Assembly (NCBI GenBank): GCA_003116975.1
Contig: BGKB01000060.1
Span: 62,001-126,000 of the forward strand
DNA: 64,000 bases
Direction of reading: 5' to 3'
From: Aurantiochytrium sp. KH105
Taxonomy: Eukaryota; Sar; Bigyra; Thraustochytrida; Thraustochytriidae
In this document: piece after piece, positions 1 through 64,000 of the stretch
How the letters are laid out: each line of letters starts with the position of its first letter
How positions within the stretch are numbered: position 1 is the first letter of the stretch
Program-made: the position numbers and the translations under genes
The notes under the pieces: generated by a model
Database searches by the model: none
What the model was told of the DNA's origin: nothing
What the model saw: only the letters and a program-made list of their open reading frames with translations

Positions 1-55
1 TGGCAATGTCCGTCCCCGCGGCCTCCAGCGAGGCCTTCTTTTCCTCAGAAGCCAT
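1..55 (-). CDS. 5' end of an unidentified gene running off the left edge
   Basis: Reading the minus strand from an ATG at 55, an open frame starts MASEEKKASLEAAGTDIA and continues to the window edge without a stop. The codons resemble those of neighbouring genes, and the ATG is followed by G (+4), as is common for eukaryotic starts. The 18 visible residues are charged and helical and match no family I can name. The gene would be divergent from the secreted-protein gene starting at 465, sharing a ~400 bp spacer. The alternative is a chance open stretch, so confidence is limited. Confidence 0.4.
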   Translation of the reverse strand, partial: MASEEKKASLEAAGTDIA

Positions 56-464
56 CTCTGTCACGCGGCCTCCGACGGACTGCCGCACGCGGCGCGACCT
101 GAGGCCTCGCAAGGTCTTGTGGCTCGCGACCGAGCTCGACGCTGTGCGAGCGACCGAGAGAGCAGCGAAACGATCCGTTGAGAGTTTCGCCGACTCCATC
201 CCTGTATACTAGGAGCCTACTTTCTACGTTTCCCCGTGTTTTCGCGAGTTACTCCGATTCCCCGGCGGGGCCACGCTGGCGAGGTTCTGGAGAAGGCGAG
301 CGACCCGACCCGACCCGACCTGACCCACGAGGGCTCGGGATGGAGAGAGCCCAAACTGGAGTCTCGTGAAGACGCAGACCAAATACAGAACCCCAAAATC
401 TGCATTGCCTAGACGATCTGGGAAGAGCATCCGAGGGTTTGGACAACGCCGGATAACACGGAAG
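56..464. other. Intergenic spacer between divergent genes
   Basis: No convincing gene. The short frames here are mutually overlapping and compositionally random. A run of five-base GACCC/GACCT units lies at about 302-325. This is probably the shared promoter/5' UTR of the left-edge gene and the gene at 465. Confidence 0.4.
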
Positions 465-869
465 ATGGGGAAAATGTCGAGACGGCTGCTGGTGGCCGCG
501 ATGCTTTTTCTCAGCGTCCTGGTGGCACTCGCGGCTGCGTCAGCCGCAGAGAGCGTGACACCACAAGCGGGTGAACAAGTTTTGGGCAAAGATACGGGGA
601 GTAACGCAAACGAGAATGGTGAAGTTCTCACGCTCCCGGGAGCGGCCTCGAGCGACGAAGGTCCAGTTCCCAAGCTCGAGGTGGGCGGCAAGCTCGTTTT
701 CGACACCCTGGGGCCGATTATTATCAATTCCGATGGCACCACGCGTCGGATTACGAACTGGGACAAGCTCACCGAGTATGAAAGGGAGCTAACTCTGCGA
801 AAAATTCGGCAGCGGAACAACGAGCGCCGCGAAAAACTCGAAGTGGACGCCGCTTCGAAGGAACTTTGA
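465..869 (+). CDS. Small secreted protein with conserved-looking C-terminal module
   Basis: The predicted protein has 134 residues. I chose the ATG at 465 because it puts a classic signal peptide at the N-terminus: MGKMSRR, then a hydrophobic core (about residues 6-24, rich in L/A/V), then an AASAAES cleavage-like region. An upstream in-frame ATG at 366 would bury that signal behind 33 basic residues. The middle is low-complexity. The C-terminal ~60 residues (LGPIIINSDGTTRRITNWDKL, then a charged helix containing LRKIRQRNNERREKL) are compact and look conserved. From memory, small fungal and algal hypothetical proteins carry a similar 'LGP..VN.DGT..RI.NW..MT..E...TLR.....RN' motif, which I could not check. 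Function is unknown; it is likely in the secretory pathway or extracellular. Confidence 0.7.
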   Translation: MGKMSRRLLVAAMLFLSVLVALAAASAAESVTPQAGEQVLGKDTGSNANENGEVLTLPGAASSDEGPVPKLEVGGKLVFDTLGPIIINSDGTTRRITNWDKLTEYERELTLRKIRQRNNERREKLEVDAASKEL

Positions 870-1169
870 GAACTCATTGGATCAGTCAAGTCTAGTTCAC
901 ATCTGAAAAAAAACAGAGCAAGGGCTGGCGGATCTCCGGATAGGTTCATCCCTTCTTTGACTTGGAGAGTCTAATCGTGATTTGCCGATCATCGCTCTCT
1001 CCCCTACGGCGCGCACCCCAACAGTACATATTGCGGAGAGCTCTACATGTAGCGGTCCCCGGAACATGGCCTTTCCTCTCCTCTCGTGGACAAAGGTAAG
1101 CAAGCCTTTGACGAGATTGTGCTTGATGTTACTGTTACGATAATGGTGTTGTGCACAAGCAAATGTTTG
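870..1169. other. Short intergenic gap between convergent genes
   Basis: This is 3' flanking DNA between a plus-strand and a minus-strand gene. No gene or repeat was recognised. It presumably holds both polyadenylation regions. Confidence 0.4.
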
Positions 1170-3575
1170 TTAGCTGTAAGTAGGCACGACCGAATCGTCC
1201 TGAGCCCGTTGCGACGCATCGAGCTCGCGCTGGACTCTGCGTAATCGATTGTTCATGGTCACATTGCTGAGGACGATCTTCCTCTTTTCTCGCTCCCAGT
1301 TGCGGTTTTCAGCATAGATCGACTGCAAAGTTTTTGTGGGCTTCGTATTGACGCCAAGGTTTTCCCGCAGTTTTGCCATCGATGCGCCATAAAACGCATG
1401 CATGATGCTCGAAAGCTCCTCTCGAGATATCACCAGTACATCAACCGTGGTGAGCGCTGTCACTGTAACCGGCGATGGTATTTCAAGATGGTTCTCGAGC
1501 ACTGTGAACTCCCCAGCGACCTGGCCGCGCCCAATGATGCTCACCTCAAAATCGCGCCGAGACTCAATCTTTTCTGGCGTCGATTTTCGCAAGCCCGATT
1601 TCGGTGATACGTTAGAGGAGATCCCGGCTTGAAAAGGCAATTTTTGCGAATTGGCGTCATCCAAAAGGGCACTGTATGAAGTAGCGCGTATAGGATGCTC
1701 CTGTACCGGCGCAGTCCCGCTTACATCGACCTCTTTGGAAATCCGGCAAACGCCGCAGTCAACAAAGAAGAGATCACTTGCAGGTTTGCCCTGCGCAATG
1801 AGGATGGTTCCAGAAGCAAACTGCTGAAGCATGGCCATCTTTGCAAGCTTTTCTAGATTTGCTTGGTCCCAATCCGCAAAGATGCTACTTCGTCGAAACG
1901 ATTCGATACGGTGCCCAATTTGCCAAGAGCGATACGCGTCTAGTGTTTTGCTCGCTGAAGGGGACGTCTTGAACACGAGGAACTCTGCGTCCTTCTCGAC
2001 GAATATCGATGCTCTTCTCTTTCGCATGTTTCGGTCCGTCTGACCGCGATTTATCCTATCCTTAGATTTGCAAGAGACTTCAGCGCTTTCTCCCTCTCTT
2101 TCTTCTCTCCCATCAGGCCCTTCCGCTTGCCCTTCTTCTTCTTGTTCTTGTTCTTCTTGTTCTTCGAAACCCTCTTCCTCCTCCATTTCAGAGTACGCTG
2201 CGAGAGGGAGCTCGGGTGACCCGTCGCCGCCACTTGGATTGGACGCGCTTCCATCACCAATTTCTCCAAAGCTCACGCCCGGGCGGAGCCGTGCGACGGT
2301 GATCTCTTCTGGCGGAGGCTTGGTCACGAATTCCTGCAGGTCGTCGAGGACGGATCGCCGCGAAGCGCCTTTCCCATGAAATGTCTCACGCACGGAATCG
2401 GCGCTCTGGCCAACGACGCGATCTGCAGCGCCCCCACCACCCTCATGAACGCTCTTGCGCACCGATACCTCTCCTGAAAGGATTACAAACATCGAGCTTC
2501 CTATGTCTCCCTGCTTAAAGACGTACTTGCCGCCGGGAATTTCGATATACTGGGCAAGTCCAGCGAGACCTCGCAGAATTTCTAATGGAACTGATTTGAA
2601 GAGGACGAGTTCTCGTAGCTCGGCGCAAATGTTCTCGATATTTTCGCCGTGTCTTGTCCGCACGTCGCTATTGAGGAGAGCTGCCAACGCGGACCTGCCG
2701 ACTTTGCTCTGGCCCATCGCTGCAAGCTTCTTGTATTCCTCGGCAGCATTGCACGATTTAAGCTCGAAGAGTCGTGCTGTCCTGCGCTTGTTTGCGCGCA
2801 TATGCCGATGCACCGCGGCGCGTTCGTAGTCACTCATCGCTTGTGCAAAGTGTCCGAGCTTTCTGTGCAAGAGTGCGCGGTTTCCCAGGTATTCGGCAGA
2901 GTGCGCTGCGTCGCGAACAATGGCAGCATCAAGATCAGCAATGGCTGCTTTATAGTTGCCTAAGCGAGCGCGCATTTCAGATCGATTGAAGTATGCGGGC
3001 CCGTTGTGGGGCATCGCACGAATGGCCGCCGTATAGTCTGCCAGCGCATGCTCATCCCTACCTAGGTGCGCTTCGGCAAAAGCTTTGCAAAAGTGCGCCT
3101 TGAAGGCCTCGGATCTTGTCAGATGGGCAGATCCTGAAGCCAAGGCGCTGGATAGTCGTTTTGTCTCCTTTTCCCAGTAGTTGGCAGTCCGGTGAGCACC
3201 TTCTCGAGCGGAGAGGTCGCCCGCGTGCGACCCAAAGATCTCCATTGACTTGGTTTGCAGCAGCCATGGGAAGTCTCGCGTGGCCTGTGCGTCGCCCGTG
3301 CCCTTTGAGCCGGTTCCTTTTGGTTTTCGGAGCGCAAGCTTTTTCATTTGGAGCTTCTTGACAGCTCTGCTGTCTTTGTCGCCGGCAGAGTTAGACTTGT
3401 CTCCAAGGTCTAGATCGCTCGAGGCCGAGACGACTGGCAAGACTTTCGCAGATTGAACGGCCCTTACAAGCATCTTTCCTTGCGACACTCTGCTTGGTTT
3501 TTCCGCCGCATGCTTGTTCAACTGCGCGAAGAGCGAGTCAACAGAGCTCCGTCGCGGACCCCTCCCCTCGGACAT
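1170..3575 (-). CDS. TPR and tandem cyclic-nucleotide-binding domain protein
   Basis: The protein has 801 residues from the ATG at 3575; the frame stays open further upstream but only from a GTG. Order of parts: basic/Ser-rich N-terminus; TPR-like helices at about 155-260 (YTAAIRAMPHNGPAYFNRSE and YERAAVHRH); a first cNMP-binding fold at about 325-545 (GGKYVFKQGDIGSSMFVILSGEV, later GVSFGEIG); and a second at about 555-735 (FASGTILIAQGKPASDLFFV, GRGQVAGEFTVLEN). A basic coiled tail ends the protein. The first domain is split by an acidic Glu-rich insertion (about 460-500) where the phosphate-binding cassette should close, resuming at KRRASIFVEKDAEFLVF. In the second domain the usual cassette arginine is not evident. 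Fold assignment is secure. Actual nucleotide binding is doubtful, and a scaffold or regulatory role is inference. Confidence 0.85.
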   Translation of the reverse strand: MSEGRGPRRSSVDSLFAQLNKHAAEKPSRVSQGKMLVRAVQSAKVLPVVSASSDLDLGDKSNSAGDKDSRAVKKLQMKKLALRKPKGTGSKGTGDAQATRDFPWLLQTKSMEIFGSHAGDLSAREGAHRTANYWEKETKRLSSALASGSAHLTRSEAFKAHFCKAFAEAHLGRDEHALADYTAAIRAMPHNGPAYFNRSEMRARLGNYKAAIADLDAAIVRDAAHSAEYLGNRALLHRKLGHFAQAMSDYERAAVHRHMRANKRRTARLFELKSCNAAEEYKKLAAMGQSKVGRSALAALLNSDVRTRHGENIENICAELRELVLFKSVPLEILRGLAGLAQYIEIPGGKYVFKQGDIGSSMFVILSGEVSVRKSVHEGGGGAADRVVGQSADSVRETFHGKGASRRSVLDDLQEFVTKPPPEEITVARLRPGVSFGEIGDGSASNPSGGDGSPELPLAAYSEMEEEEGFEEQEEQEQEEEGQAEGPDGREEREGESAEVSCKSKDRINRGQTDRNMRKRRASIFVEKDAEFLVFKTSPSASKTLDAYRSWQIGHRIESFRRSSIFADWDQANLEKLAKMAMLQQFASGTILIAQGKPASDLFFVDCGVCRISKEVDVSGTAPVQEHPIRATSYSALLDDANSQKLPFQAGISSNVSPKSGLRKSTPEKIESRRDFEVSIIGRGQVAGEFTVLENHLEIPSPVTVTALTTVDVLVISREELSSIMHAFYGASMAKLRENLGVNTKPTKTLQSIYAENRNWEREKRKIVLSNVTMNNRLRRVQRELDASQRAQDDSVVPTYS

Positions 3576-4027
3576 CTTTGCGGTGAGCCAGCCAGTTAGC
3601 CGAGCTGGCTTCCGCAGCTGCCTCTCCTGTCCAGCGAGACGAAGCGGATCGACAGGCAAGCCGCAATGGCAGAACAAAAGGCTGTCCACCTGCAAGCTGT
3701 CGCGCCGCGTACGGCTTTCCCTCGACCACGCTTCAAGCTGTCTCCGAAGGAGCCCGCGCCGCCACGTTCCAAAGTTCTCGCGAAATAAGAACCAACACAC
3801 AAGAAAGAAAGGTGTGTACTATGATGTTCTCACGGGTTTCCACATGTTCGAGATCGTGGAAATGAAGCAAGGAGCAAGAGAGAGCATAGCTGGGGGCAAT
3901 GAATGTTTCCTTGTTGTGTGCGCAGAGTCATTCGCCGTTACAAGCGCACGTAGAATTTTATTGAAACAGAACAACAAAATCTCGATTCTCAACTTTTTCT
4001 TTTCTTCTCTCGAGTCCTTAACAGACG
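3576..4027. other. Intergenic region upstream of the TPR/CNB gene
   Basis: This gap lies between the start of the minus-strand TPR/CNB gene and the 3' end of the next minus-strand gene. It becomes AT-richer near 3950-4010, which suits a 3' end. No gene was seen. Confidence 0.35.
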
Positions 4028-7000
4028 CTATGATTCAGGTGCGCGACGAGCGCGTGAGAAATCCGCAAGGCCTAACTTAACCGGGGTGGCTGCATTCGAC
4101 AGGAGACTTGGCACCGTGTCTGGCTCAAGAGTGTCCACAACGAATCGCGCGAGCTCTTCGCTGGTGGCGCAAGAATTCGGAGCATTTTCGAGCACAACCG
4201 ACATGGGCACCTCAACCTTTTGTGAGAGGCTCGCTCGTGGGTTGAAGACAGTGAGAATCATATCCTCACCGCTCATATCAACGGCAACCATCATCCTTTC
4301 ACCGCCAATATGCACGGCGGTGCGAAGGACGCGGCCGAGGTTGGAAGGCGTTGCAACAAGAGCGCGATCCCGTGCTTCCCACGCTGCATCGAGACTTGTA
4401 CCTTGGTCAATGCATTCACCCGCAAGCTCCGCAGACTTGGCAAGCCCGACGGCTTGATTGAGGGGTGCCGGGTTATCGAGTTGAGACTGCACATGCTCGA
4501 GGGTCTTGAGCAGAAATTCGCGGTGCTCAGCCGCACTCTGGGACTCCCGCGATGCCGGACGGTCCTCGCGAGAGCCAGGACGACGATCGTCATAGTTGCC
4601 GTCGACAGTAGGAACCTGGTCCGCGGCTCTTGAGCGAGGGCTTCGCTTCCGACCCGCCATGAGAGGCTTGCCGCTGACCTGTGGCTGGACATACGGGCTG
4701 CTCCAATCCACGCTCTTAAGATCGCGCGGGCTTAAGAGCTTGGACACGAAGGCCTGCGTAGACGATCTTCTTGCACCACCTCCAGAGCCAGGAAGTGCAG
4801 CGCTACGACCGTTGCTTCGTTTGGATTTACGCGGCTGAGGTGTAGACTTGATGTCGCTGGTGAGCGCCGCTTCTGTGATGTGGACCTTGGCCTGCGCAGA
4901 GATCATGTGCGCAAGAGGATGGCCGTGCTCCAGGTTCGGGTTGCGGTAGAGATCTCGGAAAAAAGAATTCTCGCGCTCACGCAACTCCTGTTGAAATTCG
5001 CTTGGAAGATCGGAAACCTCCTCAAAGGTTGCGGCGTTCAAACCTCCCGTATCACTGGAAAGTTGAGCCTCCGCAAGCTCGGACTCGCGCTTCTGAAGCG
5101 CTTCGAGTACAGGTTCCGATTTGCAAACTGCAATAGAGGCGAGGCTCTTTTCGTCAATTCGCGGAGGCATCGATGGACCCGCCATTTTTGCAAGTCTGGT
5201 GCCTGGGTTCGCACTCGATGTTATGAATTGTTGCGCTTGACGCTTTCGCTCGCGCTCTTTACGTCTCTGGTCCTTGCGCTCGCGCCGTTGTCGTGTCGTG
5301 CGCTCAATGTGCTCTGCTTGGGCGCGGACATTCTTGGCATGAAGCCGATGGGCTCGAATTTCAGGGTCCTCGTTGGCGGTCCCCGTGAGTTCGTCAAACT
5401 GCCGCTGCAGCTCCTTGGCGAAGATGTCTTGCTTGGCAGCACTTGCTACCTGCGCAAACACGAGGTAGCAGTCCTCGCACACTGCGCTCGTCTTGTAGAG
5501 AAACATAGGGTCTTTGCGGTATCGGCGATAGTCAGCGCAAGCGAGATGCGGATGGGCTTCGCGGATAATGGGAGGAATTTCAATGTCTTCCTGAGCGATG
5601 ACGACCTTGGAGCGGTCTTTGGCGGTTCGAATGACTTCTCTCAAGTCTTCCAAAGGACCCAGACCGATGTTGCCCACGACGCGGACGAGCTCTCTTGAAG
5701 GGGGCCACTCGATCTGCAAACCCGACTGAGGTCGACGGTTGCGCCTGGACGCGCTCTCTTTCTTCTTCTCGAGAGCTGCGCCATGTGCTTCACCCTCGTC
5801 GTCGTCGCCATCGCTGCAGCCACCTTCATCTCCGCTGTCTTGATTGCTGCTGTTGCCTTCTTTCTCACGGGAAGAAAGTCGGCGGCGGGACCTCGCGCAT
5901 GCATTATTTGCGGCCAGAATGGTCATGAACTGCTCGAAATGCGCCACAATCGTCTTGTACGGAACACGATAGAATCGATCCATAAGCACACTTCCTCGGC
6001 AGCTGCGGCAGGTGCTCGTTTGAATTGCGACGACATTTTCCGACAGGTTCGCGTGGGGCCCATCCTGGTCGCTTCTCTTGGCGATACGGCCATCGAACCC
6101 GCTCGAAGATTCCGGCGGGCGGATCTCGTCCAGAGGGAGATGCGTGCCAGCGGCGCGGCTCGCCTGATTGGTGCTGAACGCCCGCTGCACAACCTCGGGC
6201 ACTTCGCAATGTGGCAAGAGGCTGACGGGTCCCTTTGAACTCGGGACGATTTGCCTTCGAGGGGGCATTCCAAACGACGAAAGCGAGCTGACCGAAGACG
6301 TCGCCCCGACACGTGATGCAGGCGCAGCTAGTGATCCGGCATCTGCTGAAGCCGGCGCAGGAAAGCTTTGTGCAAGGCGCAATGAGGAGCACCAGAGAAG
6401 CCACACGCGGTCGTTGCCATCTACCTTGAAGTTAGCTGCCATACGCGAAATACTGAATTTGCGGAAAGATACCTCTGCGACGTGGTTGACAATATCCTCG
6501 CAGACGCGCTGGATTGCCAGTGGGAGATGCGCGCCACGCACAGGCGCCGCGCGACTGTAGTGGTCCGGACCTTCATAGGTCACGGCCCGTTCGTAGAGGC
6601 TGTACTTGGCGTCGGTAAGGTGGCGCATATTTTCTCTGCGCTCAAGCAATAGAATTTTGGGTGACCACGCGCCGCGAATGACCATATTGCGCGTTCCCTT
6701 GGGCTCAATGAACTTCTGCAAAATGCCATTGTCGACCTTTTCGCGCTTGTACAAAAAGTCGCGAAGGGTTTGCCGATCGAAATATTCGATGGTCGTTTTG
6801 CCCGACTCTGCATTTGTACTCAAATAGCAGGCAACAATGTCAGAAGCCAAGGAGTTGCGCGTGAATGTCTCCTCGATGCGGATATTGCTCAAATTGTACC
6901 TCGATTTCTTCTTGATGTGTCCAGATCTGCTCGTAAAGTACCACGTTGCCGGCTGTCGAAACTCGTAGATGACCGTGTCTGGTATATTAATCTTTGGACC

Positions 7001-7099
7001 GCAGTCGAGCTCATCGCGAGTCCAGAGAAAGTGATACAAGTTTTTGATTACGCCGTCGCCTTCGAGTGGCAGCCGCGTCAGCGACACACCAGACGTCAT
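4028..7099 (-). CDS. Large protein of unknown function (1023 aa) with paired CxxC motifs
   Basis: One uninterrupted frame runs from the ATG at 7099. The N-terminal ~240 residues look like a structured, conserved domain with stretches such as FIEPKGTRNMVIRGAWSPK and YERAVTYEGPDHYSR, ending in DGNDRVWLLWCSSLRL. Two CxxC pairs follow, CRSC at about 370 and CEDC at about 550, the latter inside HLACADYRRYRKDPMFLY. They could form zinc sites but are far apart. Other parts are an acidic Asp/Glu/Gly/Ser stretch, a highly charged coiled coil (about 610-650, KDQRRKERERKRQAQQ), a Ser/Arg/Pro-rich linker, and a C-terminal beta-rich segment (GGERMMVAVDMSGEDMILTVF). I recall similar uncharacterised proteins in other flagellated protists, but that is a memory-based impression. 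Function unknown; a cytoskeletal or ciliary role is possible but unsupported here. Confidence 0.75.
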   Translation of the reverse strand: MTSGVSLTRLPLEGDGVIKNLYHFLWTRDELDCGPKINIPDTVIYEFRQPATWYFTSRSGHIKKKSRYNLSNIRIEETFTRNSLASDIVACYLSTNAESGKTTIEYFDRQTLRDFLYKREKVDNGILQKFIEPKGTRNMVIRGAWSPKILLLERRENMRHLTDAKYSLYERAVTYEGPDHYSRAAPVRGAHLPLAIQRVCEDIVNHVAEVSFRKFSISRMAANFKVDGNDRVWLLWCSSLRLAQSFPAPASADAGSLAAPASRVGATSSVSSLSSFGMPPRRQIVPSSKGPVSLLPHCEVPEVVQRAFSTNQASRAAGTHLPLDEIRPPESSSGFDGRIAKRSDQDGPHANLSENVVAIQTSTCRSCRGSVLMDRFYRVPYKTIVAHFEQFMTILAANNACARSRRRLSSREKEGNSSNQDSGDEGGCSDGDDDEGEAHGAALEKKKESASRRNRRPQSGLQIEWPPSRELVRVVGNIGLGPLEDLREVIRTAKDRSKVVIAQEDIEIPPIIREAHPHLACADYRRYRKDPMFLYKTSAVCEDCYLVFAQVASAAKQDIFAKELQRQFDELTGTANEDPEIRAHRLHAKNVRAQAEHIERTTRQRRERKDQRRKERERKRQAQQFITSSANPGTRLAKMAGPSMPPRIDEKSLASIAVCKSEPVLEALQKRESELAEAQLSSDTGGLNAATFEEVSDLPSEFQQELRERENSFFRDLYRNPNLEHGHPLAHMISAQAKVHITEAALTSDIKSTPQPRKSKRSNGRSAALPGSGGGARRSSTQAFVSKLLSPRDLKSVDWSSPYVQPQVSGKPLMAGRKRSPRSRAADQVPTVDGNYDDRRPGSREDRPASRESQSAAEHREFLLKTLEHVQSQLDNPAPLNQAVGLAKSAELAGECIDQGTSLDAAWEARDRALVATPSNLGRVLRTAVHIGGERMMVAVDMSGEDMILTVFNPRASLSQKVEVPMSVVLENAPNSCATSEELARFVVDTLEPDTVPSLLSNAATPVKLGLADFSRARRAPES

Positions 7100-7782
7100 A
7101 GCTTCTTACGAACGCACGCCACGTACGCTCACACGTACACACGCACGCAGAGACGCAGACCCTTGGAGGCGCCGCGTTCGCCTCCGCGCCTCTGTGCGCG
7201 TGACTCGAGCTTTGGCCAAACTTCGATATCAAGACGCGCTCCGTCTCGCGTTCGACGTGCGAGCCGTCTCTGCCGGCACGCCTCGTGCTTCACCCCAAAA
7301 CTATCTCAAAGATGGGTGAGATATATAGACAGCTTCGACGGACTGACTCACTCACTCACTCACTAACTCACTAACTCCCTGAGTGATTCATGGACTCTTG
7401 TCGAAGTTGCCGCAACCCCAAATCGCGTAACGGATCGTTCATCTTGAGATTCCATTCAACATATTTTTCTTACAAGACTTGCTACAATCGAAAACAAAAT
7501 TGATATTGCTAATTTCTGAATCTGGTAAGAACAAGATCGAGGCAGGGCAACTACCACTCTTTTTTTTCAGAGGTGTAAGCAAGCAAGTGAGCAAGCAAGC
7601 AAGAAGCCCACCAGACCAAATCTCCATCAAGGCGTGAAGCGCACAGCGTTGATCTGGCCTTGGCTCGCCAGCCGACGTTGCCAACCAATACTCTGCGCTC
7701 GCACGTGAGGCAGAAAGGCTCTGCTCGTGGACGCGGATTCGGGCAGCCAGCGAGCCAGCCAGGCGAAGACGAGCGTAGTAGC
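7100..7782. promoter_or_regulatory. Divergent spacer between the 1023-aa gene and a membrane-protein gene
   Basis: About 680 bp separates two outward-facing genes. It contains an (ACTC)n tract at about 7341-7380 and a GCAAG-rich stretch at about 7575-7600. No gene was recognised. It most likely holds both promoters and 5' UTRs. Confidence 0.4.
7341..7380. repeat. (CTCA)n-type tetranucleotide microsatellite
   Basis: CTCA units, some degenerate to CTAA, run for about 40 bp in the divergent spacer. Confidence 0.7.
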
Positions 7783-9267
7783 ATGCTCGGGAGTGGAAAT
7801 GAGCGAGGGGACGGGCGGCCCGAAGCGCACGGCTCGGCCGACCAGCACAACTCCGACGACAACAACAACTACATGAGCAAAAACAACAACAACGAGGAGG
7901 ATGCTAGCGCGAAGCGCGACGAGCTCCAGGGCTCAGATGTAGAGAGCAATCGCGCGGACGCAAAGCGGAAGAAGTCTGTATGGTCGCGCGATTCCATGAG
8001 GTCGTGGCATAGCGGCGCCGGCTCGCGACGCCCGCTGGACAAGGTGCTCCATGAGCAGCCGCATCCACTGCGCCACGTACATAATCTACACAATTTGAGG
8101 GAGAACATTACAAGTCTGCAGCGGACTGGTGACAACGAAATCGTCTTTTACCCCGGCGAGTTTGATGGCGAACTGGTGTGGCACACGCGGCACCACCGCA
8201 AGAATCGTTTCCCAATGATCGAGGCGCACACAGACGAAACATTTGTCCAGCGTACCACCTTGAACCTTGTCAACGTGGAGATTGACAACGTATCATGGTG
8301 GGTTGCACATGTCTTTACGTGGGGTTCCGTCCTCTGGGTCGTAAACGCAGTGTACTTAATGTGGCCCGTGGAGAACGAGAAGGAAAATCTAGTCATCACT
8401 GCTATAACGGCCTTTTTCGGAGGGTTTGTCTTCGAGTTTGGGGCATACTTTGCCGTATTGGAAGCAATTAACCCACGACGCCACCTAGAATTCGGATATA
8501 GGGTTGCTCACATTGGCAAGAGCCCGATTCACGGCAACTCAAAGCAAATGCTACATTTGTTTCCCCACGTTGAAAATGAGCGCAAGAACTGGCGCTGGTT
8601 TGCCCTTGAATTTGGCGACACGGGAAAGTGCGCTGCAAGTGTGCAATTCGTCGGGGCGACCTTCTTCTTGGTTGCGGTGACGCTGGCGCTGCCGAACGCG
8701 AGTGCCAGCGACATTCTCATTCCTTCGACCCACTTTGTGGTGCAAGACATTTTCGTCTGGGGTTTTCAGGTCCTCGGCTCCCTTTGCTTTTTGTACGCAG
8801 GAATTATTCTTATGCGCGAGTGTCAATATGCGTGGTACATGCCCAACCTAGGCTCGCTCGGCTGGCACGCTAACTTTTGGAATACGATTGGAGCGCTCGG
8901 TTTTCTCTTTTGCGCCATCTTTGGGTTTCTCGACAACGTAAACGGGCGTACCGTGTGCTGCCAGTTCTACGGCACATATCTGTCAACATTTTGGGGCTCA
9001 ATCGGCTTTCTCAATGGCTCAATTCTCATGGTCATTGAAGTTGCCAATAAACACCCGTACCCGACCCCCTCATTTTTGCGGGTTTTCACGACTCCTACTG
9101 CCCAGGCAGCCGAGAAAAAGGCTAGACGCGAGGCGGCCAAAGCGCGCACAGAAAAGACCGGGGCTGATGGAGAGCTCGCCAAGGACTCGTCCTCATCGTC
9201 GAGCGCTAGCGCCAGTACCAACGAAGGCTTGAAGAATCTCTCCAGACCCGAGTCTTGTCCTGTTTGA
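7783..9267 (+). CDS. Six-TM membrane protein, tandem paralogue A
   Basis: The protein has 494 residues from the first ATG in frame. The N-terminus is hydrophilic, with an Asn/Asp-rich run and a basic segment. The conserved core starts near GDNEIVFYPGEFDGELVWH and HHRKNRFPM. About six hydrophobic segments follow, for example around WWVAHVFTWGSVLWVVNAVY, ITAFFGGFVFEFGAYFAVLE, FVGATFFLVAVTLAL, WGFQVLGSLCFLYAGIILM, NTIGALGFLFCAIFGFL and TFWGSIGFLNGSILMVIE, ending in NKHPYPTPSF. A charged Ser-rich tail closes the protein. The next gene is clearly paralogous across the whole core. I do not recognise a named family; a resemblance to fungal 'integral membrane protein' sequences with FWGS and KHP signatures is recollection only. 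Localisation and substrate are unknown. Confidence 0.85.
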   Translation: MLGSGNERGDGRPEAHGSADQHNSDDNNNYMSKNNNNEEDASAKRDELQGSDVESNRADAKRKKSVWSRDSMRSWHSGAGSRRPLDKVLHEQPHPLRHVHNLHNLRENITSLQRTGDNEIVFYPGEFDGELVWHTRHHRKNRFPMIEAHTDETFVQRTTLNLVNVEIDNVSWWVAHVFTWGSVLWVVNAVYLMWPVENEKENLVITAITAFFGGFVFEFGAYFAVLEAINPRRHLEFGYRVAHIGKSPIHGNSKQMLHLFPHVENERKNWRWFALEFGDTGKCAASVQFVGATFFLVAVTLALPNASASDILIPSTHFVVQDIFVWGFQVLGSLCFLYAGIILMRECQYAWYMPNLGSLGWHANFWNTIGALGFLFCAIFGFLDNVNGRTVCCQFYGTYLSTFWGSIGFLNGSILMVIEVANKHPYPTPSFLRVFTTPTAQAAEKKARREAAKARTEKTGADGELAKDSSSSSSASASTNEGLKNLSRPESCPV

Positions 9268-10208
9268 GGCAGCCAAGCAGCCAATCAAAAGTAGAATTAT
9301 TTAGATGAACAACCAGATAAAGATGACGACATGCGCGTGGTCAAGCGTCAGCATGAGTAACAGCAAAGGCTCCAAGGATCCTTTCGAAACCCTCGAGACT
9401 TTGCACTCTTTGAGCCAGCCAGCCTGGAAGAGGTAGTGTAGTACCTACATATGACGCGAGGAAGATTAAATATCAGCACGGTCAGAAAATAGTTCAAGTT
9501 TCGGCACCACTGGGCTTGCTATGGACCGGCGAGGCTCGCTGCCGCCGCCTTCAGCATTCCCTTTCTCTCTCGCTCTCCACCTTTATGAGGTGCAGCTGCA
9601 GCACTTCCACCAGCTGCTGCTGCCGGCTGCGGCGGCTACGGCTTCGGGACTTCTCCACCGCTGGTCGGCGTGCATTCCGCACGCCTGCTGCACTGCTGCC
9701 TTCAAGTTGCCTTCAATCCTGCCGCTCTTACTCGGCATGATGGACTGACTGGCCAGGCACCACTCCCGAGGACTATGAAAGGGTGATGTCTCCGTACACA
9801 ACCACGCACGCGCGCAGACGCACGCCGCCTTTCGCTGGTGAGAATCGCGAGTCGACCAGCCGTAACTTGGACGGGCACCTGCTGGCTGCTGCTGCGAGGG
9901 CGGGCTGGCTGCACAGGCTGGCCACGGTGGCTGGCCGTGAGTGAGCATGGATGAGTCGCCGAGGCTCTTGCGGCGACACCGCTGTGGTGGAGAGCGTCAT
10001 GTCCCACCGAATTACTGGGTTCAGGGACTGAGAGCGTGCGAAGAAAAAGGAAATGAAGAGGAGAAGAAGGAGAAGGTGGCGATGGAGTGCCGCGGCCCGG
10101 TTGGGCGAGCAAATAGCGAAGGGCTCACAGCCATCGGTGTCGCCGCGCGAGTGCGAGTCGTGTGTTGCGGCCGTGATCGTCTCCGTCCGTGCTGCCGAGC
10201 CGGCCACG
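9268..10208. other. Intergenic gap between the tandem paralogues
   Basis: About 940 bp between co-directional paralogues. Codon-like order is absent. Part of 10053-10208 is open in frame with the downstream gene and could be an N-terminal extension (52 residues, Arg-rich). No other gene was seen. Confidence 0.35.
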
Positions 10209-11531
10209 ATGATTGGCCAAGATATAGAAGACGGGAGACACCCTGCGCAGGCGTCGCCGACGAGAAGGAGGACGCGGAGCTCGCCTCTGGGCGAGGACGG
10301 GCAACGAGGACGCCGCGTTCCCGTGGAGACGGCAGAGGCGACGGCCAAGGGAGAGGGGAAAGACCTGAACTGTCTGCGACATGTCGAGAACCTCGATAAG
10401 CTGCCTTCAAAGGTCTCGCACCTGGAACAAAAGGGCGACAATGAGGTTGTGTTCTACCCTGATGACTTTGATGGCGAGCTCGTCTATCACTCGCGTCATC
10501 ATCGCAAAAATCGGTTTCCCATGGTAAATAGCAAATCCAGCGAGACCTACGTGCAAAGACACCATTTACAGCTTCTCAGCTTTGACCCTGAGAATGTCTC
10601 ATGGTGGGTCGCCCATACCTTTACGTGGGGTTCCGTACTCTTTGTTGTCCAAGGCTATTATCTTTTGTGGCCCATTGAAGATGATGAAAGAAGTCGCGTC
10701 CTGACCGGCGTTCTAGGCTTTATCGGTGGTCTCCTCTTCGAAGTTGGCGCGTACGCTGCAGTGCTTGAGGCAATCAACCCTCGTTCCAAGCTCGAATTCG
10801 GCTACTACATATCAGACATGAGCTACAAGAACTACAGGAACGTCCTGCACCTTGTCCCTCATGTAGAGACACGGCGCAAAAAGTGGACTTGGTTCGCTCT
10901 CAAGTTTGGTGACGCAGGACAAAAAGCTGCTAGCGTGCAATTTATCGGTGCGACTTTTTATCTCATTGCAACGATCATGGAGCTCCCCATCTACAATGCG
11001 GAGAACACAGTCATTCCCTCTGACCGGTTCATCCTCATAGATGTCTTTGTCTACGGTTTTGAGGTCATCGGCTCGGTTTGTTTTCTGTACTCGCCAATTG
11101 TGCTCATGTTGGAAACGCAATATGCTTGGTACATGCCGAATTTAGGCTCGCTTGGTTGGCACATTAGCTTTTGGAACATGATTGGCGGTTGGGGATTCAT
11201 GTTGTGTTCAATTTTTGGCTTTCTGGACAACGTCAACGGTCGCACTATTTGCTGCCAGTTCTATGGCACTGACCTTTCTACCTTTTGGGGTTCGATTGCC
11301 TTTTTGCTTGCCTCGATTCTCCTTGCAATCGAGGTTGCAAACAAGCATCCTTTGCCAACGCCCAGCTTTCTCGTTCCTTTTACGCGTCCCACCAAGGATA
11401 AAAAGACTCGTTCAAATCGAGGCGCCCGACGGCAAAACAGTCTGGACAAATATAAAGACACTCAGAACACCTCTAATCCTGCTGCTCATAGCGATGGTAG
11501 CGACAGTACGTTTGCGGAAAAGATCGCATAA
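10209..11531 (+). CDS. Six-TM membrane protein, tandem paralogue B
   Basis: The protein has 440 residues from the ATG at 10209. An in-frame ATG at 10053 would add 52 Arg-rich residues and cannot be excluded. The core matches paralogue A nearly end to end: GDNEVVFYPDDFDGELVYH, HHRKNRFPM, WWVAHTFTWGSVLFVV, LEAINPRSKLEFGYY, YAWYMPNLGSLGWH, FGFLDNVNGRTICCQFYG and TFWGSIAFLLASILLAIE. About six membrane segments occupy the same positions as in the neighbour. N- and C-termini diverge, so the copies arose by a local duplication old enough for the tails to drift. The highly kept loop motifs (YMPNLGSLGWH, DNVNGRT.CCQFYGT) are likely functional. Function unknown. Confidence 0.85.
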   Translation: MIGQDIEDGRHPAQASPTRRRTRSSPLGEDGQRGRRVPVETAEATAKGEGKDLNCLRHVENLDKLPSKVSHLEQKGDNEVVFYPDDFDGELVYHSRHHRKNRFPMVNSKSSETYVQRHHLQLLSFDPENVSWWVAHTFTWGSVLFVVQGYYLLWPIEDDERSRVLTGVLGFIGGLLFEVGAYAAVLEAINPRSKLEFGYYISDMSYKNYRNVLHLVPHVETRRKKWTWFALKFGDAGQKAASVQFIGATFYLIATIMELPIYNAENTVIPSDRFILIDVFVYGFEVIGSVCFLYSPIVLMLETQYAWYMPNLGSLGWHISFWNMIGGWGFMLCSIFGFLDNVNGRTICCQFYGTDLSTFWGSIAFLLASILLAIEVANKHPLPTPSFLVPFTRPTKDKKTRSNRGARRQNSLDKYKDTQNTSNPAAHSDGSDSTFAEKIA

Positions 11532-11918
11532 AGAAGTAGAAGTGAGGAAGCGATATTGCAAGGAGCTGCTCGGCATCGGTGAAGCGTATTTCGAGGCGCG
11601 CGCGCTCCATAAATCGCGCTTCTATTATTAAAAACTTTCCTCGGACGACAGTTGCTCAAAAAAAAGAGAAAGATTTTGTGTTGTCTGCAAGAACGAACAA
11701 TACATTTGTTGGCTTCATCCATCCATTCATTCGCACTTCTTTTCTTTTCTTGTTTTTCGTTTTTAGACTATTTATTACCAGAGACCTTTTCGTTGCGGCC
11801 CCTGGGAATGAGATAAAGCGCGATTGCCAGCAATCACCAAGAGCAAATCCAATTCCATCCCACAACCTCCCTGTGTAGAAAGAAGCCGAGAATATGACCT
11901 CATCTGTGACGCATGTGC

Positions 11919-11996
<78 letters not shown>

Positions 11997-12075
11997 TCAC
12001 CAGCGCGAATGCCGGTGATTCTGGCGTCGGCCGGATCAAAAAGATCAAAACGACAATATCGGAAAGAGAGAATAA
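11532..12075. other. Convergent intergenic region carrying the AAGC microsatellite
   Basis: The 3' flanks of paralogue B and of the TPR-prefoldin gene meet here. It has poly-A/T patches and the (AAGC)n tract at 11919-11996. No gene was recognised; Lys-Gln-Ala-Ser and Leu-Ala-Cys reading frames are products of the repeat. Confidence 0.5.
11919..11996. repeat. (AAGC)n microsatellite, about 19 perfect units
   Basis: An uninterrupted tetranucleotide array of about 78 bp. The same unit recurs at 43991-44050 and in short form near 7575. Confidence 0.95.
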
Positions 12076-12876
12076 TTAAGCCTGTCTGCGACGCAAGTGG
12101 TCCATGAGCGTGCTGTTGGCGTCCTCGAGATTGCGCTTCATGAGCATCTGACCCTTTTTCAGATTGTCAATATCAGAGGCAAGCTTGGTACTCTCGGTAC
12201 CAAGGTCCTTGGTGATCTGAGCAGCATCCTGCATGAGAAAGCCCTTTCCCATGGCCCGGTAGCAGTTGACCTCGGCGCCATCCTTGGACTTGGTCTCCTC
12301 AATAATACTCTGAGAAATGATAGCCTTGGTACGTTGCTCGAGCTCCTTTTCGTTGAGCTCATTGGTGACCTGCATGTATTTGAACTTTGCCTCCATGACG
12401 CGCTGGCCGAGCTCCTGCGTACCGCCCATCATGGCCTCCTCGGTGGTGGCGCGGGCGTCCGGGGTCCTGTTCGCGGCGGAGGCATCACGGATCTTATTCT
12501 TGAGCTCTTTCTCGAGCTTTCTGAACTCATGCACACCAGACTTCTTCTGTGCGGACTTCTTACCCGATGCGCTAGGCAAGAGCTTCATGCCCTCCTTGAC
12601 AACGCGCAACGCCTCCTCGTGGTTGTTGAGCTCCTTTTCGGCCGTCGCCAGTCGCAGATACGCCTTGACAAAAGAGGCGTCCATGGCGAGGCATTTCTTT
12701 GCATCGGTCCTGGCGTCTTCCCACTGCTTGAGGGCCAGGTACGCGGCCGCGCGGTTGGCGTAAAGCACGTGGTTGAGCTCGTCCAGCTCGATCGCCTCCG
12801 TGTAAAGCTTCACCGCCTTTTCATGGTCGCCCGCGCGGAAGGCGTCGTTGCCCGCATCTTTCTTTGCTTCCGCCAT
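12076..12876 (-). CDS. TPR domain fused to a prefoldin subunit 1-like domain
   Basis: The protein has 266 residues from the ATG at 12876; an in-frame ATG at 13017 would add a disordered Arg/Pro-rich leader. Residues about 3-115 form three TPR units of the STI1/TTC type (AGNDAFRAGDHEKAVKLYTE, YANRAAAYLALKQWEDA, KAYLRLATAEKELNNHEEAL). A charged linker follows. Residues about 150-265 are a beta-type prefoldin: two long helices around a short hairpin, with YRAMGKGFLMQD aligning to YEGVGRMFILQS of human PFDN1, then KLASDIDNLKKGQMLMKRNL. Prefoldin hexamers deliver unfolded actin and tubulin to the CCT chaperonin. TPRs of this type commonly dock Hsp70/Hsp90 tails, so a chaperone-bridging role is a reasonable inference. 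Ordinary PFDN1 is ~120 residues with no TPR, which makes this architecture notable. Confidence 0.85.
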   Translation of the reverse strand: MAEAKKDAGNDAFRAGDHEKAVKLYTEAIELDELNHVLYANRAAAYLALKQWEDARTDAKKCLAMDASFVKAYLRLATAEKELNNHEEALRVVKEGMKLLPSASGKKSAQKKSGVHEFRKLEKELKNKIRDASAANRTPDARATTEEAMMGGTQELGQRVMEAKFKYMQVTNELNEKELEQRTKAIISQSIIEETKSKDGAEVNCYRAMGKGFLMQDAAQITKDLGTESTKLASDIDNLKKGQMLMKRNLEDANSTLMDHLRRRQA

Positions 12877-14303
12877 CCTGCCTGCCCGCTGTCCCGGCCT
12901 GTGCTCGTCTCCTGCTGCGCCTGGTGGCTGCGGCGGTCTCCTCGTGTCTGCCCTCACGCGCGCGCTCGATCCTTCGGTCCGCGGCCTCTCGCGATGACTT
13001 CTCTCTGTCGCCCGCACGCTCGCTCGCTCGCTCGCTTCTTTCTTTTTCGGTTTGCGAGTTTTAACCGGCGGTTGAGGGATGGCAACGTTTGTCTCCTGAC
13101 TTGTGGTTGTTAACCATTATTATGACGGCTCCGGTGCTTCTGCCGCCGCCAGACTGGGCCCTCGCCAGACTTGCCTTGAGAGGTGGCCCTTTCTCGATCA
13201 ACGCGTGAGGACAAGGCATAGATAATTGCTTCGTTTGGTGGCTGAAAATAGCACCAATCGAGTTCTTCCGTCCACATGATCTGCTCTGCTTTCGGGGGTA
13301 GGGAAGCAATCTCGACTTTGTACGAAAATCTTCCGCTTTGCACCAGCTTTATTGTTGTAAGCCTTTTGAACAGCGTCACGCTATTTGCTCTACGCGAAGA
13401 TGGCCCTTCAACCTGAATCTGTAAATCGTTTCTCCTTGCAAGAGCAAGATTCACAAAGTCCTCAGAATGTCTTTTCGCCGCGAATCCAAGCAATTGTACT
13501 CGATTACTTTCTTAAAATTGAAGCAACTCAGCTCGTTGATACATCTCTTCCACAAATATAAATGTGCCACACACACGCGTCTTGCACCAAGTGAGAAAGA
13601 TCTTTCAACGCCAACAATCTATTTTCAGAATATCCAAAAAAGCATACATGCGTCATCAGCAACCCTGGTGATCGTTCAGGAAAGAAATACGTCCGCAAAT
13701 GCAATGAGCAGACTACTTTGGCCAATTTGCCCTTCGCATACGCTTTTCTTCTTTTCGGTCTTTCGTGTCTTGGTGATCGACTTGAAGTCCATTTGCGAGA
13801 AAAACAAGAAAGATGATTCGCGTAAACGTATCGAAAATTCCCCTTTGCACGAAACGTGATGGAAACAATTGAAACTTGGTGGATCTCTCGCTGCTTTTCG
13901 GAGACTCTGATGATGTTGACTGTTTTGCTGGGACTCCAATGATCATTGAGAGCCTAGTTGCAAAGGATGCGCAACAACGTGATTCGAATCTGCTTCAGAG
14001 TTCGAGTGATCAGTTCTGCTGGGGACAAATCCGCATGAACGTGGCTTTGTGCAGCTTGAGGCAACGTGCATGCTTTGATAGCATGGTGAGATGCAATGTC
14101 CGGGCCTTCGTCAAGGCATTGTTTAGATAAATGTGTACGCATCGAGTAGCTCCGGTGTCCACGGCGTCTACGGTCTTCGCGGCGTCCACGGCGTCCACGG
14201 TGTCCACGGCGGCCAGATATATGTCAATGTACATCGGAGTGCATCAGGCTACAACGGCTTGCCTCCCGGTGTAAGGGTGATGGCAACATCATCGTGACTT
14301 TGA
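12877..14303. other. Gene-poor stretch upstream of the truncated sulfatase
   Basis: About 1.4 kb, AT-richer than the surroundings from about 13480 onward. A minus-strand open frame at 13110-13493 (about 127 codons, no ATG start) reads somewhat protein-like (PPKAEQIMWTEELDWCYFQP) but matches nothing I know and may be chance or a gene remnant. A six-unit 9-bp repeat lies at 14154-14207. I found none of the missing N-terminal sulfatase motifs here in any frame. Confidence 0.45.
14154..14207. repeat. 9-bp minisatellite, consensus GGCGTCCAC
   Basis: Six adjacent 9-mers (two perfect, four with changes). It lies 100 bp before the sulfatase remnant. Confidence 0.8.
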
Positions 14304-15404
14304 CAGAACTATCGATCGCTTCAATTTAGGAATGATATTCTTGGCGCACGCGCACATTTCGACCGCTTTGGTCGCGTGCCCCCCAATTACTACACTCGGC
14401 GTACGCGGGGCATGATTCGGAGCTGCGACCCTTCCAAGGACAGATCGTGCATCTCATGGGGCCTCAAGACATGCAAGCAATTGACTTGGAGCTGCAAGGA
14501 TATTGGAGCCTATTCTACGAGTTACTCCGGAAGACAAGGGTTCACTCTTCGCGTGGGACAGACATTTGACCCGTACTACGCCCTTTCAAACTTCACGAGC
14601 CGGGCACTTGACTTCATCGATGACCACATGTACAACTTTGGCCGCGAGACGCCCTTCTTCCTCTACGTCCCTGTGAACTCGCCGCACACCCCGCACACCC
14701 CCCACCCTGACTTTCAAGGAAAGAACAAGGCAGGCTTCGGCGCATATGCTGACTTTCTGGAGGAGACCGATCACCGCCTGGGCCAGATCATGGACCACCT
14801 GGAAAAGTGGGGCGTCACCAATAACACTTTGCTGATCGTCACCAGCGACAATGGTCCCGAAGGTGTTTACAAGTACATTCGCAACGGTCTCGAATCGGCC
14901 CACATTTGGAGCCGCGGCAAGCGTTCGCTGTACGAGGGCGGCAATCGTGTTCCCTTTCTCATGCAGTGGCCCAATGTCATCCCCGCAGGCGTGAAGAGCG
15001 AGGCTACGATCGGTCAGATCGACCTGATCAAGACCATTTCGGAGCTTACAGGAGCGAACCTTGATGGCGGAAAGGACAGCTTCAGCTTTTGGGAGGCCAT
15101 TTGCAACGCTCGCGAGCCAGACATGGACAAGGTGCGCAACAAACAGCCTTTGGTGAATGAGATTCCAAAGTCTGTGTCGGGCAGAGGCCCCGGTATGTCC
15201 ATCCGTTGCAACAACATCAAAGTCTTTCACAATGGCAACAAGTGGTGCCTCTTCGACCTCGAGGAGAATCCCAAGGAAGACTGGCGCAAGAATCTCTACA
15301 AGCCTTGGCTTAAGGATGGAAAAATGGCGTACTTTTGGAAGTATTCTAAGGCCCTCAACAAGATCATCAAAGAAGGTCATTCAGACGAGACTGCCGTTTG
15401 CTAA
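14304..15404 (+). pseudogene. Sulfatase (type I, arylsulfatase-like), N-terminal catalytic part missing
   Basis: This open frame of 366 codons encodes the C-terminal part of a type I sulfatase: FFLYVPVNSPHTPHTPHPDF, a membrane-independent alpha/beta core with GAYADFLEETDHRLGQIMDH, the metal-site motif TSDNGPEG, and SLYEGGNRVPFLMQWP, followed by the C-terminal subdomain. Family members are usually 450-600 residues and begin with a metal-binding Asp pair and the C-x-P-S-R formylglycine motif. Neither is present here or in the 1.4 kb upstream. The frame is closed by a stop at 14301, and the first in-frame ATG is at 14412. A splice-acceptor-like CAG precedes 14307, so a distant 5' exon is conceivable. 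As it stands the product would lack the active-site nucleophile. It may be a truncated gene, an assembly loss, or the last exon of a longer gene. Confidence 0.65.
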
Positions 15405-16377
15405 ACAAGGAGAAATTTGTGCATTGTTATAAATCATGTCGTGGAACAGTGTAGAACCTTTTTTCTTTTTTTTTGAAAAGTTTTAGCGCGTGACACTTGA
15501 AAATTCGATTGGAGGAAGCGGCTTACCATCAGCTATAACTTTAGATCGGACCGCGCGCCACAGACGCATATGAGAGGCAATGATGGAGCAATTTACCGCT
15601 GAGAACAGCTCAAGGGGTGGTTTCGGTAGGGATGTCCCATCGTTTGGTGTTTTGTAGGCCCATTCGAGCAACCTCTTGTGTCGAAGCAAGCGGCAAGGTA
15701 TGAACTTCGAACCGCCGCTGGAACACACACTAAGCACGAATAAATGAGTTCCATAGTCGAGTCTTCCACAAACAGAGCATAGTCTGTGTCCAGAACAACA
15801 GCATGGTGCAATACTTGAGCACGGTTTGCTTTGGGGACATCCCACCAAATTGCATCCTGCATCGTGCACTGAAAGGATGTTCCGTGCTCTCGCTGGACCA
15901 CATTGTCGCTCTACTATAGCCTCGGTGTGCTGTGAAGCCTCGGGCGCGCATCAAACCAGGCGTATTGTCAAGTGTGTCGCACGCTTCAAGAAGGGCGTTC
16001 ATCGCTTGAGGTTGCGTGCAATTCTCTTCACCGCAGTGCTGCGTGGCGAACATTATCCGCAATAGCGCATCTGCAACGGTGTCACTTTCTGGGCCATCTT
16101 TTCCTGCTTTGCGGTTCCTTTGTTCGTGGCGTTGAACGCCTGATGAACGTGTCCCGACCAGCTCGTCATCAACGAACGTAATTTCTTTTCACTGTTATTA
16201 CGGGCTCTGCGAGATAAATTTCAAGCTTGCAAGATCTTCTTTTTGAAGACACATCGGGCGTCTCGACAGTTACACAGCGTATGTTGGAAAAAAAAATTGT
16301 TTGTTATGTGGTGGCTCGACTCAACAAGATTCGAATTGGACTCGACTTGACTCAGCTCGCCGGCTCGTTCGTTCGTA
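15405..16377. other. Gap between the sulfatase remnant and RPT2; possible decayed coding DNA
   Basis: About 970 bp. On the minus strand, overlapping frames at about 15483-16062 contain protein-like stretches in different frames (for example CTMQDAIWWDVPKANRAQV and TQPQAMNALLEACDTLDNT), as might be left by an old gene. I recognise no family and see no intact start-to-stop gene. Confidence 0.35.
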
Positions 16378-18201
16378 CTACAGGTAGAGGCCTTCGGGGA
16401 TGTTGCTCTTCTTGCGATAAAGAGCACTCTCCTTAGCCTTGACAAGATCATCTTGGGTGACCTGTGATCGGGCAACGCAGGTCGCATAGCATTCGTGCAC
16501 GAGAATGTTAGTATGAGATGGGGATGCTTCTGAAAGAGAAAGGGAGAGAGAGAGAGAGACTTTGCACTTACCTTCATGCGGCGCTCACGAAGCGCGAGGA
16601 GACCAGCCTCCGTGCAGATCGCCTTGATGTCGGCGCCCGAAATGTCGTCCTTGGCAGAGATGAAGACATTGAGATCGACGTCGTCTGCGAGGCTCATTTT
16701 CGAGGTGGTGATGGAAAAAATCTGCTTCTTTGTGGCCTCGTTGGGAAGGGGAATTTCGATCTTACGATCAATGCGACCGGGTCGAATCAGTGCAGGATCC
16801 AGACTGTCAATGCGGTTGGTCGCCATAATGACCTTGATGTCGGAGCGGTTATCAAAACCATCGAGCTGATTGAGAAGCTCAAGCATGGTGCGTTGCTGGA
16901 AAGAAGAACAAGAAGGATAGAAGAAAGTCAAACACAAAAAAAGTTGTCAGTGGACAGCTTTGTCGCTTTGGCACAATCAGGCCCGCGCAGGGCGGAGCGG
17001 TGCCTTGATGGGATTTACTTACAATTTCTTTGGCGCCTCCACTAGAGCCTGTGAAGTGCAGAGAAATGATTCACACACGGGAATCAAAACAAAATTTGTC
17101 AGTCTGCGTAATCATCCCTTCGTTGCTGTCCCGCGCCTACATATAGACGTGACGATACAAGACCAGGTCATGCATTCATTCATTCATTCAAGCAAATCTT
17201 GCTCGCTTGCGTAGTATGAAGCTTCTCAGGTCGACTTGTCGCCTCTGCCGCCGTTTTCCGTTTGCAGCACGTCTTCGGAAAAACTGGATAAAGGGCGGAG
17301 AAAAGAACTTACTCTGGTATCGCTTCATACCAACAGCGTCGATTTCGTCGATAAAGATGATCGAGGGCGCGTGGTCCTCGGCCACCTCGAACATTTGGCG
17401 CACAAGTTTGGGGCCATCACCAAGGTACTTTTGAATGAGCTCCGAACCAACAACACGCAAAAAGGTGGCCGAAGTCTGGTTAGCAACGGCTTTGGCCAGG
17501 AGCGTCTTGCCCGTGCCGGGCGGTCCATAGAGAATAACACCCTTGGGCGGGTTAATTCCGATATCCTCGTAGAGCTCAGGGTGGGTAAGGGGCAGCTCAA
17601 CGGCCTCCTTCATCTCCTGAATCTGGTCCTCGAGGCCGCCAATATCGGCGTACGTCTCTGCCGGGGCCTTGTCGACCTTCATGGTCGTCACAAGGGGATC
17701 GGTGTCGTCGCTGAGGATGCCGACGACCGAGGACGTTTTATTGTGCAGCAGTACCGAGGCACCGGGTTCGAGCTGGTCCTGGTCGACAATGGAGAGAATG
17801 TTGACATAGTACTCGGGTCCGACGCTGGACGAAACAATCGCATGGTTGTCATCGATGATTTCCTCGAGAGTGCCGATGCTGAGCGGGGTCCCGCGGAGCT
17901 CGTCGATCTTGGAGCGGTCCTCCTCGTCCTTGACGTGTTTGGGCTTGAGCAGCTCCTGGTTTCGAATGTACTCCTCCTCGAGCAGGAGAAAGTCCTTGAT
18001 GCGCTCCAGCTTCATGAGCCGCAGCTTGCACTTGGCGCTCGGCAGCACGTTGGGCACCTTGGTCGCGGTCGCCACGCCGCGCTTCCTGCGCCGCTTGCCC
18101 ACGCGCGTCGGCTGCCCGTGCTGGAACTTCTTCTTCTTCTTCTGCTGGTCCTCCTTGCTGCGCTTCCCCGGCCCGCCGGGCCCGCCCTGCGCGTTGCCCA
18201 T
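16378..18201 (-). CDS. RPT2: 26S proteasome regulatory ATPase Rpt2 (PSMC1), four exons
   Basis: Exons on the minus strand are 18201-17313, 17048-17023, 16895-16572 and 16461-16378, with introns of 264, 127 and 110 nt, all GT-AG (donors GTAAGT). Joined, they give 440 residues, exactly the usual Rpt2 length. The N-terminus MGNAQGG fits the known N-myristoylation site of Rpt2. An OB-like domain follows, then the AAA+ module with Walker A GPPGTGKT, Walker B IIFIDEID, the SRH region [20 protein letters not shown], and a C-terminal GLYL, the HbYX-type tail that docks into the 20S alpha ring. The 26-nt second exon encodes the SSGGAKEI segment. Rpt2 unfolds substrates and opens the 20S gate. This is a housekeeping gene with more introns than its neighbours. 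The shared upstream spacer faces a divergent coiled-coil gene. Confidence 0.97.
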
Positions 18202-18827
18202 CCTCGCCGCCCGCGCGCCGCCGCCGCACAGACCCCGCGCGCCCGCTCAAGATCGCGCGTCTGCCGCGCCGCCCCGCCGCCTCAACGGCGAAGCTTCTCT
18301 CGGGCGCGCCCCGCCGCCTTAATCCGCCCCGGACGCGCGCGGGGAACCCCGGACGCGGGCCCGCAGATTAAGGCGCCCGCGCCGCTCGGTCGGGGGCCTG
18401 CGGGGCACCCAAATGCAGCTGCTCGAGCGAGCACGCGGGCTCCGCGCGGCGGGGGCAGCGCCCAAGGGAGGCCTCGCAGAAATCGTCTTCGTCTTCGTCT
18501 CCTTCTTCTTTGCAGTGGCCAGCACTTCCGTCCGCGGCCAAGGGGAGTCGTCGTCGTCCGCGGTGGTCTCGGCCTTGCTGCAGCGCTGTTCTTCAGCTCG
18601 TCTCGCCACTGGTTCCAGCCTGACGTGTGAGAGCGTGCGATGTGAGCGCAGAAGAAGGCAGCGCAGAGCCGAGCAGAGCGCAGCGAAGACGCAAACCTGC
18701 GAGACAAACCCGAACGCAAGAAGCCGGAGGCCTCGAGGGAGGCGCGCGGCCGCGGCTCCAGCGAGCTGCGGCTGCGGCTGCGCGGAGAGGAGAGGAGAGG
18801 AGACGAGAGGCGAGGCGAGGCGAGGAG
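18202..18827. promoter_or_regulatory. Divergent GC-rich promoter region, RPT2 / coiled-coil protein
   Basis: About 625 bp, strongly GC-rich with CGCG runs, between outward-facing genes. It ends in a purine-rich GAGGA/GAGGC stretch immediately before the ATG at 18828. No gene was seen. Confidence 0.45.
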
Positions 18828-20444
18828 ATGCGCGCGCCGGAGCGGGTCGTAGTAGCCCTGGCGGTCCTGAGCTGCGTGGCCCTGGCGTGGAGGTTCGTCG
18901 TCCTGGGGTCCACGAGCGCAGCGGGCGGCGGCGGCGGCGGCGGCCGCGCAGAGGAGGCCGCGGCGGAGAGCTCAGCGGTGCTGGAAGCGCTGCGGACGGA
19001 GCTGGACAGTCTCAAACTCGCGATGGAGACCTCGTCCGTGCCCAAGCACAAGTTCGACAAGCTCAAAGACAAAGCGCTCCAGGTCAGCGGCGACCTCTTG
19101 CGCGTGCGCAGCGAGGTGGAGCAGTACAAGGAGGCTGCCAAGGCCGCTCTCGCACAGGGACGTGTGCGGAGTCAAAAGGACACGGCAGCAGCCTCGCAGC
19201 TAAATGCGACCTTTCGCGTCAAGCTGCAAACCGCGTACTCTCAGCTGAGTCAATTTAAGGAGCACAACCAGCAACTCGAGCTCGCCAACGAGCGCCTCGA
19301 GCAGCAGCTTGCCAAAGCTTCCCAAGACTTGCGCGCGCAATTATCCTCCTCTGCCTCTAACGCCCAGGAGAAAGAGGAGAAGGAAAATTTGCAACGAGCC
19401 AACCAGGATCAGGAGCTCCTTGACCTGCGCAAGCAAGTGGAGCGCTTACGCTCCGAGCGAGACGCAGCTTTGGCTCTTCGCGATGACGCCACGGCTGCTG
19501 CGGGCTCTCTCGAGGAACATGACCAAAGCGAAAATGGCATTGATGCGGGCGTTGGCAGCGTGATCGAGCTCGAGAGCGACGAGAGTATGCGATGCGAGGA
19601 CAGTCTGCGGGAGATGACTAGCGTGGTGAAAGCTCTCAAAGCACGTGTTCAAAATCTCGAGAGCGAGCGGGAACTCTTACGCAAGACAGCAAAGGAAGCG
19701 CGCGCAGAGGCCGAAAGCGCGGCCAAGGACCTTGGCGCAACGAGAGAACAAGTTGAAAGTCTGAGCTCGGAAATGAAGCAAAAGACCAAGGCTCTCATTG
19801 ATGCCAAAGCACAGGTAGAACAGCTTCAGAAGAACGCTTCTCCTGCTCAGTCTTCCTCGCAACCGAGCGCAGGATCTTCGCAGAGCGACTTTGCGGGCCT
19901 TGGCTTTGGGGCGAACGGAGGCTTGAATCAGCAGCAACAGCAACAGCCGCGGCAGCAGCAGCAGCAACAACAAGGAGGATGGCAGCGGCAGCAAGGGTGG
20001 CCGCAGCAGCAGCAGCAGCAGCAGCAACCACAGCAACAGCAAGGATGGCAATTACAACAGCAACAACCACAACAACAGATTGGTGGTTATGCCATGAACC
20101 AAGCGCCGCTGATGGGCGGCGGGTACATGAATAATAACCCTGGTGGATATCCTCAAATGATGGGTCAAGGGCCTGGTGGACTGAACCTAGGCGGTCCGCA
20201 GATGCAAAATATGGGTAACCCCTGTGCCCAGGCGCACAAGTTTGAATTCGATTCTGATCGCCCAGGCCCTGCCTTTCACAGCCAGGCTGTGCGTAGCGCG
20301 CGAGAGTGTCGCCAGGTCTGCGAGGGTGAGTATCGCTGCAGATCCTGGGTATACACCAAGTCAGACGCCATGTGTTTCCTAAAAGAGTCACAAAGCCCAT
20401 CGCAGCCAAGCACTTGCTGCGTGAGCGGACTCAGATGTATGTGA
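18828..20444 (+). CDS. Type II membrane coiled-coil protein with polyQ region and C-terminal Apple/PAN-like domain
   Basis: The protein has 538 residues. I chose the ATG at 18828 because it is followed directly by a signal-anchor (VVVALAVLSCVALAWRFVVL, about residues 7-26). A Gly-rich linker follows, then a long coiled coil (about 45-340: heptads rich in L, K, E, Q). Next comes a Gln-rich low-complexity stretch (about 365-420) and a Gly/Met/Asn-rich repeat (NNNPGGYPQMMGQGPGG). The last ~75 residues are cysteine-spaced (NPCAQAHKFEFDSD, ARECRQVCEGEYRCRSWVY, CFLKE, TCCVSGLRCM), which fits a PAN/Apple domain used for protein or glycan binding. Predicted topology puts the coiled coil and Apple domain in the lumen or outside the cell. 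This suggests a Golgi or cell-surface tether (inference). It is convergent with the next gene, 148 bp apart. Confidence 0.75.
   Translation: MRAPERVVVALAVLSCVALAWRFVVLGSTSAAGGGGGGGRAEEAAAESSAVLEALRTELDSLKLAMETSSVPKHKFDKLKDKALQVSGDLLRVRSEVEQYKEAAKAALAQGRVRSQKDTAAASQLNATFRVKLQTAYSQLSQFKEHNQQLELANERLEQQLAKASQDLRAQLSSSASNAQEKEEKENLQRANQDQELLDLRKQVERLRSERDAALALRDDATAAAGSLEEHDQSENGIDAGVGSVIELESDESMRCEDSLREMTSVVKALKARVQNLESERELLRKTAKEARAEAESAAKDLGATREQVESLSSEMKQKTKALIDAKAQVEQLQKNASPAQSSSQPSAGSSQSDFAGLGFGANGGLNQQQQQQPRQQQQQQQGGWQRQQGWPQQQQQQQQPQQQQGWQLQQQQPQQQIGGYAMNQAPLMGGGYMNNNPGGYPQMMGQGPGGLNLGGPQMQNMGNPCAQAHKFEFDSDRPGPAFHSQAVRSARECRQVCEGEYRCRSWVYTKSDAMCFLKESQSPSQPSTCCVSGLRCM
19931..20075 (+). repeat. 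CAG/CAA repeat encoding polyglutamine
   Basis: Interrupted CAG/CAA runs inside the coiled-coil gene encode Gln blocks broken by Trp, Gly, Pro and Arg. Confidence 0.85.
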
Positions 20445-20592
20445 TGAGCGTGTAACCTATGTATCTAACTCTCTAGTAGCTCTTTTTTCTCTCTGTGCAC
20501 TAGAATTGATTTTGATGGCAGCCTGAACGCACACAGCGTGCGTGATGCACAAAAGTACACATGAATTTTCGTGATTTTCTTTCTTTTGGTTC

Positions 20593-23103
20593 TCAATCTT
20601 CCAAGTGCACTGACTTGGTGAGGATAGAATATGTTTGCACATCCAAAAGATAGGCGCGCGCGTAGGGATGTTTAGACGGAAGAGTGGCCTGGACAGTGAG
20701 CATGTTTGATGCTCCGTCCTTTGTTGGCACGATTACGCGTACGTTGTCGACCACTTGGACGTGGCGTGGTGTGGCCTTGGAAACATGCTCGAAGTTTTGA
20801 TTGTGCTCCAATCCATCTGTCTCGTCAATGTAAAATATCCCGACATCCCGCCGAAGGCGCTCCGCGAGACGCGAGGAAGGCGTGACGAGCAAGAGTGCAA
20901 GCGCGGGCTCAAGAAGTCCACCCTTGGGCTTCCACACATCTACAATGGTCTCAAAGTCGAGCGTAACACTGCGACACGGCAAAGAACCAACAACTCCATG
21001 TAGCGCTGTGTCTGGCCTCGAGCGCTGCAGCCGTGCGCACATGATCCGCAGCGCCATGCCACGCAGACGAACGTGAGGCAATTCACGGAACTCTGAATCG
21101 CGAAAGTACGCTGCAAGAAAGTCACGGGCGAGGTCACGGCCGTGCTCCGAGCGATCAGCAATGGACGCGAGCATAAGCGTCGCGCTCAGCACAGTATGGG
21201 TTGGAAAAGGGTACGATCCGGCGATAGTCTGACGCGGGTCACGAAGCATGTCCGGTGTGACGGGCTGCGGGACCAGCACATCGTGCAAAAAGAGGAAAAA
21301 GGTAGACTCAAAGGCAGCCTTGATGCGCGCTTGGCCCTTGCGCGCCCGCGATTGATTGAGGGCATTTGCGAGTGCCTCGTTCAGCGCCTCGGGCCCTGGG
21401 TTTGCGCGCGTAAGCTCGATCAGCATTTGAAGTTCGGGCTGCAAGAGCTGCTCTTCGAGGACCTTTTCATCAACCTTGACGGAGGCAGGAAGGCCATGCA
21501 CGAGGTCTTGTACAAGCGACTTGATGGCATCGCCGCTGACCAGGCTGTCCACGTCTCGGGCCGTTGGCTCATGAAAGTTCCACCGCGTCCGCACAATCTT
21601 CTCGTCGGGGTCTGGGGCCAATTCTGCAGGCGCAGACGCAGGAATGAGACCCATTAGAGCAGCAAGATCCAGAGCAGCCGTGACACTACGCGGTGGCGTG
21701 CTCGCAAGGAGATCTTCGAGGGTTTCTGCTGCAGTGAGAATGTTCTCGGTCTGAACAAAGGCCTGCTTGCGGGGCTCCAATAGGGGCTCGCAGAGCAAAA
21801 GAAGGTTCCACAGTCCTACATAGTCGGCGACGTTGCTCGTGTCGATGGCGGCGTAACAACGCCGCGCACCAAAACGATGACGCGACAGCAAATCAATGCA
21901 GTCGCCTGCTACAAGTTCAATGGAAACGGCACCTCGCGCGACCGCTTGGCGGAGAGAGGTCCACAAAGGACGCCAGCAGCTGTCAAGGACCTGTGCCAAC
22001 GCAGTACCGCCGGGCTTGAGATTTGCCAATTCACTAAAGGCCCCAGTTGGTCCCTGGGAATCGATAAAGAGGGGGCTCGTTTGCGCTGATGATGGCGGGG
22101 CCGTAGAGACAAAGTCGTAGAGAAGAGGATTGGGTACAAAGATTTGGCCGGAAGCCTGAAGACATTGTAAACGATTTGCAGACCGTGAGGAGACGCCGGT
22201 CTCGAGCCAGGATTGTGATGTCTGGGCGCGACCGTGGCCTGCGCCATCTCCGAAACGACGGATTGCAGCCACCCGAAATTCTTGGTCCGAATCAAACTGA
22301 GCATCTGATCTTCTCCAGGCGCGCCAGTGCGGTTCCAAAAGGTCTCGGGTCTCTTGGTCAATCGTGAGCCATTTGGGTAAGGCTTGGGCGTCAGCATCGA
22401 GAAGGATATCGAGGGCTGTATCGAGTCGCGATCGTTCAGGCGCAGTGACGAGCGCATCGCACCAGAGAGCAGTGGCGGCCTCAATGGCATTGGGCTCGTC
22501 TGAAACCGCCGCAAGTAAGAGAGCGGCATCGCGGGCGAGGGTAAGCGTTGATGCGTCGTTGAGGACAAAGTGCGCGTTGTATGTCGAAGCAGGGATCTTG
22601 TTTCTTTCCCCTTGCAACCAGGACTCTTGCGCTAGCTCAGAAAGTGTCGCGACCTCGAGCTCGTGCAATGTTTTGAGTGGATTTCGCAGGTCGCCAACTC
22701 CCAGGTAGAGGAAGCGGAGGCCTTCTTCGTTTGTTGCGTCAGCGCCACTGGTTTTGGCGCTGGACTTGTCGCGTTTGCGTCGCTTACACGAATGCGATGC
22801 GGCCTCGTGGCCGTTGCACAGCCTTGCAGAGGCTTCTTGCGAGGTCCAGAGCGCCCTGCCGTGCGTGTTCCCAATCACAAAGCTGGCCATGATCCTGTCC
22901 ACAAGTTTGCGTCGTGCCGGTGAAGGCAATAGCGTCTCTCTGCCGGCGGGCTCGGCGCCGGTAAGAGGATTGCCATGTTTTGCATTCTCGCTTGCTGTTG
23001 CGCTGCGGTCTGCTGTGCTGCCGCTGGCAGCATCGCTCTTGCTGGTGTTGCTGCTGCTGCCACCGCTGGCGCTGCGGCTTCGCCGCCGCTGCTGGAGGCC
23101 CAT
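20593..23103 (-). CDS. DUF4470-domain protein (836 aa)
   Basis: One open frame runs from the ATG at 23103. The N-terminal 110 residues are Ser/Ala-rich and basic. At about 128-250 lies a DUF4470-like domain: LRFLYLGVGDLRNPLKTLHE, then AHFVLNDASTLTLARDAALLL and a Trp-containing helix, the pattern 'GDLRn.lkTl...lndnn..vlARn'. This domain occurs in fungal MYND-type proteins and in the dynein-assembly factor DNAAF3. Further on, HRFGARRCYAAIDTSNVADYVGLWNLLL resembles the second conserved block of the fungal type. I see no MYND zinc finger. The rest is helical and unassigned. The methyltransferase-like strand and glycine turn may be structural only. Whether it acts in dynein preassembly or elsewhere cannot be settled from the sequence. 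Confidence 0.7.
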   Translation of the reverse strand: MGLQQRRRSRSASGGSSSNTSKSDAASGSTADRSATASENAKHGNPLTGAEPAGRETLLPSPARRKLVDRIMASFVIGNTHGRALWTSQEASARLCNGHEAASHSCKRRKRDKSSAKTSGADATNEEGLRFLYLGVGDLRNPLKTLHELEVATLSELAQESWLQGERNKIPASTYNAHFVLNDASTLTLARDAALLLAAVSDEPNAIEAATALWCDALVTAPERSRLDTALDILLDADAQALPKWLTIDQETRDLLEPHWRAWRRSDAQFDSDQEFRVAAIRRFGDGAGHGRAQTSQSWLETGVSSRSANRLQCLQASGQIFVPNPLLYDFVSTAPPSSAQTSPLFIDSQGPTGAFSELANLKPGGTALAQVLDSCWRPLWTSLRQAVARGAVSIELVAGDCIDLLSRHRFGARRCYAAIDTSNVADYVGLWNLLLLCEPLLEPRKQAFVQTENILTAAETLEDLLASTPPRSVTAALDLAALMGLIPASAPAELAPDPDEKIVRTRWNFHEPTARDVDSLVSGDAIKSLVQDLVHGLPASVKVDEKVLEEQLLQPELQMLIELTRANPGPEALNEALANALNQSRARKGQARIKAAFESTFFLFLHDVLVPQPVTPDMLRDPRQTIAGSYPFPTHTVLSATLMLASIADRSEHGRDLARDFLAAYFRDSEFRELPHVRLRGMALRIMCARLQRSRPDTALHGVVGSLPCRSVTLDFETIVDVWKPKGGLLEPALALLLVTPSSRLAERLRRDVGIFYIDETDGLEHNQNFEHVSKATPRHVQVVDNVRVIVPTKDGASNMLTVQATLPSKHPYARAYLLDVQTYSILTKSVHLED

Positions 23104-23323
23104 GGTTTTTCCTTTGTTTTTTGGTTTTCTTCATTACTTTTTTCCAATTGCCTTTTTTTTTCTTCTTTTTTGTGCTAATTTCGGCCTTCGCTTCGCGAAG
23201 CCAAGCAAAAAGTCGAAGCAATCGCGAAAGCAAACGGTAAATCCCGAGAAACGAAAAAGAAGCGATGAATCCGCAATTCATTCTCATGAGATGAAGGCAC
23301 AGGCACGCCATGTCCTGACGAAA

Positions 23324-24167
23324 CTACTCTGCATCGTCGTCTAACATTAAAGCAACATCTTGCGGGTCCATTTGCATACGCAGAAAATTGAGAGACATGT
23401 CTTGAGGGTCGATGCAGCCATTGCCGTGATCACGATTTCCTTTGTCAATTTCGATTTTCATGAGCTGACCTTCCTGCCAAATACCTCGAAGAGACCGACC
23501 ATTGGACCAACGTAGCGTCCCCTCACCATTTTTGCGATTCTTTGTCCACCAGCCATCGTACTCAACCCAATTACCCAACGCCGTGCGACGGCATCGGCCC
23601 GAACCGTCTCGCTGGCCATGTCGCCACTCGCCCTCGTACACGACGTTGCGCTGGGGGTCGTGGAAGATGCCAGATCCATGTCTCTTGCCAAGTTTCCAGT
23701 CGCCTTCATAATAGCTCCCATTCGCAAATGTCTTGCCATTCGCAAAAGTTAGTCACTCCAGTACAAACTCTTTTTCTCGGGAGGGAAACTGAGTACGAAA
23801 AAAGTGAGAAAGACATACTTAGACTTACCTTGCGTCCAAATCCGTGTGGTTTCCGATCGATGCATGTGCCGTGATAGACAATCATGCTCTTGGTCTGCAA
23901 AGTGTACATTTGATCTCTGGGATTGCGATTGCGACGAATAATTTCCAGCTTTCGCGCACGTTTCTCTTGCTCTAGTACAGCCTCGTCCTTTTCCTCGATA
24001 TTCTTTTCGCTCTCTTTGCTTCTCTGTGCAGCGATGTCATCAGGGAATCCGTCTTCTTTTTTTTCCTTTTGACCGTCTTCTCTTGCCTCGAGAAGTTGAG
24101 AGCGCTCCTCCTTCTTTGCTCTCTCCTTTTCGGCTTCAATCGAGAGCAACAGCGCCCGCGCCTCCAT
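23324..24167 (-). CDS. MORN-repeat protein, two exons
   Basis: Exon 1 is 24167-23829 and exon 2 is 23731-23324. The 97-nt intron starts GTAAGT and ends CAAG, with a branch-like ACTAAC about 20 nt before the acceptor. The join restores a MORN unit (HGFGRK followed by TFANGSYYEGDW). The product has 248 residues. Residues 1-75 are a charged Lys/Glu-rich helix; about four to five MORN units follow (YEGDWKLGKRHGSGIF, YEGEWRHGQRDGSGR, YDGWWTKNRKNGEGTLRWSNG, LRGIWQEGQL); the tail is acidic. MORN arrays dimerise and bind membranes or cytoskeleton, and are common in protist cortical and flagellar proteins. An in-frame ATG at 24440 exists but would prepend repeat-encoded Ser/Gln/Pro sequence, so 24167 is preferred. 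Divergent from bL32m. Confidence 0.85.
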
Positions 24168-24711
24168 GGTGTCTTCCCCTTCGTCCACCTTACCCGCTGT
24201 CAAGGACTCGGCGGGCGGACACCAAGCACGCACGCAGGCTGGCAGGCTGGCTGGCTGGCTGTCTTGCTCGCTGGCTGGCTGGCTGGCTCGCCGGCCGGCT
24301 GATCGATCGGGCCGAGTCTGCGTCAATCGCAGGCAGCTTCCGTCCCGAGATGGCCACCGCGCCTGGCCACGTTCGCAGCCACAGTACCCCACCCTTTCGA
24401 AAGGGTGTGTACCTGGGAACGCCGCACCCGCCCTGGCCATTGGCAGGCCGGGTTAGGTCGGGGCCGCCCCGGTTAGGTTTGCGCGGGCCCGAGGCGTGTG
24501 GACTCGGAGGAGCTCCTGGCCTGCCTGCGTTGCCTGCGCAAGAAGCGCGGCGCTGCAGAACGAACGATCGATCGATCGATCGAGGCCGGGCGCGCGAGCG
24601 ACGGGGCGAGCGGACGGCGCGCGGCGCTGCGAGAGGAGGAGCCGCGCTCGCGCGGGGTCGTGCGCTCGGCGCTCGAGCGGAGGGTCGCGGAGAGGAGAGA
24701 TTGCAGGCGCG
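24168..24711. promoter_or_regulatory. Divergent promoter region, MORN gene / mitochondrial bL32
   Basis: About 540 bp between outward-facing genes. It includes a CTGG tetramer tract (24237-24300) and a short (GATC)n run near 24566-24581. No gene was seen. Confidence 0.5.
24237..24300. repeat. (CTGG)n tetranucleotide tract, interrupted
   Basis: Two blocks of GGCT/CTGG units, separated by a short TCTTGCTCG interruption. Confidence 0.8.
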
Positions 24712-25260
24712 ATGGAGAAGGTGCTCCGCGCGGCGACGCTGGCGCGCTTCGCGGCCAGGCAGCAGCGGCTCGCGGCAGGGACGCCCGTGAGCGCGCAGGC
24801 GGGCGCCTTGGAGAGCGCCCGGCAGACGCTGTGGAACACCTTGGCGGCGTGGTGGTCGCAGCCGTTCCAGCAGCAGCAGCAGCAAACGCTGCGCCTTGGG
24901 TTTGAGGGCCTCGCGAGCCCGAACGACGCGCTCGCACAGCGGCAAGAGCAGCTGCAGCGGCAGCAGGGCGAGAGCCTCACCGAGCGCGCTGAGCGCTCCG
25001 CAGCGGACGCCGTCGAGGCGCTGGAGAGCCTTTGGAAGGATGGCCTTCTTTTTGCCGTGCCCAAACACCGCGTAACCCGTTCGAAAAAGCGCATTCGGCA
25101 GCATAACAAGTACGTCAAGAGGAAGCTGGCCTTTTCGACCTGCACGACGTGCGGCGAGAAGCACTTGCCACACCACCTGTGCCCGTTTTGCAATCCATTC
25201 AACAAGTTTCTCTCCAAGAAAGATGTTGGCAAGAAGGATCCCAACTTTGACATTTGGTAG
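24712..25260 (+). CDS. MRPL32: Mitochondrial large-subunit ribosomal protein bL32m
   Basis: The protein has 182 residues from the ATG at 24712; longer upstream frames lack the targeting-like start. The N-terminus (MEKVLRAATLARFAARQQRL) is Arg/Ala-rich without acids beyond residue 2, as expected of a mitochondrial presequence. A Gln-rich helical linker follows. The C-terminal ~70 residues are the bL32 fold: AVPKHRVTRSKKRIRQHN, then two CxxC pairs (CTTC and CPFC) forming the zinc ribbon, with HLPHHL between. In other eukaryotes bL32m is processed by the m-AAA protease before it joins the mitoribosome. The linker between presequence and L32 domain is longer than usual. Confidence 0.92.
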   Translation: MEKVLRAATLARFAARQQRLAAGTPVSAQAGALESARQTLWNTLAAWWSQPFQQQQQQTLRLGFEGLASPNDALAQRQEQLQRQQGESLTERAERSAADAVEALESLWKDGLLFAVPKHRVTRSKKRIRQHNKYVKRKLAFSTCTTCGEKHLPHHLCPFCNPFNKFLSKKDVGKKDPNFDIW

Positions 25261-28000
25261 GCGAGATGGCTCGTAAAAGCGCTCGATTAGGCACGCAGGC
25301 TAGGCACGCAGGCAGAACGGCAGGCAAGCACACAGATAAAAAGACAGATTGGCAGAATGGTAGTATCAGGCCGTGTTTGTCTCCTTGTTTCTGGCGGCTT
25401 TGCTTGCGCTTTTGCATGACTGGAGAAGAAGTTTGATCGAGTCCTTCTTTCTATTAGCAAAAAGACAAAAAACAAAAAAACAATTACTACAACACAAAAT
25501 AAACGAAACGAAATTGCTGACTCTTTGGCTGCCACTGGCCACTGGCTAAGAAAATGAAAGGTTCTTGATAGCTAGCTGTCTCGGAGCAAAACAGTCTTTC
25601 ATGGCGTAGGCAAATTGGGGCGAGTGCCGCTTGTAGGAAGAAATTTTGCCGGAAACTTGCCATCCTTTGCTACAGGCTCAAGGGAGTCCGTAAATGCTGC
25701 ATCTTTCGGGGTGTGGAAGATGCGCTGCAGGCATTGGACAAAGAACGACAAATAACTAAAAGTGTGCGCGATCACAAGGGAAAATGTGGAAGGCGAACCT
25801 TTTGTCTGAATCGTAGCTCGAAAAAAAGCGTCTCTCGAAGCGCTCGAAATGCTTGCAGTATTGAAGCAAAACTCGGGTTCAAGATGTCCAAAAGATGCAA
25901 GATTTTCCGAGACCTGATACCTCCACACGTTTAATTCCGAGTATTGCCTTATTTAGGTCATGCTATCCACTTTTAATTTTTAAAAAATTAAATATCACTT
26001 CCCCCGTTCTCGATCAGAATTGAAAGTTTGGCATGGCAATCGGGAGGCACGGAATCGAAGAAAAAAAAAGCATATTCCAAGGGCGCGCGAGCTAGATTTG
26101 AATGTGATCGAGTAGATTGCATTCAGGAGATCTTGTTTGACTTTTCTCGTTTGCTTTCATTTACAGTCAGTAAAGCACTCTACTTTTCTTCTCTCCTCGT
26201 TTTGACTAGCATCGAAGAAATTACTCGCGTTGCAAAGAATCGGCGGTTGCGTTGCTGTGTTCACAAGTCACGACCTTGCTTTTTCGCCTCCAACCTCTTT
26301 TCCCGCTGCTTTTCTCGAGGAAGAGGTTTGTGGCAACAGTCACGTCTGCAAGTCTTGGAAATACACTTGGCAAGATCACATTACTTGCGTCTGTTTACGG
26401 GTCGCCGTCTGCAACCACCCAAAGGCAGTTCAGAACCAGGCCTAGCTTGCAAATTGTAATCAAGTACCCGCGCCATTGTTTGTTCTTGAGTAAAAAGCTA
26501 CGTCACGCGTCAGGGACGCGACGCCGCGCTACCAACTCTGTGGATTGCATTGGCATGCCCTCTTGCTGACCATGTCGTGCGCCTTTTTGACCGACTTAAC
26601 AACACGTCATATATCCACGTGGCGGGCGGCAGCGTCTGGCACACCTTGACCAATTTTCAGTTTCCATTCTACTTCCCTCTTCTTCTTCTTTCTTCTTCTT
26701 CTTCATTTTCGCAATCATGTCACGATCTCCCTCCGCGCCGCTCTCGTCTCGCGATTTTTCCGCGTTCTCTCTTCATCCCGCCATCTTCTGCCACAGACCC
26801 ACTTTTTCGTGACACGCACGCACGCACGCACGACGAGCGGGCATCCTGCGTCCACGTCTCGGCATGCATCCCCATCATGACGGCGGCCACGTCACTCGAC
26901 ACTCTCTCCCCGTCACTCTCTCTCTCCGACTCTTCTTTCCTTCTTTCTTCCTCCTCCCTTTCTTCTCCGGCGCCATTTTGCGCCCGCAGCGGGCCTAAAC
27001 CTCCCCGCCGCCTCGGCCGCGTTTCCTTCCTTCCTTCCTCTTGCCCCCAGCAAGTCGCTCTCTCCGCTTTGCCCCACTTGCGCGCCGCCTCCGGCCCTGT
27101 GTATCCGCGCCGCGCCGCACTTGCGCCGTCCGCGTATATGCACTTCGATTGGTTGATTGATTGCCTGCCCGCTGCCTCCTCCTCTGCTTCTCTCTCTCTC
27201 CGCCTGCCCGGCTCCTCGCTCGCCCAGACCCCGATCGAAGCAACCGCCAGGTACGTCACCACCGCCGCGCGCGGCGGCGCGGCGCGGCGCGGCGCGGCAG
27301 GCGCGGCGGGCGCGCGCGCGGNGATGAGGCCGACCCCCCCGGTGCGCGGGCGCGCGGAGCGGGAGGAGCAGGAGCAGGAGCAGGAGCAGGAGCGGGAGGG
27401 CGGGGCCGCGGGGCCCGGTCCGGCGCGCCGCCGCCGCCCGCGTGGCCGGTGTCGCGGCCGGTGTCGCGCGCGGCGGCACGGAGACAAGGAGAGCCGCGGT
27501 CGGTGTGCGTTTCTTCGCCTCCTTCTTTCCTTACCTTTCTTCTCCTTTCTTTTCCCCTTCCTTCTCTCCTTGTTTCTGCACGTCTCGAGGCGCTTTCCGA
27601 GGACCTTTCTGGCCGCTGCCGATGCGGAGCCGCGCCGGGCGCGAGACCCTCGGGCGTGCGGCGCCGCGCCATGGCGGAGGAGGACCCAAGGAGGTCGTGT
27701 GTGAGAGGGCAGAGAGGTGGCGTGCTCGCGTGCCGGCGCGACCGACGGACGGAAGGAAGGAAGGGAGGAACCGAGGGAGTGACTCTCTGGCTTGCTCTGC
27801 CATGACATGACATGACATGACTGACTGACGCACTTGCTCGCTCGATTTGCGCGCAAACTCAACAGACACAAACAACCTTTTATTGTCTCTTACCTACTTT
27901 CGTACTTGCTAGTTCCCTCCTCTTTTCACTCACTCTCCTTCGTTCCTTCGCTCGCGACATACTCGCACGCCAACGCAGCTCAGAACCCGGGCGAGAGAAG
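25261..28000. other. 2.7 kb gene-free region upstream of RAB1
   Basis: The left half (25261-26600) is AT-richer and holds only short frames lacking family resemblance; one minus-strand frame at 25599-25928 opens without ATG. The right half (26640-28000) is pyrimidine-rich (CTT runs near 26680-26705), then GC-rich with GCGGC pentamers around 27273-27315, and includes an ambiguous base at 27322. A consensus donor CCAG/GTACGT at 27250/27251 and a polypyrimidine-preceded TAG at about 27910-27912 suggest a 5' UTR intron of RAB1. A (CATGA)n tract lies at 27801-27820. Confidence 0.45.
27801..27820. repeat. (CATGA)n pentanucleotide tract
   Basis: Four units immediately upstream of the RAB1 leader. 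The same pentamer register appears as TCATG at the right end of the window. Confidence 0.7.
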
Positions 28001-28609
28001 ATGAACCATCCCGAGTATGACTACCTTTTCAAGCTGCTCCTGATTGGTGACTCAGGTGTCGGTAAGTCGTGCCTTCTCTTGCGATTTGCTGATGATACGT
28101 ACACGGAAAGCTACATTTCCACGATCGGCGTCGACTTTAAGATCCGCACCATTGAGATGGACGGCAAGACCATCAAGCTGCAGATCTGGGATACCGCCGG
28201 TCAGGAGCGCTTCCGTACCATCACCAGCAGCTACTACCGCGGCGCCCACGGCATTATCATCGTCTACGATGTCACAGATCAAGAGTCCTTTGACAATGTG
28301 AAAACTTGGCTGCAGGAGATTGATCGCTACGCCGCAGAAAAGGTCAACACGTTGCTTGTGGGCAACAAGAGCGATCTTACCAACAAGCGTGTCGTCTCGT
28401 ACGAGGCCGCTAAGGAGTTCGCCGACTCGGTCGAGATGGAGTTCCTCGAGACCAGTGCCAAGAACTCGACCAACGTCGAGAAGGCCTTCATGGTCATGGC
28501 CAGCCAGATCAAGCAGCGCATGGCCAACCAGCCGCTCGGGAGCGGTGGCAGCCAGCCTGCTAACGTCACCCAGCTCGACGGCGAGAACGTCAACTCGGGC
28601 TGCTGCTAA
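28001..28609 (+). CDS. RAB1: Rab1/Ypt1-family small GTPase
   Basis: The protein has 202 residues with every Ras-superfamily G motif: P-loop GDSGVGKS, switch I with the Rab1 effector segment [27 protein letters not shown] and ETSAK. The C-terminus ends CC for double geranylgeranylation. The start [18 protein letters not shown] is typical of Rab1. Rab1 controls ER-to-Golgi vesicle tethering and autophagy initiation. The coding region is intronless. The 5' leader may be spliced (see the upstream region), and a 28-bp GA tract lies in the 3' flank. Closely related Rab8/Rab35 are the alternatives, but the switch and interswitch sequence fits Rab1 best. Confidence 0.95.
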
Positions 28610-28670
28610 ATCGACATAATCTCGTGCGCGCGCGCGAGAGAGAGAGAGTGAGCGCGCTCTGGAAAGAAGA

Positions 28671-28704
<34 letters not shown>

Positions 28705-29662
28705 CTGTGATTGTGTGAATGAGCGAGTGCACGTGAATCGCAAGGGCGGAGTATTCTTCGTTCCCGTAGCCATCCTCATTCACCTACTCTCGAGACCGAC
28801 TGACGGATCGATTGACCCAGTCGACCGACCAACCAACCAGCCTACCAAGCAACGAACCGACCGACCAACACATCAACATATGCCCCAATCTTCTACATCG
28901 TGCGTTGCCCAGCCTTTTACCATTCTCTCACTGGCCATGCCATCATTCACACGCGCGCTCCCCCCACATGGCAATGGCAACGCTCGACGTTTAAATTACT
29001 GGGGAGCAAACGGTGTAAAACATTTGAGACTCGACTCGTCCACGAGTTGCACACTTGCTCCCGGTGCACATTCAAGGCGAGATTCGAGATGCGACGCACA
29101 TTCATGATGCAGACGAATCAACCTAACAACAAAAAGCAAGTAAAAAGGAAAAGCTCATCATTCAAGATTTACGCTATGCTCCGAATTTTGAAGCTTGTGT
29201 CCCTGAAGAAACTCTCTCTCTCTCTTTCTTTCCCAAGAGAGAGAAAGAAACTTGCTTTACTCCTGTCCATTGACGCTGGCGGGCTGTGAGCATCATCATT
29301 CTTTGGGTTGTCTTCGAGCGGCGCTATTCTCTTTTTCTGTTTCTTCTCAGTTGTGACTCTTGAGTGTCGTACATAGCCCATTTCATCGATATTTGCTACT
29401 CATAGGTGCTCTAGCCCAAGCAAGATTCCTTGCAAGCGATGGTCAGTCGAAGAGCACAGCTGCTATTCTTTTCAGAGGAGAATCGATTGAGCCACATCCA
29501 TCCTTGTTTACAATAATCACTCGTCTCAGTGCTTCATCTCTGGGAACAAAAGCAGTGCTTCTTAAAATTAAGGTGCAAGAGATCTATCTAATGCTTGTAT
29601 AATTGTAATTGCTGTTTTGTTTTGCCAAAGTAGAAACGGCTATACACTGGCGTTCGCTTCAC
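28610..29662. other. Convergent intergenic region after RAB1
   Basis: About 1.05 kb. It contains a GA dinucleotide tract (28675-28702), ACCAACC/GACCGACC-like short repeats around 28800-28870, and a CT tract followed by a GA tract near 29212-29250. No gene was recognised. Confidence 0.5.
28675..28702. repeat. (GA)n dinucleotide microsatellite
   Basis: About 14 units in the RAB1 3' flank. Confidence 0.9.
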
Positions 29663-30667
29663 TTAATCGCGGTCTTTGGTCTCAGCGGCATCGGCGGCGT
29701 TCGCCTCGGTGTCAACGGGGTCGTACTTGACGGGCTCCGCTTCAGGCTTGGCCGGCGTAAACGAGGCGTTCTTCATGGCCTGCTGGTACAGAATGCCACC
29801 CGAAATGCACACGAGCAGCCAGAAGATGCCGACGGGCGAGGCGTGGTGGTCCCACACAGAAACATTGACAAGGACAGTCGCAAACTTGCATACAACGCCC
29901 AGCACAGAAAACGCAGTCGCGGTGAGCGCCTTGCGGGCGTTAAGTCCAAAGTAGCTAATGGCAATGCCAAAAACGCAAGAAGCACCAACAGCCAAGGCCG
30001 ACTCGCTTCCGGGAGCAAGCAGCTCCGCAAGCGCAACGGGAATCTGTGAAGCCTCTCCGGTGGCCATGGCAAAAAACGGGTACAGCACGCTGGCAATGAG
30101 GTTGTTGTAGAGCACAAGGCCCCAAGGCGTGAGCTCCACCTTGGTCACCACGCGCTTGACGAGCACCGTGTCGATAACCATCGTGAACACATAAGCAAAG
30201 CCCCAGGTGTAGGCCGTGAGGCTAAACTCGCGGTCAGCCTGGACGTAGCCTACTGCGCCAATGACAATCAGGACGAGGCACGCAAGGACCTTGGGGCCTG
30301 GGAGCGGGGTCCCGATGGTCACGCGCTCAACGAAACAGGTAGCCAAAGGCACAAGCGAGCGCAAAACGATAAAGGTGTCCACATTGGCGTACTGCAGAAG
30401 CTTCATGTTGCATGCGAGAACGACAAAGAAGATCAGGCACGCCGGAGAAAAGGCCTTGATTTTGCCCCAGTCCAGCTTGTCCACCTTGACGATGCCAATG
30501 GTACCAATGATGAAAGCAAGCAGCCACGACGCCGTCAGCTGCGTAAATGTGAGCGTGCTCGAGTACGGCCACTTCATCACGGCCCACTTGTTGATCACAA
30601 CGAGACCTGAGCTGCTCACCGCGTACCCTGCGGCGATGAACATCATCTTGGCCATGGTGGACGACAT
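29663..30667 (-). CDS. Nucleotide-sugar transporter, GDP-mannose/GONST-like (DMT superfamily)
   Basis: The protein has 334 residues from the ATG at 30667; the frame extends upstream only from a GTG. It has about ten hydrophobic segments in the EamA/TPT arrangement. The N-terminus has VVINKWAVMKWPYSSTLTFTQL; the middle has FIVLRSLVPLATCFVER. The C-terminal half has GLNARKALTATAFSVLGVV followed by LVNVSVWDHHASPVG, closely patterned on the GDP-sugar transporters of yeast (Vrg4) and plants (GONST), where S/C-R-xx-SATxFTVLG and WDKHAS occur. The GALNK-type GDP-mannose motif is replaced by GLNARKA, so substrate could be another GDP-sugar such as GDP-fucose. It probably sits in the Golgi membrane, exchanging nucleotide sugar for GMP. 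The tail is acidic and Ala-rich with no obvious ER-retrieval motif. Confidence 0.85.
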   Translation of the reverse strand: MSSTMAKMMFIAAGYAVSSSGLVVINKWAVMKWPYSSTLTFTQLTASWLLAFIIGTIGIVKVDKLDWGKIKAFSPACLIFFVVLACNMKLLQYANVDTFIVLRSLVPLATCFVERVTIGTPLPGPKVLACLVLIVIGAVGYVQADREFSLTAYTWGFAYVFTMVIDTVLVKRVVTKVELTPWGLVLYNNLIASVLYPFFAMATGEASQIPVALAELLAPGSESALAVGASCVFGIAISYFGLNARKALTATAFSVLGVVCKFATVLVNVSVWDHHASPVGIFWLLVCISGGILYQQAMKNASFTPAKPEAEPVKYDPVDTEANAADAAETKDRD

Positions 30668-31257
30668 CTTCTTGACAGTTGCTTTGCTTGTGCAGGCGCG
30701 CTGCCACGAGACAAACGAGACGGCAAGAAGGGCGCGGGTGGGGCCAAGCACGGCGTGAGCGTAAAAAAGCACCCGGAAGCTCCGCTAGCTCGCTAGCTGG
30801 ACTCGCGCACCGCACCGCACGAGGGAATCCGGTTATGTGATTGGTCGTTTGCTGCCTGCTTGCATACCAAATGGAAAAAGGTGGATTCGATTCTGGTGGG
30901 AGTGCGTATATGTGTTCCTTCACCGTTATTTAAACGTTACGCGAAACGAAAATCAAGAACAGCCGTTTCAGAATCGTTTTCAACAACCTCCCCGAATGAC
31001 TGCGATTACAAGACAACAATACACACAGACACATCATTGGCTCACGCGCGCCCTCAAAGGAAAACCACTACATCCAAATCAGATCAAAACATAATAGAAC
31101 TTTGGATTTCATCTTTTTTGATCTGGCAACAACTTGGCTCCAGTTCTTCTTGAATACCTGGACACCCAGAGGGGAGGGGTCTGTTTTCTATTGAAGCGAT
31201 TGATCTCGCCCGCAGCATGGCCTCAGCGAGCTCAGGACGCTTTTCTTCCTCGAGTTG
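30668..31257. other. Intergenic region upstream of the transporter
   Basis: About 590 bp between two minus-strand genes. The AT-rich stretch near 31050-31130 fits a 3' flank of the TPR gene. No gene was recognised. Confidence 0.4.
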
Positions 31258-33627
31258 TTACTCGTCGTTACTATGGTGTTTTCGTGGAAGCACACTCGTA
31301 GCCAATTTTGCAAGAAGCTGACCCAAGGTCTTGGGCCTGCCGTGGCTCGAGCTGTCGCTCATGATGCTTTCAACCTGCATTTCCGACTTCAAGGTAAGAG
31401 GATGACTGTCGCCAAGATTCGCACGCCGGATCTCGAGGCTCTCTTGCGCAATGCCGAGGTCGCGCGTAGCAGCCGCGAGCCAAAAAAGAGACTCCGCAGT
31501 CTGATCATTGTCCGTGCCCAGACGCTCCTCACGAATTTTCACTGAGAGCTTCAGGTCCGCGAGGCCCGCGCTGTCGCCAAATCCCATGCGCGCGCGGCCC
31601 AAGGCGAGATGAACGAAACCGAAGCGAGGATGCGTCGCATCGTTAGGAAAGATGACCCTGAGATAGGCATCCGACTGCTCCGCATACGAAAGGGCCTCCT
31701 CGAAGCGTCGAAGATCGGAAAGGACGAACGACGTCCAGTACATCGTAACAGCCACATTCTCATGACCGGGTCCAAATCGCTTCTTCTGAATCTCGAGAAC
31801 ACTTTGGTATTGCTCAAGCGCCTCGCTATACTTCTCTTGACGGTGGAGCGCGCTCGCTATGCAAGCCATGGTCATCGCCGTGTAGGCATGGTCAGGACCG
31901 AGCTGTTCCGAACGAATGCCCAAAACCCGCCGATACAAGTCAAGCGCTTCATCGTATTTGCCCTGGTCCTGGAGCATGACCGCCATGTTGTGCATCGACA
32001 TCGCGGCCAAAGGGTGCTTGGGCCCAAGCGTGCTCTGCCGGATCTCGAGAGCAGCTTCGTACTTTGCGTATGCTGCGGCGTATCCGCCTCTTGATTGCAG
32101 CACATTTCCCATGTTATGCAGGGTCGTAGCGTATGCAACATCATCCTTCATGTGTTCTTCAGCCTCCGATATCTCCTCGTAGATAGCAAGTGCCTCGTCG
32201 TATCTTGCGAGGCGTCGCAAGACACTTGCAATGCATCCTTTGGTCCCCAAAATTTTGCGATCGTCGTCGGAGGCCAGGGTTTGGCGAATTTTAAGGGTTT
32301 TCTCAAGGAGCTCGAGGGCAACAGTGTAGTCACCCTTGGCCTGGTGCGTGAGTGCAAGGCTCTGCTCGGCTGCTGCGGCCTCGAGACTTTCCTCCCCATA
32401 GGTCGACTGCTCGATCTCACAGACCTCGGTAAACAGCGCGAGAGCTGCTTCGAATTGACTGTGGTCACGCAAAAGTGAGGCCACGTTGCGCATGAGGCGC
32501 ACAGCTTCTGGCGACGTGTCTCCAAAAGCTTCCCTTCGCTCCGCGAGAATATCCAAGGCCGTTTGCGCAAGCCACTCGCGCACCTTGCTAAGAACCGCCC
32601 CATTGATTGCGTAAAAGCCACCCGGTATCTTCTCCACGGCATCCATGATCATCTTCCTGTCACCCTCGTCATGACACTGCGCGGTGGCGAGCTCGACGCC
32701 CGCGAGCACGCGGGAGATGGCCGCAGAAGACCCTGTCTCCATCAGGTCAATAAAGCGTTTCGTCTCGCTAGGTGCGAAAATGGGCTGCAACGATTGATGA
32801 CACTGCACCGCGCCATAGACCTCCCAGACGCACCACATGCGCGTCAGCGGCGTCGGGCTTTCCCACTTGTCGAAGAAAATAAGACGCTCGTCGAAGAGCT
32901 CAATGGCCTCGTGCAAGCCGCGCGAAAGAAGATCCATGCGGGCTTGCATAACATCTGCGGGGGCAGATTGATCGCCAAAGTTGACGAGCTTGGGCTGATT
33001 GGCAGAGAAGATATCAAGCCACACGAATGTGGTCGCAAGATCGCGGTCTTGTGACTTGTAGTAGGTGACGATGGCCGTCACCAGGTCGCCGAATTTGCAG
33101 CTGCGTGCTTGACTCACAAAAGCGCCAGCAAAGGGCGCCCCGACGCGCTCGTTGCCGTCATCCGTAGTTTCGGCAAGGAGAATATCGAGGTAAAAGCTTG
33201 ACTCACGGTACGTCTGCGAGAGAACGACTTGCTCGCAAACGTCCTCGATTGTCCAGTCTTCGCGGGACTTGAGCTCGACCTGATCAGCTGTAAACCGAAC
33301 GTATCCATCGACATAGGCTACGGCCCCAACTTTGCGACCACTCCGCACGGCAACGGTGCTGCCCTTGCGAACGTCTCTCGTTGCACCATAGTGATTAGTG
33401 GCGACGAGATCCTCCAGCGTCTTGTACAGCTCTACGCCAGGCGCAAGAGATTCATTGCAGATCCCATTAAAGATTTCTTGCAGCGCCAATACGCTCACGC
33501 CACGGTACCAAACGACCTCATTGCTGAGGTTATCTTCGAGCTCCTTGCGTACATTTTCCTGCACCTGCACCAGCGCGGCCGCCTTTGACGCACTCAGCCC
33601 TGGGGCCGCACGACTGGCGCGCAACAT
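31258..33627 (-). CDS. TIR-like domain plus kinesin-light-chain-type TPR array
   Basis: The protein has 789 residues from the ATG at 33627. Residues 1-150 form an unassigned N-terminal region including an SH3-like stretch (GRKVGAVAYVDGYVRFTADQV). Residues about 165-320 hold a TIR-like alpha/beta domain: GAFVSQARSCKFGDLVTAI, TFVWLDIFSANQ, LIFFDKWESPTPLTRMWCVWEVYGA. This follows the pattern seen in many algal and stramenopile TPR proteins ('FVSHAW...FWLD.F..NQ...W..P..L.R.WC..E'). Residues about 365-735 are at least eight 42-residue TPRs of the kinesin-light-chain/NLR type (EIRQSTLGPKHPLAAMSMHN, GIRSEQLGPDHAYTAMTMAC). There is no NB-ARC or NACHT ATPase between the parts. The likely role is a signalling receptor or scaffold; any NADase activity of the TIR-like part is unproven. 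Confidence 0.85.
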   Translation of the reverse strand: MLRASRAAPGLSASKAAALVQVQENVRKELEDNLSNEVVWYRGVSVLALQEIFNGICNESLAPGVELYKTLEDLVATNHYGATRDVRKGSTVAVRSGRKVGAVAYVDGYVRFTADQVELKSREDWTIEDVCEQVVLSQTYRESSFYLDILLAETTDDGNERVGAPFAGAFVSQARSCKFGDLVTAIVTYYKSQDRDLATTFVWLDIFSANQPKLVNFGDQSAPADVMQARMDLLSRGLHEAIELFDERLIFFDKWESPTPLTRMWCVWEVYGAVQCHQSLQPIFAPSETKRFIDLMETGSSAAISRVLAGVELATAQCHDEGDRKMIMDAVEKIPGGFYAINGAVLSKVREWLAQTALDILAERREAFGDTSPEAVRLMRNVASLLRDHSQFEAALALFTEVCEIEQSTYGEESLEAAAAEQSLALTHQAKGDYTVALELLEKTLKIRQTLASDDDRKILGTKGCIASVLRRLARYDEALAIYEEISEAEEHMKDDVAYATTLHNMGNVLQSRGGYAAAYAKYEAALEIRQSTLGPKHPLAAMSMHNMAVMLQDQGKYDEALDLYRRVLGIRSEQLGPDHAYTAMTMACIASALHRQEKYSEALEQYQSVLEIQKKRFGPGHENVAVTMYWTSFVLSDLRRFEEALSYAEQSDAYLRVIFPNDATHPRFGFVHLALGRARMGFGDSAGLADLKLSVKIREERLGTDNDQTAESLFWLAAATRDLGIAQESLEIRRANLGDSHPLTLKSEMQVESIMSDSSSHGRPKTLGQLLAKLATSVLPRKHHSNDE

Positions 33628-34829
33628 CGTGTCAGAGAGCCAAGCTGGCTGGCTGGGTAAAGAAAGGAGGTAGGCCTAGTTGTTTGGGTTCGCTCGTCGC
33701 GGCCCTCGCCAGGTCGGTCGCCGCCAAGGAAAGCCGACGGCTTTCAGCGAGTTGCGTCTCCTCGATCAGAATTCGCTTCTCCCCCAGTCGCTTCAGGTTG
33801 CTTGCGTTCACGTTTTGCTGGTCTCTTTCAGGTGCGTCCGTTCGTCAAGCCAAGGTGATGGGTTGACTCTAGTAAAGGTGGGCTGGGCGCGTGTGAAAGT
33901 GTGCACTACTTGGAATCGCCGCCGCCGCCGCCGTAGCCAGGGCCTAGTAAGTGCCAGCGCGTACCCCAGGGAGCATCTTCGAGTTTGCGCGCAGGTTCTC
34001 GATGCCGTCGACAGGCAGGATATAAGTGGGCCCGCGAGAAAGACTCGGAGACTGCCTCCTCGTTTGAGGAGATCCGGCCAACCTCTCTTGTATACGTAGA
34101 TGTGTGCTAATGTGAACAAATGAAGAGGGTCAGTTTAGGAGCCAATCGCCAAGCTCGGGCTGGACGAGAAGGAGAATGTGAGGAGCTCTGCATGTAGAAT
34201 TGACCCCAAATCGAGCGGAAGGGACGGCGATTGTTTTGTTGTGAACTTTACAAAACGCTCTATACCGTTTTAGCTCCGGCTCCAAAGTAGAAGAAGACTG
34301 CCTTCACTAGCTAGCTGGCTGGCCACTCCCACGTATACTTTGCGTCTACGGACAGAGCTCCTATCGTGGCGTGGCGTAGCGTGGCGTAGCGTGGCGTGGC
34401 GTGGCGTAGCGTGGCGTAGCGTGGCGTAGCGTGGCGTGGCGTGGCGTGTTATGGCGTGGCGTTTGGATCAAACACGTCTTTTGCCAACTTTTCTCACGCA
34501 CGCCGCGTATTCAGTGAACTTGTTGTCCAGCAGAAGCAGGCCTAGCTTTCTCGGGACATCAGGGTGGGCCATGCACCGGGCGGACAAATCACGATGAGGC
34601 TTACGGTACAACGCAGACCAAGCCTTGCAAAAGGTGCAAATGGCAGTACGAGAAGGAGCATGATAAAGGTGGCGCATCGGTGTAAAAGTAAGGGACATGC
34701 GAACGAAGCTAGCCTCTGACTGACGCCAGTCCCAATAGCCCAACGAGGCCCATGGACTACCACACCTGCATCAAAAAGAGAGGCCAACGACAAAACGAAA
34801 CGATACAGTCCCGTAAAGCGAGGGCAAGG
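33628..34829. other. Divergent spacer with GTGGC/GTAGC minisatellite
   Basis: About 1.2 kb between outward-facing genes. It contains (GCC)n near 33917, the pentamer array at 34366-34462, and a minus-strand frame (34468-34698 from ATG) of 76 Cys/Arg-rich codons (CTFCKAWSALYRKPHRDLSA). That frame reads protein-like but matches nothing I recognise. Confidence 0.4.
34366..34462. repeat. Pentamer minisatellite of GTGGC and GTAGC units
   Basis: About 19 pentamers in a higher-order pattern (GTGGC-GTAGC and GTGGC-GTGGC pairs). The last units are degenerate. Confidence 0.9.
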
Positions 34830-36563
34830 ATGCCAGCTCAGCGCTCGCGTCTGCGAATATTCGCCGTCCAGGTATGCCTGATGCTGCACTTTGGACCTTG
34901 GGCGTTGGGCCTCGAGGTCGTCCACTCCGGTGGCAACTTTTCGCTGCCTTCGACAAAGTTCGGAAGGTACTTTGGCAAACAGACCTGCGACCCAATCACG
35001 GCGCCCGTTGCGATGCTATTTGAGCCCGACCAGCTCTGCGGCCCGTCGTTTGCTCACGATTACTCGGGAACGATTCTCCTCGTGTACGACATGGTATACC
35101 CGGTGGGAACGATCGTTACGCAAGGGGTTGAAATTGACTTTGGAAACATAGGCTGCTCCAAAGAAGCCATGTACGAAAAGCTTGCCACATCTGGTGCCCT
35201 TGCTGCCGTAACCATGGCCATCGATCCTTTGCCAAGTACTGGTGAATTCCTGCATGGCGCATCTGATCATGACCCCGACCTATACTCGCGCATCCCACTT
35301 TTGAGCTTACAAATCAAGGACGCTTTGGCCATAACCAATCTCTTGACGCAGGGAGAATTTGTCCAGCTCGTGGTCTCATGCGATGAGCCAAACCCAATGC
35401 TTCCATATTTGCTTGCCATGTCGACGATGGGCCTCGTCTTTGGCTTGAGTGATCTAGCCCTCGGTTTCTGGGCCTTGTACTTCGTCGCAAACGCGTCGGC
35501 ACACAGCGACAAATGGTGTTGTCGGCGCGTTCGATGGAATCCAAACAAGAGCTTTCGCGCTTCCTCCAAACACTCATCGAACGAGGCATCGTCAAACGCC
35601 ATGAAAATCGAAAATGCTAGAGGCGTCCATGAGCGCGCTCGCGCGAAACGACGCAAGGTGCGCGGCCATATGGAAATTATGCTCGCCTTTGGCATTGTCA
35701 ACACTGTGTCGGGTTTCGTGGGTGTTCTCGGTTGCAATGGCTCCATCTCACACTCCTTTCTCGTTGACGATGCGCGTTTACACTTTGGCGTCAAGACATT
35801 TTTCGCGTCCAGACTCGTAGGGTTGAAGATGTTCTGTATCTTACTCGTTGCCATATTCTGGTACGAGATGTCAGCTGCAATGCGGCAAATGCGCAGTGTC
35901 GAGAGCATTTTCAGGACGCGCCCATTCGCGATTATCATCATGGGCGTTCTTGTCGTTTTGCCCAATAATGTGACGACGATCATTTATGCGAGCTACCTCA
36001 AGGTCGACCTAGACACGATAACTTGGCTTTACACGAGCCTTGCGTCTGCTGTAGGGGTCGCTTTTGTTGTTTCGGGTCAACGCATGATTCGTCAACTCAA
36101 AGACCATATGCAAACAATTGCATCGACAACAAGAGACCAGCCAGAAGCGATGCGTGGAGTGCGACGCTTTGCGCTGCACATGGCCAGATGGCTGCATGTC
36201 TTTGCTGCCTTTTCATTACTTCAAATTGTTCTCGTCTGCGTCTTTGTCGGGGGCTCACTCCTCTTCGAGTCGCCTCAAGCCTATGTTCTTGCTGTTGTGC
36301 TCATAGGGTCTTGCGGAATTATAACACAGGCAAGTCAAATTATAGGTTTGCGCGGGCCTTCGAAAGCTAGCGCGTCAAAGCCGCGAACCTCGTCAGAGAC
36401 GACTGAAAGAGATGCCCCAGCCAACAAGGTAACAACAGCGTCAAGCAAGAGGGGATCTCAATTCACTTTTTCTAGCGCAAATGCTCAGGGATCCGATGCT
36501 CCTGGTGCTCAGGGTGAGAACTTGTTTGCGACCAATACGAACATGCTGCTCACCGCAGCTTAG
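34830..36563 (+). CDS. Signal-peptide 7-TM protein with lumenal/extracellular N-terminal domain
   Basis: The protein has 577 residues from the ATG at 34830; an ATG at 34752 would add 26 basic residues before the signal peptide. The signal sequence is FAVQVCLMLHFGPWALG. A ~190-residue outside domain follows with a few cysteines (CDPITAP, QLCGPSF, IGCSKEA, VVSCDEP) and a protease-associated-like layout (GTILLVYDMVYPVGTIV). Seven hydrophobic segments come next: near LLAMSTMGLVFGLSDLALGF, MEIMLAFGIVNTVSGFVGVL, LKMFCILLVAIFWYEM, FAIIIMGVLVVLPNNVTTII, WLYTSLASAVGVAFVVSG, FAAFSLLQIVLVCVFVGGSL and YVLAVVLIGSCGIITQASQI. The tail is Ser/Thr-rich. The architecture resembles a receptor (ectodomain plus 7-TM), but I recognise no family signature. 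Confidence 0.75.
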   Translation: MPAQRSRLRIFAVQVCLMLHFGPWALGLEVVHSGGNFSLPSTKFGRYFGKQTCDPITAPVAMLFEPDQLCGPSFAHDYSGTILLVYDMVYPVGTIVTQGVEIDFGNIGCSKEAMYEKLATSGALAAVTMAIDPLPSTGEFLHGASDHDPDLYSRIPLLSLQIKDALAITNLLTQGEFVQLVVSCDEPNPMLPYLLAMSTMGLVFGLSDLALGFWALYFVANASAHSDKWCCRRVRWNPNKSFRASSKHSSNEASSNAMKIENARGVHERARAKRRKVRGHMEIMLAFGIVNTVSGFVGVLGCNGSISHSFLVDDARLHFGVKTFFASRLVGLKMFCILLVAIFWYEMSAAMRQMRSVESIFRTRPFAIIIMGVLVVLPNNVTTIIYASYLKVDLDTITWLYTSLASAVGVAFVVSGQRMIRQLKDHMQTIASTTRDQPEAMRGVRRFALHMARWLHVFAAFSLLQIVLVCVFVGGSLLFESPQAYVLAVVLIGSCGIITQASQIIGLRGPSKASASKPRTSSETTERDAPANKVTTASSKRGSQFTFSSANAQGSDAPGAQGENLFATNTNMLLTAA

Positions 36564-37068
36564 AAGCTATATTTCTTTGTTTCTTTTCTCTCGCCCTCCA
36601 TGATCTTGCGTACGCGTGAGTGACCAAATACTCTCTTGCACGCCAACAACGTTGCGAACATATCATAAATGTTTCGGTGCATCAGCCGCGCCGACTTTAG
36701 AACACGCTGCGCTGCACCCTATTGCTCCTTGCGTGCAAGCCTCACGTCTTGGCGCTCGTAAAGGACCAAAATAGCTCGGGACTGATCGTTGGCGTCCCGA
36801 ACGTGAAACGGCCGCGCAGCACGAGACAGGAAAGACAGACGAGCACGTCAAAGGAGAACTGCAACCACCTTCGGCTTTGACGGAGAGGGAGACATCCGGC
36901 ACGCGGGCGAGGGTCGCGCGCGCGCGCTCGCGTACGCTCACTCGAGCTGTTGCTGTGCCTTGCCTCGCCTTGGCTCGCGCGTCTGCTCGCGGTTTTGCGG
37001 TCGCGATCGAGTTGAGGAGTCGAGACGGGACGAGACCGTCAACTTCGGGGACTGACGGCGAACAGCGG

Positions 37069-37115
<47 letters not shown>

Positions 37116-37248
37116 GCGGCGGCGGCGGCAGTGGCGGCGGCAACGACCACGTCGACGACGACAAGCGCTTGCGAGCTCGTCAAAAAAGAGCAGCGAATTG
37201 TGTCGAAAAAGAATCAGCCTTGTGTCCCGCTCGACGTGGTGCAGAACC
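36564..37248. other. Intergenic region and probable 5' UTR of the Borealin gene
   Basis: About 685 bp. It ends in a GC-rich leader containing (CAG)n at 37072-37113 followed by CGG repeats. The leader is open in frame with the next gene but has no ATG, so the glutamine run is unlikely to be translated from a standard start. Confidence 0.5.
37072..37113. repeat. (CAG)14 trinucleotide repeat in the Borealin leader
   Basis: Fourteen perfect CAG units followed by CGG units, 136 nt before the ATG. Confidence 0.9.
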
Positions 37249-38262
37249 ATGGCTCCACGACCGGTCATGGGCAAGAAGAAACGCGCGGTTGCGCGAAAAA
37301 AGGCCGGGACGGCGCCGCTGAAGAAAAAAGCTGCCATGCACGAAACGGACGCCACGGCATTCCTCGAGGACCTCGAGGTAGAATTCCGAAGCCGATGCAA
37401 AATGATCGAGTTCGACGCCGAGCGCCAGGCAGACTCGGTCCGCAGCGCATACAGCAGCGAAATCATCAAACTACCCAAGAACATTCGCGCCATGAACGTT
37501 CGCGAGTTCTGCGAGAAGCACGGCGGTCAAATTAGCTCCGTCCTCGAGCAGGACCGCAAGCGGATTCTGGAATCGCCCAACGTTGTTCTGCAGTCCGCCA
37601 AGGTTGTTTCGCTAAGCATGTCCATGCGTAAAGCTGCCAAAGGCCCCGGACAGCGTGTAGGTACTCCGGGATCGGCGCTCAGCCTTCGTAATCGCGCAGC
37701 GCTTGGTGCGCACAATAGCGCCTTCAAACGAACCGATAACAAGGTCTTTAGCACTCCAAGCCGAGGGCGTGCTGACACAAGCGGAGTCAGTGACCTGACA
37801 AGCATCTTTGCCGGCACACCAAAGTACGCGGGGGGTAACAACTCCGCGGCACCGACCCCGGCTACTGTTGTTGCAGCTGGTCGAGGCGCCCGACCCATGC
37901 GTCGCGGTGAGAGCATCATGTCCGTCAATGGGTCCCCTCTTGTGGCCACGGTCACGCCGGGATCGAGACCGCAGCCGCCAATGTTCGATGAGAAGAGTGC
38001 GCTGGCTATTAAATTAGAAGGCTTTGATGCTCTTGCAGCACAACTAGGAAGTGGCAAAACGGGCGGCGACGAGGCTTTGAAACAGCTCGAGAGTATTCGC
38101 AAAGCTGTGGATGACCTCATTGGCCAAACGCAAAACTCGAGCATTCTCAACGCTTCACAAACATCATCATCATCAACATCATCATCATCATCATCACAGC
38201 AAACGCCTGTTTCAGCAAGCGACGTTGCGTCTGGCTCAGCAAACTCGCAAGGTAGTTCATAA
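37249..38262 (+). CDS. CDCA8: Borealin-like chromosomal passenger complex subunit
   Basis: The protein has 337 residues from the ATG at 37249. A basic N-terminus (MGKKKRAVARKKAGTAPLKK) precedes a helix that aligns well with the INCENP/Survivin-binding helix of Borealin: FLEDLEVEFRSRCKMIEFD, then IIKLPKNIRAMNVREFCEKH (human: FDREVEIRIKQIESDR and ILRLPKALREMNWLDYF). The middle is a basic, Ser/Pro-rich linker with TP sites (VFSTPSRG, GTPKYAG). A MSVNGSPLVATVTPGSRP segment echoes the vertebrate NGSPL motif, and a C-terminal helix (EALKQLESIRKAVDDLI) sits where the dimerisation domain lies. A serine run encoded by TCA repeats ends the protein. Borealin targets Aurora B to inner centromeres and the midzone. 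The assignment rests on motif order. Confidence 0.8.
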   Translation: MAPRPVMGKKKRAVARKKAGTAPLKKKAAMHETDATAFLEDLEVEFRSRCKMIEFDAERQADSVRSAYSSEIIKLPKNIRAMNVREFCEKHGGQISSVLEQDRKRILESPNVVLQSAKVVSLSMSMRKAAKGPGQRVGTPGSALSLRNRAALGAHNSAFKRTDNKVFSTPSRGRADTSGVSDLTSIFAGTPKYAGGNNSAAPTPATVVAAGRGARPMRRGESIMSVNGSPLVATVTPGSRPQPPMFDEKSALAIKLEGFDALAAQLGSGKTGGDEALKQLESIRKAVDDLIGQTQNSSILNASQTSSSSTSSSSSSQQTPVSASDVASGSANSQGSS

Positions 38263-38609
38263 CGGTTGTAACGATGCTTGCCTGCCACATATACACGCTC
38301 TTTGGGAAGCTGTCTGCCCTCTTTTGTTTCTTTGTTCTTTTTCATAATAATAAAGTCGGCAAGGGCTGCCCCCCCCCCCCCCCCCTTTGTCCCTCTTTTT
38401 CTGCTTCTTCTTCTTCTATTTCTATTCCATTCCCTTTGATCTCGGGACTTCGCTATCGATCTGTTTTCAACGAACAATTGCACCAAAAAAAGGCTGAGCA
38501 TCGTAGTAGAAGGACTGGCTACGAGCAAAGTCTGCTTAGTTTTGTTTTCATTATTTCTTTTAGAGATCAGGCAGACTGCAGTGAAGAAGACATTACCATC
38601 TTACTGAGG
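38263..38609. other. Convergent gap with a 17-base C homopolymer
   Basis: 3' flanks of the Borealin gene and the first TmcB-like gene. The C-run is at 38369-38385, with TTCTTC repeats after it. No gene was seen. Confidence 0.5.
38369..38385. repeat. Poly-C homopolymer, about 17 bases
   Basis: An uninterrupted C run; its length in a consensus assembly is uncertain. Confidence 0.8.
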
Positions 38610-41600
38610 CTAGATTCGATTCTTCTTGAACTCGCGCTGTACAAAGTCTTTGAGAATCGGAAGTCTGCCGAAGAGCTCCTCAGGAACCATCAACAGGAGA
38701 CGGCGCGTGCGTCGCAGCGTCTGATCCAAAGTTCGAAGCACGTCTCGCACAACAAATACGTACAGGACCGATGTCAGAATGATGAAAATGGCAAGAATTG
38801 CATTGCGCTTTGCTTTGCCCGATAAGAGACTGCTCGTAACGCCCTCAACGTAAATGATGACCGAGGTGGTGAACTGATTTTGCAAATAGTCCTCTTCAAG
38901 CTCAAGGAGCTCGGAAACGTCAGCGTCTGCAAAAGCTTCGATTTTACTGGTCCCATTGTACACATCGACCAAAGTTTTCAACCCTTCAAGGAATTGAAAG
39001 CTTGCTGCGGAGAGTCCTCCTCGCATCACGCCGTGCATAAAAGCATCGCAGTCTTCAACCGTAGGTTTGTTCTCCAGCTGTCGCCAACGATGACACCCGT
39101 TCTCCAGAATGAGCTCGACTTGATCGGGTTCGGTTGCTGCATAGTGCAGAAGGCCGGCCGAATTTCCTCTTCCATTGAAGAGCCCATCGTTCACATCTTG
39201 GAACATCTGCATGACTGATGTAACGTTGCTGTTCGAGAGGGAGAAATAGGGATCCTTTTGAAATTGTGTCCCCGCAAAGAACATGAGCAGCGTGTGCTTG
39301 ACGAGTCGAAGCGTCGCGCGGCGAAGACCTCCCAGATTGACAGATATGGGAACATGCATGAAGTACTCCATATTTGCGAAGAAACCCACTTCGAAATTGA
39401 GCGCGTAGAAGATCAAAGCCATATTCCCGGGCAAAGATAACCTTGCCAATGTTCCCCATGGCATGCTTGCCTTTGCTGAGGCGCGCAATGATGTGTTCCT
39501 CGTCTTCATACTTCCATTTGAGCCTCGATCCTGCGTCTGATGGGAGACAGGAACGGGAACTACTGCACCTCTTTTTGCCCGCCAGCGGCCCCAGCGTCTA
39601 CGACACGGTCTACAGCAGAGAAAACCGAGTAATTTCCCTCGAAATGACACATTTACCTCGCCTTGCCCGCGGTTCGAAGTTCCAGAAGAGCTTTTCATCT
39701 TCTTTCGACGCGATGCCTTGCCCTCCTTCTGGGACTGCTTTCCAAACTGAGCGGCCAATGCTTCGTGCGACACATCGTGAAAGTCCTGCAGCCGACTCTT
39801 ACACTTGGACGTGATTGTACCGACCGAGTATGGCGGGATAGATCGAAGAACCTGCAAGACCTCAATCTTGTTGCGTTCAATCATGAGAATTAATGGCGCA
39901 ATAAATGCGAGCAACAAGGAAACCTGGAGAACGAGTGCGAGAGTGACAGCAACGAGAAAAATGGGTACCATCTTGGAGATCCGGCTCTCCGCGATCGTCA
40001 TGTACTCAAATGTCGTCCGGTTGAGATCTTGCAGGTACGAGGTAGGTCCATTCACTTGATTCAGGAGCAAGTAGACATCCGGATTGTCGAGAGTGAATGC
40101 AGACAAATCTTGCTGCGCCAATTGATTCGCAACGCTAACCAACAAAGACGTTGCTTCAAACAAAGACTGAATAGACTCCTCTGTCTCGCCGAGTTGCAGT
40201 TCAAGTAGCTCGGTATGCGCCGACGTATATGCTTCGGAAACACTATCTCCCTTGCTACGGTAGGAGAGACTTTCTCTCTCGATTGTTTTCAAAGTTGTGG
40301 CTTGCAGCGAAAGCTCTGCCCGTAATGTGTCCTCCGTAATGCCTGCTGGTAGCTGCACTCCTTGGTTGATGAGGTAGAGTCCATGGACGCAATAGGCGAG
40401 CGACACCGACGTGAAGCGGCGAAACCCTGCGCGATTTAAAAAAGAGATCTCGTCGGCATAGAGTTGAAAGGAGTTTTCCTGAATGACAAAGTAAATGACG
40501 GAAAAGAGCAGCACAAAAGTCACCGTTGCCAGATACTTCGTACTCAACTTTTGAAGCATAGGAGACATGTGCTGACGCGTCATCTCTTCATGCAGCATTT
40601 TGCGAAGATACGCCGTCGCTGCACCCTCTTCTGTGCCCGTACTCGAGGCCGACTTTCCACTTCCGTATCGGTTGCCAAGCATTGCCTTGGAATTTCCTAT
40701 TTCCGAAACGGAACTGCGGGCATAGGATGACAACGCACGCGATGGAAATCTGCTCTTGCTCGTAAATCTGAACTGATTGCCAGACGAGCCCATATTACCA
40801 AGCTCGTCGCTGGTCCGGGAACCAATATGGCCTCCGAAAGGAGAACCTGGACTCGTAAGACTTCCTGGGCTGCTTGGGCCGAATCCAGACTCTGACTGAC
40901 TCGTCGTCGCGTTTGATCTGCGAGCTGGACGTTCGATCGTCACCGCAATGCTGATTCGATCGAGCTTCATTCCCTCAAAGTCATACGTGCGAACCTGGCA
41001 TGTGATAGAAACGATGCGGTTTTCCCATTGTTCCTTGAGTGAGACGAGATCGATCTCGGTCCATGTGTCTCCGGCAGCAACGAGGTCGTTTCGTAGCTCG
41101 TTGTAGTCCTCAACAATGTCATCTGCAGTGAGCGAGGTGCCACGTAGGTGCGCTTCGTAGTCGCGAAGGTGCGTGAATCGCTGCAAGAGCTGCGAACAAG
41201 CTAAGTTCGCGCCAAGCACGCGACCCGGGTCGTGCGAGGCAGACGCCAAAAAGTATCCAAACCAGCGTTCTTCTTGCGCAGGTGGCTCCGAAATGTTCTC
41301 GAGCGGGCTTAGGCTGACAAAGATCGTAAAATCGACGCCGTTGCTCGTGTATGGTGCAAGGCGCATAGAGGTCTCCAGGAGATGCTGCTGCGAGGACACA
41401 AGGAACGTCCGCACAGCTCGCCCGAAGAAGGGCGACCATCCCTCCTTGAAGAACGAAGATACAATAGTCTGCATGTGTGTAGAAAAGGGAGGGACGAGAA
41501 AGTCGCGCACGTTGCGGCCCGTCAACTTGTGCGACACAGAGTTGAGAAGGTAAGCGGCGTCATTGTTAACGTATGAAATTTCCCCAAAGCTGGCGTGCTC

Positions 41601-43616
41601 GTCTGAAGAATAGTCGTTGATCTCAAAGATGAGGACCGGATCGAGACGCTCCCCCAACGTGTCTCGTTTGCCGGGTCGGCCTGCGCCTTTCATGCGCTCT
41701 TCCTCGAGCGCATCCGCCCTGTATGTAATTTTGCTCCCGTTGGCCTTGTCGTTGAGGATATCAGTCAGAAAGGATCCGTATGCATTGAGATGGCGCGACG
41801 AGCGAGGCTGGAGCTTGATGAGGTTCATGTAGGCACTTTGCGCCTTGGTAAAGCTCTCGAAAACCTGTTTGCTAAGCTGCTGGATCCGGCGCATGTCCTG
41901 AGACCTGCTTTGAAATTCCTTCCAAAATTCAAGCAGCTGGACGCACGATACTCGGTCATAGAGTCGGGCCTCGCGTTCGCACTTTTCGCTCGCCACAAAG
42001 GAAACGACGTCGCGACCCGTCGACACGCTCTCCCGGAGTCGAGCGGAGAGCTTGAAGAGTCTAAAATTCAAATCTAGGTACGGCTTGCGCTTTCGCGCTT
42101 TGAGAAGGGGATCTCGGGAGAGAATGGTACCGCGCTCATTCGGGAAAAAGCACAGATAAAAGTGAATCTGGAACATGCAAATCATGGACGAGCCAGCATA
42201 CTGTGCAATTGCGCTATCGTATACGTGTCGCACGTGCCGCAAGACGCGGCGCTCCTCGCGATCATTGGCTGACAATTTGCTCTGCAGTTGAGCTTGCGAG
42301 CTTTTCGTGATGGCCCCCGACCACAAGTGTTGCAGAGAGTTCTCTTCAAACATGGTGGCATTGTCCGTGACGTCAAGTTCGTTGATGATCATGGAGTCGT
42401 TGTGTCTGGAGTTGCCCTCCGAGCCATCTTGAAGGGCCGGGTGGTTCTCCTGTAGGTAGATGCGCATCTTTAGCTCGAGCTCGTACGGGTTACGGACCCG
42501 AAAGGTATCGAGTTGATGCAACCGTTCGATACGTGCATGCATGAGAAAGTAGGTGAGCGGAATCACCAGCGGGCCCCCAAGCACGATGAGGACAGCAGCG
42601 TCAAAGTCTGCCACGGTCTTTTCGTTGTTCAGAATAAGGCTTTTGAGCGAACGGACCAGCATTCCGATGTTGAACCACAAAAGGATCATGTTTGCGACGG
42701 CGTGCCAAGCGTTGATCTTGTGACGGTAATAGGGCTGGTACATGATGTATAAGAAGGCGAGTACGAAACTTGAGGCAAAAAAAGCGAGCATGCGGCAGAT
42801 TTCCAATGTTTCGTCCCCCCAAAGGTCGAAGACGTCCCACAAGGTCTTGCACACGGCACAAACGAGCATAACGACTCTTTCAAGAAATGCCACACGCGTG
42901 TGGGCGCAGGCTGTTGCAGACTCCGACGTGAGGATTGGGTCGTAGGTGGTTCCTACAAAGACGAGGACGAAGGCAGTGAAAAAGAGATAGAGAACGCCAC
43001 CGAGTGCTCGGACCCCGGAAGTGGCGCTGGCCTCAACTGACGTGGGTACGATCAGGAGATAGAAGAACACTTCCTGCAGAGGCATCCATGCTACACCTCC
43101 TAGAAAGCTTGCTGTACGGCGAAGTATTTTCACCGACCACGTACTTGCATTGTTTGCGCCGGATAATTTCCTGTATCCTACAAAGACAGCAACCACGAAG
43201 GCACAGAACACTAGGCCCAAGGAGATGAACATGAAGATGCGGTACGTCATCAACTGGACGGCGAGATTACGCAGGTTCGAGTAATAGACGATACCAGAGA
43301 GGAACTTTCGAATCTTGTCTTCCTCGGCAATGTCTCCGTACGCAAGTGGGGCCAGCACGTAGGATATGGACTGTAAGCACATAATAGCAATACCGAGTTT
43401 CGTCGAGAACGATGATGTACCAATGTCCTCGGACAGCAGGAGAAGCGTTCCAGTCGTGACTTGCTTCGCCTTGCTATAAACCTTTTCCGCAAAGTCAGCC
43501 CATGAGTCTTCAGAAGTTTCGCTTGTGTCTTTTCCGACGAACCGCCCGGCATCGAATGCGTTGTACGAGTCGTCATCACCCTGGAGCATCAGCTCCGAGG
43601 CAACTTCTTCGTCCAT
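38610..43616 (-). CDS. Giant TmcB-like PAS multi-TM protein, copy 1 (1668 aa)
   Basis: One open frame runs from the ATG at 43616. Residues about 75-370 carry six or so TM segments with the motif FVGTTYDPILTSESATACAHTR. Residues about 460-620 hold the region characteristic of TmcB/TmcC-type proteins (AIAQYAGSSMICMFQIHFY, GRDVVSFVASEKCEREARLYD). A PAS fold lies at about 658-750 (VLIFEINDY, FGEISYVNNDAAYLLN, GRNVRDFLVPPFSTHM). After a Ser-rich linker come a TM (about 1030), a ~190-residue extracytoplasmic segment, a TM hairpin (about 1240-1265), a basic loop, another TM-flanked domain, and a final TM near the C-terminus (AILAIFIILTSVLYVFVV). The paralogue at 46179 shares this order throughout. 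TmcB-like proteins are large protist membrane proteins of poorly known, possibly sensory function. Confidence 0.85.
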   Translation of the reverse strand: MDEEVASELMLQGDDDSYNAFDAGRFVGKDTSETSEDSWADFAEKVYSKAKQVTTGTLLLLSEDIGTSSFSTKLGIAIMCLQSISYVLAPLAYGDIAEEDKIRKFLSGIVYYSNLRNLAVQLMTYRIFMFISLGLVFCAFVVAVFVGYRKLSGANNASTWSVKILRRTASFLGGVAWMPLQEVFFYLLIVPTSVEASATSGVRALGGVLYLFFTAFVLVFVGTTYDPILTSESATACAHTRVAFLERVVMLVCAVCKTLWDVFDLWGDETLEICRMLAFFASSFVLAFLYIMYQPYYRHKINAWHAVANMILLWFNIGMLVRSLKSLILNNEKTVADFDAAVLIVLGGPLVIPLTYFLMHARIERLHQLDTFRVRNPYELELKMRIYLQENHPALQDGSEGNSRHNDSMIINELDVTDNATMFEENSLQHLWSGAITKSSQAQLQSKLSANDREERRVLRHVRHVYDSAIAQYAGSSMICMFQIHFYLCFFPNERGTILSRDPLLKARKRKPYLDLNFRLFKLSARLRESVSTGRDVVSFVASEKCEREARLYDRVSCVQLLEFWKEFQSRSQDMRRIQQLSKQVFESFTKAQSAYMNLIKLQPRSSRHLNAYGSFLTDILNDKANGSKITYRADALEEERMKGAGRPGKRDTLGERLDPVLIFEINDYSSDEHASFGEISYVNNDAAYLLNSVSHKLTGRNVRDFLVPPFSTHMQTIVSSFFKEGWSPFFGRAVRTFLVSSQQHLLETSMRLAPYTSNGVDFTIFVSLSPLENISEPPAQEERWFGYFLASASHDPGRVLGANLACSQLLQRFTHLRDYEAHLRGTSLTADDIVEDYNELRNDLVAAGDTWTEIDLVSLKEQWENRIVSITCQVRTYDFEGMKLDRISIAVTIERPARRSNATTSQSESGFGPSSPGSLTSPGSPFGGHIGSRTSDELGNMGSSGNQFRFTSKSRFPSRALSSYARSSVSEIGNSKAMLGNRYGSGKSASSTGTEEGAATAYLRKMLHEEMTRQHMSPMLQKLSTKYLATVTFVLLFSVIYFVIQENSFQLYADEISFLNRAGFRRFTSVSLAYCVHGLYLINQGVQLPAGITEDTLRAELSLQATTLKTIERESLSYRSKGDSVSEAYTSAHTELLELQLGETEESIQSLFEATSLLVSVANQLAQQDLSAFTLDNPDVYLLLNQVNGPTSYLQDLNRTTFEYMTIAESRISKMVPIFLVAVTLALVLQVSLLLAFIAPLILMIERNKIEVLQVLRSIPPYSVGTITSKCKSRLQDFHDVSHEALAAQFGKQSQKEGKASRRKKMKSSSGTSNRGQGEVNVSFRGKLLGFLCCRPCRRRWGRWRAKRGAVVPVPVSHQTQDRGSNGSMKTRNTSLRASAKASMPWGTLARLSLPGNMALIFYALNFEVGFFANMEYFMHVPISVNLGGLRRATLRLVKHTLLMFFAGTQFQKDPYFSLSNSNVTSVMQMFQDVNDGLFNGRGNSAGLLHYAATEPDQVELILENGCHRWRQLENKPTVEDCDAFMHGVMRGGLSAASFQFLEGLKTLVDVYNGTSKIEAFADADVSELLELEEDYLQNQFTTSVIIYVEGVTSSLLSGKAKRNAILAIFIILTSVLYVFVVRDVLRTLDQTLRRTRRLLLMVPEELFGRLPILKDFVQREFKKNRI

Positions 43617-43990
43617 CTCGGGCGCGGCGTCTCCGTTTAGAGACCGTTCTCGCCCGGTCTAGGAGACAGCGCTCGAGCTGCGTGTTTGGCAACAACGGCG
43701 ACTTTGAAGCAAGACAGCTCGACCTCGACTGACCGCTGAGCGTGTGATGCTTGGATGTATAAGAGTGTTTTGGGAGGCGGCCGCGCGTGGCGACGGCGTC
43801 AGAGCATACAACTCGGCCGCAGAGTCTCTGCAAAGTAGACGAGACTGCAGACCTATTTTGCTTTCTTTTTTCAGCCTGTCCAGCCACCTTGAAAGGGACA
43901 CGCTCAGACTGCAGCGAAACTACCAGCCAGGGTTTGGAAGTAAGGCGCCGGCAAGTTCGCTTTCCACTGACTGGCAGCCAGCCACTCAGT

Positions 43991-44050
43991 CAAGCAAGCA
44001 AGCAAGCTAGCAAGCAAGCAAGCAAGCAAGCCAGCTAGCTAGCAAGCAAG
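43991..44050. repeat. (AAGC)n tract with GCTAGC interruptions
   Basis: The same tetramer as at 11919-11996, here broken by CTAG-containing units. Confidence 0.85.
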
Positions 44051-44390
44051 GTCTCTTTCTGGAACCCAGCCCAGTCAAGACTGAAAGTGAGCCGTTACGT
44101 ATGGTACTGACCGTGACCGCCTCGGAGCTTTACAGAAGCTAAGAAGTTGTACCAGCCATGCCATGCCTAGGCATGCCGTATACCGTGCAATGCCACGCAA
44201 GAGTCAGACGCTTGGGGCTCGGTCGGGCTCGGATCGAGACTGGCCGGTGATGTGGTATCGGGGTGGGTGACCTCGACGTCTCGCTCTCAGTCCCGCCGTC
44301 GATAATCGGCCTGTCGACCGCCCTCAACTTGCGCCGGAGCGACCTCGACTGCGCGCTTGCGCTTGGCGACGTTCCCATCCTCGGGACACG

Positions 44391-44450
44391 AGACAGGACA
44401 GGACAGGACAGGACAGGACAGGGCAGAGCAGGGCAGGGCAGGGCAGGGAG
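44391..44450. repeat. GGACA to GGGCA pentamer array
   Basis: About eleven pentamers that grade from GGACA to GGGCA along the array, suggesting expansion after point changes. Confidence 0.85.
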
Positions 44451-46178
44451 AGGCCAGGACAGGCCTGAGAGCCCGGGACAGACCTTGCTTGACGAAGACG
44501 GGACGTTGCAGTCGTCGACGGGAAGCCCTGAGTCGCCCGGCAGGCTCGACGTGTCGCGACGCTTAGCATGATCAGTAACACAAACGCCACCAGCATCGGA
44601 GCATAGCAGAGTGACGAAGAGCCTGGCGGAAACTCTGTGCTTCGAGCAGCAGCTGCAAATGCTGCAGTTGCCATGGTTGCTGTAGCTTGCGCCCCCCACC
44701 TGCTCCTGGCGCTCGAGGCACGAGGTGGGTAGGATGGAGGAAGAGCACGTCCAAGTGCCAGTGCGGTAGTCGCGACGCAGTGCAGTTGAAAACGATTCAG
44801 CATACATTGTCAAGGTCAAGTTGCGAGCAAAGAACTCGAACTCGGAGCGAGCAAGCCCAACGGTCATTTATCTCGGAAACTGCCGAGGAAGCACAACGTG
44901 CGCAGCTCAGCACAGCGTCGTCATATCGCGAGCGGCTGTAGCGGCTGCTTGCCACGCCACGTCACGCCACGCCACGCCACGCCAGACCTTTCCTAGCCTT
45001 CCAATCTCGACGATGTCCGGGGGTTTGCGGTCGGCCAGGCTGACGCGGCATAGAGGGCAAGTCACCAGGCTGACGGTTTGGGGCGTGTTGCCGTTGGATC
45101 AACCAGCAACTAGAACAATCTAACTTATCGTTCTGGGCCGTGGATGGTGTTTTACTATTTTCTACTATTACGACATTTACTGCTAGGCCTGCCAAGGCCT
45201 CGCTGGCTGACCTGGCCAGCTCCGAGTGCTGGCCGAGCGAGGACGCTAAAGCCGTGCTGCGTACGTGCTCATGTGTAAAAGTAGCGGCTGCGGGCGGCTC
45301 CGGGCGGCTCCGGGCGGCTCTAACGCGACAAGTGAGTGAGAGATTTGATTGCAAACGTTGGATGCAGAGGCCCGAGGAGTTTCTCACATCGGAAGCAAGG
45401 ACCGGCCGATTTTGAGGGAGGAAGATGCAAGTGAAGAAGTCAAGACCCCGTCGTCGACTGTTCGTCCTTGGCTTGCCTGTAGCGATTTGGAAGACCGGGG
45501 TGACAAAAGCCCGGCTCTTACTGTAAAATAGGGCGCCAGAGAAGGAGAAGAAGGTTGAATCGCTTGACTGTGAGTCCGATGAAGGGCGCAGCTGCAGCAC
45601 ACGTAACGGAGATGCCAGAGTTCGTACGGGCGAATTCTACACGCCCGATAGGTAGTAGTAGGTAGGCCATTTTTTCAACAAAAAACACTTAACCCATGCT
45701 GTCAGTTGAAACCATCCACCCTCCCACCCACCCCCCTCTTCTGGGGAAGTTCGAGCTGCAAGACTGCTAGCAGCAGCAGGCTTCTTATCCCGCTGTTTCA
45801 TTTACAAATTTTGAAAGATCAGGACTCCGGTCATTGCAGCGTACGAGGGTTCTTACTCGTGGCGGCAGCGTCAGGAAAGAGACGAGAAACGGTCACTATA
45901 CTCCTTCGACGTCTACTAGCGGCTGCGACCCAGCGCGAAGCAGGCAGAGGACACCTTGGAGGAAACGCATTTCTATGCTTCCCCGCCGGCGGCGTGGACA
46001 TAAGCAGGTGCCGGCGCAGGTCTCTCCCCTGCTGGAATACCGGACTGGGCTATTGTCACTTGGCCTGGAAAAGTAGTCCCCGGGCAGAACTCGCTGTCTC
46101 TGCGCGAGGACGTGCGCTCAGACTTGACGGCGAGCGTTCTGTGAGAATCCTCGCGACGCGAGCGTCGAGGCGCAAGAG

Positions 46179-49100
46179 ATGACGTCCAAGGACGATGGCG
46201 AGGTCACAGAGAGCGGCTCCACCGGTAACCTTGGAGAAAACCATCTGCAGGTCCATTCCGGGGAGACGCTGCACAAGGTGGGCAAGCAAGAGAGTGTATT
46301 CGACTGGATTGAAAAGTCGTACATTAAAGCGAAGGATGCCGCCGCAGGCGTCCTGCTCTTGCTCTCACGCGAATGCGGCAAGTCACATTCCAGTGCGCAT
46401 CTCGGCATCATCATCGAAAGCATTCAGTTGTTTACCTTTGCGCTCTCGCCCATGCTCGATGCGGACGATGAAGCATCGACAACGAGTCAAGTCGGGACGG
46501 CGCCAACGAATGGCAGTATTATCGAGAACATGGTCTTCTTTTCCGACGTGAGTAATCTGCTCATGTACTTCATTGGGTACGAGCTTTGCCTCTTCCTGAC
46601 CGTCTCAGCGGTCATTGTCTTCCTTCTCAACGCCCTCTATGTCGCTTATGGCTGGTCAAATACCTTTAACGTCCTCTGGCCGATCAAGGTCTTACGACTT
46701 CAGGCCAATGTGCTCATTGGGCTGGCGTTCATTCCAACCATCCAGCTCATGGCGCTTATGTTTAGCTGCTCAAGTTTTGATCTCAACTGCACAGCATGGC
46801 AGCCACTCGTACTTACCTTGTCCATCTTTTATATTCTTCTCGCCATCGCGATTGGCTCGACGTACTTTGACCCAATCGTGACCTCGGAGTCGCCGCAGGC
46901 ATCGGCGCACACGCGCATCACAGTGTTTAACATTCTCGCCAAGATCGTGCTCTCCGCCGTGCATGCTGTGTGGGACAGCAATGCAACTCTCCGAAGCTCG
47001 TTTGCGGCCGAATTAAGTCGGCACCTGCTCCTCATCGGATTTTCCTCGGCCCTCAGCTACCTCTACGTCTGGTATCAGCCCTATTACCACTACAAGATGA
47101 ATGTCCTCTCCGGGGTCACCTCGAGCATTCTTTTGTGGTTTGCGGTTTCCATGTTCGTGCGCTGGATCAAAATCATGCTCGGGGACCCTAACGCTGTGGG
47201 TGCGTTGGAAAACTCTGCAACGAGCATTGATAGCACGCGGGCCGCTCGTGATGTATCAGTGGCGCTCGTCACCGGGGCTTTTCTGGTGGTTCCCTTGACG
47301 ATCTTCATGATCGAATACCGAAAGCGAGCGCTGGCCAAAAAGCCTGTATACAGACTGAAAAACGCCTATGAGTTCGAGCTCAAAATTCGAAACTATCTGC
47401 GAGACCATCACCCAATCTTCGCGCAAACGCATCACAAGGCGTCCTCGATCAAACCCTTGCTCAAGGACAGTGATGCGATGAACCACCCGATTGATGAAGA
47501 CAGTAGCGACGATGAAAGCGATGACGAGGATCAACAGCCGCTGTTTGCACGAGAAAGCAACGTTTCCAACGTCAAAGATGACAAGAACGCGGGGCATCGG
47601 CGCCGCAAGCAAGATAGGGTCCTCACCAAAGTGCAAAAGCTTTTCGAGAGTGCCATCTCGCAGTTTCCTGGATCGGCGCAGCTTCCGATGTTCATGATCT
47701 ACTTTTTTAAGACCTTTTACGAAAAGGAGCAGGGCATCGTGCTGAGTCGCAAGGCCATCTTGATTGCGGCGCGGCGCAAACCGTGGTTCGACCTCGAGTT
47801 TGGCCTGTTCAAGCTGCAATCGGAGATTAAGCACAACGTCTCCACGGGTAAGGAGGTTGTGTCCTTTGTTGCGAGTGAAAAGTACGAACGCGAAGCCAAG
47901 AACTACGACCGCCAATCATGCTGGCACCTGCTCGAATTCTGGAGCGAGCTTTCCGCGAGCCATCCGGACATGACGCGCGTTCAGTCGCTCGCCAAGGCCG
48001 TTGCAGAATATTCTGCAAAGGCGCAAAGCGCATATCTACGTCTCACGCGACTTCAGCCCAAACAAGCGCGGGTCCTCAAGCTGTACAGTGGCTTTCTCAA
48101 TGATGTCGTCAATGACCGGACCGCAGGACAGCATGCCATGTCGAGGGCTATCTCATACGAAGAAGACAAGACTTCGGGAAACGCCAACAATGGGGGGCCG
48201 CCTGCCGCAGCGGGATCGACCGAGAACCCATTGTCAACCCAGCTGCACAAGTTTGACCCTGTCATGGTCTTCGAAATTAGCGAGACCACGCAACACGGAA
48301 CTGGCTTTGGAGAAATCTCGTATGTCAATTCTGACGCGGCATATGTTCTGCAAAACGCAAGTCAGAAGCTGGTTGGTCGCAGCGTGATGGAATATCTTGT
48401 GCCGCCTTTTTCTACGCACTTGAAAGGCATCGTCGCGGCCTTCTTTCTCGAAGGGCGGAGTCCGCTATTTGGAAGGAAAATTGAGACGTTTTGCGTCTCG
48501 TCACGTAAAGACTGCTTTCAAGTAACGATGCAGCTTTCGCCTTACACAACTGACGGCATCAACTTCACCATGTTTCTTTCCTTTGTGCCGAACGAAAGAG
48601 CGCTTCGGGAAGCGCAATTTGGTTTCGGCGAAGACGTTGCAAACCAGGGCTTCTTCCTCTTTTCAGACCAATATGAGCGAGGACATGTCATCGCTGCCTC
48701 TGACGCTGGCTCATTCCTCCTTGAAAAGTTCACGACCCTCCTCGATACACACGCCATGCTCGCGGGCTCTACGATCGAGCTCAAGGATATTATTGAGGAC
48801 TCGGAGAACATGATGGAGCGCGCTCTTGCGACAGGCGACTTTGTGGACGTGTCGCTGTGCAGTCTTCGTCTCGACTATGAAAACGAGCTGCATTCGACGG
48901 AACTCAAGGTGCAGGAGTTCAACTATGAGGGATTTCGCATCCAAAAGGCAACAATCCGGGTCCTGACAAAGGAGGCCGCGGCCATGCGAATGCAGCGCCG
49001 AGGAAGCGCAGCGTCCCCTAATGACCTGGAGAGTTTTCCTTCCAATGCTACCTCGGATGACTTTTCGGACGTATCCAAGAATGAGAGCGACGACAAATTT

Positions 49101-51644
49101 GCCTTCTTGAGCCCAACCATTGGCATTTCCAACGCTGCACCGGCACTCGTCAAGTCACCTGGATCGCGGTCTGGCAGCTCCGTTGGTTCCGGCAAGTCTG
49201 GTGGCTCGCAGTCGACTGTCGCGGGAATGTACTTGAGGCGGCTTCTGCAGTCCGAGGGAACAGGCAAAAAGATGTCGCCGCAGCTGCAACGTCTCAGTCT
49301 AGTCTACGTCATTTGTCTGCTGGTTGTCGTGGCATGCTCACTCGTTTATTACGTGATCCAAGAGCGAAATCTTGACCGGTACGCGTCTGAAGTCGCTTTT
49401 TTGAATAGGGCCGGATTCCGCCGTTTTAATGCAGTCTCGCTGGCATATTGTACGCACTGCCTCGTGCTCTTGAATTTGGGTGTCACTCTTCCCAGTGCTC
49501 TTTCCGAAGAATCTCTTCGCGCGGAGCTAGAAACAAATATGGCAAGCTTGCGCGATATTGAAAAGGTCGCCTTTAGCATGCGCACGTACTCTGCTGAAAT
49601 CGAGGACGTGTACAGCATTGGAAATACCGCCCTAAGCGTGCTCAATGGAGAGAACGCGCGCTGGGAGTACACGAGTCTATATGACGCAACAAGCCTTGTC
49701 ACAGGTGCTGCGACAAATCTGATTGACTCGCCGCTCGAAATGTTCACGCTCGACAACCCCAACGTGCACATGGTCCTCACGCAAGTTTTGGGGTCTGTTT
49801 CGTACCTGCAGGATCTCAATAGAACGACATTTATGTTTCAGAACCTGGCCGAGAGCGAGATCCACACACTCGTTCCAATTTTTTGGACATCGGTGGGTAT
49901 TGCAAGCTTCATGCAGACCTTGCTTCTCGCGTACTTTATCTGGCCCCTGGTCAAACTCGTGGAGAGAAACAAGCTCGAGGTTCTCGAGGTTCTTCGTTCT
50001 ATTCCACCCAAGTCCATCGCAACCATTTCGCTGCGCTCCCGCAATCGCCTGCTCGAGGTCCATGAGGTGGCGAACGAGGTGCTCGAAAGCCAACTCAACA
50101 ACTCGACCTGGGACACGCAGCGAAAAATTACGGGGTTGCTCGACAAGTCAGACGGATCAGGAAGCGGAAAGAAACGTAAGCGCTCGGAAAAGTCCAAGGA
50201 CTCCCCTAGAAAGATGGTCGAGAAGCGTCTCGCGGACTCTGTCATACGGGCCAGTGCTACAGAACCGGGGAACGCCAACACGCTTCTAACAGGTGAGGAC
50301 AAGCCTCGAAACCAACTCGCGCGAAAGGATAGTGGAAGCAGCGAGGAAGCAAATAGCAGCGCCAGTAGCGACAATGACGAAGCCAAAAGCAGCAGCAGTG
50401 ACCAAATCATGAACATGGCGACCGAGGCGAGGTCGCCACCCAGCCCGATTGGAGAGGAAGAGGTTGAGACCGAGAAATCGACGTCGAAAGGTTTGAGCGG
50501 AGGGCTTGTTGCATGGTTTCGAGGCGATCATGAAGACGACTCCGATAACGAAGATGAATTCAGGTACAACAGAGGAATCGGAAGTAGAATCCTTTCGGTG
50601 CTTGGGACTCCCTTCTACAAGTGCGGATCCGGCATGAGGCAATTCAAGCGTTGGATGCGACAACTTTGCGCTCCAAAAGTCAAGACCACGCCAACAGCTC
50701 CCGTTGTAGCTCCTTTAGACCGTCAAGACACGGATTCAAAGCTCGAAGCGCGACTTCGCAAAACGCAGACAGACTTTTCCGTACAATTGCGCGTCTTGGC
50801 AAAGATGGCCGTCCCTGCACTTGCCGCTTTTCTTTTTTACGTGCTGAATTATACGCTTGGGTTCTACCTGAACATCAACTACCTTTTGCGCGTGCCGACA
50901 TCGGTGAACTTTTCCGGGCTGAGACGGGCCACCCTTCGTCTCATCAAACACGTACTCTTTCTCTATCTTGCAGGGACCTCGATGGAGGCCGGTGACCCGT
51001 ATTCTGCATCGCAGGGCAACGTCTCGCACACAGTTGGCCTGTTTGAACACGTCAACAACGTTCTCTTTCATGGCCGGCAGAATGATGAGGGCCTTTTGCG
51101 CGTGAGCAGCGACCAAGAGCAAATTACTCTTTTGCTGGAGAACGGCTGCTACAACTGGCCTGGGAGCGATTTAACCGTTTGCGAGACATTCGAAGACGGA
51201 ATCATGAATGGTGGACTCATGACGGCCACAAGACAATTTCTAAAGAACTTTGTCACCGAGCTTCACGCAGCGCCGCCGCTGGACTCTTCGGAAACCTCCT
51301 TTGCCGGGTATTTGCTTGTACCAGAGGAGCTTGAGTCTCTTCTGGTACTTGAAGAGAGCTTCCTTCAGGTTCAGTACACGACTTCCGTAAAACTTTATGT
51401 AAAAGAGGTGACCGAACAGCTTGACGCAGACCGTCTCACGCGCAACATTATTCTGGCTGCATACCTGACTACAATTCTGCTGGTGTATATTTTACTCGTG
51501 CGCGGGATCATCCGAAGTCTCGACAATGAGTTAAAGCGGACGCGACGCCTTTTGCTTATGGTGCCCGAGGAGCTATACAATCGATTGCCAACGCTGCGCA
51601 AGTTTATTACACGCGAATTCAAGATCGGCAAACGCAGAAACTAG
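46179..51644 (+). CDS. Giant TmcB-like PAS multi-TM protein, copy 2 (1821 aa)
   Basis: One open frame runs from the ATG at 46179. The order matches copy 1. The N-terminal TM bundle (about 75-375) has IGSTYFDPIVTSESPQASAH. After an acidic linker, the TmcB-type region (about 484-620) has AISQFPGSAQLPMFMIYFF and GKEVVSFVASEKYEREAKNYD. The PAS domain (about 690-780) has VMVFEISE, FGEISYVNSDAAYVLQ and GRSVMEYLVPPFSTH. Then come a Ser-rich stretch, a TM at about 1040 (VYVICLLVVVACSLVYYVI), an extracytoplasmic segment starting FLNRAGFRRFNAVSLAYCTH, a TM pair at about 1235-1260, and a long acidic/basic cytoplasmic loop roughly 100 residues longer than in copy 1. A second outside domain (LLRVPTSVNFSGLRRATLRL) and a last TM close it. 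The two 'NFSGLRRATLRL/NLGGLRRATLRL' modules are the best-kept parts. Function probably sensory (inference). Confidence 0.85.
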   Translation: MTSKDDGEVTESGSTGNLGENHLQVHSGETLHKVGKQESVFDWIEKSYIKAKDAAAGVLLLLSRECGKSHSSAHLGIIIESIQLFTFALSPMLDADDEASTTSQVGTAPTNGSIIENMVFFSDVSNLLMYFIGYELCLFLTVSAVIVFLLNALYVAYGWSNTFNVLWPIKVLRLQANVLIGLAFIPTIQLMALMFSCSSFDLNCTAWQPLVLTLSIFYILLAIAIGSTYFDPIVTSESPQASAHTRITVFNILAKIVLSAVHAVWDSNATLRSSFAAELSRHLLLIGFSSALSYLYVWYQPYYHYKMNVLSGVTSSILLWFAVSMFVRWIKIMLGDPNAVGALENSATSIDSTRAARDVSVALVTGAFLVVPLTIFMIEYRKRALAKKPVYRLKNAYEFELKIRNYLRDHHPIFAQTHHKASSIKPLLKDSDAMNHPIDEDSSDDESDDEDQQPLFARESNVSNVKDDKNAGHRRRKQDRVLTKVQKLFESAISQFPGSAQLPMFMIYFFKTFYEKEQGIVLSRKAILIAARRKPWFDLEFGLFKLQSEIKHNVSTGKEVVSFVASEKYEREAKNYDRQSCWHLLEFWSELSASHPDMTRVQSLAKAVAEYSAKAQSAYLRLTRLQPKQARVLKLYSGFLNDVVNDRTAGQHAMSRAISYEEDKTSGNANNGGPPAAAGSTENPLSTQLHKFDPVMVFEISETTQHGTGFGEISYVNSDAAYVLQNASQKLVGRSVMEYLVPPFSTHLKGIVAAFFLEGRSPLFGRKIETFCVSSRKDCFQVTMQLSPYTTDGINFTMFLSFVPNERALREAQFGFGEDVANQGFFLFSDQYERGHVIAASDAGSFLLEKFTTLLDTHAMLAGSTIELKDIIEDSENMMERALATGDFVDVSLCSLRLDYENELHSTELKVQEFNYEGFRIQKATIRVLTKEAAAMRMQRRGSAASPNDLESFPSNATSDDFSDVSKNESDDKFAFLSPTIGISNAAPALVKSPGSRSGSSVGSGKSGGSQSTVAGMYLRRLLQSEGTGKKMSPQLQRLSLVYVICLLVVVACSLVYYVIQERNLDRYASEVAFLNRAGFRRFNAVSLAYCTHCLVLLNLGVTLPSALSEESLRAELETNMASLRDIEKVAFSMRTYSAEIEDVYSIGNTALSVLNGENARWEYTSLYDATSLVTGAATNLIDSPLEMFTLDNPNVHMVLTQVLGSVSYLQDLNRTTFMFQNLAESEIHTLVPIFWTSVGIASFMQTLLLAYFIWPLVKLVERNKLEVLEVLRSIPPKSIATISLRSRNRLLEVHEVANEVLESQLNNSTWDTQRKITGLLDKSDGSGSGKKRKRSEKSKDSPRKMVEKRLADSVIRASATEPGNANTLLTGEDKPRNQLARKDSGSSEEANSSASSDNDEAKSSSSDQIMNMATEARSPPSPIGEEEVETEKSTSKGLSGGLVAWFRGDHEDDSDNEDEFRYNRGIGSRILSVLGTPFYKCGSGMRQFKRWMRQLCAPKVKTTPTAPVVAPLDRQDTDSKLEARLRKTQTDFSVQLRVLAKMAVPALAAFLFYVLNYTLGFYLNINYLLRVPTSVNFSGLRRATLRLIKHVLFLYLAGTSMEAGDPYSASQGNVSHTVGLFEHVNNVLFHGRQNDEGLLRVSSDQEQITLLLENGCYNWPGSDLTVCETFEDGIMNGGLMTATRQFLKNFVTELHAAPPLDSSETSFAGYLLVPEELESLLVLEESFLQVQYTTSVKLYVKEVTEQLDADRLTRNIILAAYLTTILLVYILLVRGIIRSLDNELKRTRRLLLMVPEELYNRLPTLRKFITREFKIGKRRN

Positions 51645-52010
51645 GCTTAATGCAGGATGAAGGCTTTGAGAGAGGGGGAGATTGAATGCCACGCCGTGAA
51701 GGCCATGAGCGAAGGGCAAGCTATGGGAAAAAAAAGAAAGATAGAAATCTGGAACAGCAAATAATCTTGAACCTTTCCAAGAAAAAAAAACTCTACCGAA
51801 GTAGTGCTCAAAGCTGACTGTAAAAAATCGGAAGCAACGATTCCTGACAGGTGGCAGATCGCACGGGCAGGAACACATACTTCGGTCAGCCAGCCAACAA
51901 GCATCCCAAGCAAAGCAAAACAAAACATGGAAAGAAAGAGGCAAACGAAGGCGAAACATCATGTGTGCATTCTCCAATTTCATAAACCTAAGCTCCCTTT
52001 TTGCTCAAGA
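51645..52010. other. Convergent gap between TmcB-like copy 2 and the histidine gene
   Basis: About 365 bp with A-runs near 51727 and 51781, consistent with 3' flanks. No gene was seen. Confidence 0.45.
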
Positions 52011-54862
52011 CTAGAGCACTCCCTTGGTGGACGGAACGCCCGCGCTTGCATCCGGAGAGATGGACATGCGAAGCGCCACCGCCAACGCCTTGAAGCCCGA
52101 CTCGGAACGGTGGTGATCGTTTTCGCCGTGCAGACAGTGGACATGCACGGTGAGACGCGCAGAGGTGACAAACGATTGCACAAAGTGCGTGAGCATCTCC
52201 GTGGAGATGGTCCCGATCATCTCGCGCCGGAAACCAAATTGAATTTCGGCGTAGGGACGGCTGCTGATGTCGACCACCGCCCGGGACAAAGCCTCGTCGA
52301 GAGGGCAGAGGGCATAGCCCCAGCGCACGATGCCCTTGCGCGAACCCAGCGCAGCATCAAAGGCCTCGCCAAGCGCGATACCAACATCCTCGGCCGTGTG
52401 GTGGTCGTCGATCCAGAGGTCGCCAGTGCAGCGCACATTAATGTCGACGCGAGAGTGCTTGGCCAGGGCCTCAATCATGTGATCAAGGAAACCAATTCCT
52501 GTGCTCACATCGGCGGCGCCAGTGCCATCAAGATCGACGCTGACAGCAATGGACGTCTCCTTTGTCTTGCGCTGCACAGCGCCTTGGCGTGCACCGAGGC
52601 TAGCATTGCCCTTAGACTTGGTACCCGCGCCCATGGGCGCAATACCAGGTGTTCCAGCGGATCCAGGAGCAGCCACGACAGCCGCCTTCGACATAGGAGC
52701 CTGAAAGACCTCGAGAAGATCAACAAAGCCCGGCGCGAGTACTTGCGCTGCGCCGGCACTGTAGAGAGCGCCCTCTACGATTTTGGCAGACTCCGCAGTG
52801 GCCCCCGGGGTAATGACACCGACAGCACGAACGCCAGCCGCGCAGGCAGCCCGCATGTCATCAGGGGTATCACCGACCATGACAGCTTCGGCCGGGTCGA
52901 CGCCTCCAAGACGCTCGAGCGCAAGACGAACCGGTGCCGGATCTGGCTTTGAGGGTGCCTCGTGCATGCACACCATGATCGGCTGACCTGCTCCGTCCGA
53001 AACGAGGGAACGCAGGTTGTACAAATCGAGAAAATAAAGAGCCTCATCGCGAGGGCGGCCAGTCACGATAGCAATGCCAAGAGGAGCGCGCTTGCGCAGC
53101 TCGACGAGGAGCGCGCGCGAGGGAATAAGGCTCTCCAGGTCACGCAGCCCCGTTGCGGTGCTCGTACCGAGGTAGAACTCTTGAAATTTAGCGGTGATGG
53201 TCTCCAGCGAAGGAGCATCCGAGAGCTTGGCAGCGACAAGCTTGTGAGTGAGTTTCCAGTCGTCGTTTGCGTCGCCTTCAAGCTTGGCTGCCTCAATGTC
53301 AGCCGAAGTGACCTTGACGCCAAAGGAATCCGCCGTACGGATGATGGCCTGGCGGTATGATTGAGATACCTCGGCCAAGACACCGTCCATGTCGAGAAGA
53401 AGAGCGCGAGGGGGGCGTTGCGCAGCTTGGGGCACGTTCCCAGCGGCCGCGGCCCCGGGCATCGGCGTTGCAGGAACGTCAAGGTCACGCATGGCGTCGA
53501 GAAGCAGGTCGGTGTCGCGAGGGCGGCCACAGCTGATGCGAATGTAGCCCGCAAGAGCGCCCTTGGGATAGTAGCGCACAAGAACGCCACGGCGACGCAG
53601 CTCCTTGTGCAGCGTGCCCGCGTCCATGGGTGCGTTGACCTTGAAGAGCACAAAGTTTGCAACGGAGGGCACTGGAGTGAGCCAAGCGAACTCCTGGAGC
53701 AGGACAAGCATTCTCGTGCGCTCCGCGAGAATTGGCTTGATGTGCTCTTCAACGATCTTGTCTTTGACACGAAGTGCAGCGCGCGCCGCGGCTTCAGTGG
53801 CGACGTTGATGTTGTAAGGCTGCTTGATGGAAAGAAGTTTCTCGGTGAGCTTGGGATGAGCCACGGAGAAGCCTACGCGAAGACCAGCGAGACCGGCCCA
53901 CTTGCTAAAGGTGCGCAGCACAACAAGATTCGGAAACTCGTCCATGAGACCCACGGCGCTTCCGCCGCTGAACTCGGCGTAGGCCTCGTCGACAACGAGG
54001 ATGCAGTTATGTGCGCAGATCTTGCGGACCTGGTCCTCGGTCATGAGACCGCCCGTGGGGTTATTGGGAGACGCAATAAAGACCAATTTACCGTTGTGGT
54101 TGTCCACTTGGTCGATGATGCCGTCGACGTCAAGGTCAAAGGCCGGGGCGTTGATTCGTGGGACCTCCAGAACTTGGGACCTTGCGATCTTGCCAAGAAA
54201 CGAGTACATGCCAAAGGTGGGCGGGGCGGACACAATGCCAGCGCCGGGCTCCACAAGGCGGATGAGAAGATCGAGGAGCTCATCGGAGCCTACGCCCGCG
54301 CAGATGTGCTCGGGGCCAATGCTGCCACCGATGTACTTTGCCAGATCCTGGCGCAGGTAGGTCTGCGCGGGATCCGGGTAGATGTGCATGTACTCGGTGT
54401 TGCGCACGGCCTCGATGACCTCCGGCATGGGGCCGTAAAGGTTCTCATTGGCGTCTAGCTTGGCCAGGCGTTCAATCGGAACGCCGACTTCTGCAGCCAC
54501 CACATCGAGGGGCTGGATGGGCGAGTACCTGTTTTTCCGTCGCGATCCCATGCAGGCCACGTTAGTCTATGATTTCCTTCCCTCCCTCCCTCCCTCCCTC
54601 CCTCCATCGCTCTTTCCCTCCCTTCCCCCACCACCTCCGCGCTCGAGCTCCTCGCCAGCCGCCTGCACCACCTCGCGCGGCGCTTCTCCGCTTTGCCGAG
54701 CGCCATCGATTCGTCCATCCCTCGACCATTCCCTCCCCTCCCCTCCCTCGCATCTCCTCTCTCCGCCCTCGCCCGCGCGGCCGCGGCCGGCGCGGGGCGC
54801 ACGTACTGCGGCAAGTCCAGGAAGTCGCTGCGCACGAACTGCAGCGTGGGGTCGGTCGTCAT
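52011..54862 (-). CDS. Trifunctional histidine biosynthesis fusion: HisC aminotransferase, HAD phosphatase, HisB dehydratase
   Basis: Exon 1 is 54862-54807 and exon 2 is 54528-52011. The 278-nt GT-AG intron contains a CCCT tract. The join ([10 protein letters not shown] then [10 protein letters not shown]) recreates a HisC N-terminus and gives 857 residues. Residues 1-370: PLP-dependent histidinol-phosphate aminotransferase, with [15 protein letters not shown] and Schiff-base lysine in [14 protein letters not shown] (about Lys228). Residues about 394-630: HAD hydrolase with DMDGV nucleophile motif, TGRP and KPDP...MVGDTPDDM. Residues about 673-857: imidazoleglycerol-phosphate dehydratase with [19 protein letters not shown] and [16 protein letters not shown] metal sites. 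Together these would cover IGP to imidazole-acetol phosphate (HisB), to histidinol phosphate (HisC), and plausibly to histidinol (HAD part). The phosphatase role is inferred from position. Confidence 0.93.
54577..54605. repeat. (CCCT)n tetranucleotide tract inside the histidine-gene intron
   Basis: About seven units, read as AGGG on the transcribed strand, within the 278-nt intron. Confidence 0.85.
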
Positions 54863-55290
54863 GGTCGCGGCGCTCTCGTTGGCGGTCTGCTCGCCGCTCC
54901 TCTGCCTGCTGCCGCTCCTCTTCTGCTCCGCTCTTCTGCTTGCTCTTCTGCCCTTCGGCGCCACTCGCGCAGCAGCGCAGGCCGGCGCAGCGCAGAGGAG
55001 CGCAGGGGAGCGAGGGCGGGGGAGAGCGGGCGCAAGGGCGCGGGCGGCGAGAGCGGGAACGTTGCCGCGCCCGCGCGCGCGGGGCGAGCGGCCGCGCCGC
55101 GCAGCCGCACGTCTGGCGCGTCGCGTGTTCCCGCAATGGGGGCGGCGAGAGCCCGGATCGCCGGGGCGCGGGCCCGGAATTACGGGGGAGGCAGGGGGGA
55201 AAGGGTCGCGGCTGAGAGCGCCGGGCGGGAGGGATTCTTGGGGGACATGTTGTGCGGAAGGGTGATGTTGGAGGGTCAGACGGCGGAAGG
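54863..55290. promoter_or_regulatory. GC-rich upstream region of the histidine fusion gene
   Basis: About 430 bp between two minus-strand genes. It is very GC-rich with CGCG runs. No gene was seen. Confidence 0.4.
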
Positions 55291-58200
55291 TCAGCGGCGG
55301 GTCGGCTGCAAGTAGTGCGGAAGAGCCCAGGCCACGGCTCGCTGCTGGTAGCGACGGAAGCAGCGCTGGATTCGAGCTGCGGCGGCGCGGCGCGCAGCGC
55401 GACGGCTCAGCTCGCGCGAGACGCACCCTCGCCACGCAGCCTGGATCAGAACAGCAGCGCGCACACGGCGAGCATGGAGAATACTCTTCTGTAACCGGAT
55501 TTCCAGGGCAGCCCGTGACAATGTGCCTTCGCCATGCGAAAGTTCCAGGATCTCCACAATCTCGGCTTCTAGCGTGGCAGAGAGATCAATTTGGTCCTCG
55601 GGCCGCAGACCGCAGTGACGCAGACGCAAGGCTTCCTGCTCAAGGCGGCAGAGCAGCCTACGAGGATATCTGGCCAGCGCTTGCGCAGACGCGTATGGTG
55701 TCGCCGCAACTGGACCCAAGGTCGCAATGGCGTCACGGAATCGTGCCTCGTATCGATCTGCCCCAAGACGAAGATCTTTGCAAAGCAAGTCACGCGTCTC
55801 TAGGGCTGCTCGCAAACGATCATTCTCCCTTTCCATCTGTAAAAGTCTCTCAGCACTGTGAATGCGCGCGAAGCGTGGCGCAAGGCCAGCATCGAGGTCT
55901 GCAAGCTGGGCAGCAAGGCCGTGTCCTGTTAAATCTGTAAAACACCGACCTGCGTGCACCAGAACACGCACGAGCGGTCTACCTGCTGGCATCGCGAGTG
56001 TCGCAACTGTCTCGAGGTCATTCGCTGCGTTGCCCGAATGCGCTTCGTAGACGATGAGTACCGCACGAGCGACTTGCAAGCCACGTTTGAGGACATCTGC
56101 GTTCAGGTCCCCGGAAACAGGGCAATGCCACGACTGCAAGCTGGCAGTTTGGAGCTCGCTCGCCGCAAAATGTGCGCCCTGCCGTCCTGCGTCAGAGTCG
56201 TTGATTGACACAATTGCAACAAATGGCACGTTGGCAGCTTTTAATCGCCCGAGCTCGAGATGTGGTCGCGCATGACTCAGCTCTTTGGCCAACTTCTTGC
56301 GCAATTCAAGCTTGGCGGCTTCGAGAAGGTTGTCTAGCTGGACAAGCATCTCTCGAAATGCGTCTTGACTCGATCCTTGGGGGACAGGCCACTGCTGATC
56401 AAGCACCTGCAGCAAGGTGGGGCGGAATCGCCGCATCGAAGCGGCTCGAAGCGCAGGGGCGACCTGCGAAGATTTGGTCATCGCAATATTCATTTGTTGG
56501 TGCGGTTGCTCTCCTGCTTGATTTGACGAGCTGGATTCTGTTTCTTGTGCGGCGGCGATCTTGTCCCAGTGAAGTGCTGACGAGGCGGCCCAATCGGACA
56601 GATCGAAAAAAGGAGCGCCACGAAAGACCGATGGGCCAGAGAATACCTTGGCATCAAGTCTTGCATCGCAGCTGATCACCGCCAAGGGTGCATCATGAGC
56701 GATAGATGCAGGGGCGATTGCTTTGCGCGCAGATTTCACGATGTTGATGAAGTGCAACGAACGCGCCGTGTCGCGACTCGTGATGGCAAGAACAAGATGC
56801 GCACGAAATTCGCCTTGCTTCACAAGTCGAAGGGTCTCTTGGTCATTCGATGTTGCAAACACGACGTTAAACTCCGTTTGCGATTTCAGTTCCTTCACGA
56901 ATCGCACCCCAAAGCGAGTCTCTGCTGGGTCTGGACCAGTGATCACCAGGATATCTGCCGTGCTTGCTGCGCCCACGATCTCATGTCGCATCCAGTCTTG
57001 GAAGAAGTAGGCGCCAGGGATTTTGCCATGGCCATCTTTGGCGAAAATGCTTGCCCCATGATGCACGAGAAGGAGAGCGAGAGCCAGGTCATCTTGGCGC
57101 GCAGCCAGATGCAGCGGATTTTGCCCAGTTCGGTCCACAAGATTTACAGGGGCCTCCATCTCGAGGAGAGCACAAAGCGCCTCTGCATCTCGCTGAGCGA
57201 CCGCAGCGTGAACGAGACTTTGTCGTGATTTCGGGCAACGGGTCTCCAGCAGATCTGCGTCGAGAACGCCCGTGTCCACGGCGAGAAGAAGACGACGCAG
57301 CGCTGCGATCGCACCACTGCGCACGGCGACTTGAATTGCATGAGCAGCGCTTGAAGCAGACGAATTTGACGGCATGTTATGCGTCTCTGCAGCTTGTAAA
57401 GTCCGATTGGTGCTCTCATTCGCTTCGAGACGCTGACGAATGATGTCCGTAACGTCGGGATGGCTCGTCTTGCAAATGCACCTTACTGTATCGAGCTGCA
57501 AACGAGCTAAATGGATGCTACGGCGAAGGGCCTGAGCCCAAAGGTCAATGCTCGCACAACTAAGAGTATTTTGGCTCAAATTAAGAGCCCAGAGCGAAGA
57601 GCGAGCTGGACCGGAATGTGCACTGCTGCTTTCGCTCCCCGGAGAATCCAGGGCTCCGCTAGAAATCTGTTCTGGACAGTTTGGATCACGGACGGCTTCC
57701 GCCGACAGGAAGACGTCAGCAAGAGCGGCGATTCCAGATTCGTCGGTGCCACCGTCGCTGAGGTCATTGTCTGCAAGGTCGAGTTCGTGCAATGTGCAAT
57801 GCGCCGGGTTTCGCAAAAGTAAGGCAAACGAACGCGCCCCGTCTGCTCGAAGCTTGTTTCCCGCAAGCGCAAGGGATCGGAGCGCGGTGTGTGGCTCACA
57901 ACTCTCGCGCAGCGTGGAGGCAATACACTTTGCACCTGATGACCCCAAGTCGTTATAAGAAAGGACGAGGCTTCTTAGAGATTGACTCTTGCACACGCCA
58001 CGGATAATGTCGACGAGACCATCTTCACTTTCTCCGTAGTCTGTCAGGCAATTGCCTGCGAGGTCGAGATGGTGCAGCTGCCGGTGTCGGGGAAGCGCTG
58101 CGGCAAATGCCTCTAATGCCTTTCGGGCAGAGAAAATATGACATGCCGCCATGCCCGTGAGGCTGCATCGCGTCAGTCGAAGGGTCTGCAGCACATCGTT

Positions 58201-58521
58201 GTGCGGCAAGAACTTGGCAATGACGGCGAGGCCCTCGTGTCCTACAGGGTTTCCGGTGAGGTCAAGCTCGACGATTCTCGCATTTTTTGCCAAGCTTTCA
58301 AAAAGGCACTGCGTTCCTTTGATACCAATTGTATTTTCGCGCAGACTGAGCCGTGTCGACGATAGATTTCTCGCTAGCGGCGGCGCGAGAAAGTGCTCCA
58401 CGAGGTCGTCGCTGACAGCAAGGCCGTCGAGCTCGACGTTGTCGGGCGAGGTGTCCTTGGCGAGGGCCTCGGCTGCGGCACGGACCCTTGCGCGAGTCTC
58501 GTCTCTGTTGGCTGCGGACAT
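55291..58521 (-). CDS. LRR - ankyrin - two TIR-like domains - IQ motif protein
   Basis: The protein has 1076 residues from the ATG at 58521; upstream frame opens only from TTG. Residues about 50-345: RNI-type leucine-rich repeats (STRLSLRENTIGIKG, LHHLDLAGNCLTD, LRSLALAGNKLRADGA, LHELDLADNDLSDGG). Residues about 395-510: ankyrin-like repeats (SLVHAAVAQRDAEALCALLE, GQNPLHLAARQDDLALALLL). Residues about 520-645 and 765-860: two alpha/beta segments reminiscent of TIR folds (ADILVITGPDPAETRFG; VPFVAIVSINDSDAGRQGAH, ARAVLIVYEAHSGNAANDLE). A helical region follows, then IQ-type calmodulin motifs at about 1020-1060 (AAVLIQAAWRGCVSRELSRR, AARIQRCFRRYQQR). LRR and ANK calls are firm, IQ good, TIR-like tentative. 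Probably a cytoplasmic, calcium/calmodulin-linked sensor or scaffold (inference). Divergent from CLN3. Confidence 0.82.
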   Translation of the reverse strand: MSAANRDETRARVRAAAEALAKDTSPDNVELDGLAVSDDLVEHFLAPPLARNLSSTRLSLRENTIGIKGTQCLFESLAKNARIVELDLTGNPVGHEGLAVIAKFLPHNDVLQTLRLTRCSLTGMAACHIFSARKALEAFAAALPRHRQLHHLDLAGNCLTDYGESEDGLVDIIRGVCKSQSLRSLVLSYNDLGSSGAKCIASTLRESCEPHTALRSLALAGNKLRADGARSFALLLRNPAHCTLHELDLADNDLSDGGTDESGIAALADVFLSAEAVRDPNCPEQISSGALDSPGSESSSAHSGPARSSLWALNLSQNTLSCASIDLWAQALRRSIHLARLQLDTVRCICKTSHPDVTDIIRQRLEANESTNRTLQAAETHNMPSNSSASSAAHAIQVAVRSGAIAALRRLLLAVDTGVLDADLLETRCPKSRQSLVHAAVAQRDAEALCALLEMEAPVNLVDRTGQNPLHLAARQDDLALALLLVHHGASIFAKDGHGKIPGAYFFQDWMRHEIVGAASTADILVITGPDPAETRFGVRFVKELKSQTEFNVVFATSNDQETLRLVKQGEFRAHLVLAITSRDTARSLHFINIVKSARKAIAPASIAHDAPLAVISCDARLDAKVFSGPSVFRGAPFFDLSDWAASSALHWDKIAAAQETESSSSNQAGEQPHQQMNIAMTKSSQVAPALRAASMRRFRPTLLQVLDQQWPVPQGSSQDAFREMLVQLDNLLEAAKLELRKKLAKELSHARPHLELGRLKAANVPFVAIVSINDSDAGRQGAHFAASELQTASLQSWHCPVSGDLNADVLKRGLQVARAVLIVYEAHSGNAANDLETVATLAMPAGRPLVRVLVHAGRCFTDLTGHGLAAQLADLDAGLAPRFARIHSAERLLQMERENDRLRAALETRDLLCKDLRLGADRYEARFRDAIATLGPVAATPYASAQALARYPRRLLCRLEQEALRLRHCGLRPEDQIDLSATLEAEIVEILELSHGEGTLSRAALEIRLQKSILHARRVRAAVLIQAAWRGCVSRELSRRAARRAAAARIQRCFRRYQQRAVAWALPHYLQPTRR

Positions 58522-58875
58522 GCGCGAGGCACCGTGGCGCGGCGCAACGGGGTTGGCCTCGCGTGCGTCGCGCCACTTTGTTTCATGAGACGGTTCTCCT
58601 ACGTTTCCTCGGGCACGTTTCTGCGACGGCAACTACTTTCACGGCTCGCGAGGTGCGCGCCGGTCGGTTGGGACGAAAAACCTCGGCCAATGCTGCCGGT
58701 CTCAAGCTGGACCTTGGTCGAGGTGGAGGAAAAAGAGGCGCACAACAGCAACCAACTTGAACGAAGGAGTCAGAGCCCGATCGCGCCGACGCGTGCGACG
58801 CGGGGCGGGCCGACCCGACCCGAAGCGGAGCGGAGCGAAACGAAGCAGAAGCGGCCGTCGGAGATCCCAGACGCC
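58522..58875. promoter_or_regulatory. Short divergent promoter between the LRR-ANK gene and CLN3
   Basis: About 350 bp between ATGs. It is open in frame upstream of CLN3 as far as an ATG at 58588, so part may be an N-terminal extension. No other feature. Confidence 0.45.
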
Positions 58876-60303
58876 ATGCTGCAGCGCGCTGGCGCGAGCT
58901 CCGGGCCCAGCAGCGAGCTCCGGCGGCTTGTCGAGGAAGAAGACGGTGCTCGCAGCGACGTCGCCGCACTCTTGCACGACGGCGAGAACGCCTTGGAGGC
59001 GAGCACCGCCGAAGGCGTCACACGGGGTTCCGCTGGCCGGGAGCCGGGCCTGAGCGCGGGAGAAATGGACGAGGAAAGCCTGCTGGGGACGGAAAGGCGG
59101 AATAATCGTGCTCAAGACTCCGACAAATGGCTGGGGCCTTGCAGCGGAAACGTGAGCGCGACGGCCGTGGGATTTTGGCTGCTGGGACTCATGAATAACG
59201 CCACCTTTGTGATTATGAACGCTGGCGCCAAAGAGATTTTTGCAGAAGGCGTTGGCGGCGTCTATCTCGCCAACGTGCTGCCATCCTTGTTCGTCAAGGC
59301 GAGCGCGCCGTTTTGGTTTCACTTGGTCCCCTACCACGTGCGAATCACACTTTGCGCAGCGCTGACGGTGGCCTGTCTGAGCACTGTTGCTCTTGGGCAG
59401 AGTTTGGGTGTGCAGCTCTTTGGCGTTGCCGTCGGTGCCTTTGCAGGATCTTTGGGGGAGGCCAGCTTCCTTGCATACAGCGCCTTTTTCGATGGCCCGA
59501 CGGCGCTCACGGCGTGGTCGAGCGGTACAGGCTTTGCAGGAGTTTTTGGTTATTTTTGGGTGGTTTTCTTGACCAAAGCGCTTGGATTCACATTTCGCGC
59601 ATCGCTTTTACTTGCCATGGTGCTGCCAGTTGCTTTTTTGTTTGTGTTCTTTCGTATTCTAGCGCCCGCGCGCGCTGCGCGAAGGCCAACGCATGCGGCA
59701 GCGGGACGTACGCGCGAGGCACATCACGACTGGAGTGCATGGGAGCGCGTGCAGATTTTTGCATCCCTTTGGGAGTTCACGGTGCCATTATTTTTGGTTT
59801 ACTTTGCAGAATATGCGATGCAATCGGGAACGTGGGCAGCAATCGGGTTCCCCATTGACAGCAAAGCAGCACGAGACGACTTTTACGTTTTTGCAAATTG
59901 GTTGTACCAAGTGGGCGTCTTTGTTTCCCGTAGCTCGGGGACGCTTTTGCGCCTGAGCAAACGGGACCTCTGGCTCATGCCCGTTTTGCAAATGGTGCTC
60001 TTGGTTTTCTTTACGGCAAATGGGGTCTGGCACTTTTGGTGGAATCAGAGTTTGCTGGCATTGGCGTTCGTGGTGGGTCTTTTGGGCGGGGCGGTATATG
60101 TACACGGCTACATTCTCATTTCGCGAGAGGTGGCTCCGGAACGTAAGGAGTTTGCACTTGCAAGTGCCTCGCTGGCAGACACTTTGGGCATAATGCTGGC
60201 CAACATGACCGGCATCATCATTCAGGGATGTCTGTACGCAGTGAACGACCTTACAGATGAGGGGCGGCCACCCGCATTTACGTGCGGGAAAAAGTATGAT
60301 TGA
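58876..60303 (+). CDS. CLN3: CLN3/battenin lysosomal membrane protein
   Basis: The protein has 475 residues from the ATG at 58876. An upstream in-frame ATG at 58588 would add 96 low-complexity residues and is less likely. A hydrophilic acidic N-terminus precedes about eleven TM segments. Battenin hallmarks are present: FWLLGLMNNATFVIMNAGAK in TM1, SLGEASFLAYSAFF, AWSSGTGFAGVFGYFW, FLVYFAEYAMQSGTW, NWLYQVGVFVSRSSG, and the C-terminal VYVHGYILISREVAPERKEF and ASLADTLGIMLANMTGI. CLN3 is a lysosome/vacuole membrane protein of the MFS fold, required for glycerophosphodiester clearance and luminal pH balance; its loss causes juvenile Batten disease in humans. The C-terminus ends without an obvious CaaX box. 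Intronless. Confidence 0.95.
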   Translation: MLQRAGASSGPSSELRRLVEEEDGARSDVAALLHDGENALEASTAEGVTRGSAGREPGLSAGEMDEESLLGTERRNNRAQDSDKWLGPCSGNVSATAVGFWLLGLMNNATFVIMNAGAKEIFAEGVGGVYLANVLPSLFVKASAPFWFHLVPYHVRITLCAALTVACLSTVALGQSLGVQLFGVAVGAFAGSLGEASFLAYSAFFDGPTALTAWSSGTGFAGVFGYFWVVFLTKALGFTFRASLLLAMVLPVAFLFVFFRILAPARAARRPTHAAAGRTREAHHDWSAWERVQIFASLWEFTVPLFLVYFAEYAMQSGTWAAIGFPIDSKAARDDFYVFANWLYQVGVFVSRSSGTLLRLSKRDLWLMPVLQMVLLVFFTANGVWHFWWNQSLLALAFVVGLLGGAVYVHGYILISREVAPERKEFALASASLADTLGIMLANMTGIIIQGCLYAVNDLTDEGRPPAFTCGKKYD

Positions 60304-60635
60304 TTGATGGATTGTTTGCTTGGTTGATTGATTTATTGATACGAGCGCTTCGTCCTCCATTTTTTGTCAAACGGAGCGAATGAGAGGCTGCGCAACAAGT
60401 CTCAAGAGCCAACGACAAATCATCAGGCTTAGGAAAGAGCCTTCCTTTGGTGAAATGTACCTGTGTCTTTCATCTTTTATCATTGTGCGCGTAGCCAACA
60501 AGAACTTGGTATGCCCAAGAAATGCGGCATGTCCCGAAAATTGAGCTCTTGGCAAGAGTCAGCCAAAGGTAGGTAGGCCTACTTTTTAAAAATGTGTGAA
60601 AAAATAATTACAAAAATGCGTCGCGCGCCCACTTT
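60304..60635. other. Convergent gap between CLN3 and the EDR2-C gene
   Basis: About 330 bp, AT-richer, with a (TTGA)n-like stretch right after the CLN3 stop (60299-60341). No gene was seen. Confidence 0.45.
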
Positions 60636-61664
60636 CTAATCTTTCTTTGGCCTGTAGTCCTTGTCGAGTTCGATACAAACGTCGCTGAGACTTACATAGT
60701 TCCAGCGAACAACGCCAAGAATGAGCTCTGGCAACTCAGCCTCTTCCTGAGCCTCGACAAGCCAGGTGGTGTCGACAACAATTTTGCCACTCGTTTTGAG
60801 AATGCTCGAGTTGAGCATGGAAGCCACGTAACTGGACCCGACATCCTGGTCCATTTCAAAGTAGTTCGGGCCCTCGAAGCAGTGCGTGGTAAGTGCCTTA
60901 CCGATGATGACCGGTCGCTCGCCGCCGAGCATCTTGATGCTCTTGCGGAGCGCGCCGGGAGCTTCGCGCACCTTGAACTCAAACTTGAGTTTACTTTTGC
61001 GCATGGCGTCGTCTCCGCGCACAAAGTTTTCGTAGGCGCGGTCAAAGCCTGGCTCGTCGCCAATTTTGTAGGTCTGTGATCGCTGGAAAAGGTGAACGAC
61101 GCTGGTGTACTCGTGCTTGAAGCTGGACTTGAACATCCATGTCACAATGAGGAATTCGGGCATGCCGTCTTCGGCGTGATCCTTGGATCCCTGCGTGGCA
61201 ATGAAGTTCTTGAGTTCCTCGACCTTGCTGGCTACATGCGAGAGGGACTTGCGCGCGCGAAAGACGTTGACGCCCACGATGTTGTATGCAGAGGTGGGCG
61301 AGGGTCGCTTTGGTGCCGCCGTGGTCTTTTTCGTGCCGGAGAGGTAGCCAATGTCGCGGACATTGAAGTCTGTGCTGGGCGGGTTCGTGTATGAGTTCTT
61401 GAGCTCTTCGGGGGAGCTCTTGGAGACGGTGTCGAGGTTGACGAAGCGTGGTAGGTGCATGGACCATTCTTTGAAGGCGGGCGCCGAAGTTGCGTCGCCG
61501 TTGGCCTTTTCCGAAGGCGCGGGCGGAGCGTCGACGGCCGCTGCGGTCGCTCCGGCTTTGGCGCTCGCCGTCTGAAGGTGCATGTTTTCCTTCTTGACAT
61601 CGTGCGGGAGCACGGAGTTGTTCACCGGCATCACCACCTCCTTCTTCTCCACGCGCGGGGCCAT
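60636..61664 (-). CDS. EDR2 C-terminal (DUF1336) domain protein
   Basis: The protein has 342 residues from the ATG at 61664. The first ~90 residues are polar and Ala/Lys-rich. Residues about 95-335 are an EDR2-C domain: DFNVRDIGYLSGTKKT, FLIVTWMFKSSFKHEYTSVV, FDRAYENFVRGDDAMRKSKL, the signature block RPVIIGKALTTHCFEGPNYF then DQDVGSSYVASMLNSSI, and ELPELILGVVRWNYVSL. In plants EDR2 pairs this domain with PH and START lipid-binding modules and restrains defence-linked cell death. Stramenopiles often have it alone, as here. Plant START-DUF1336 proteins bind phospholipids, so a lipid-binding or membrane-contact role is plausible. No TM segment or signal peptide. Intronless. Confidence 0.9.
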   Translation of the reverse strand: MAPRVEKKEVVMPVNNSVLPHDVKKENMHLQTASAKAGATAAAVDAPPAPSEKANGDATSAPAFKEWSMHLPRFVNLDTVSKSSPEELKNSYTNPPSTDFNVRDIGYLSGTKKTTAAPKRPSPTSAYNIVGVNVFRARKSLSHVASKVEELKNFIATQGSKDHAEDGMPEFLIVTWMFKSSFKHEYTSVVHLFQRSQTYKIGDEPGFDRAYENFVRGDDAMRKSKLKFEFKVREAPGALRKSIKMLGGERPVIIGKALTTHCFEGPNYFEMDQDVGSSYVASMLNSSILKTSGKIVVDTTWLVEAQEEAELPELILGVVRWNYVSLSDVCIELDKDYRPKKD

Positions 61665-61990
61665 CTTGGTCTTCTTCTATCTCTGTCCAGGTCTGCGCTG
61701 CGCTGTGCTGTTCTGCCGCTCGCTTGCTCGCTCGCTCGCTCGCTCAATCAATGCTTTTCCGCGGACCGACCGCCTGCTTGATTGCTTGCTTGGCGCTGGT
61801 TGTGACTTTTCCTGCCCTACCGGACCTCGCGGACCTCGCCTCTGCCTTTCTTCTGCAAAGCCTCTCTCTCGTACGTGGTACGTAGTCCTAGTGTCTTTGT
61901 TTTCTAACCGAGTGTCCCGACCAGGTCACAGGCGCGGCGTGGGACTCGTCGCCACCTCCCTTCTTCTCTTATACTCTATGTCCAAGCGCG

Positions 61991-62036
61991 TCTGCTCTGC
62001 TCTGCTCTGCTCTGCTCTGCTCTGCTCTGCTCTGCT
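61991..62036. repeat. (TCTGC)n pentamer array, about nine units
   Basis: Perfect pentamers upstream of the EDR2-C gene. Confidence 0.9.
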
Positions 62037-63955
62037 CCACGCTGCTCTGCTGCTCCTCGCCGGCGCGCTCCAGCTCGCGGGGTCCGTTCGAGGCGTTTCG
62101 GGTTTGCCTCTCCGCGCGGCGAGCAAGCACGCAAGCGCGCAAGCAAGCGATCGTTCGTTCGATCGCTCAGTCAGTCCCGAGCCCTCTGCGCCTTCTTCCT
62201 TTCTTCATTTCAGTCCACAACAATAGGAGCCTCGTTAGTATCGGCCCGACATTTTGATATCATCACGGGGCAATAAAGGGCTGTTTTTCCGACATTGTGA
62301 GTATTGATAATAACATTTGAAAATTGAATTCATCGCTTGCAGAACCCTTTTTAAATAAGGGACAAGGGCGTTTTGTCCCGGGTGAGGGTTTTGACGTAAA
62401 TGAGCGGCTGCGGATTGCAACACAACGTGAAGAGCAGTGCGGACGCCCTGTTACTAAGCCACGAGGGCCAAAAAGGAATGAAAAGAGCCAAAATTGTTCA
62501 AATCTNCCAGCCGCGCTCTCTCCTCCCTCTGCCCGCCTCCTGGCCGGCCTTCCTCCCTCCTCCCTCCCTCCTCGAGCGCCTCAGGCTGAACCGCCGCGGG
62601 CGCCGCGTGCAACGACCAGGCGCCGCAGGCAGCCGCGAGCGGGCGACGCTCCGGCGCGGCTCGGCGCTCGCCCCTTTCTTCGGCTCAGCCGCGCGGGCTC
62701 AGCCGCGTCGCCGCCGAGGAACTTGTCTCGCACGATCTGCCAGTCGTGCCCGGCAGCTTTCTCCTTGCGCTCTCTCCCCAGCCAGGAGACCCTCTGAATC
62801 AGCAGCAGCAGCAGTGGCAGCTGGATGGGCGGAAGTGGGCTATAGCGCGATGGCGCGCTTGCGGCGGCGGATAGCGCACTTGCGGCGCCAGGGAGGGAGG
62901 GAGGGATCCCGGGCCGCGGCGCATGGCTGGAAACGTCTCCGGCGGCGGCGGGTGCCGCGACTGCCCCGCGCGGAGCGGCGGCGGCTGACGGGCCTCGGCG
63001 AGACCCGGACCGCGCGCGCCGCAGTGCGCTGGCGCGTTCGCGGCCACGCGAGCTCGGGGCGACGGGCGGTCGGCGCGAAGGCGGGTTTCGGCGGCGCAGG
63101 AAGCCCGCGCAGGAAGCTGCAGCGGGAGGGTCGACGCGCCGAGAGCGACAGCAAAGACGACAGAGCCGGGCGCGCTCTGGCGCACAAGAAAGCAATCTAA
63201 CAAGGGCCTAGACTGGCTGTTGTAAAATGGTGGTATAAAAGGCGGAAAATGCAAGTTTAGCTGGCTGGTTAGAGGATAAGGCATCCCGGCCCGGCTCGCA
63301 CGTACCGGACCCGGAGGCGAGGAGATTGTGGCAATATGCATGGCGGAAGGGTCTGGTGGGAAGAGTCACGACAAGGAAGTTGTAGGCAACGAAGTCGCTG
63401 CTGGTGCCGGCTGAAGATGATGAAAACACCGGCAGCGGCCAGGACAGGAAGGAGATTGGAAAACCTGGAGAGCGTCGGGCTGACTGACATCGGGTTGACG
63501 GACAAGACGTCGCTGTCTGTCGATCGATCGCCACGATCGCTGCTGCACGCTACAAGCGAAGCAACTCGCTGGGAACACAAAGACAACAGACAACTGACAA
63601 GATCAAGATCATCAACAACTGCAAACAGCATGGACGTCGTCTCGACGCCACACGAGTGGTGTGGCCACCACTTTCGGAGCTGTGCTCTGATCTGCTCTGC
63701 TCTGCTTTCATTCTTTTGCTTTGCTTTCGCGAGCTGCATGCGCCTGCGCGTGCTCTCGCTCGCTGTTGGCGCCCGCGAAGCACTGCACGCTGTGCTGCTG
63801 GCAGCTTCAGCGTCTCAGCGCACGCTCGCACGCGGCGATCGACAAGACCTCTTCTCTCGAGTCGTTCGGCAGAGGTGCGGTGCAGAGCTACGGCGAACCG
63901 CGAGGATCGGTGTCAGTGCAGCGACAGCGAGCGGCCCTCGCTTTTGCCAATGTTG

Positions 63956-63978
63956 TCATGTCATGTCATGTCATGTCA
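63956..63978. repeat. (TCATG)n pentamer tract
   Basis: About 4.6 units near the right edge of the window; same sequence family as the CATGA tract at 27801. Confidence 0.8.
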
Positions 63979-64000
63979 GCGACAAAGCCCAGCAGCCGTG

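What the first reader, a model, noticed from the sequence alone, without database searches (positions are those of the whole stretch)
52011..54862. One gene for three consecutive histidine steps (HisC-HAD-HisB)
All three domains keep their catalytic motifs in one frame. The order aminotransferase, HAD phosphatase, dehydratase would cover steps from imidazoleglycerol phosphate to histidinol if the HAD part is the histidinol-phosphate phosphatase. That step's enzyme differs between lineages, so a fused HAD here would be strong guilt-by-association evidence. I believe related fusions occur in oomycetes, but could not check.
Basis: partly seen in the sequence, partly recalled or inferred. Interest (0 to 1): 0.7.

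Follow-up and report, generated by a model that had tools for sequence, protein, structure and literature searches.

The report
Three-in-one histidine enzyme with missing phosphatase
One eukaryotic gene joins the enzymes for three consecutive steps of histidine synthesis, and related bacterial gene clusters indicate that its middle part is the histidinol-phosphate phosphatase, a step whose enzyme is still missing from many genomes.

Summary
A minus-strand gene (exon 54862-54807, GT-AG intron, exon 54528-52011; 857 aa) encodes HisC, a HAD phosphatase and HisB in one frame. The middle domain is a full-length member of TIGR01548, a HAD-IA family curated only as hypothetical; it is not over the cut-off of the HisB-N-like model.

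Of 63 strong bacterial homologue loci, 36 have hisC and HAD in one frame, 26 side by side, one no hisC; hisB follows in 60, and three are cut by contig ends. L034 is a bacterial triple fusion. One gammaproteobacterial operon holds enzymes for every his step if the HAD does step 8. In that order HisB-N occurs in 43 of 59 genomes and the HAD in 8, never together. The window's genome has no PHP-type match and no HisN over cut-off. Against: two Acidobacteria with the operon also carry a HisN-like protein.

Disrupting the Haloferax HAD gene HVO_0431 is reported to cause histidine auxotrophy; its membership in TIGR01548 is inferred. No assay or structure model was obtained. Best reading: trifunctional HisC/HolPase/HisB.

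The parts
54807..54862 (-). exon 1: start codon and first 18 codons plus 2 nt (N-terminal arm of HisC)
   Evidence: splice model; identical in the second genomic copy
54529..54806 (-). intron 1 (GT-AG, 278 nt)
   Evidence: 27 of 250 sites plus 32 gap positions differ between the two copies, against 0 of 56 in exon 1
52011..54528 (-). exon 2: the rest of HisC, the HAD and HisB, with stop codon
53484..54479 (-). HisC domain, histidinol-phosphate aminotransferase (step 7)
   Evidence: TIGR01141 over cut-off
52842..53405 (-). HAD-IA phosphatase domain, proposed histidinol-phosphate phosphatase (step 8)
   Evidence: TIGR01548 over cut-off; bacterial his-operon homologues
52593..52841 (-). end of the HAD fold and Ala/Gly-rich linker to HisB
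   Evidence: between the HMM matches; sequence
52014..52592 (-). HisB domain, imidazoleglycerol-phosphate dehydratase (step 6)
   Evidence: NF002109/NF002111; Pfam IGPD at 52071-52502

Best explanation
The gene encodes one polypeptide for three consecutive steps of histidine synthesis: HisB (C-terminal) dehydrates imidazoleglycerol phosphate, HisC (N-terminal) transaminates imidazole-acetol phosphate to histidinol phosphate, and the central HAD domain removes the phosphate to give histidinol. The HAD would use the usual aspartyl-phosphate mechanism (nucleophile Asp of DMDG, Thr of TGR, Lys of KPD, GDTPDD for magnesium) with a cap that selects the substrate. Shown here: domain content, motifs, gene linkage in bacteria, mutual exclusion with HisB-N in one order, and no PHP-type or over-cut-off HisN gene in this genome. 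Inferred: the HolP substrate. Not shown: any channelling between the three sites.
For: Three domains over curated cut-offs. 63 strong bacterial homologue loci of 70 found: hisC-HAD in one frame in 36 (35, plus L019, cut by its contig end), adjacent in 26, hisB next in 60, the other three at contig ends. Fusions lie in 6 phyla as named by record titles. L034 is a bacterial hisC-HAD-hisB fusion right behind hisG. L108: hisG, hisC-HAD, hisB, hisH, hisF, hisA-IE and hisD in a row, every step assigned but 8. In the order of Pleionea, HisB-N over cut-off in 43 of 59 genomes, full-length HAD in 8 of the same 59, overlap 0; one-sided p 5.8e-6, 2.1e-5 without the seed genome, both ignoring relatedness. 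Pleionea's own IMPase-like match is SuhB, over the inositol-1-monophosphatase cut-off, not HisN. Residues S24, N55, D57 and E99 (HAD numbering) occur in all 23 his-linked rows compared (22 distinct genes) and in none of 5 other HADs. In the window's genome no PHP-type match, no HisN over cut-off, no other TIGR01656 match above 33 bits; one HisC and one HisB over cut-off per copy; HisD present. Disruption of the HAD gene HVO_0431 in Haloferax is reported to give histidine auxotrophy (PMC4300041) and is proposed for the open HolPase step (PMC8305020); H. volcanii is one of 3 of 14 control genomes that ring for TIGR01548 at E 1e-9, 2 of the 3 over cut-off.
Against: I read of no enzyme assay for this clade. 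17 of 50 homologue genomes have an IMPase-like match of 178-204 bits to HisN (cut-off 275.15): all 14 Acidobacteria-type ones, plus G018, G021 and G050. Of four examined, two from Acidobacteria-type genomes (L124, L127) fit HisN better than IMPase models (about 203 against 92-101 bits), and L124 has a solved histidinol-phosphatase (5yht) as nearest PDB relative, so some carriers of the HAD may own a second HolPase; the other two (Pleionea, G018) fit inositol monophosphatase better. Which control genomes pass the TIGR01548 cut-off is not stated, and HVO_0431 was not checked by sequence. The table of PMC4300041 gives 1,198,248 as the insertion site for HVO_0431, 5 bases from the site given for HVO_1312 and out of step with locus-tag order, so a table error cannot be ruled out. 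SerB-like HolPases were not searched for. L028 has no hisC in 2.8 kb upstream. None of the 8 HADs in the Pleionea order passes the TIGR01548 cut-off, and they form one clade, perhaps one event. In L108 HisC, HisA and the HAD score below their cut-offs.
Confidence: 0.92

Rival explanations
1. The HAD domain is an active phosphatase of some other metabolite (for example a side product or a damaged his intermediate), and histidinol phosphate is cleaved by a separate enzyme such as an IMPase-like or SerB-like protein.
For: IMPase-like matches exist in the window's genome (111.3 bits) and in 47 of 50 homologue genomes; L124 and L127, from two Acidobacteria-type genomes that carry hisC, HAD and hisB side by side, look like HisN. 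Price et al. report SerB-like HolPases in other bacteria (PMC5764234).
Against: The window genome's best IMPase match has human IMPA2 as top PDB relative and nothing named HPP, HisN or histidinol-phosphatase among 21 hits. 0 of 50 homologue genomes pass the HisN cut-off and 0 of 50 the PHP cut-off. In L108 step 8 is the only step without an enzyme and the HAD the only domain without a step. The HAD stands in for HisB-N in one order, and the Pleionea IMPase is SuhB.
Confidence: 0.06
2. The HAD domain is a catalytically dead scaffold kept for holding HisC and HisB together.
For: Some domains in multifunctional enzymes are structural (general knowledge).
Against: All four HAD motifs are intact here, and D13, D15, T123, K161, G186, D187, D190 and D191 are invariant in 46 sequences. 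The two gene copies differ at 51 of 2518 exon-2 sites but at only 8 amino acids. In 26 of 63 loci the HAD is a separate gene.
Confidence: 0.02

Closest known systems
E. coli HisB (his(NB): HAD HolPase fused to IGPD)
   Same: A HAD phosphatase N-terminal to IGPD; covers steps 8 and 6.
   Different: The HAD here is TIGR01548 (subfamily IA); the HisB-N-like TIGR01656 scores 75.1, below its 84.15 cut-off. HisC is fused as well. PMC1963479 found no eukaryotic HisNB (passages).
TIGR01548 HAD-SF-IA-hyp1 (NCBIfam hypothetical equivalog)
   Same: The middle domain is a full-length member over cut-off.
   Different: The model is curated without a function; this work proposes one. From memory only, its description mentions haloarchaea, cyanobacteria and Phytophthora.
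Haloferax HVO_0431 (HAD, reported histidine auxotroph)
   Same: HAD hydrolase needed for histidine synthesis, proposed as HolPase (passages).
   Different: Not described there as fused; membership in TIGR01548 inferred only.
Bacterial hisC-HAD genes followed by hisB (Planctomycetota, Myxococcota, Pseudomonadota, Acidobacteriota, Gemmatimonadota, Chloroflexota by record title)
   Same: Same three domains in the same order; median identity to 10 of them 49.7% for the HAD and 53.4% for HisB.
   Different: Among the 63 strong loci hisB is a separate gene wherever it is seen, except in L034; HisC is only 30.2% identical (median of 10) to the window's.
SerB-like, PHP-type and IMPase-type HolPases
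   Same: Same proposed reaction.
   Different: Other folds or other HAD branches; PHP and IMPase HolPase models are not among the 25 of 28 families shown for the domain; the SerB-like type was not compared.

Membership tests
HisC (TIGR01141) | full-length match over curated cut-off | tested here: met
   295.5 bits against 276.55, profile 18-348 of 349
IGPD / HisB (PF00475) | full-length match over curated cut-off, histidine motifs | tested here: met
   200.6 bits against 27, profile 1-144 of 144; DDHHTAED and ENDHHRSES in the sequence
TIGR01548 (HAD-SF-IA-hyp1) | match over curated cut-off across the model | tested here: met
   150.3 bits against 140.2, profile 2-195 of 197
HAD superfamily hydrolase | four catalytic motifs | tested here: met
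   D13, D15, T123, K161, D187 and D191 invariant in 46 sequences
HisB-N type HolPase (TIGR01261/TIGR01656) | match over curated cut-off | tested here: not met
   TIGR01656 75.1 against 84.15; TIGR01261 not among the 25 of 28 families shown
PHP-type HolPase (TIGR01856) | match to the family | tested here: not met
   not among the 25 of 28 families shown for the domain; 0 matches in the whole genome
IMPase-type HolPase HisN (TIGR02067) | match to the family | tested here: not met
   not among the 25 of 28 families shown for the domain; genome best 111.3 against 275.15
SerB-like HolPase (PMC5764234) | similarity to the four proteins named there | not tested
Histidinol-phosphate phosphatase (EC 3.1.3.15) as a function | hydrolysis of L-histidinol phosphate | not testable with these tools
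   indirect only: operon linkage, fusion and replacement
HAD C1-capped fold | cap domain between motifs I and II in a structure | tested here: inconclusive
   about 106 residues lie between DMDG and TGR and the PDB relatives include phosphoglycolate phosphatases and beta-phosphoglucomutases; structure prediction never ran

The most novel reading that the evidence does not exclude
TIGR01548 is a further, widespread class of histidinol-phosphate phosphatase, recruited from HAD-IA phosphatases independently of HisB-N and the SerB-like type. It would fill the missing step in haloarchaea, some cyanobacteria (GapMind lists an open HisN gap in Synechococcus elongatus), bacteria of several phyla and this eukaryote's lineage, and would have been joined to HisC on more than one occasion, here as a trifunctional enzyme.
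Probability: 0.78. Interest if true: 0.65.

Novelty: new variant of a known kind. Interest (0 to 1): 0.55.

Why it matters
Histidinol-phosphate phosphatase was the most common low-confidence step in GapMind: 42 of 148 microbes that grow without amino acids (PMC7311316, passages). Giving a function to a family curated as hypothetical would close that step in several phyla and remove false predictions of auxotrophy. The pathway is pursued for herbicides and against Acanthamoeba (abstracts in the listing), so a phosphatase type of its own in a eukaryotic lineage is worth knowing. It would also be a case of two different HAD branches each being joined to HisB.

Tried and rejected
Phosphoglycolate phosphatase, beta-phosphoglucomutase and pyrophosphatase readings of the HAD: all far below their cut-offs. 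IMPase L007 as the real HolPase: its top PDB relatives are inositol monophosphatases. Chance open frame: excluded by three curated matches, splice sites and the second copy.

Separate origin of the window's HisC: HisC is 30.2% identical (median) to 10 of the fused loci, which are 47.0% among themselves; the HAD gives 49.7 against 55.5 and HisB 53.4 against 64.3. Trees put the window HisC with stand-alone HisCs and outside the sampled fused clade, but holding it with that clade is rejected only weakly in the quick tree (p 0.038 and 0.043) and not in the careful one (p 0.276 and 0.142). So this stays a suggestion. The fused locus L113 also has a HisC outside the fused clade in the FastTree; it was not among the rows. 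The HAD tree places the window beside mainly Gemmatimonadota fused HADs at 81/70 only, its bootstrap had not settled, and it warns of long branches among the 5 outgroup rows.

A look for haloarchaeal or cyanobacterial members through plasmid records gave one weak hit. The host lineage was not named: no eukaryote collection is on hand. PDB 6iah is the nearest solved relative of the clade profile (93.1 bits) and shares most signature residues; the calls give neither organism nor substrate (I recall a Thermococcus phosphatase). Whether the tested Thermococcus onnurineus HolPase mentioned in PMC5516325 belongs to the clade could not be checked.

Literature: searches (open-licence library) showed me no paper describing a HisC-HAD-HisB fusion or naming TIGR01548 as HolPase. 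Of the 15 papers opened I saw passages around search terms only; supplements could not be read.

Full report
What is there. The minus strand of 52011-54862 carries one gene of two exons. Exon 1 (54862-54807) supplies the first 18 codons plus two bases; the intron (54806-54529) starts GTACGT, ends CAG and has ACTAAC 32 to 37 bases before its last base; exon 2 runs to the stop at 52011. The genome (76 Mb, 367 contigs; eukaryotic by its intron and gene content, lineage not named) holds a second near-identical copy on contig C1. HisD and most of the aminotransferase and IMPase matches also come in pairs, so the copies are most simply two haplotypes. Between them exon 1 is unchanged (0 of 56), the intron differs at 27 of 250 sites plus 32 gap positions, and exon 2 at 51 of 2518 sites with 8 amino-acid changes, which fits the splice model and purifying selection.

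Domains. NCBIfam and Pfam give HisC, TIGR01548 and HisB/IGPD over their cut-offs, in this order. The middle domain alone scores 150.3 for TIGR01548 (cut-off 140.2), 75.1 for the HisB-N-like TIGR01656 (cut-off 84.15) and 47.1 for phosphoglycolate phosphatase (cut-off 180). TIGR01548 is curated as a hypothetical equivalog.

Linkage in bacteria. A pattern scan of one genome for each of 84,980 species, which finds close relatives only, gave 70 loci. 63 are strong (E 1e-18 or better; L047 and L048 are the same contig under two names). In 36 of 63 hisC and the HAD are one open frame (35; L019, cut by its contig end), in 26 they are neighbours, and in one (L028) no hisC is found in 2.8 kb upstream. 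hisB follows directly in 60 of 63, and the other 3 are cut by contig ends. The 7 weak hits show no his context. The fused state is named in 6 phyla by record titles (34 loci counted, 2 without phylum). L034 is a hisC-HAD-hisB fusion of 768 aa that by my frame call starts on the last base of hisG; its HAD (149.5) and HisB (239.4) pass their cut-offs, its HisC (210.5) does not.

A complete operon. In L108 hisG, hisC-HAD, hisB, hisH, hisF, hisA-IE and hisD follow one another with overlaps or short gaps. Steps 1-7, 9 and 10 have enzymes; step 8 is open and the HAD is the only domain left over. HisC (205.1 of 276.55), HisA (165.4 of 228.95) and the HAD (107.0 of 140.2) score below their cut-offs there.

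Replacement. In the order around Pleionea the classical HisB-N is over cut-off in 43 of 59 genomes. In the same 59 the HAD is over cut-off in none, but a full-length match of 85-121 bits, well apart from the next (46.8 bits, partial), is present in 8, in frames of 544-589 aa with hisC; hisB lies behind it in 7, and the eighth locus ends about 130 bases after the match. No genome has both; 8 have neither, two of them of only 0.3 Mb. One-sided p is 5.8e-6, or 2.1e-5 without the seed genome, which was chosen for its HAD; both ignore relatedness, and the 8 form one clade in the HAD tree. Pleionea's IMPase-like protein is SuhB: 350.9 bits, over the inositol-1-monophosphatase cut-off of 332.

Planctomycetota. 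Of 148 genomes, 7 have a full-length match of 88 bits or more, 2 of them over cut-off, all in frames of 581-909 aa; two of the 7 (G004, G018) were among my seeds. hisC, HAD and hisB were confirmed in four of them (L018, L032; L113, L114).

Alternatives. The window's genome has no PHP-type match, no HisN over cut-off (best 111.3 of 275.15), whose product is nearest to inositol monophosphatases in the PDB, and no other TIGR01656 match above 33 bits. HisC and HisB have no second gene over cut-off apart from the C1 copy; HisD is present. In 50 homologue genomes 0 pass the HisN and 0 the PHP cut-off; 47 and 22 have weaker matches. 17 of the 50 score 178-204 for HisN: all 14 Acidobacteria-type ones, G018, G021 and G050. 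Of four examined, L123 (Pleionea) and L126 (G018) fit inositol monophosphatase better, but L124 and L127 (Acidobacteria-type) fit HisN better, and L124 has a solved histidinol-phosphatase, 5yht, as nearest PDB relative. So in some Acidobacteria the HAD may share the genome with a second HolPase; PMC5516325 reports HisN beside His(NB) in two families (passage). SerB-like HolPases (PMC5764234) were not searched for.

Genetics elsewhere. Two identical Haloferax volcanii insertions assigned to the HAD gene HVO_0431 are reported as histidine auxotrophs (PMC4300041), and a review proposes it for the open HolPase step with no characterised homologue (PMC8305020). The printed insertion site, 1,198,248, is 5 bases from the one printed for HVO_1312 and does not fit locus-tag order, so a table error is possible. 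At E 1e-9 the TIGR01548 search rings in three of 14 control genomes, E. coli, S. elongatus and H. volcanii, two of them over cut-off. I infer that the two are S. elongatus and H. volcanii and that HVO_0431 is the member; neither was seen directly.

Residues. In 46 aligned HAD domains the catalytic set is invariant, and so are, among others, S24, D57, G94 and E99. In 23 his-linked rows (22 distinct genes) and 5 other HADs, S24, N55, D57 and E99 are kept in all 23 and in none of the 5 (one has Asp at the E99 column). N55, D57 and E99 lie between motifs I and II, where the cap sits in HAD-IA enzymes (family knowledge). No structure model could be made, so their position is unverified.

History. 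HAD and HisB of the window are nearly as close to 10 bacterial fused loci as these are to each other; HisC is not (30.2 against 47.0% median identity). This hints at a separate source of the HisC part, but the careful tree test does not establish it.

Known or new. Fani et al. 2007 list five his fusions, none with hisC, and no eukaryotic HisNB (PMC1963479, passages). Acanthamoeba has a different fusion with seven domains (PMC6029752, passages). A Phytophthora paper lists the TIGR01548 domain (PMC7295944). A diatom review reports no annotated HolPase in Thalassiosira pseudonana (PMC3901274). The gene model may well sit unremarked in oomycete annotations; the functional reading was not found in the searches.

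Verdict. Trifunctional HisC / histidinol-phosphate phosphatase / HisB, confidence 0.92 for the phosphatase role. Physical channelling is not claimed.

Noticed in passing
L108:3024-4259 (minus): hisA and hisIE are one open frame in this gammaproteobacterial his operon; HisA/F-HisIE fusions are reported for four archaeal metagenome assemblies in PMC11237513 (passage).
   Followed up: no
L034:3043-5346: A bacterial (proteobacterium MAG) hisC-HAD-hisB triple fusion of 768 aa directly behind hisG.
   Followed up: yes
L113:5574-7841: Planctomycetota locus whose HisC, fused to the HAD, falls outside the main fused HisC clade in the FastTree; its hisC, HAD and hisB matches all lie in frame 3.
   Followed up: partly
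Synechococcus elongatus control genome: It rings for TIGR01548 at E 1e-9, probably over cut-off, and GapMind lists an unexplained HisN gap in strain PCC 7942: a direct candidate.
   Followed up: partly
L124 and L127: IMPase-like proteins of two Acidobacteria-type genomes score about 203 for HisN, below the strict cut-off of 275, yet look like HisN: the curated cut-off may miss true members.
   Followed up: partly
PMC4300041, Table 5: Insertion sites printed for HVO_0431 (1,198,248) and HVO_1312 (1,198,243) lie 5 bases apart, though the locus tags are far apart.
   Followed up: no
window 58393-60303 (+): CLN3 (battenin) family membrane protein, Pfam 279.5 bits.
   Followed up: no
window 55291-58632 (-): LRR, ankyrin and IQ motif protein of 1113 aa next to the his gene.
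   Followed up: no
window 46179-51644 (+): 1821-aa protein with a TmcB-type TPR domain.
   Followed up: no
   Followed up: partly
PDB 6iah: Nearest solved relative of the HAD clade (93.1 bits), named only as hydrolase, with most clade signature residues; possibly an archaeal histidinol phosphatase.
   Followed up: partly
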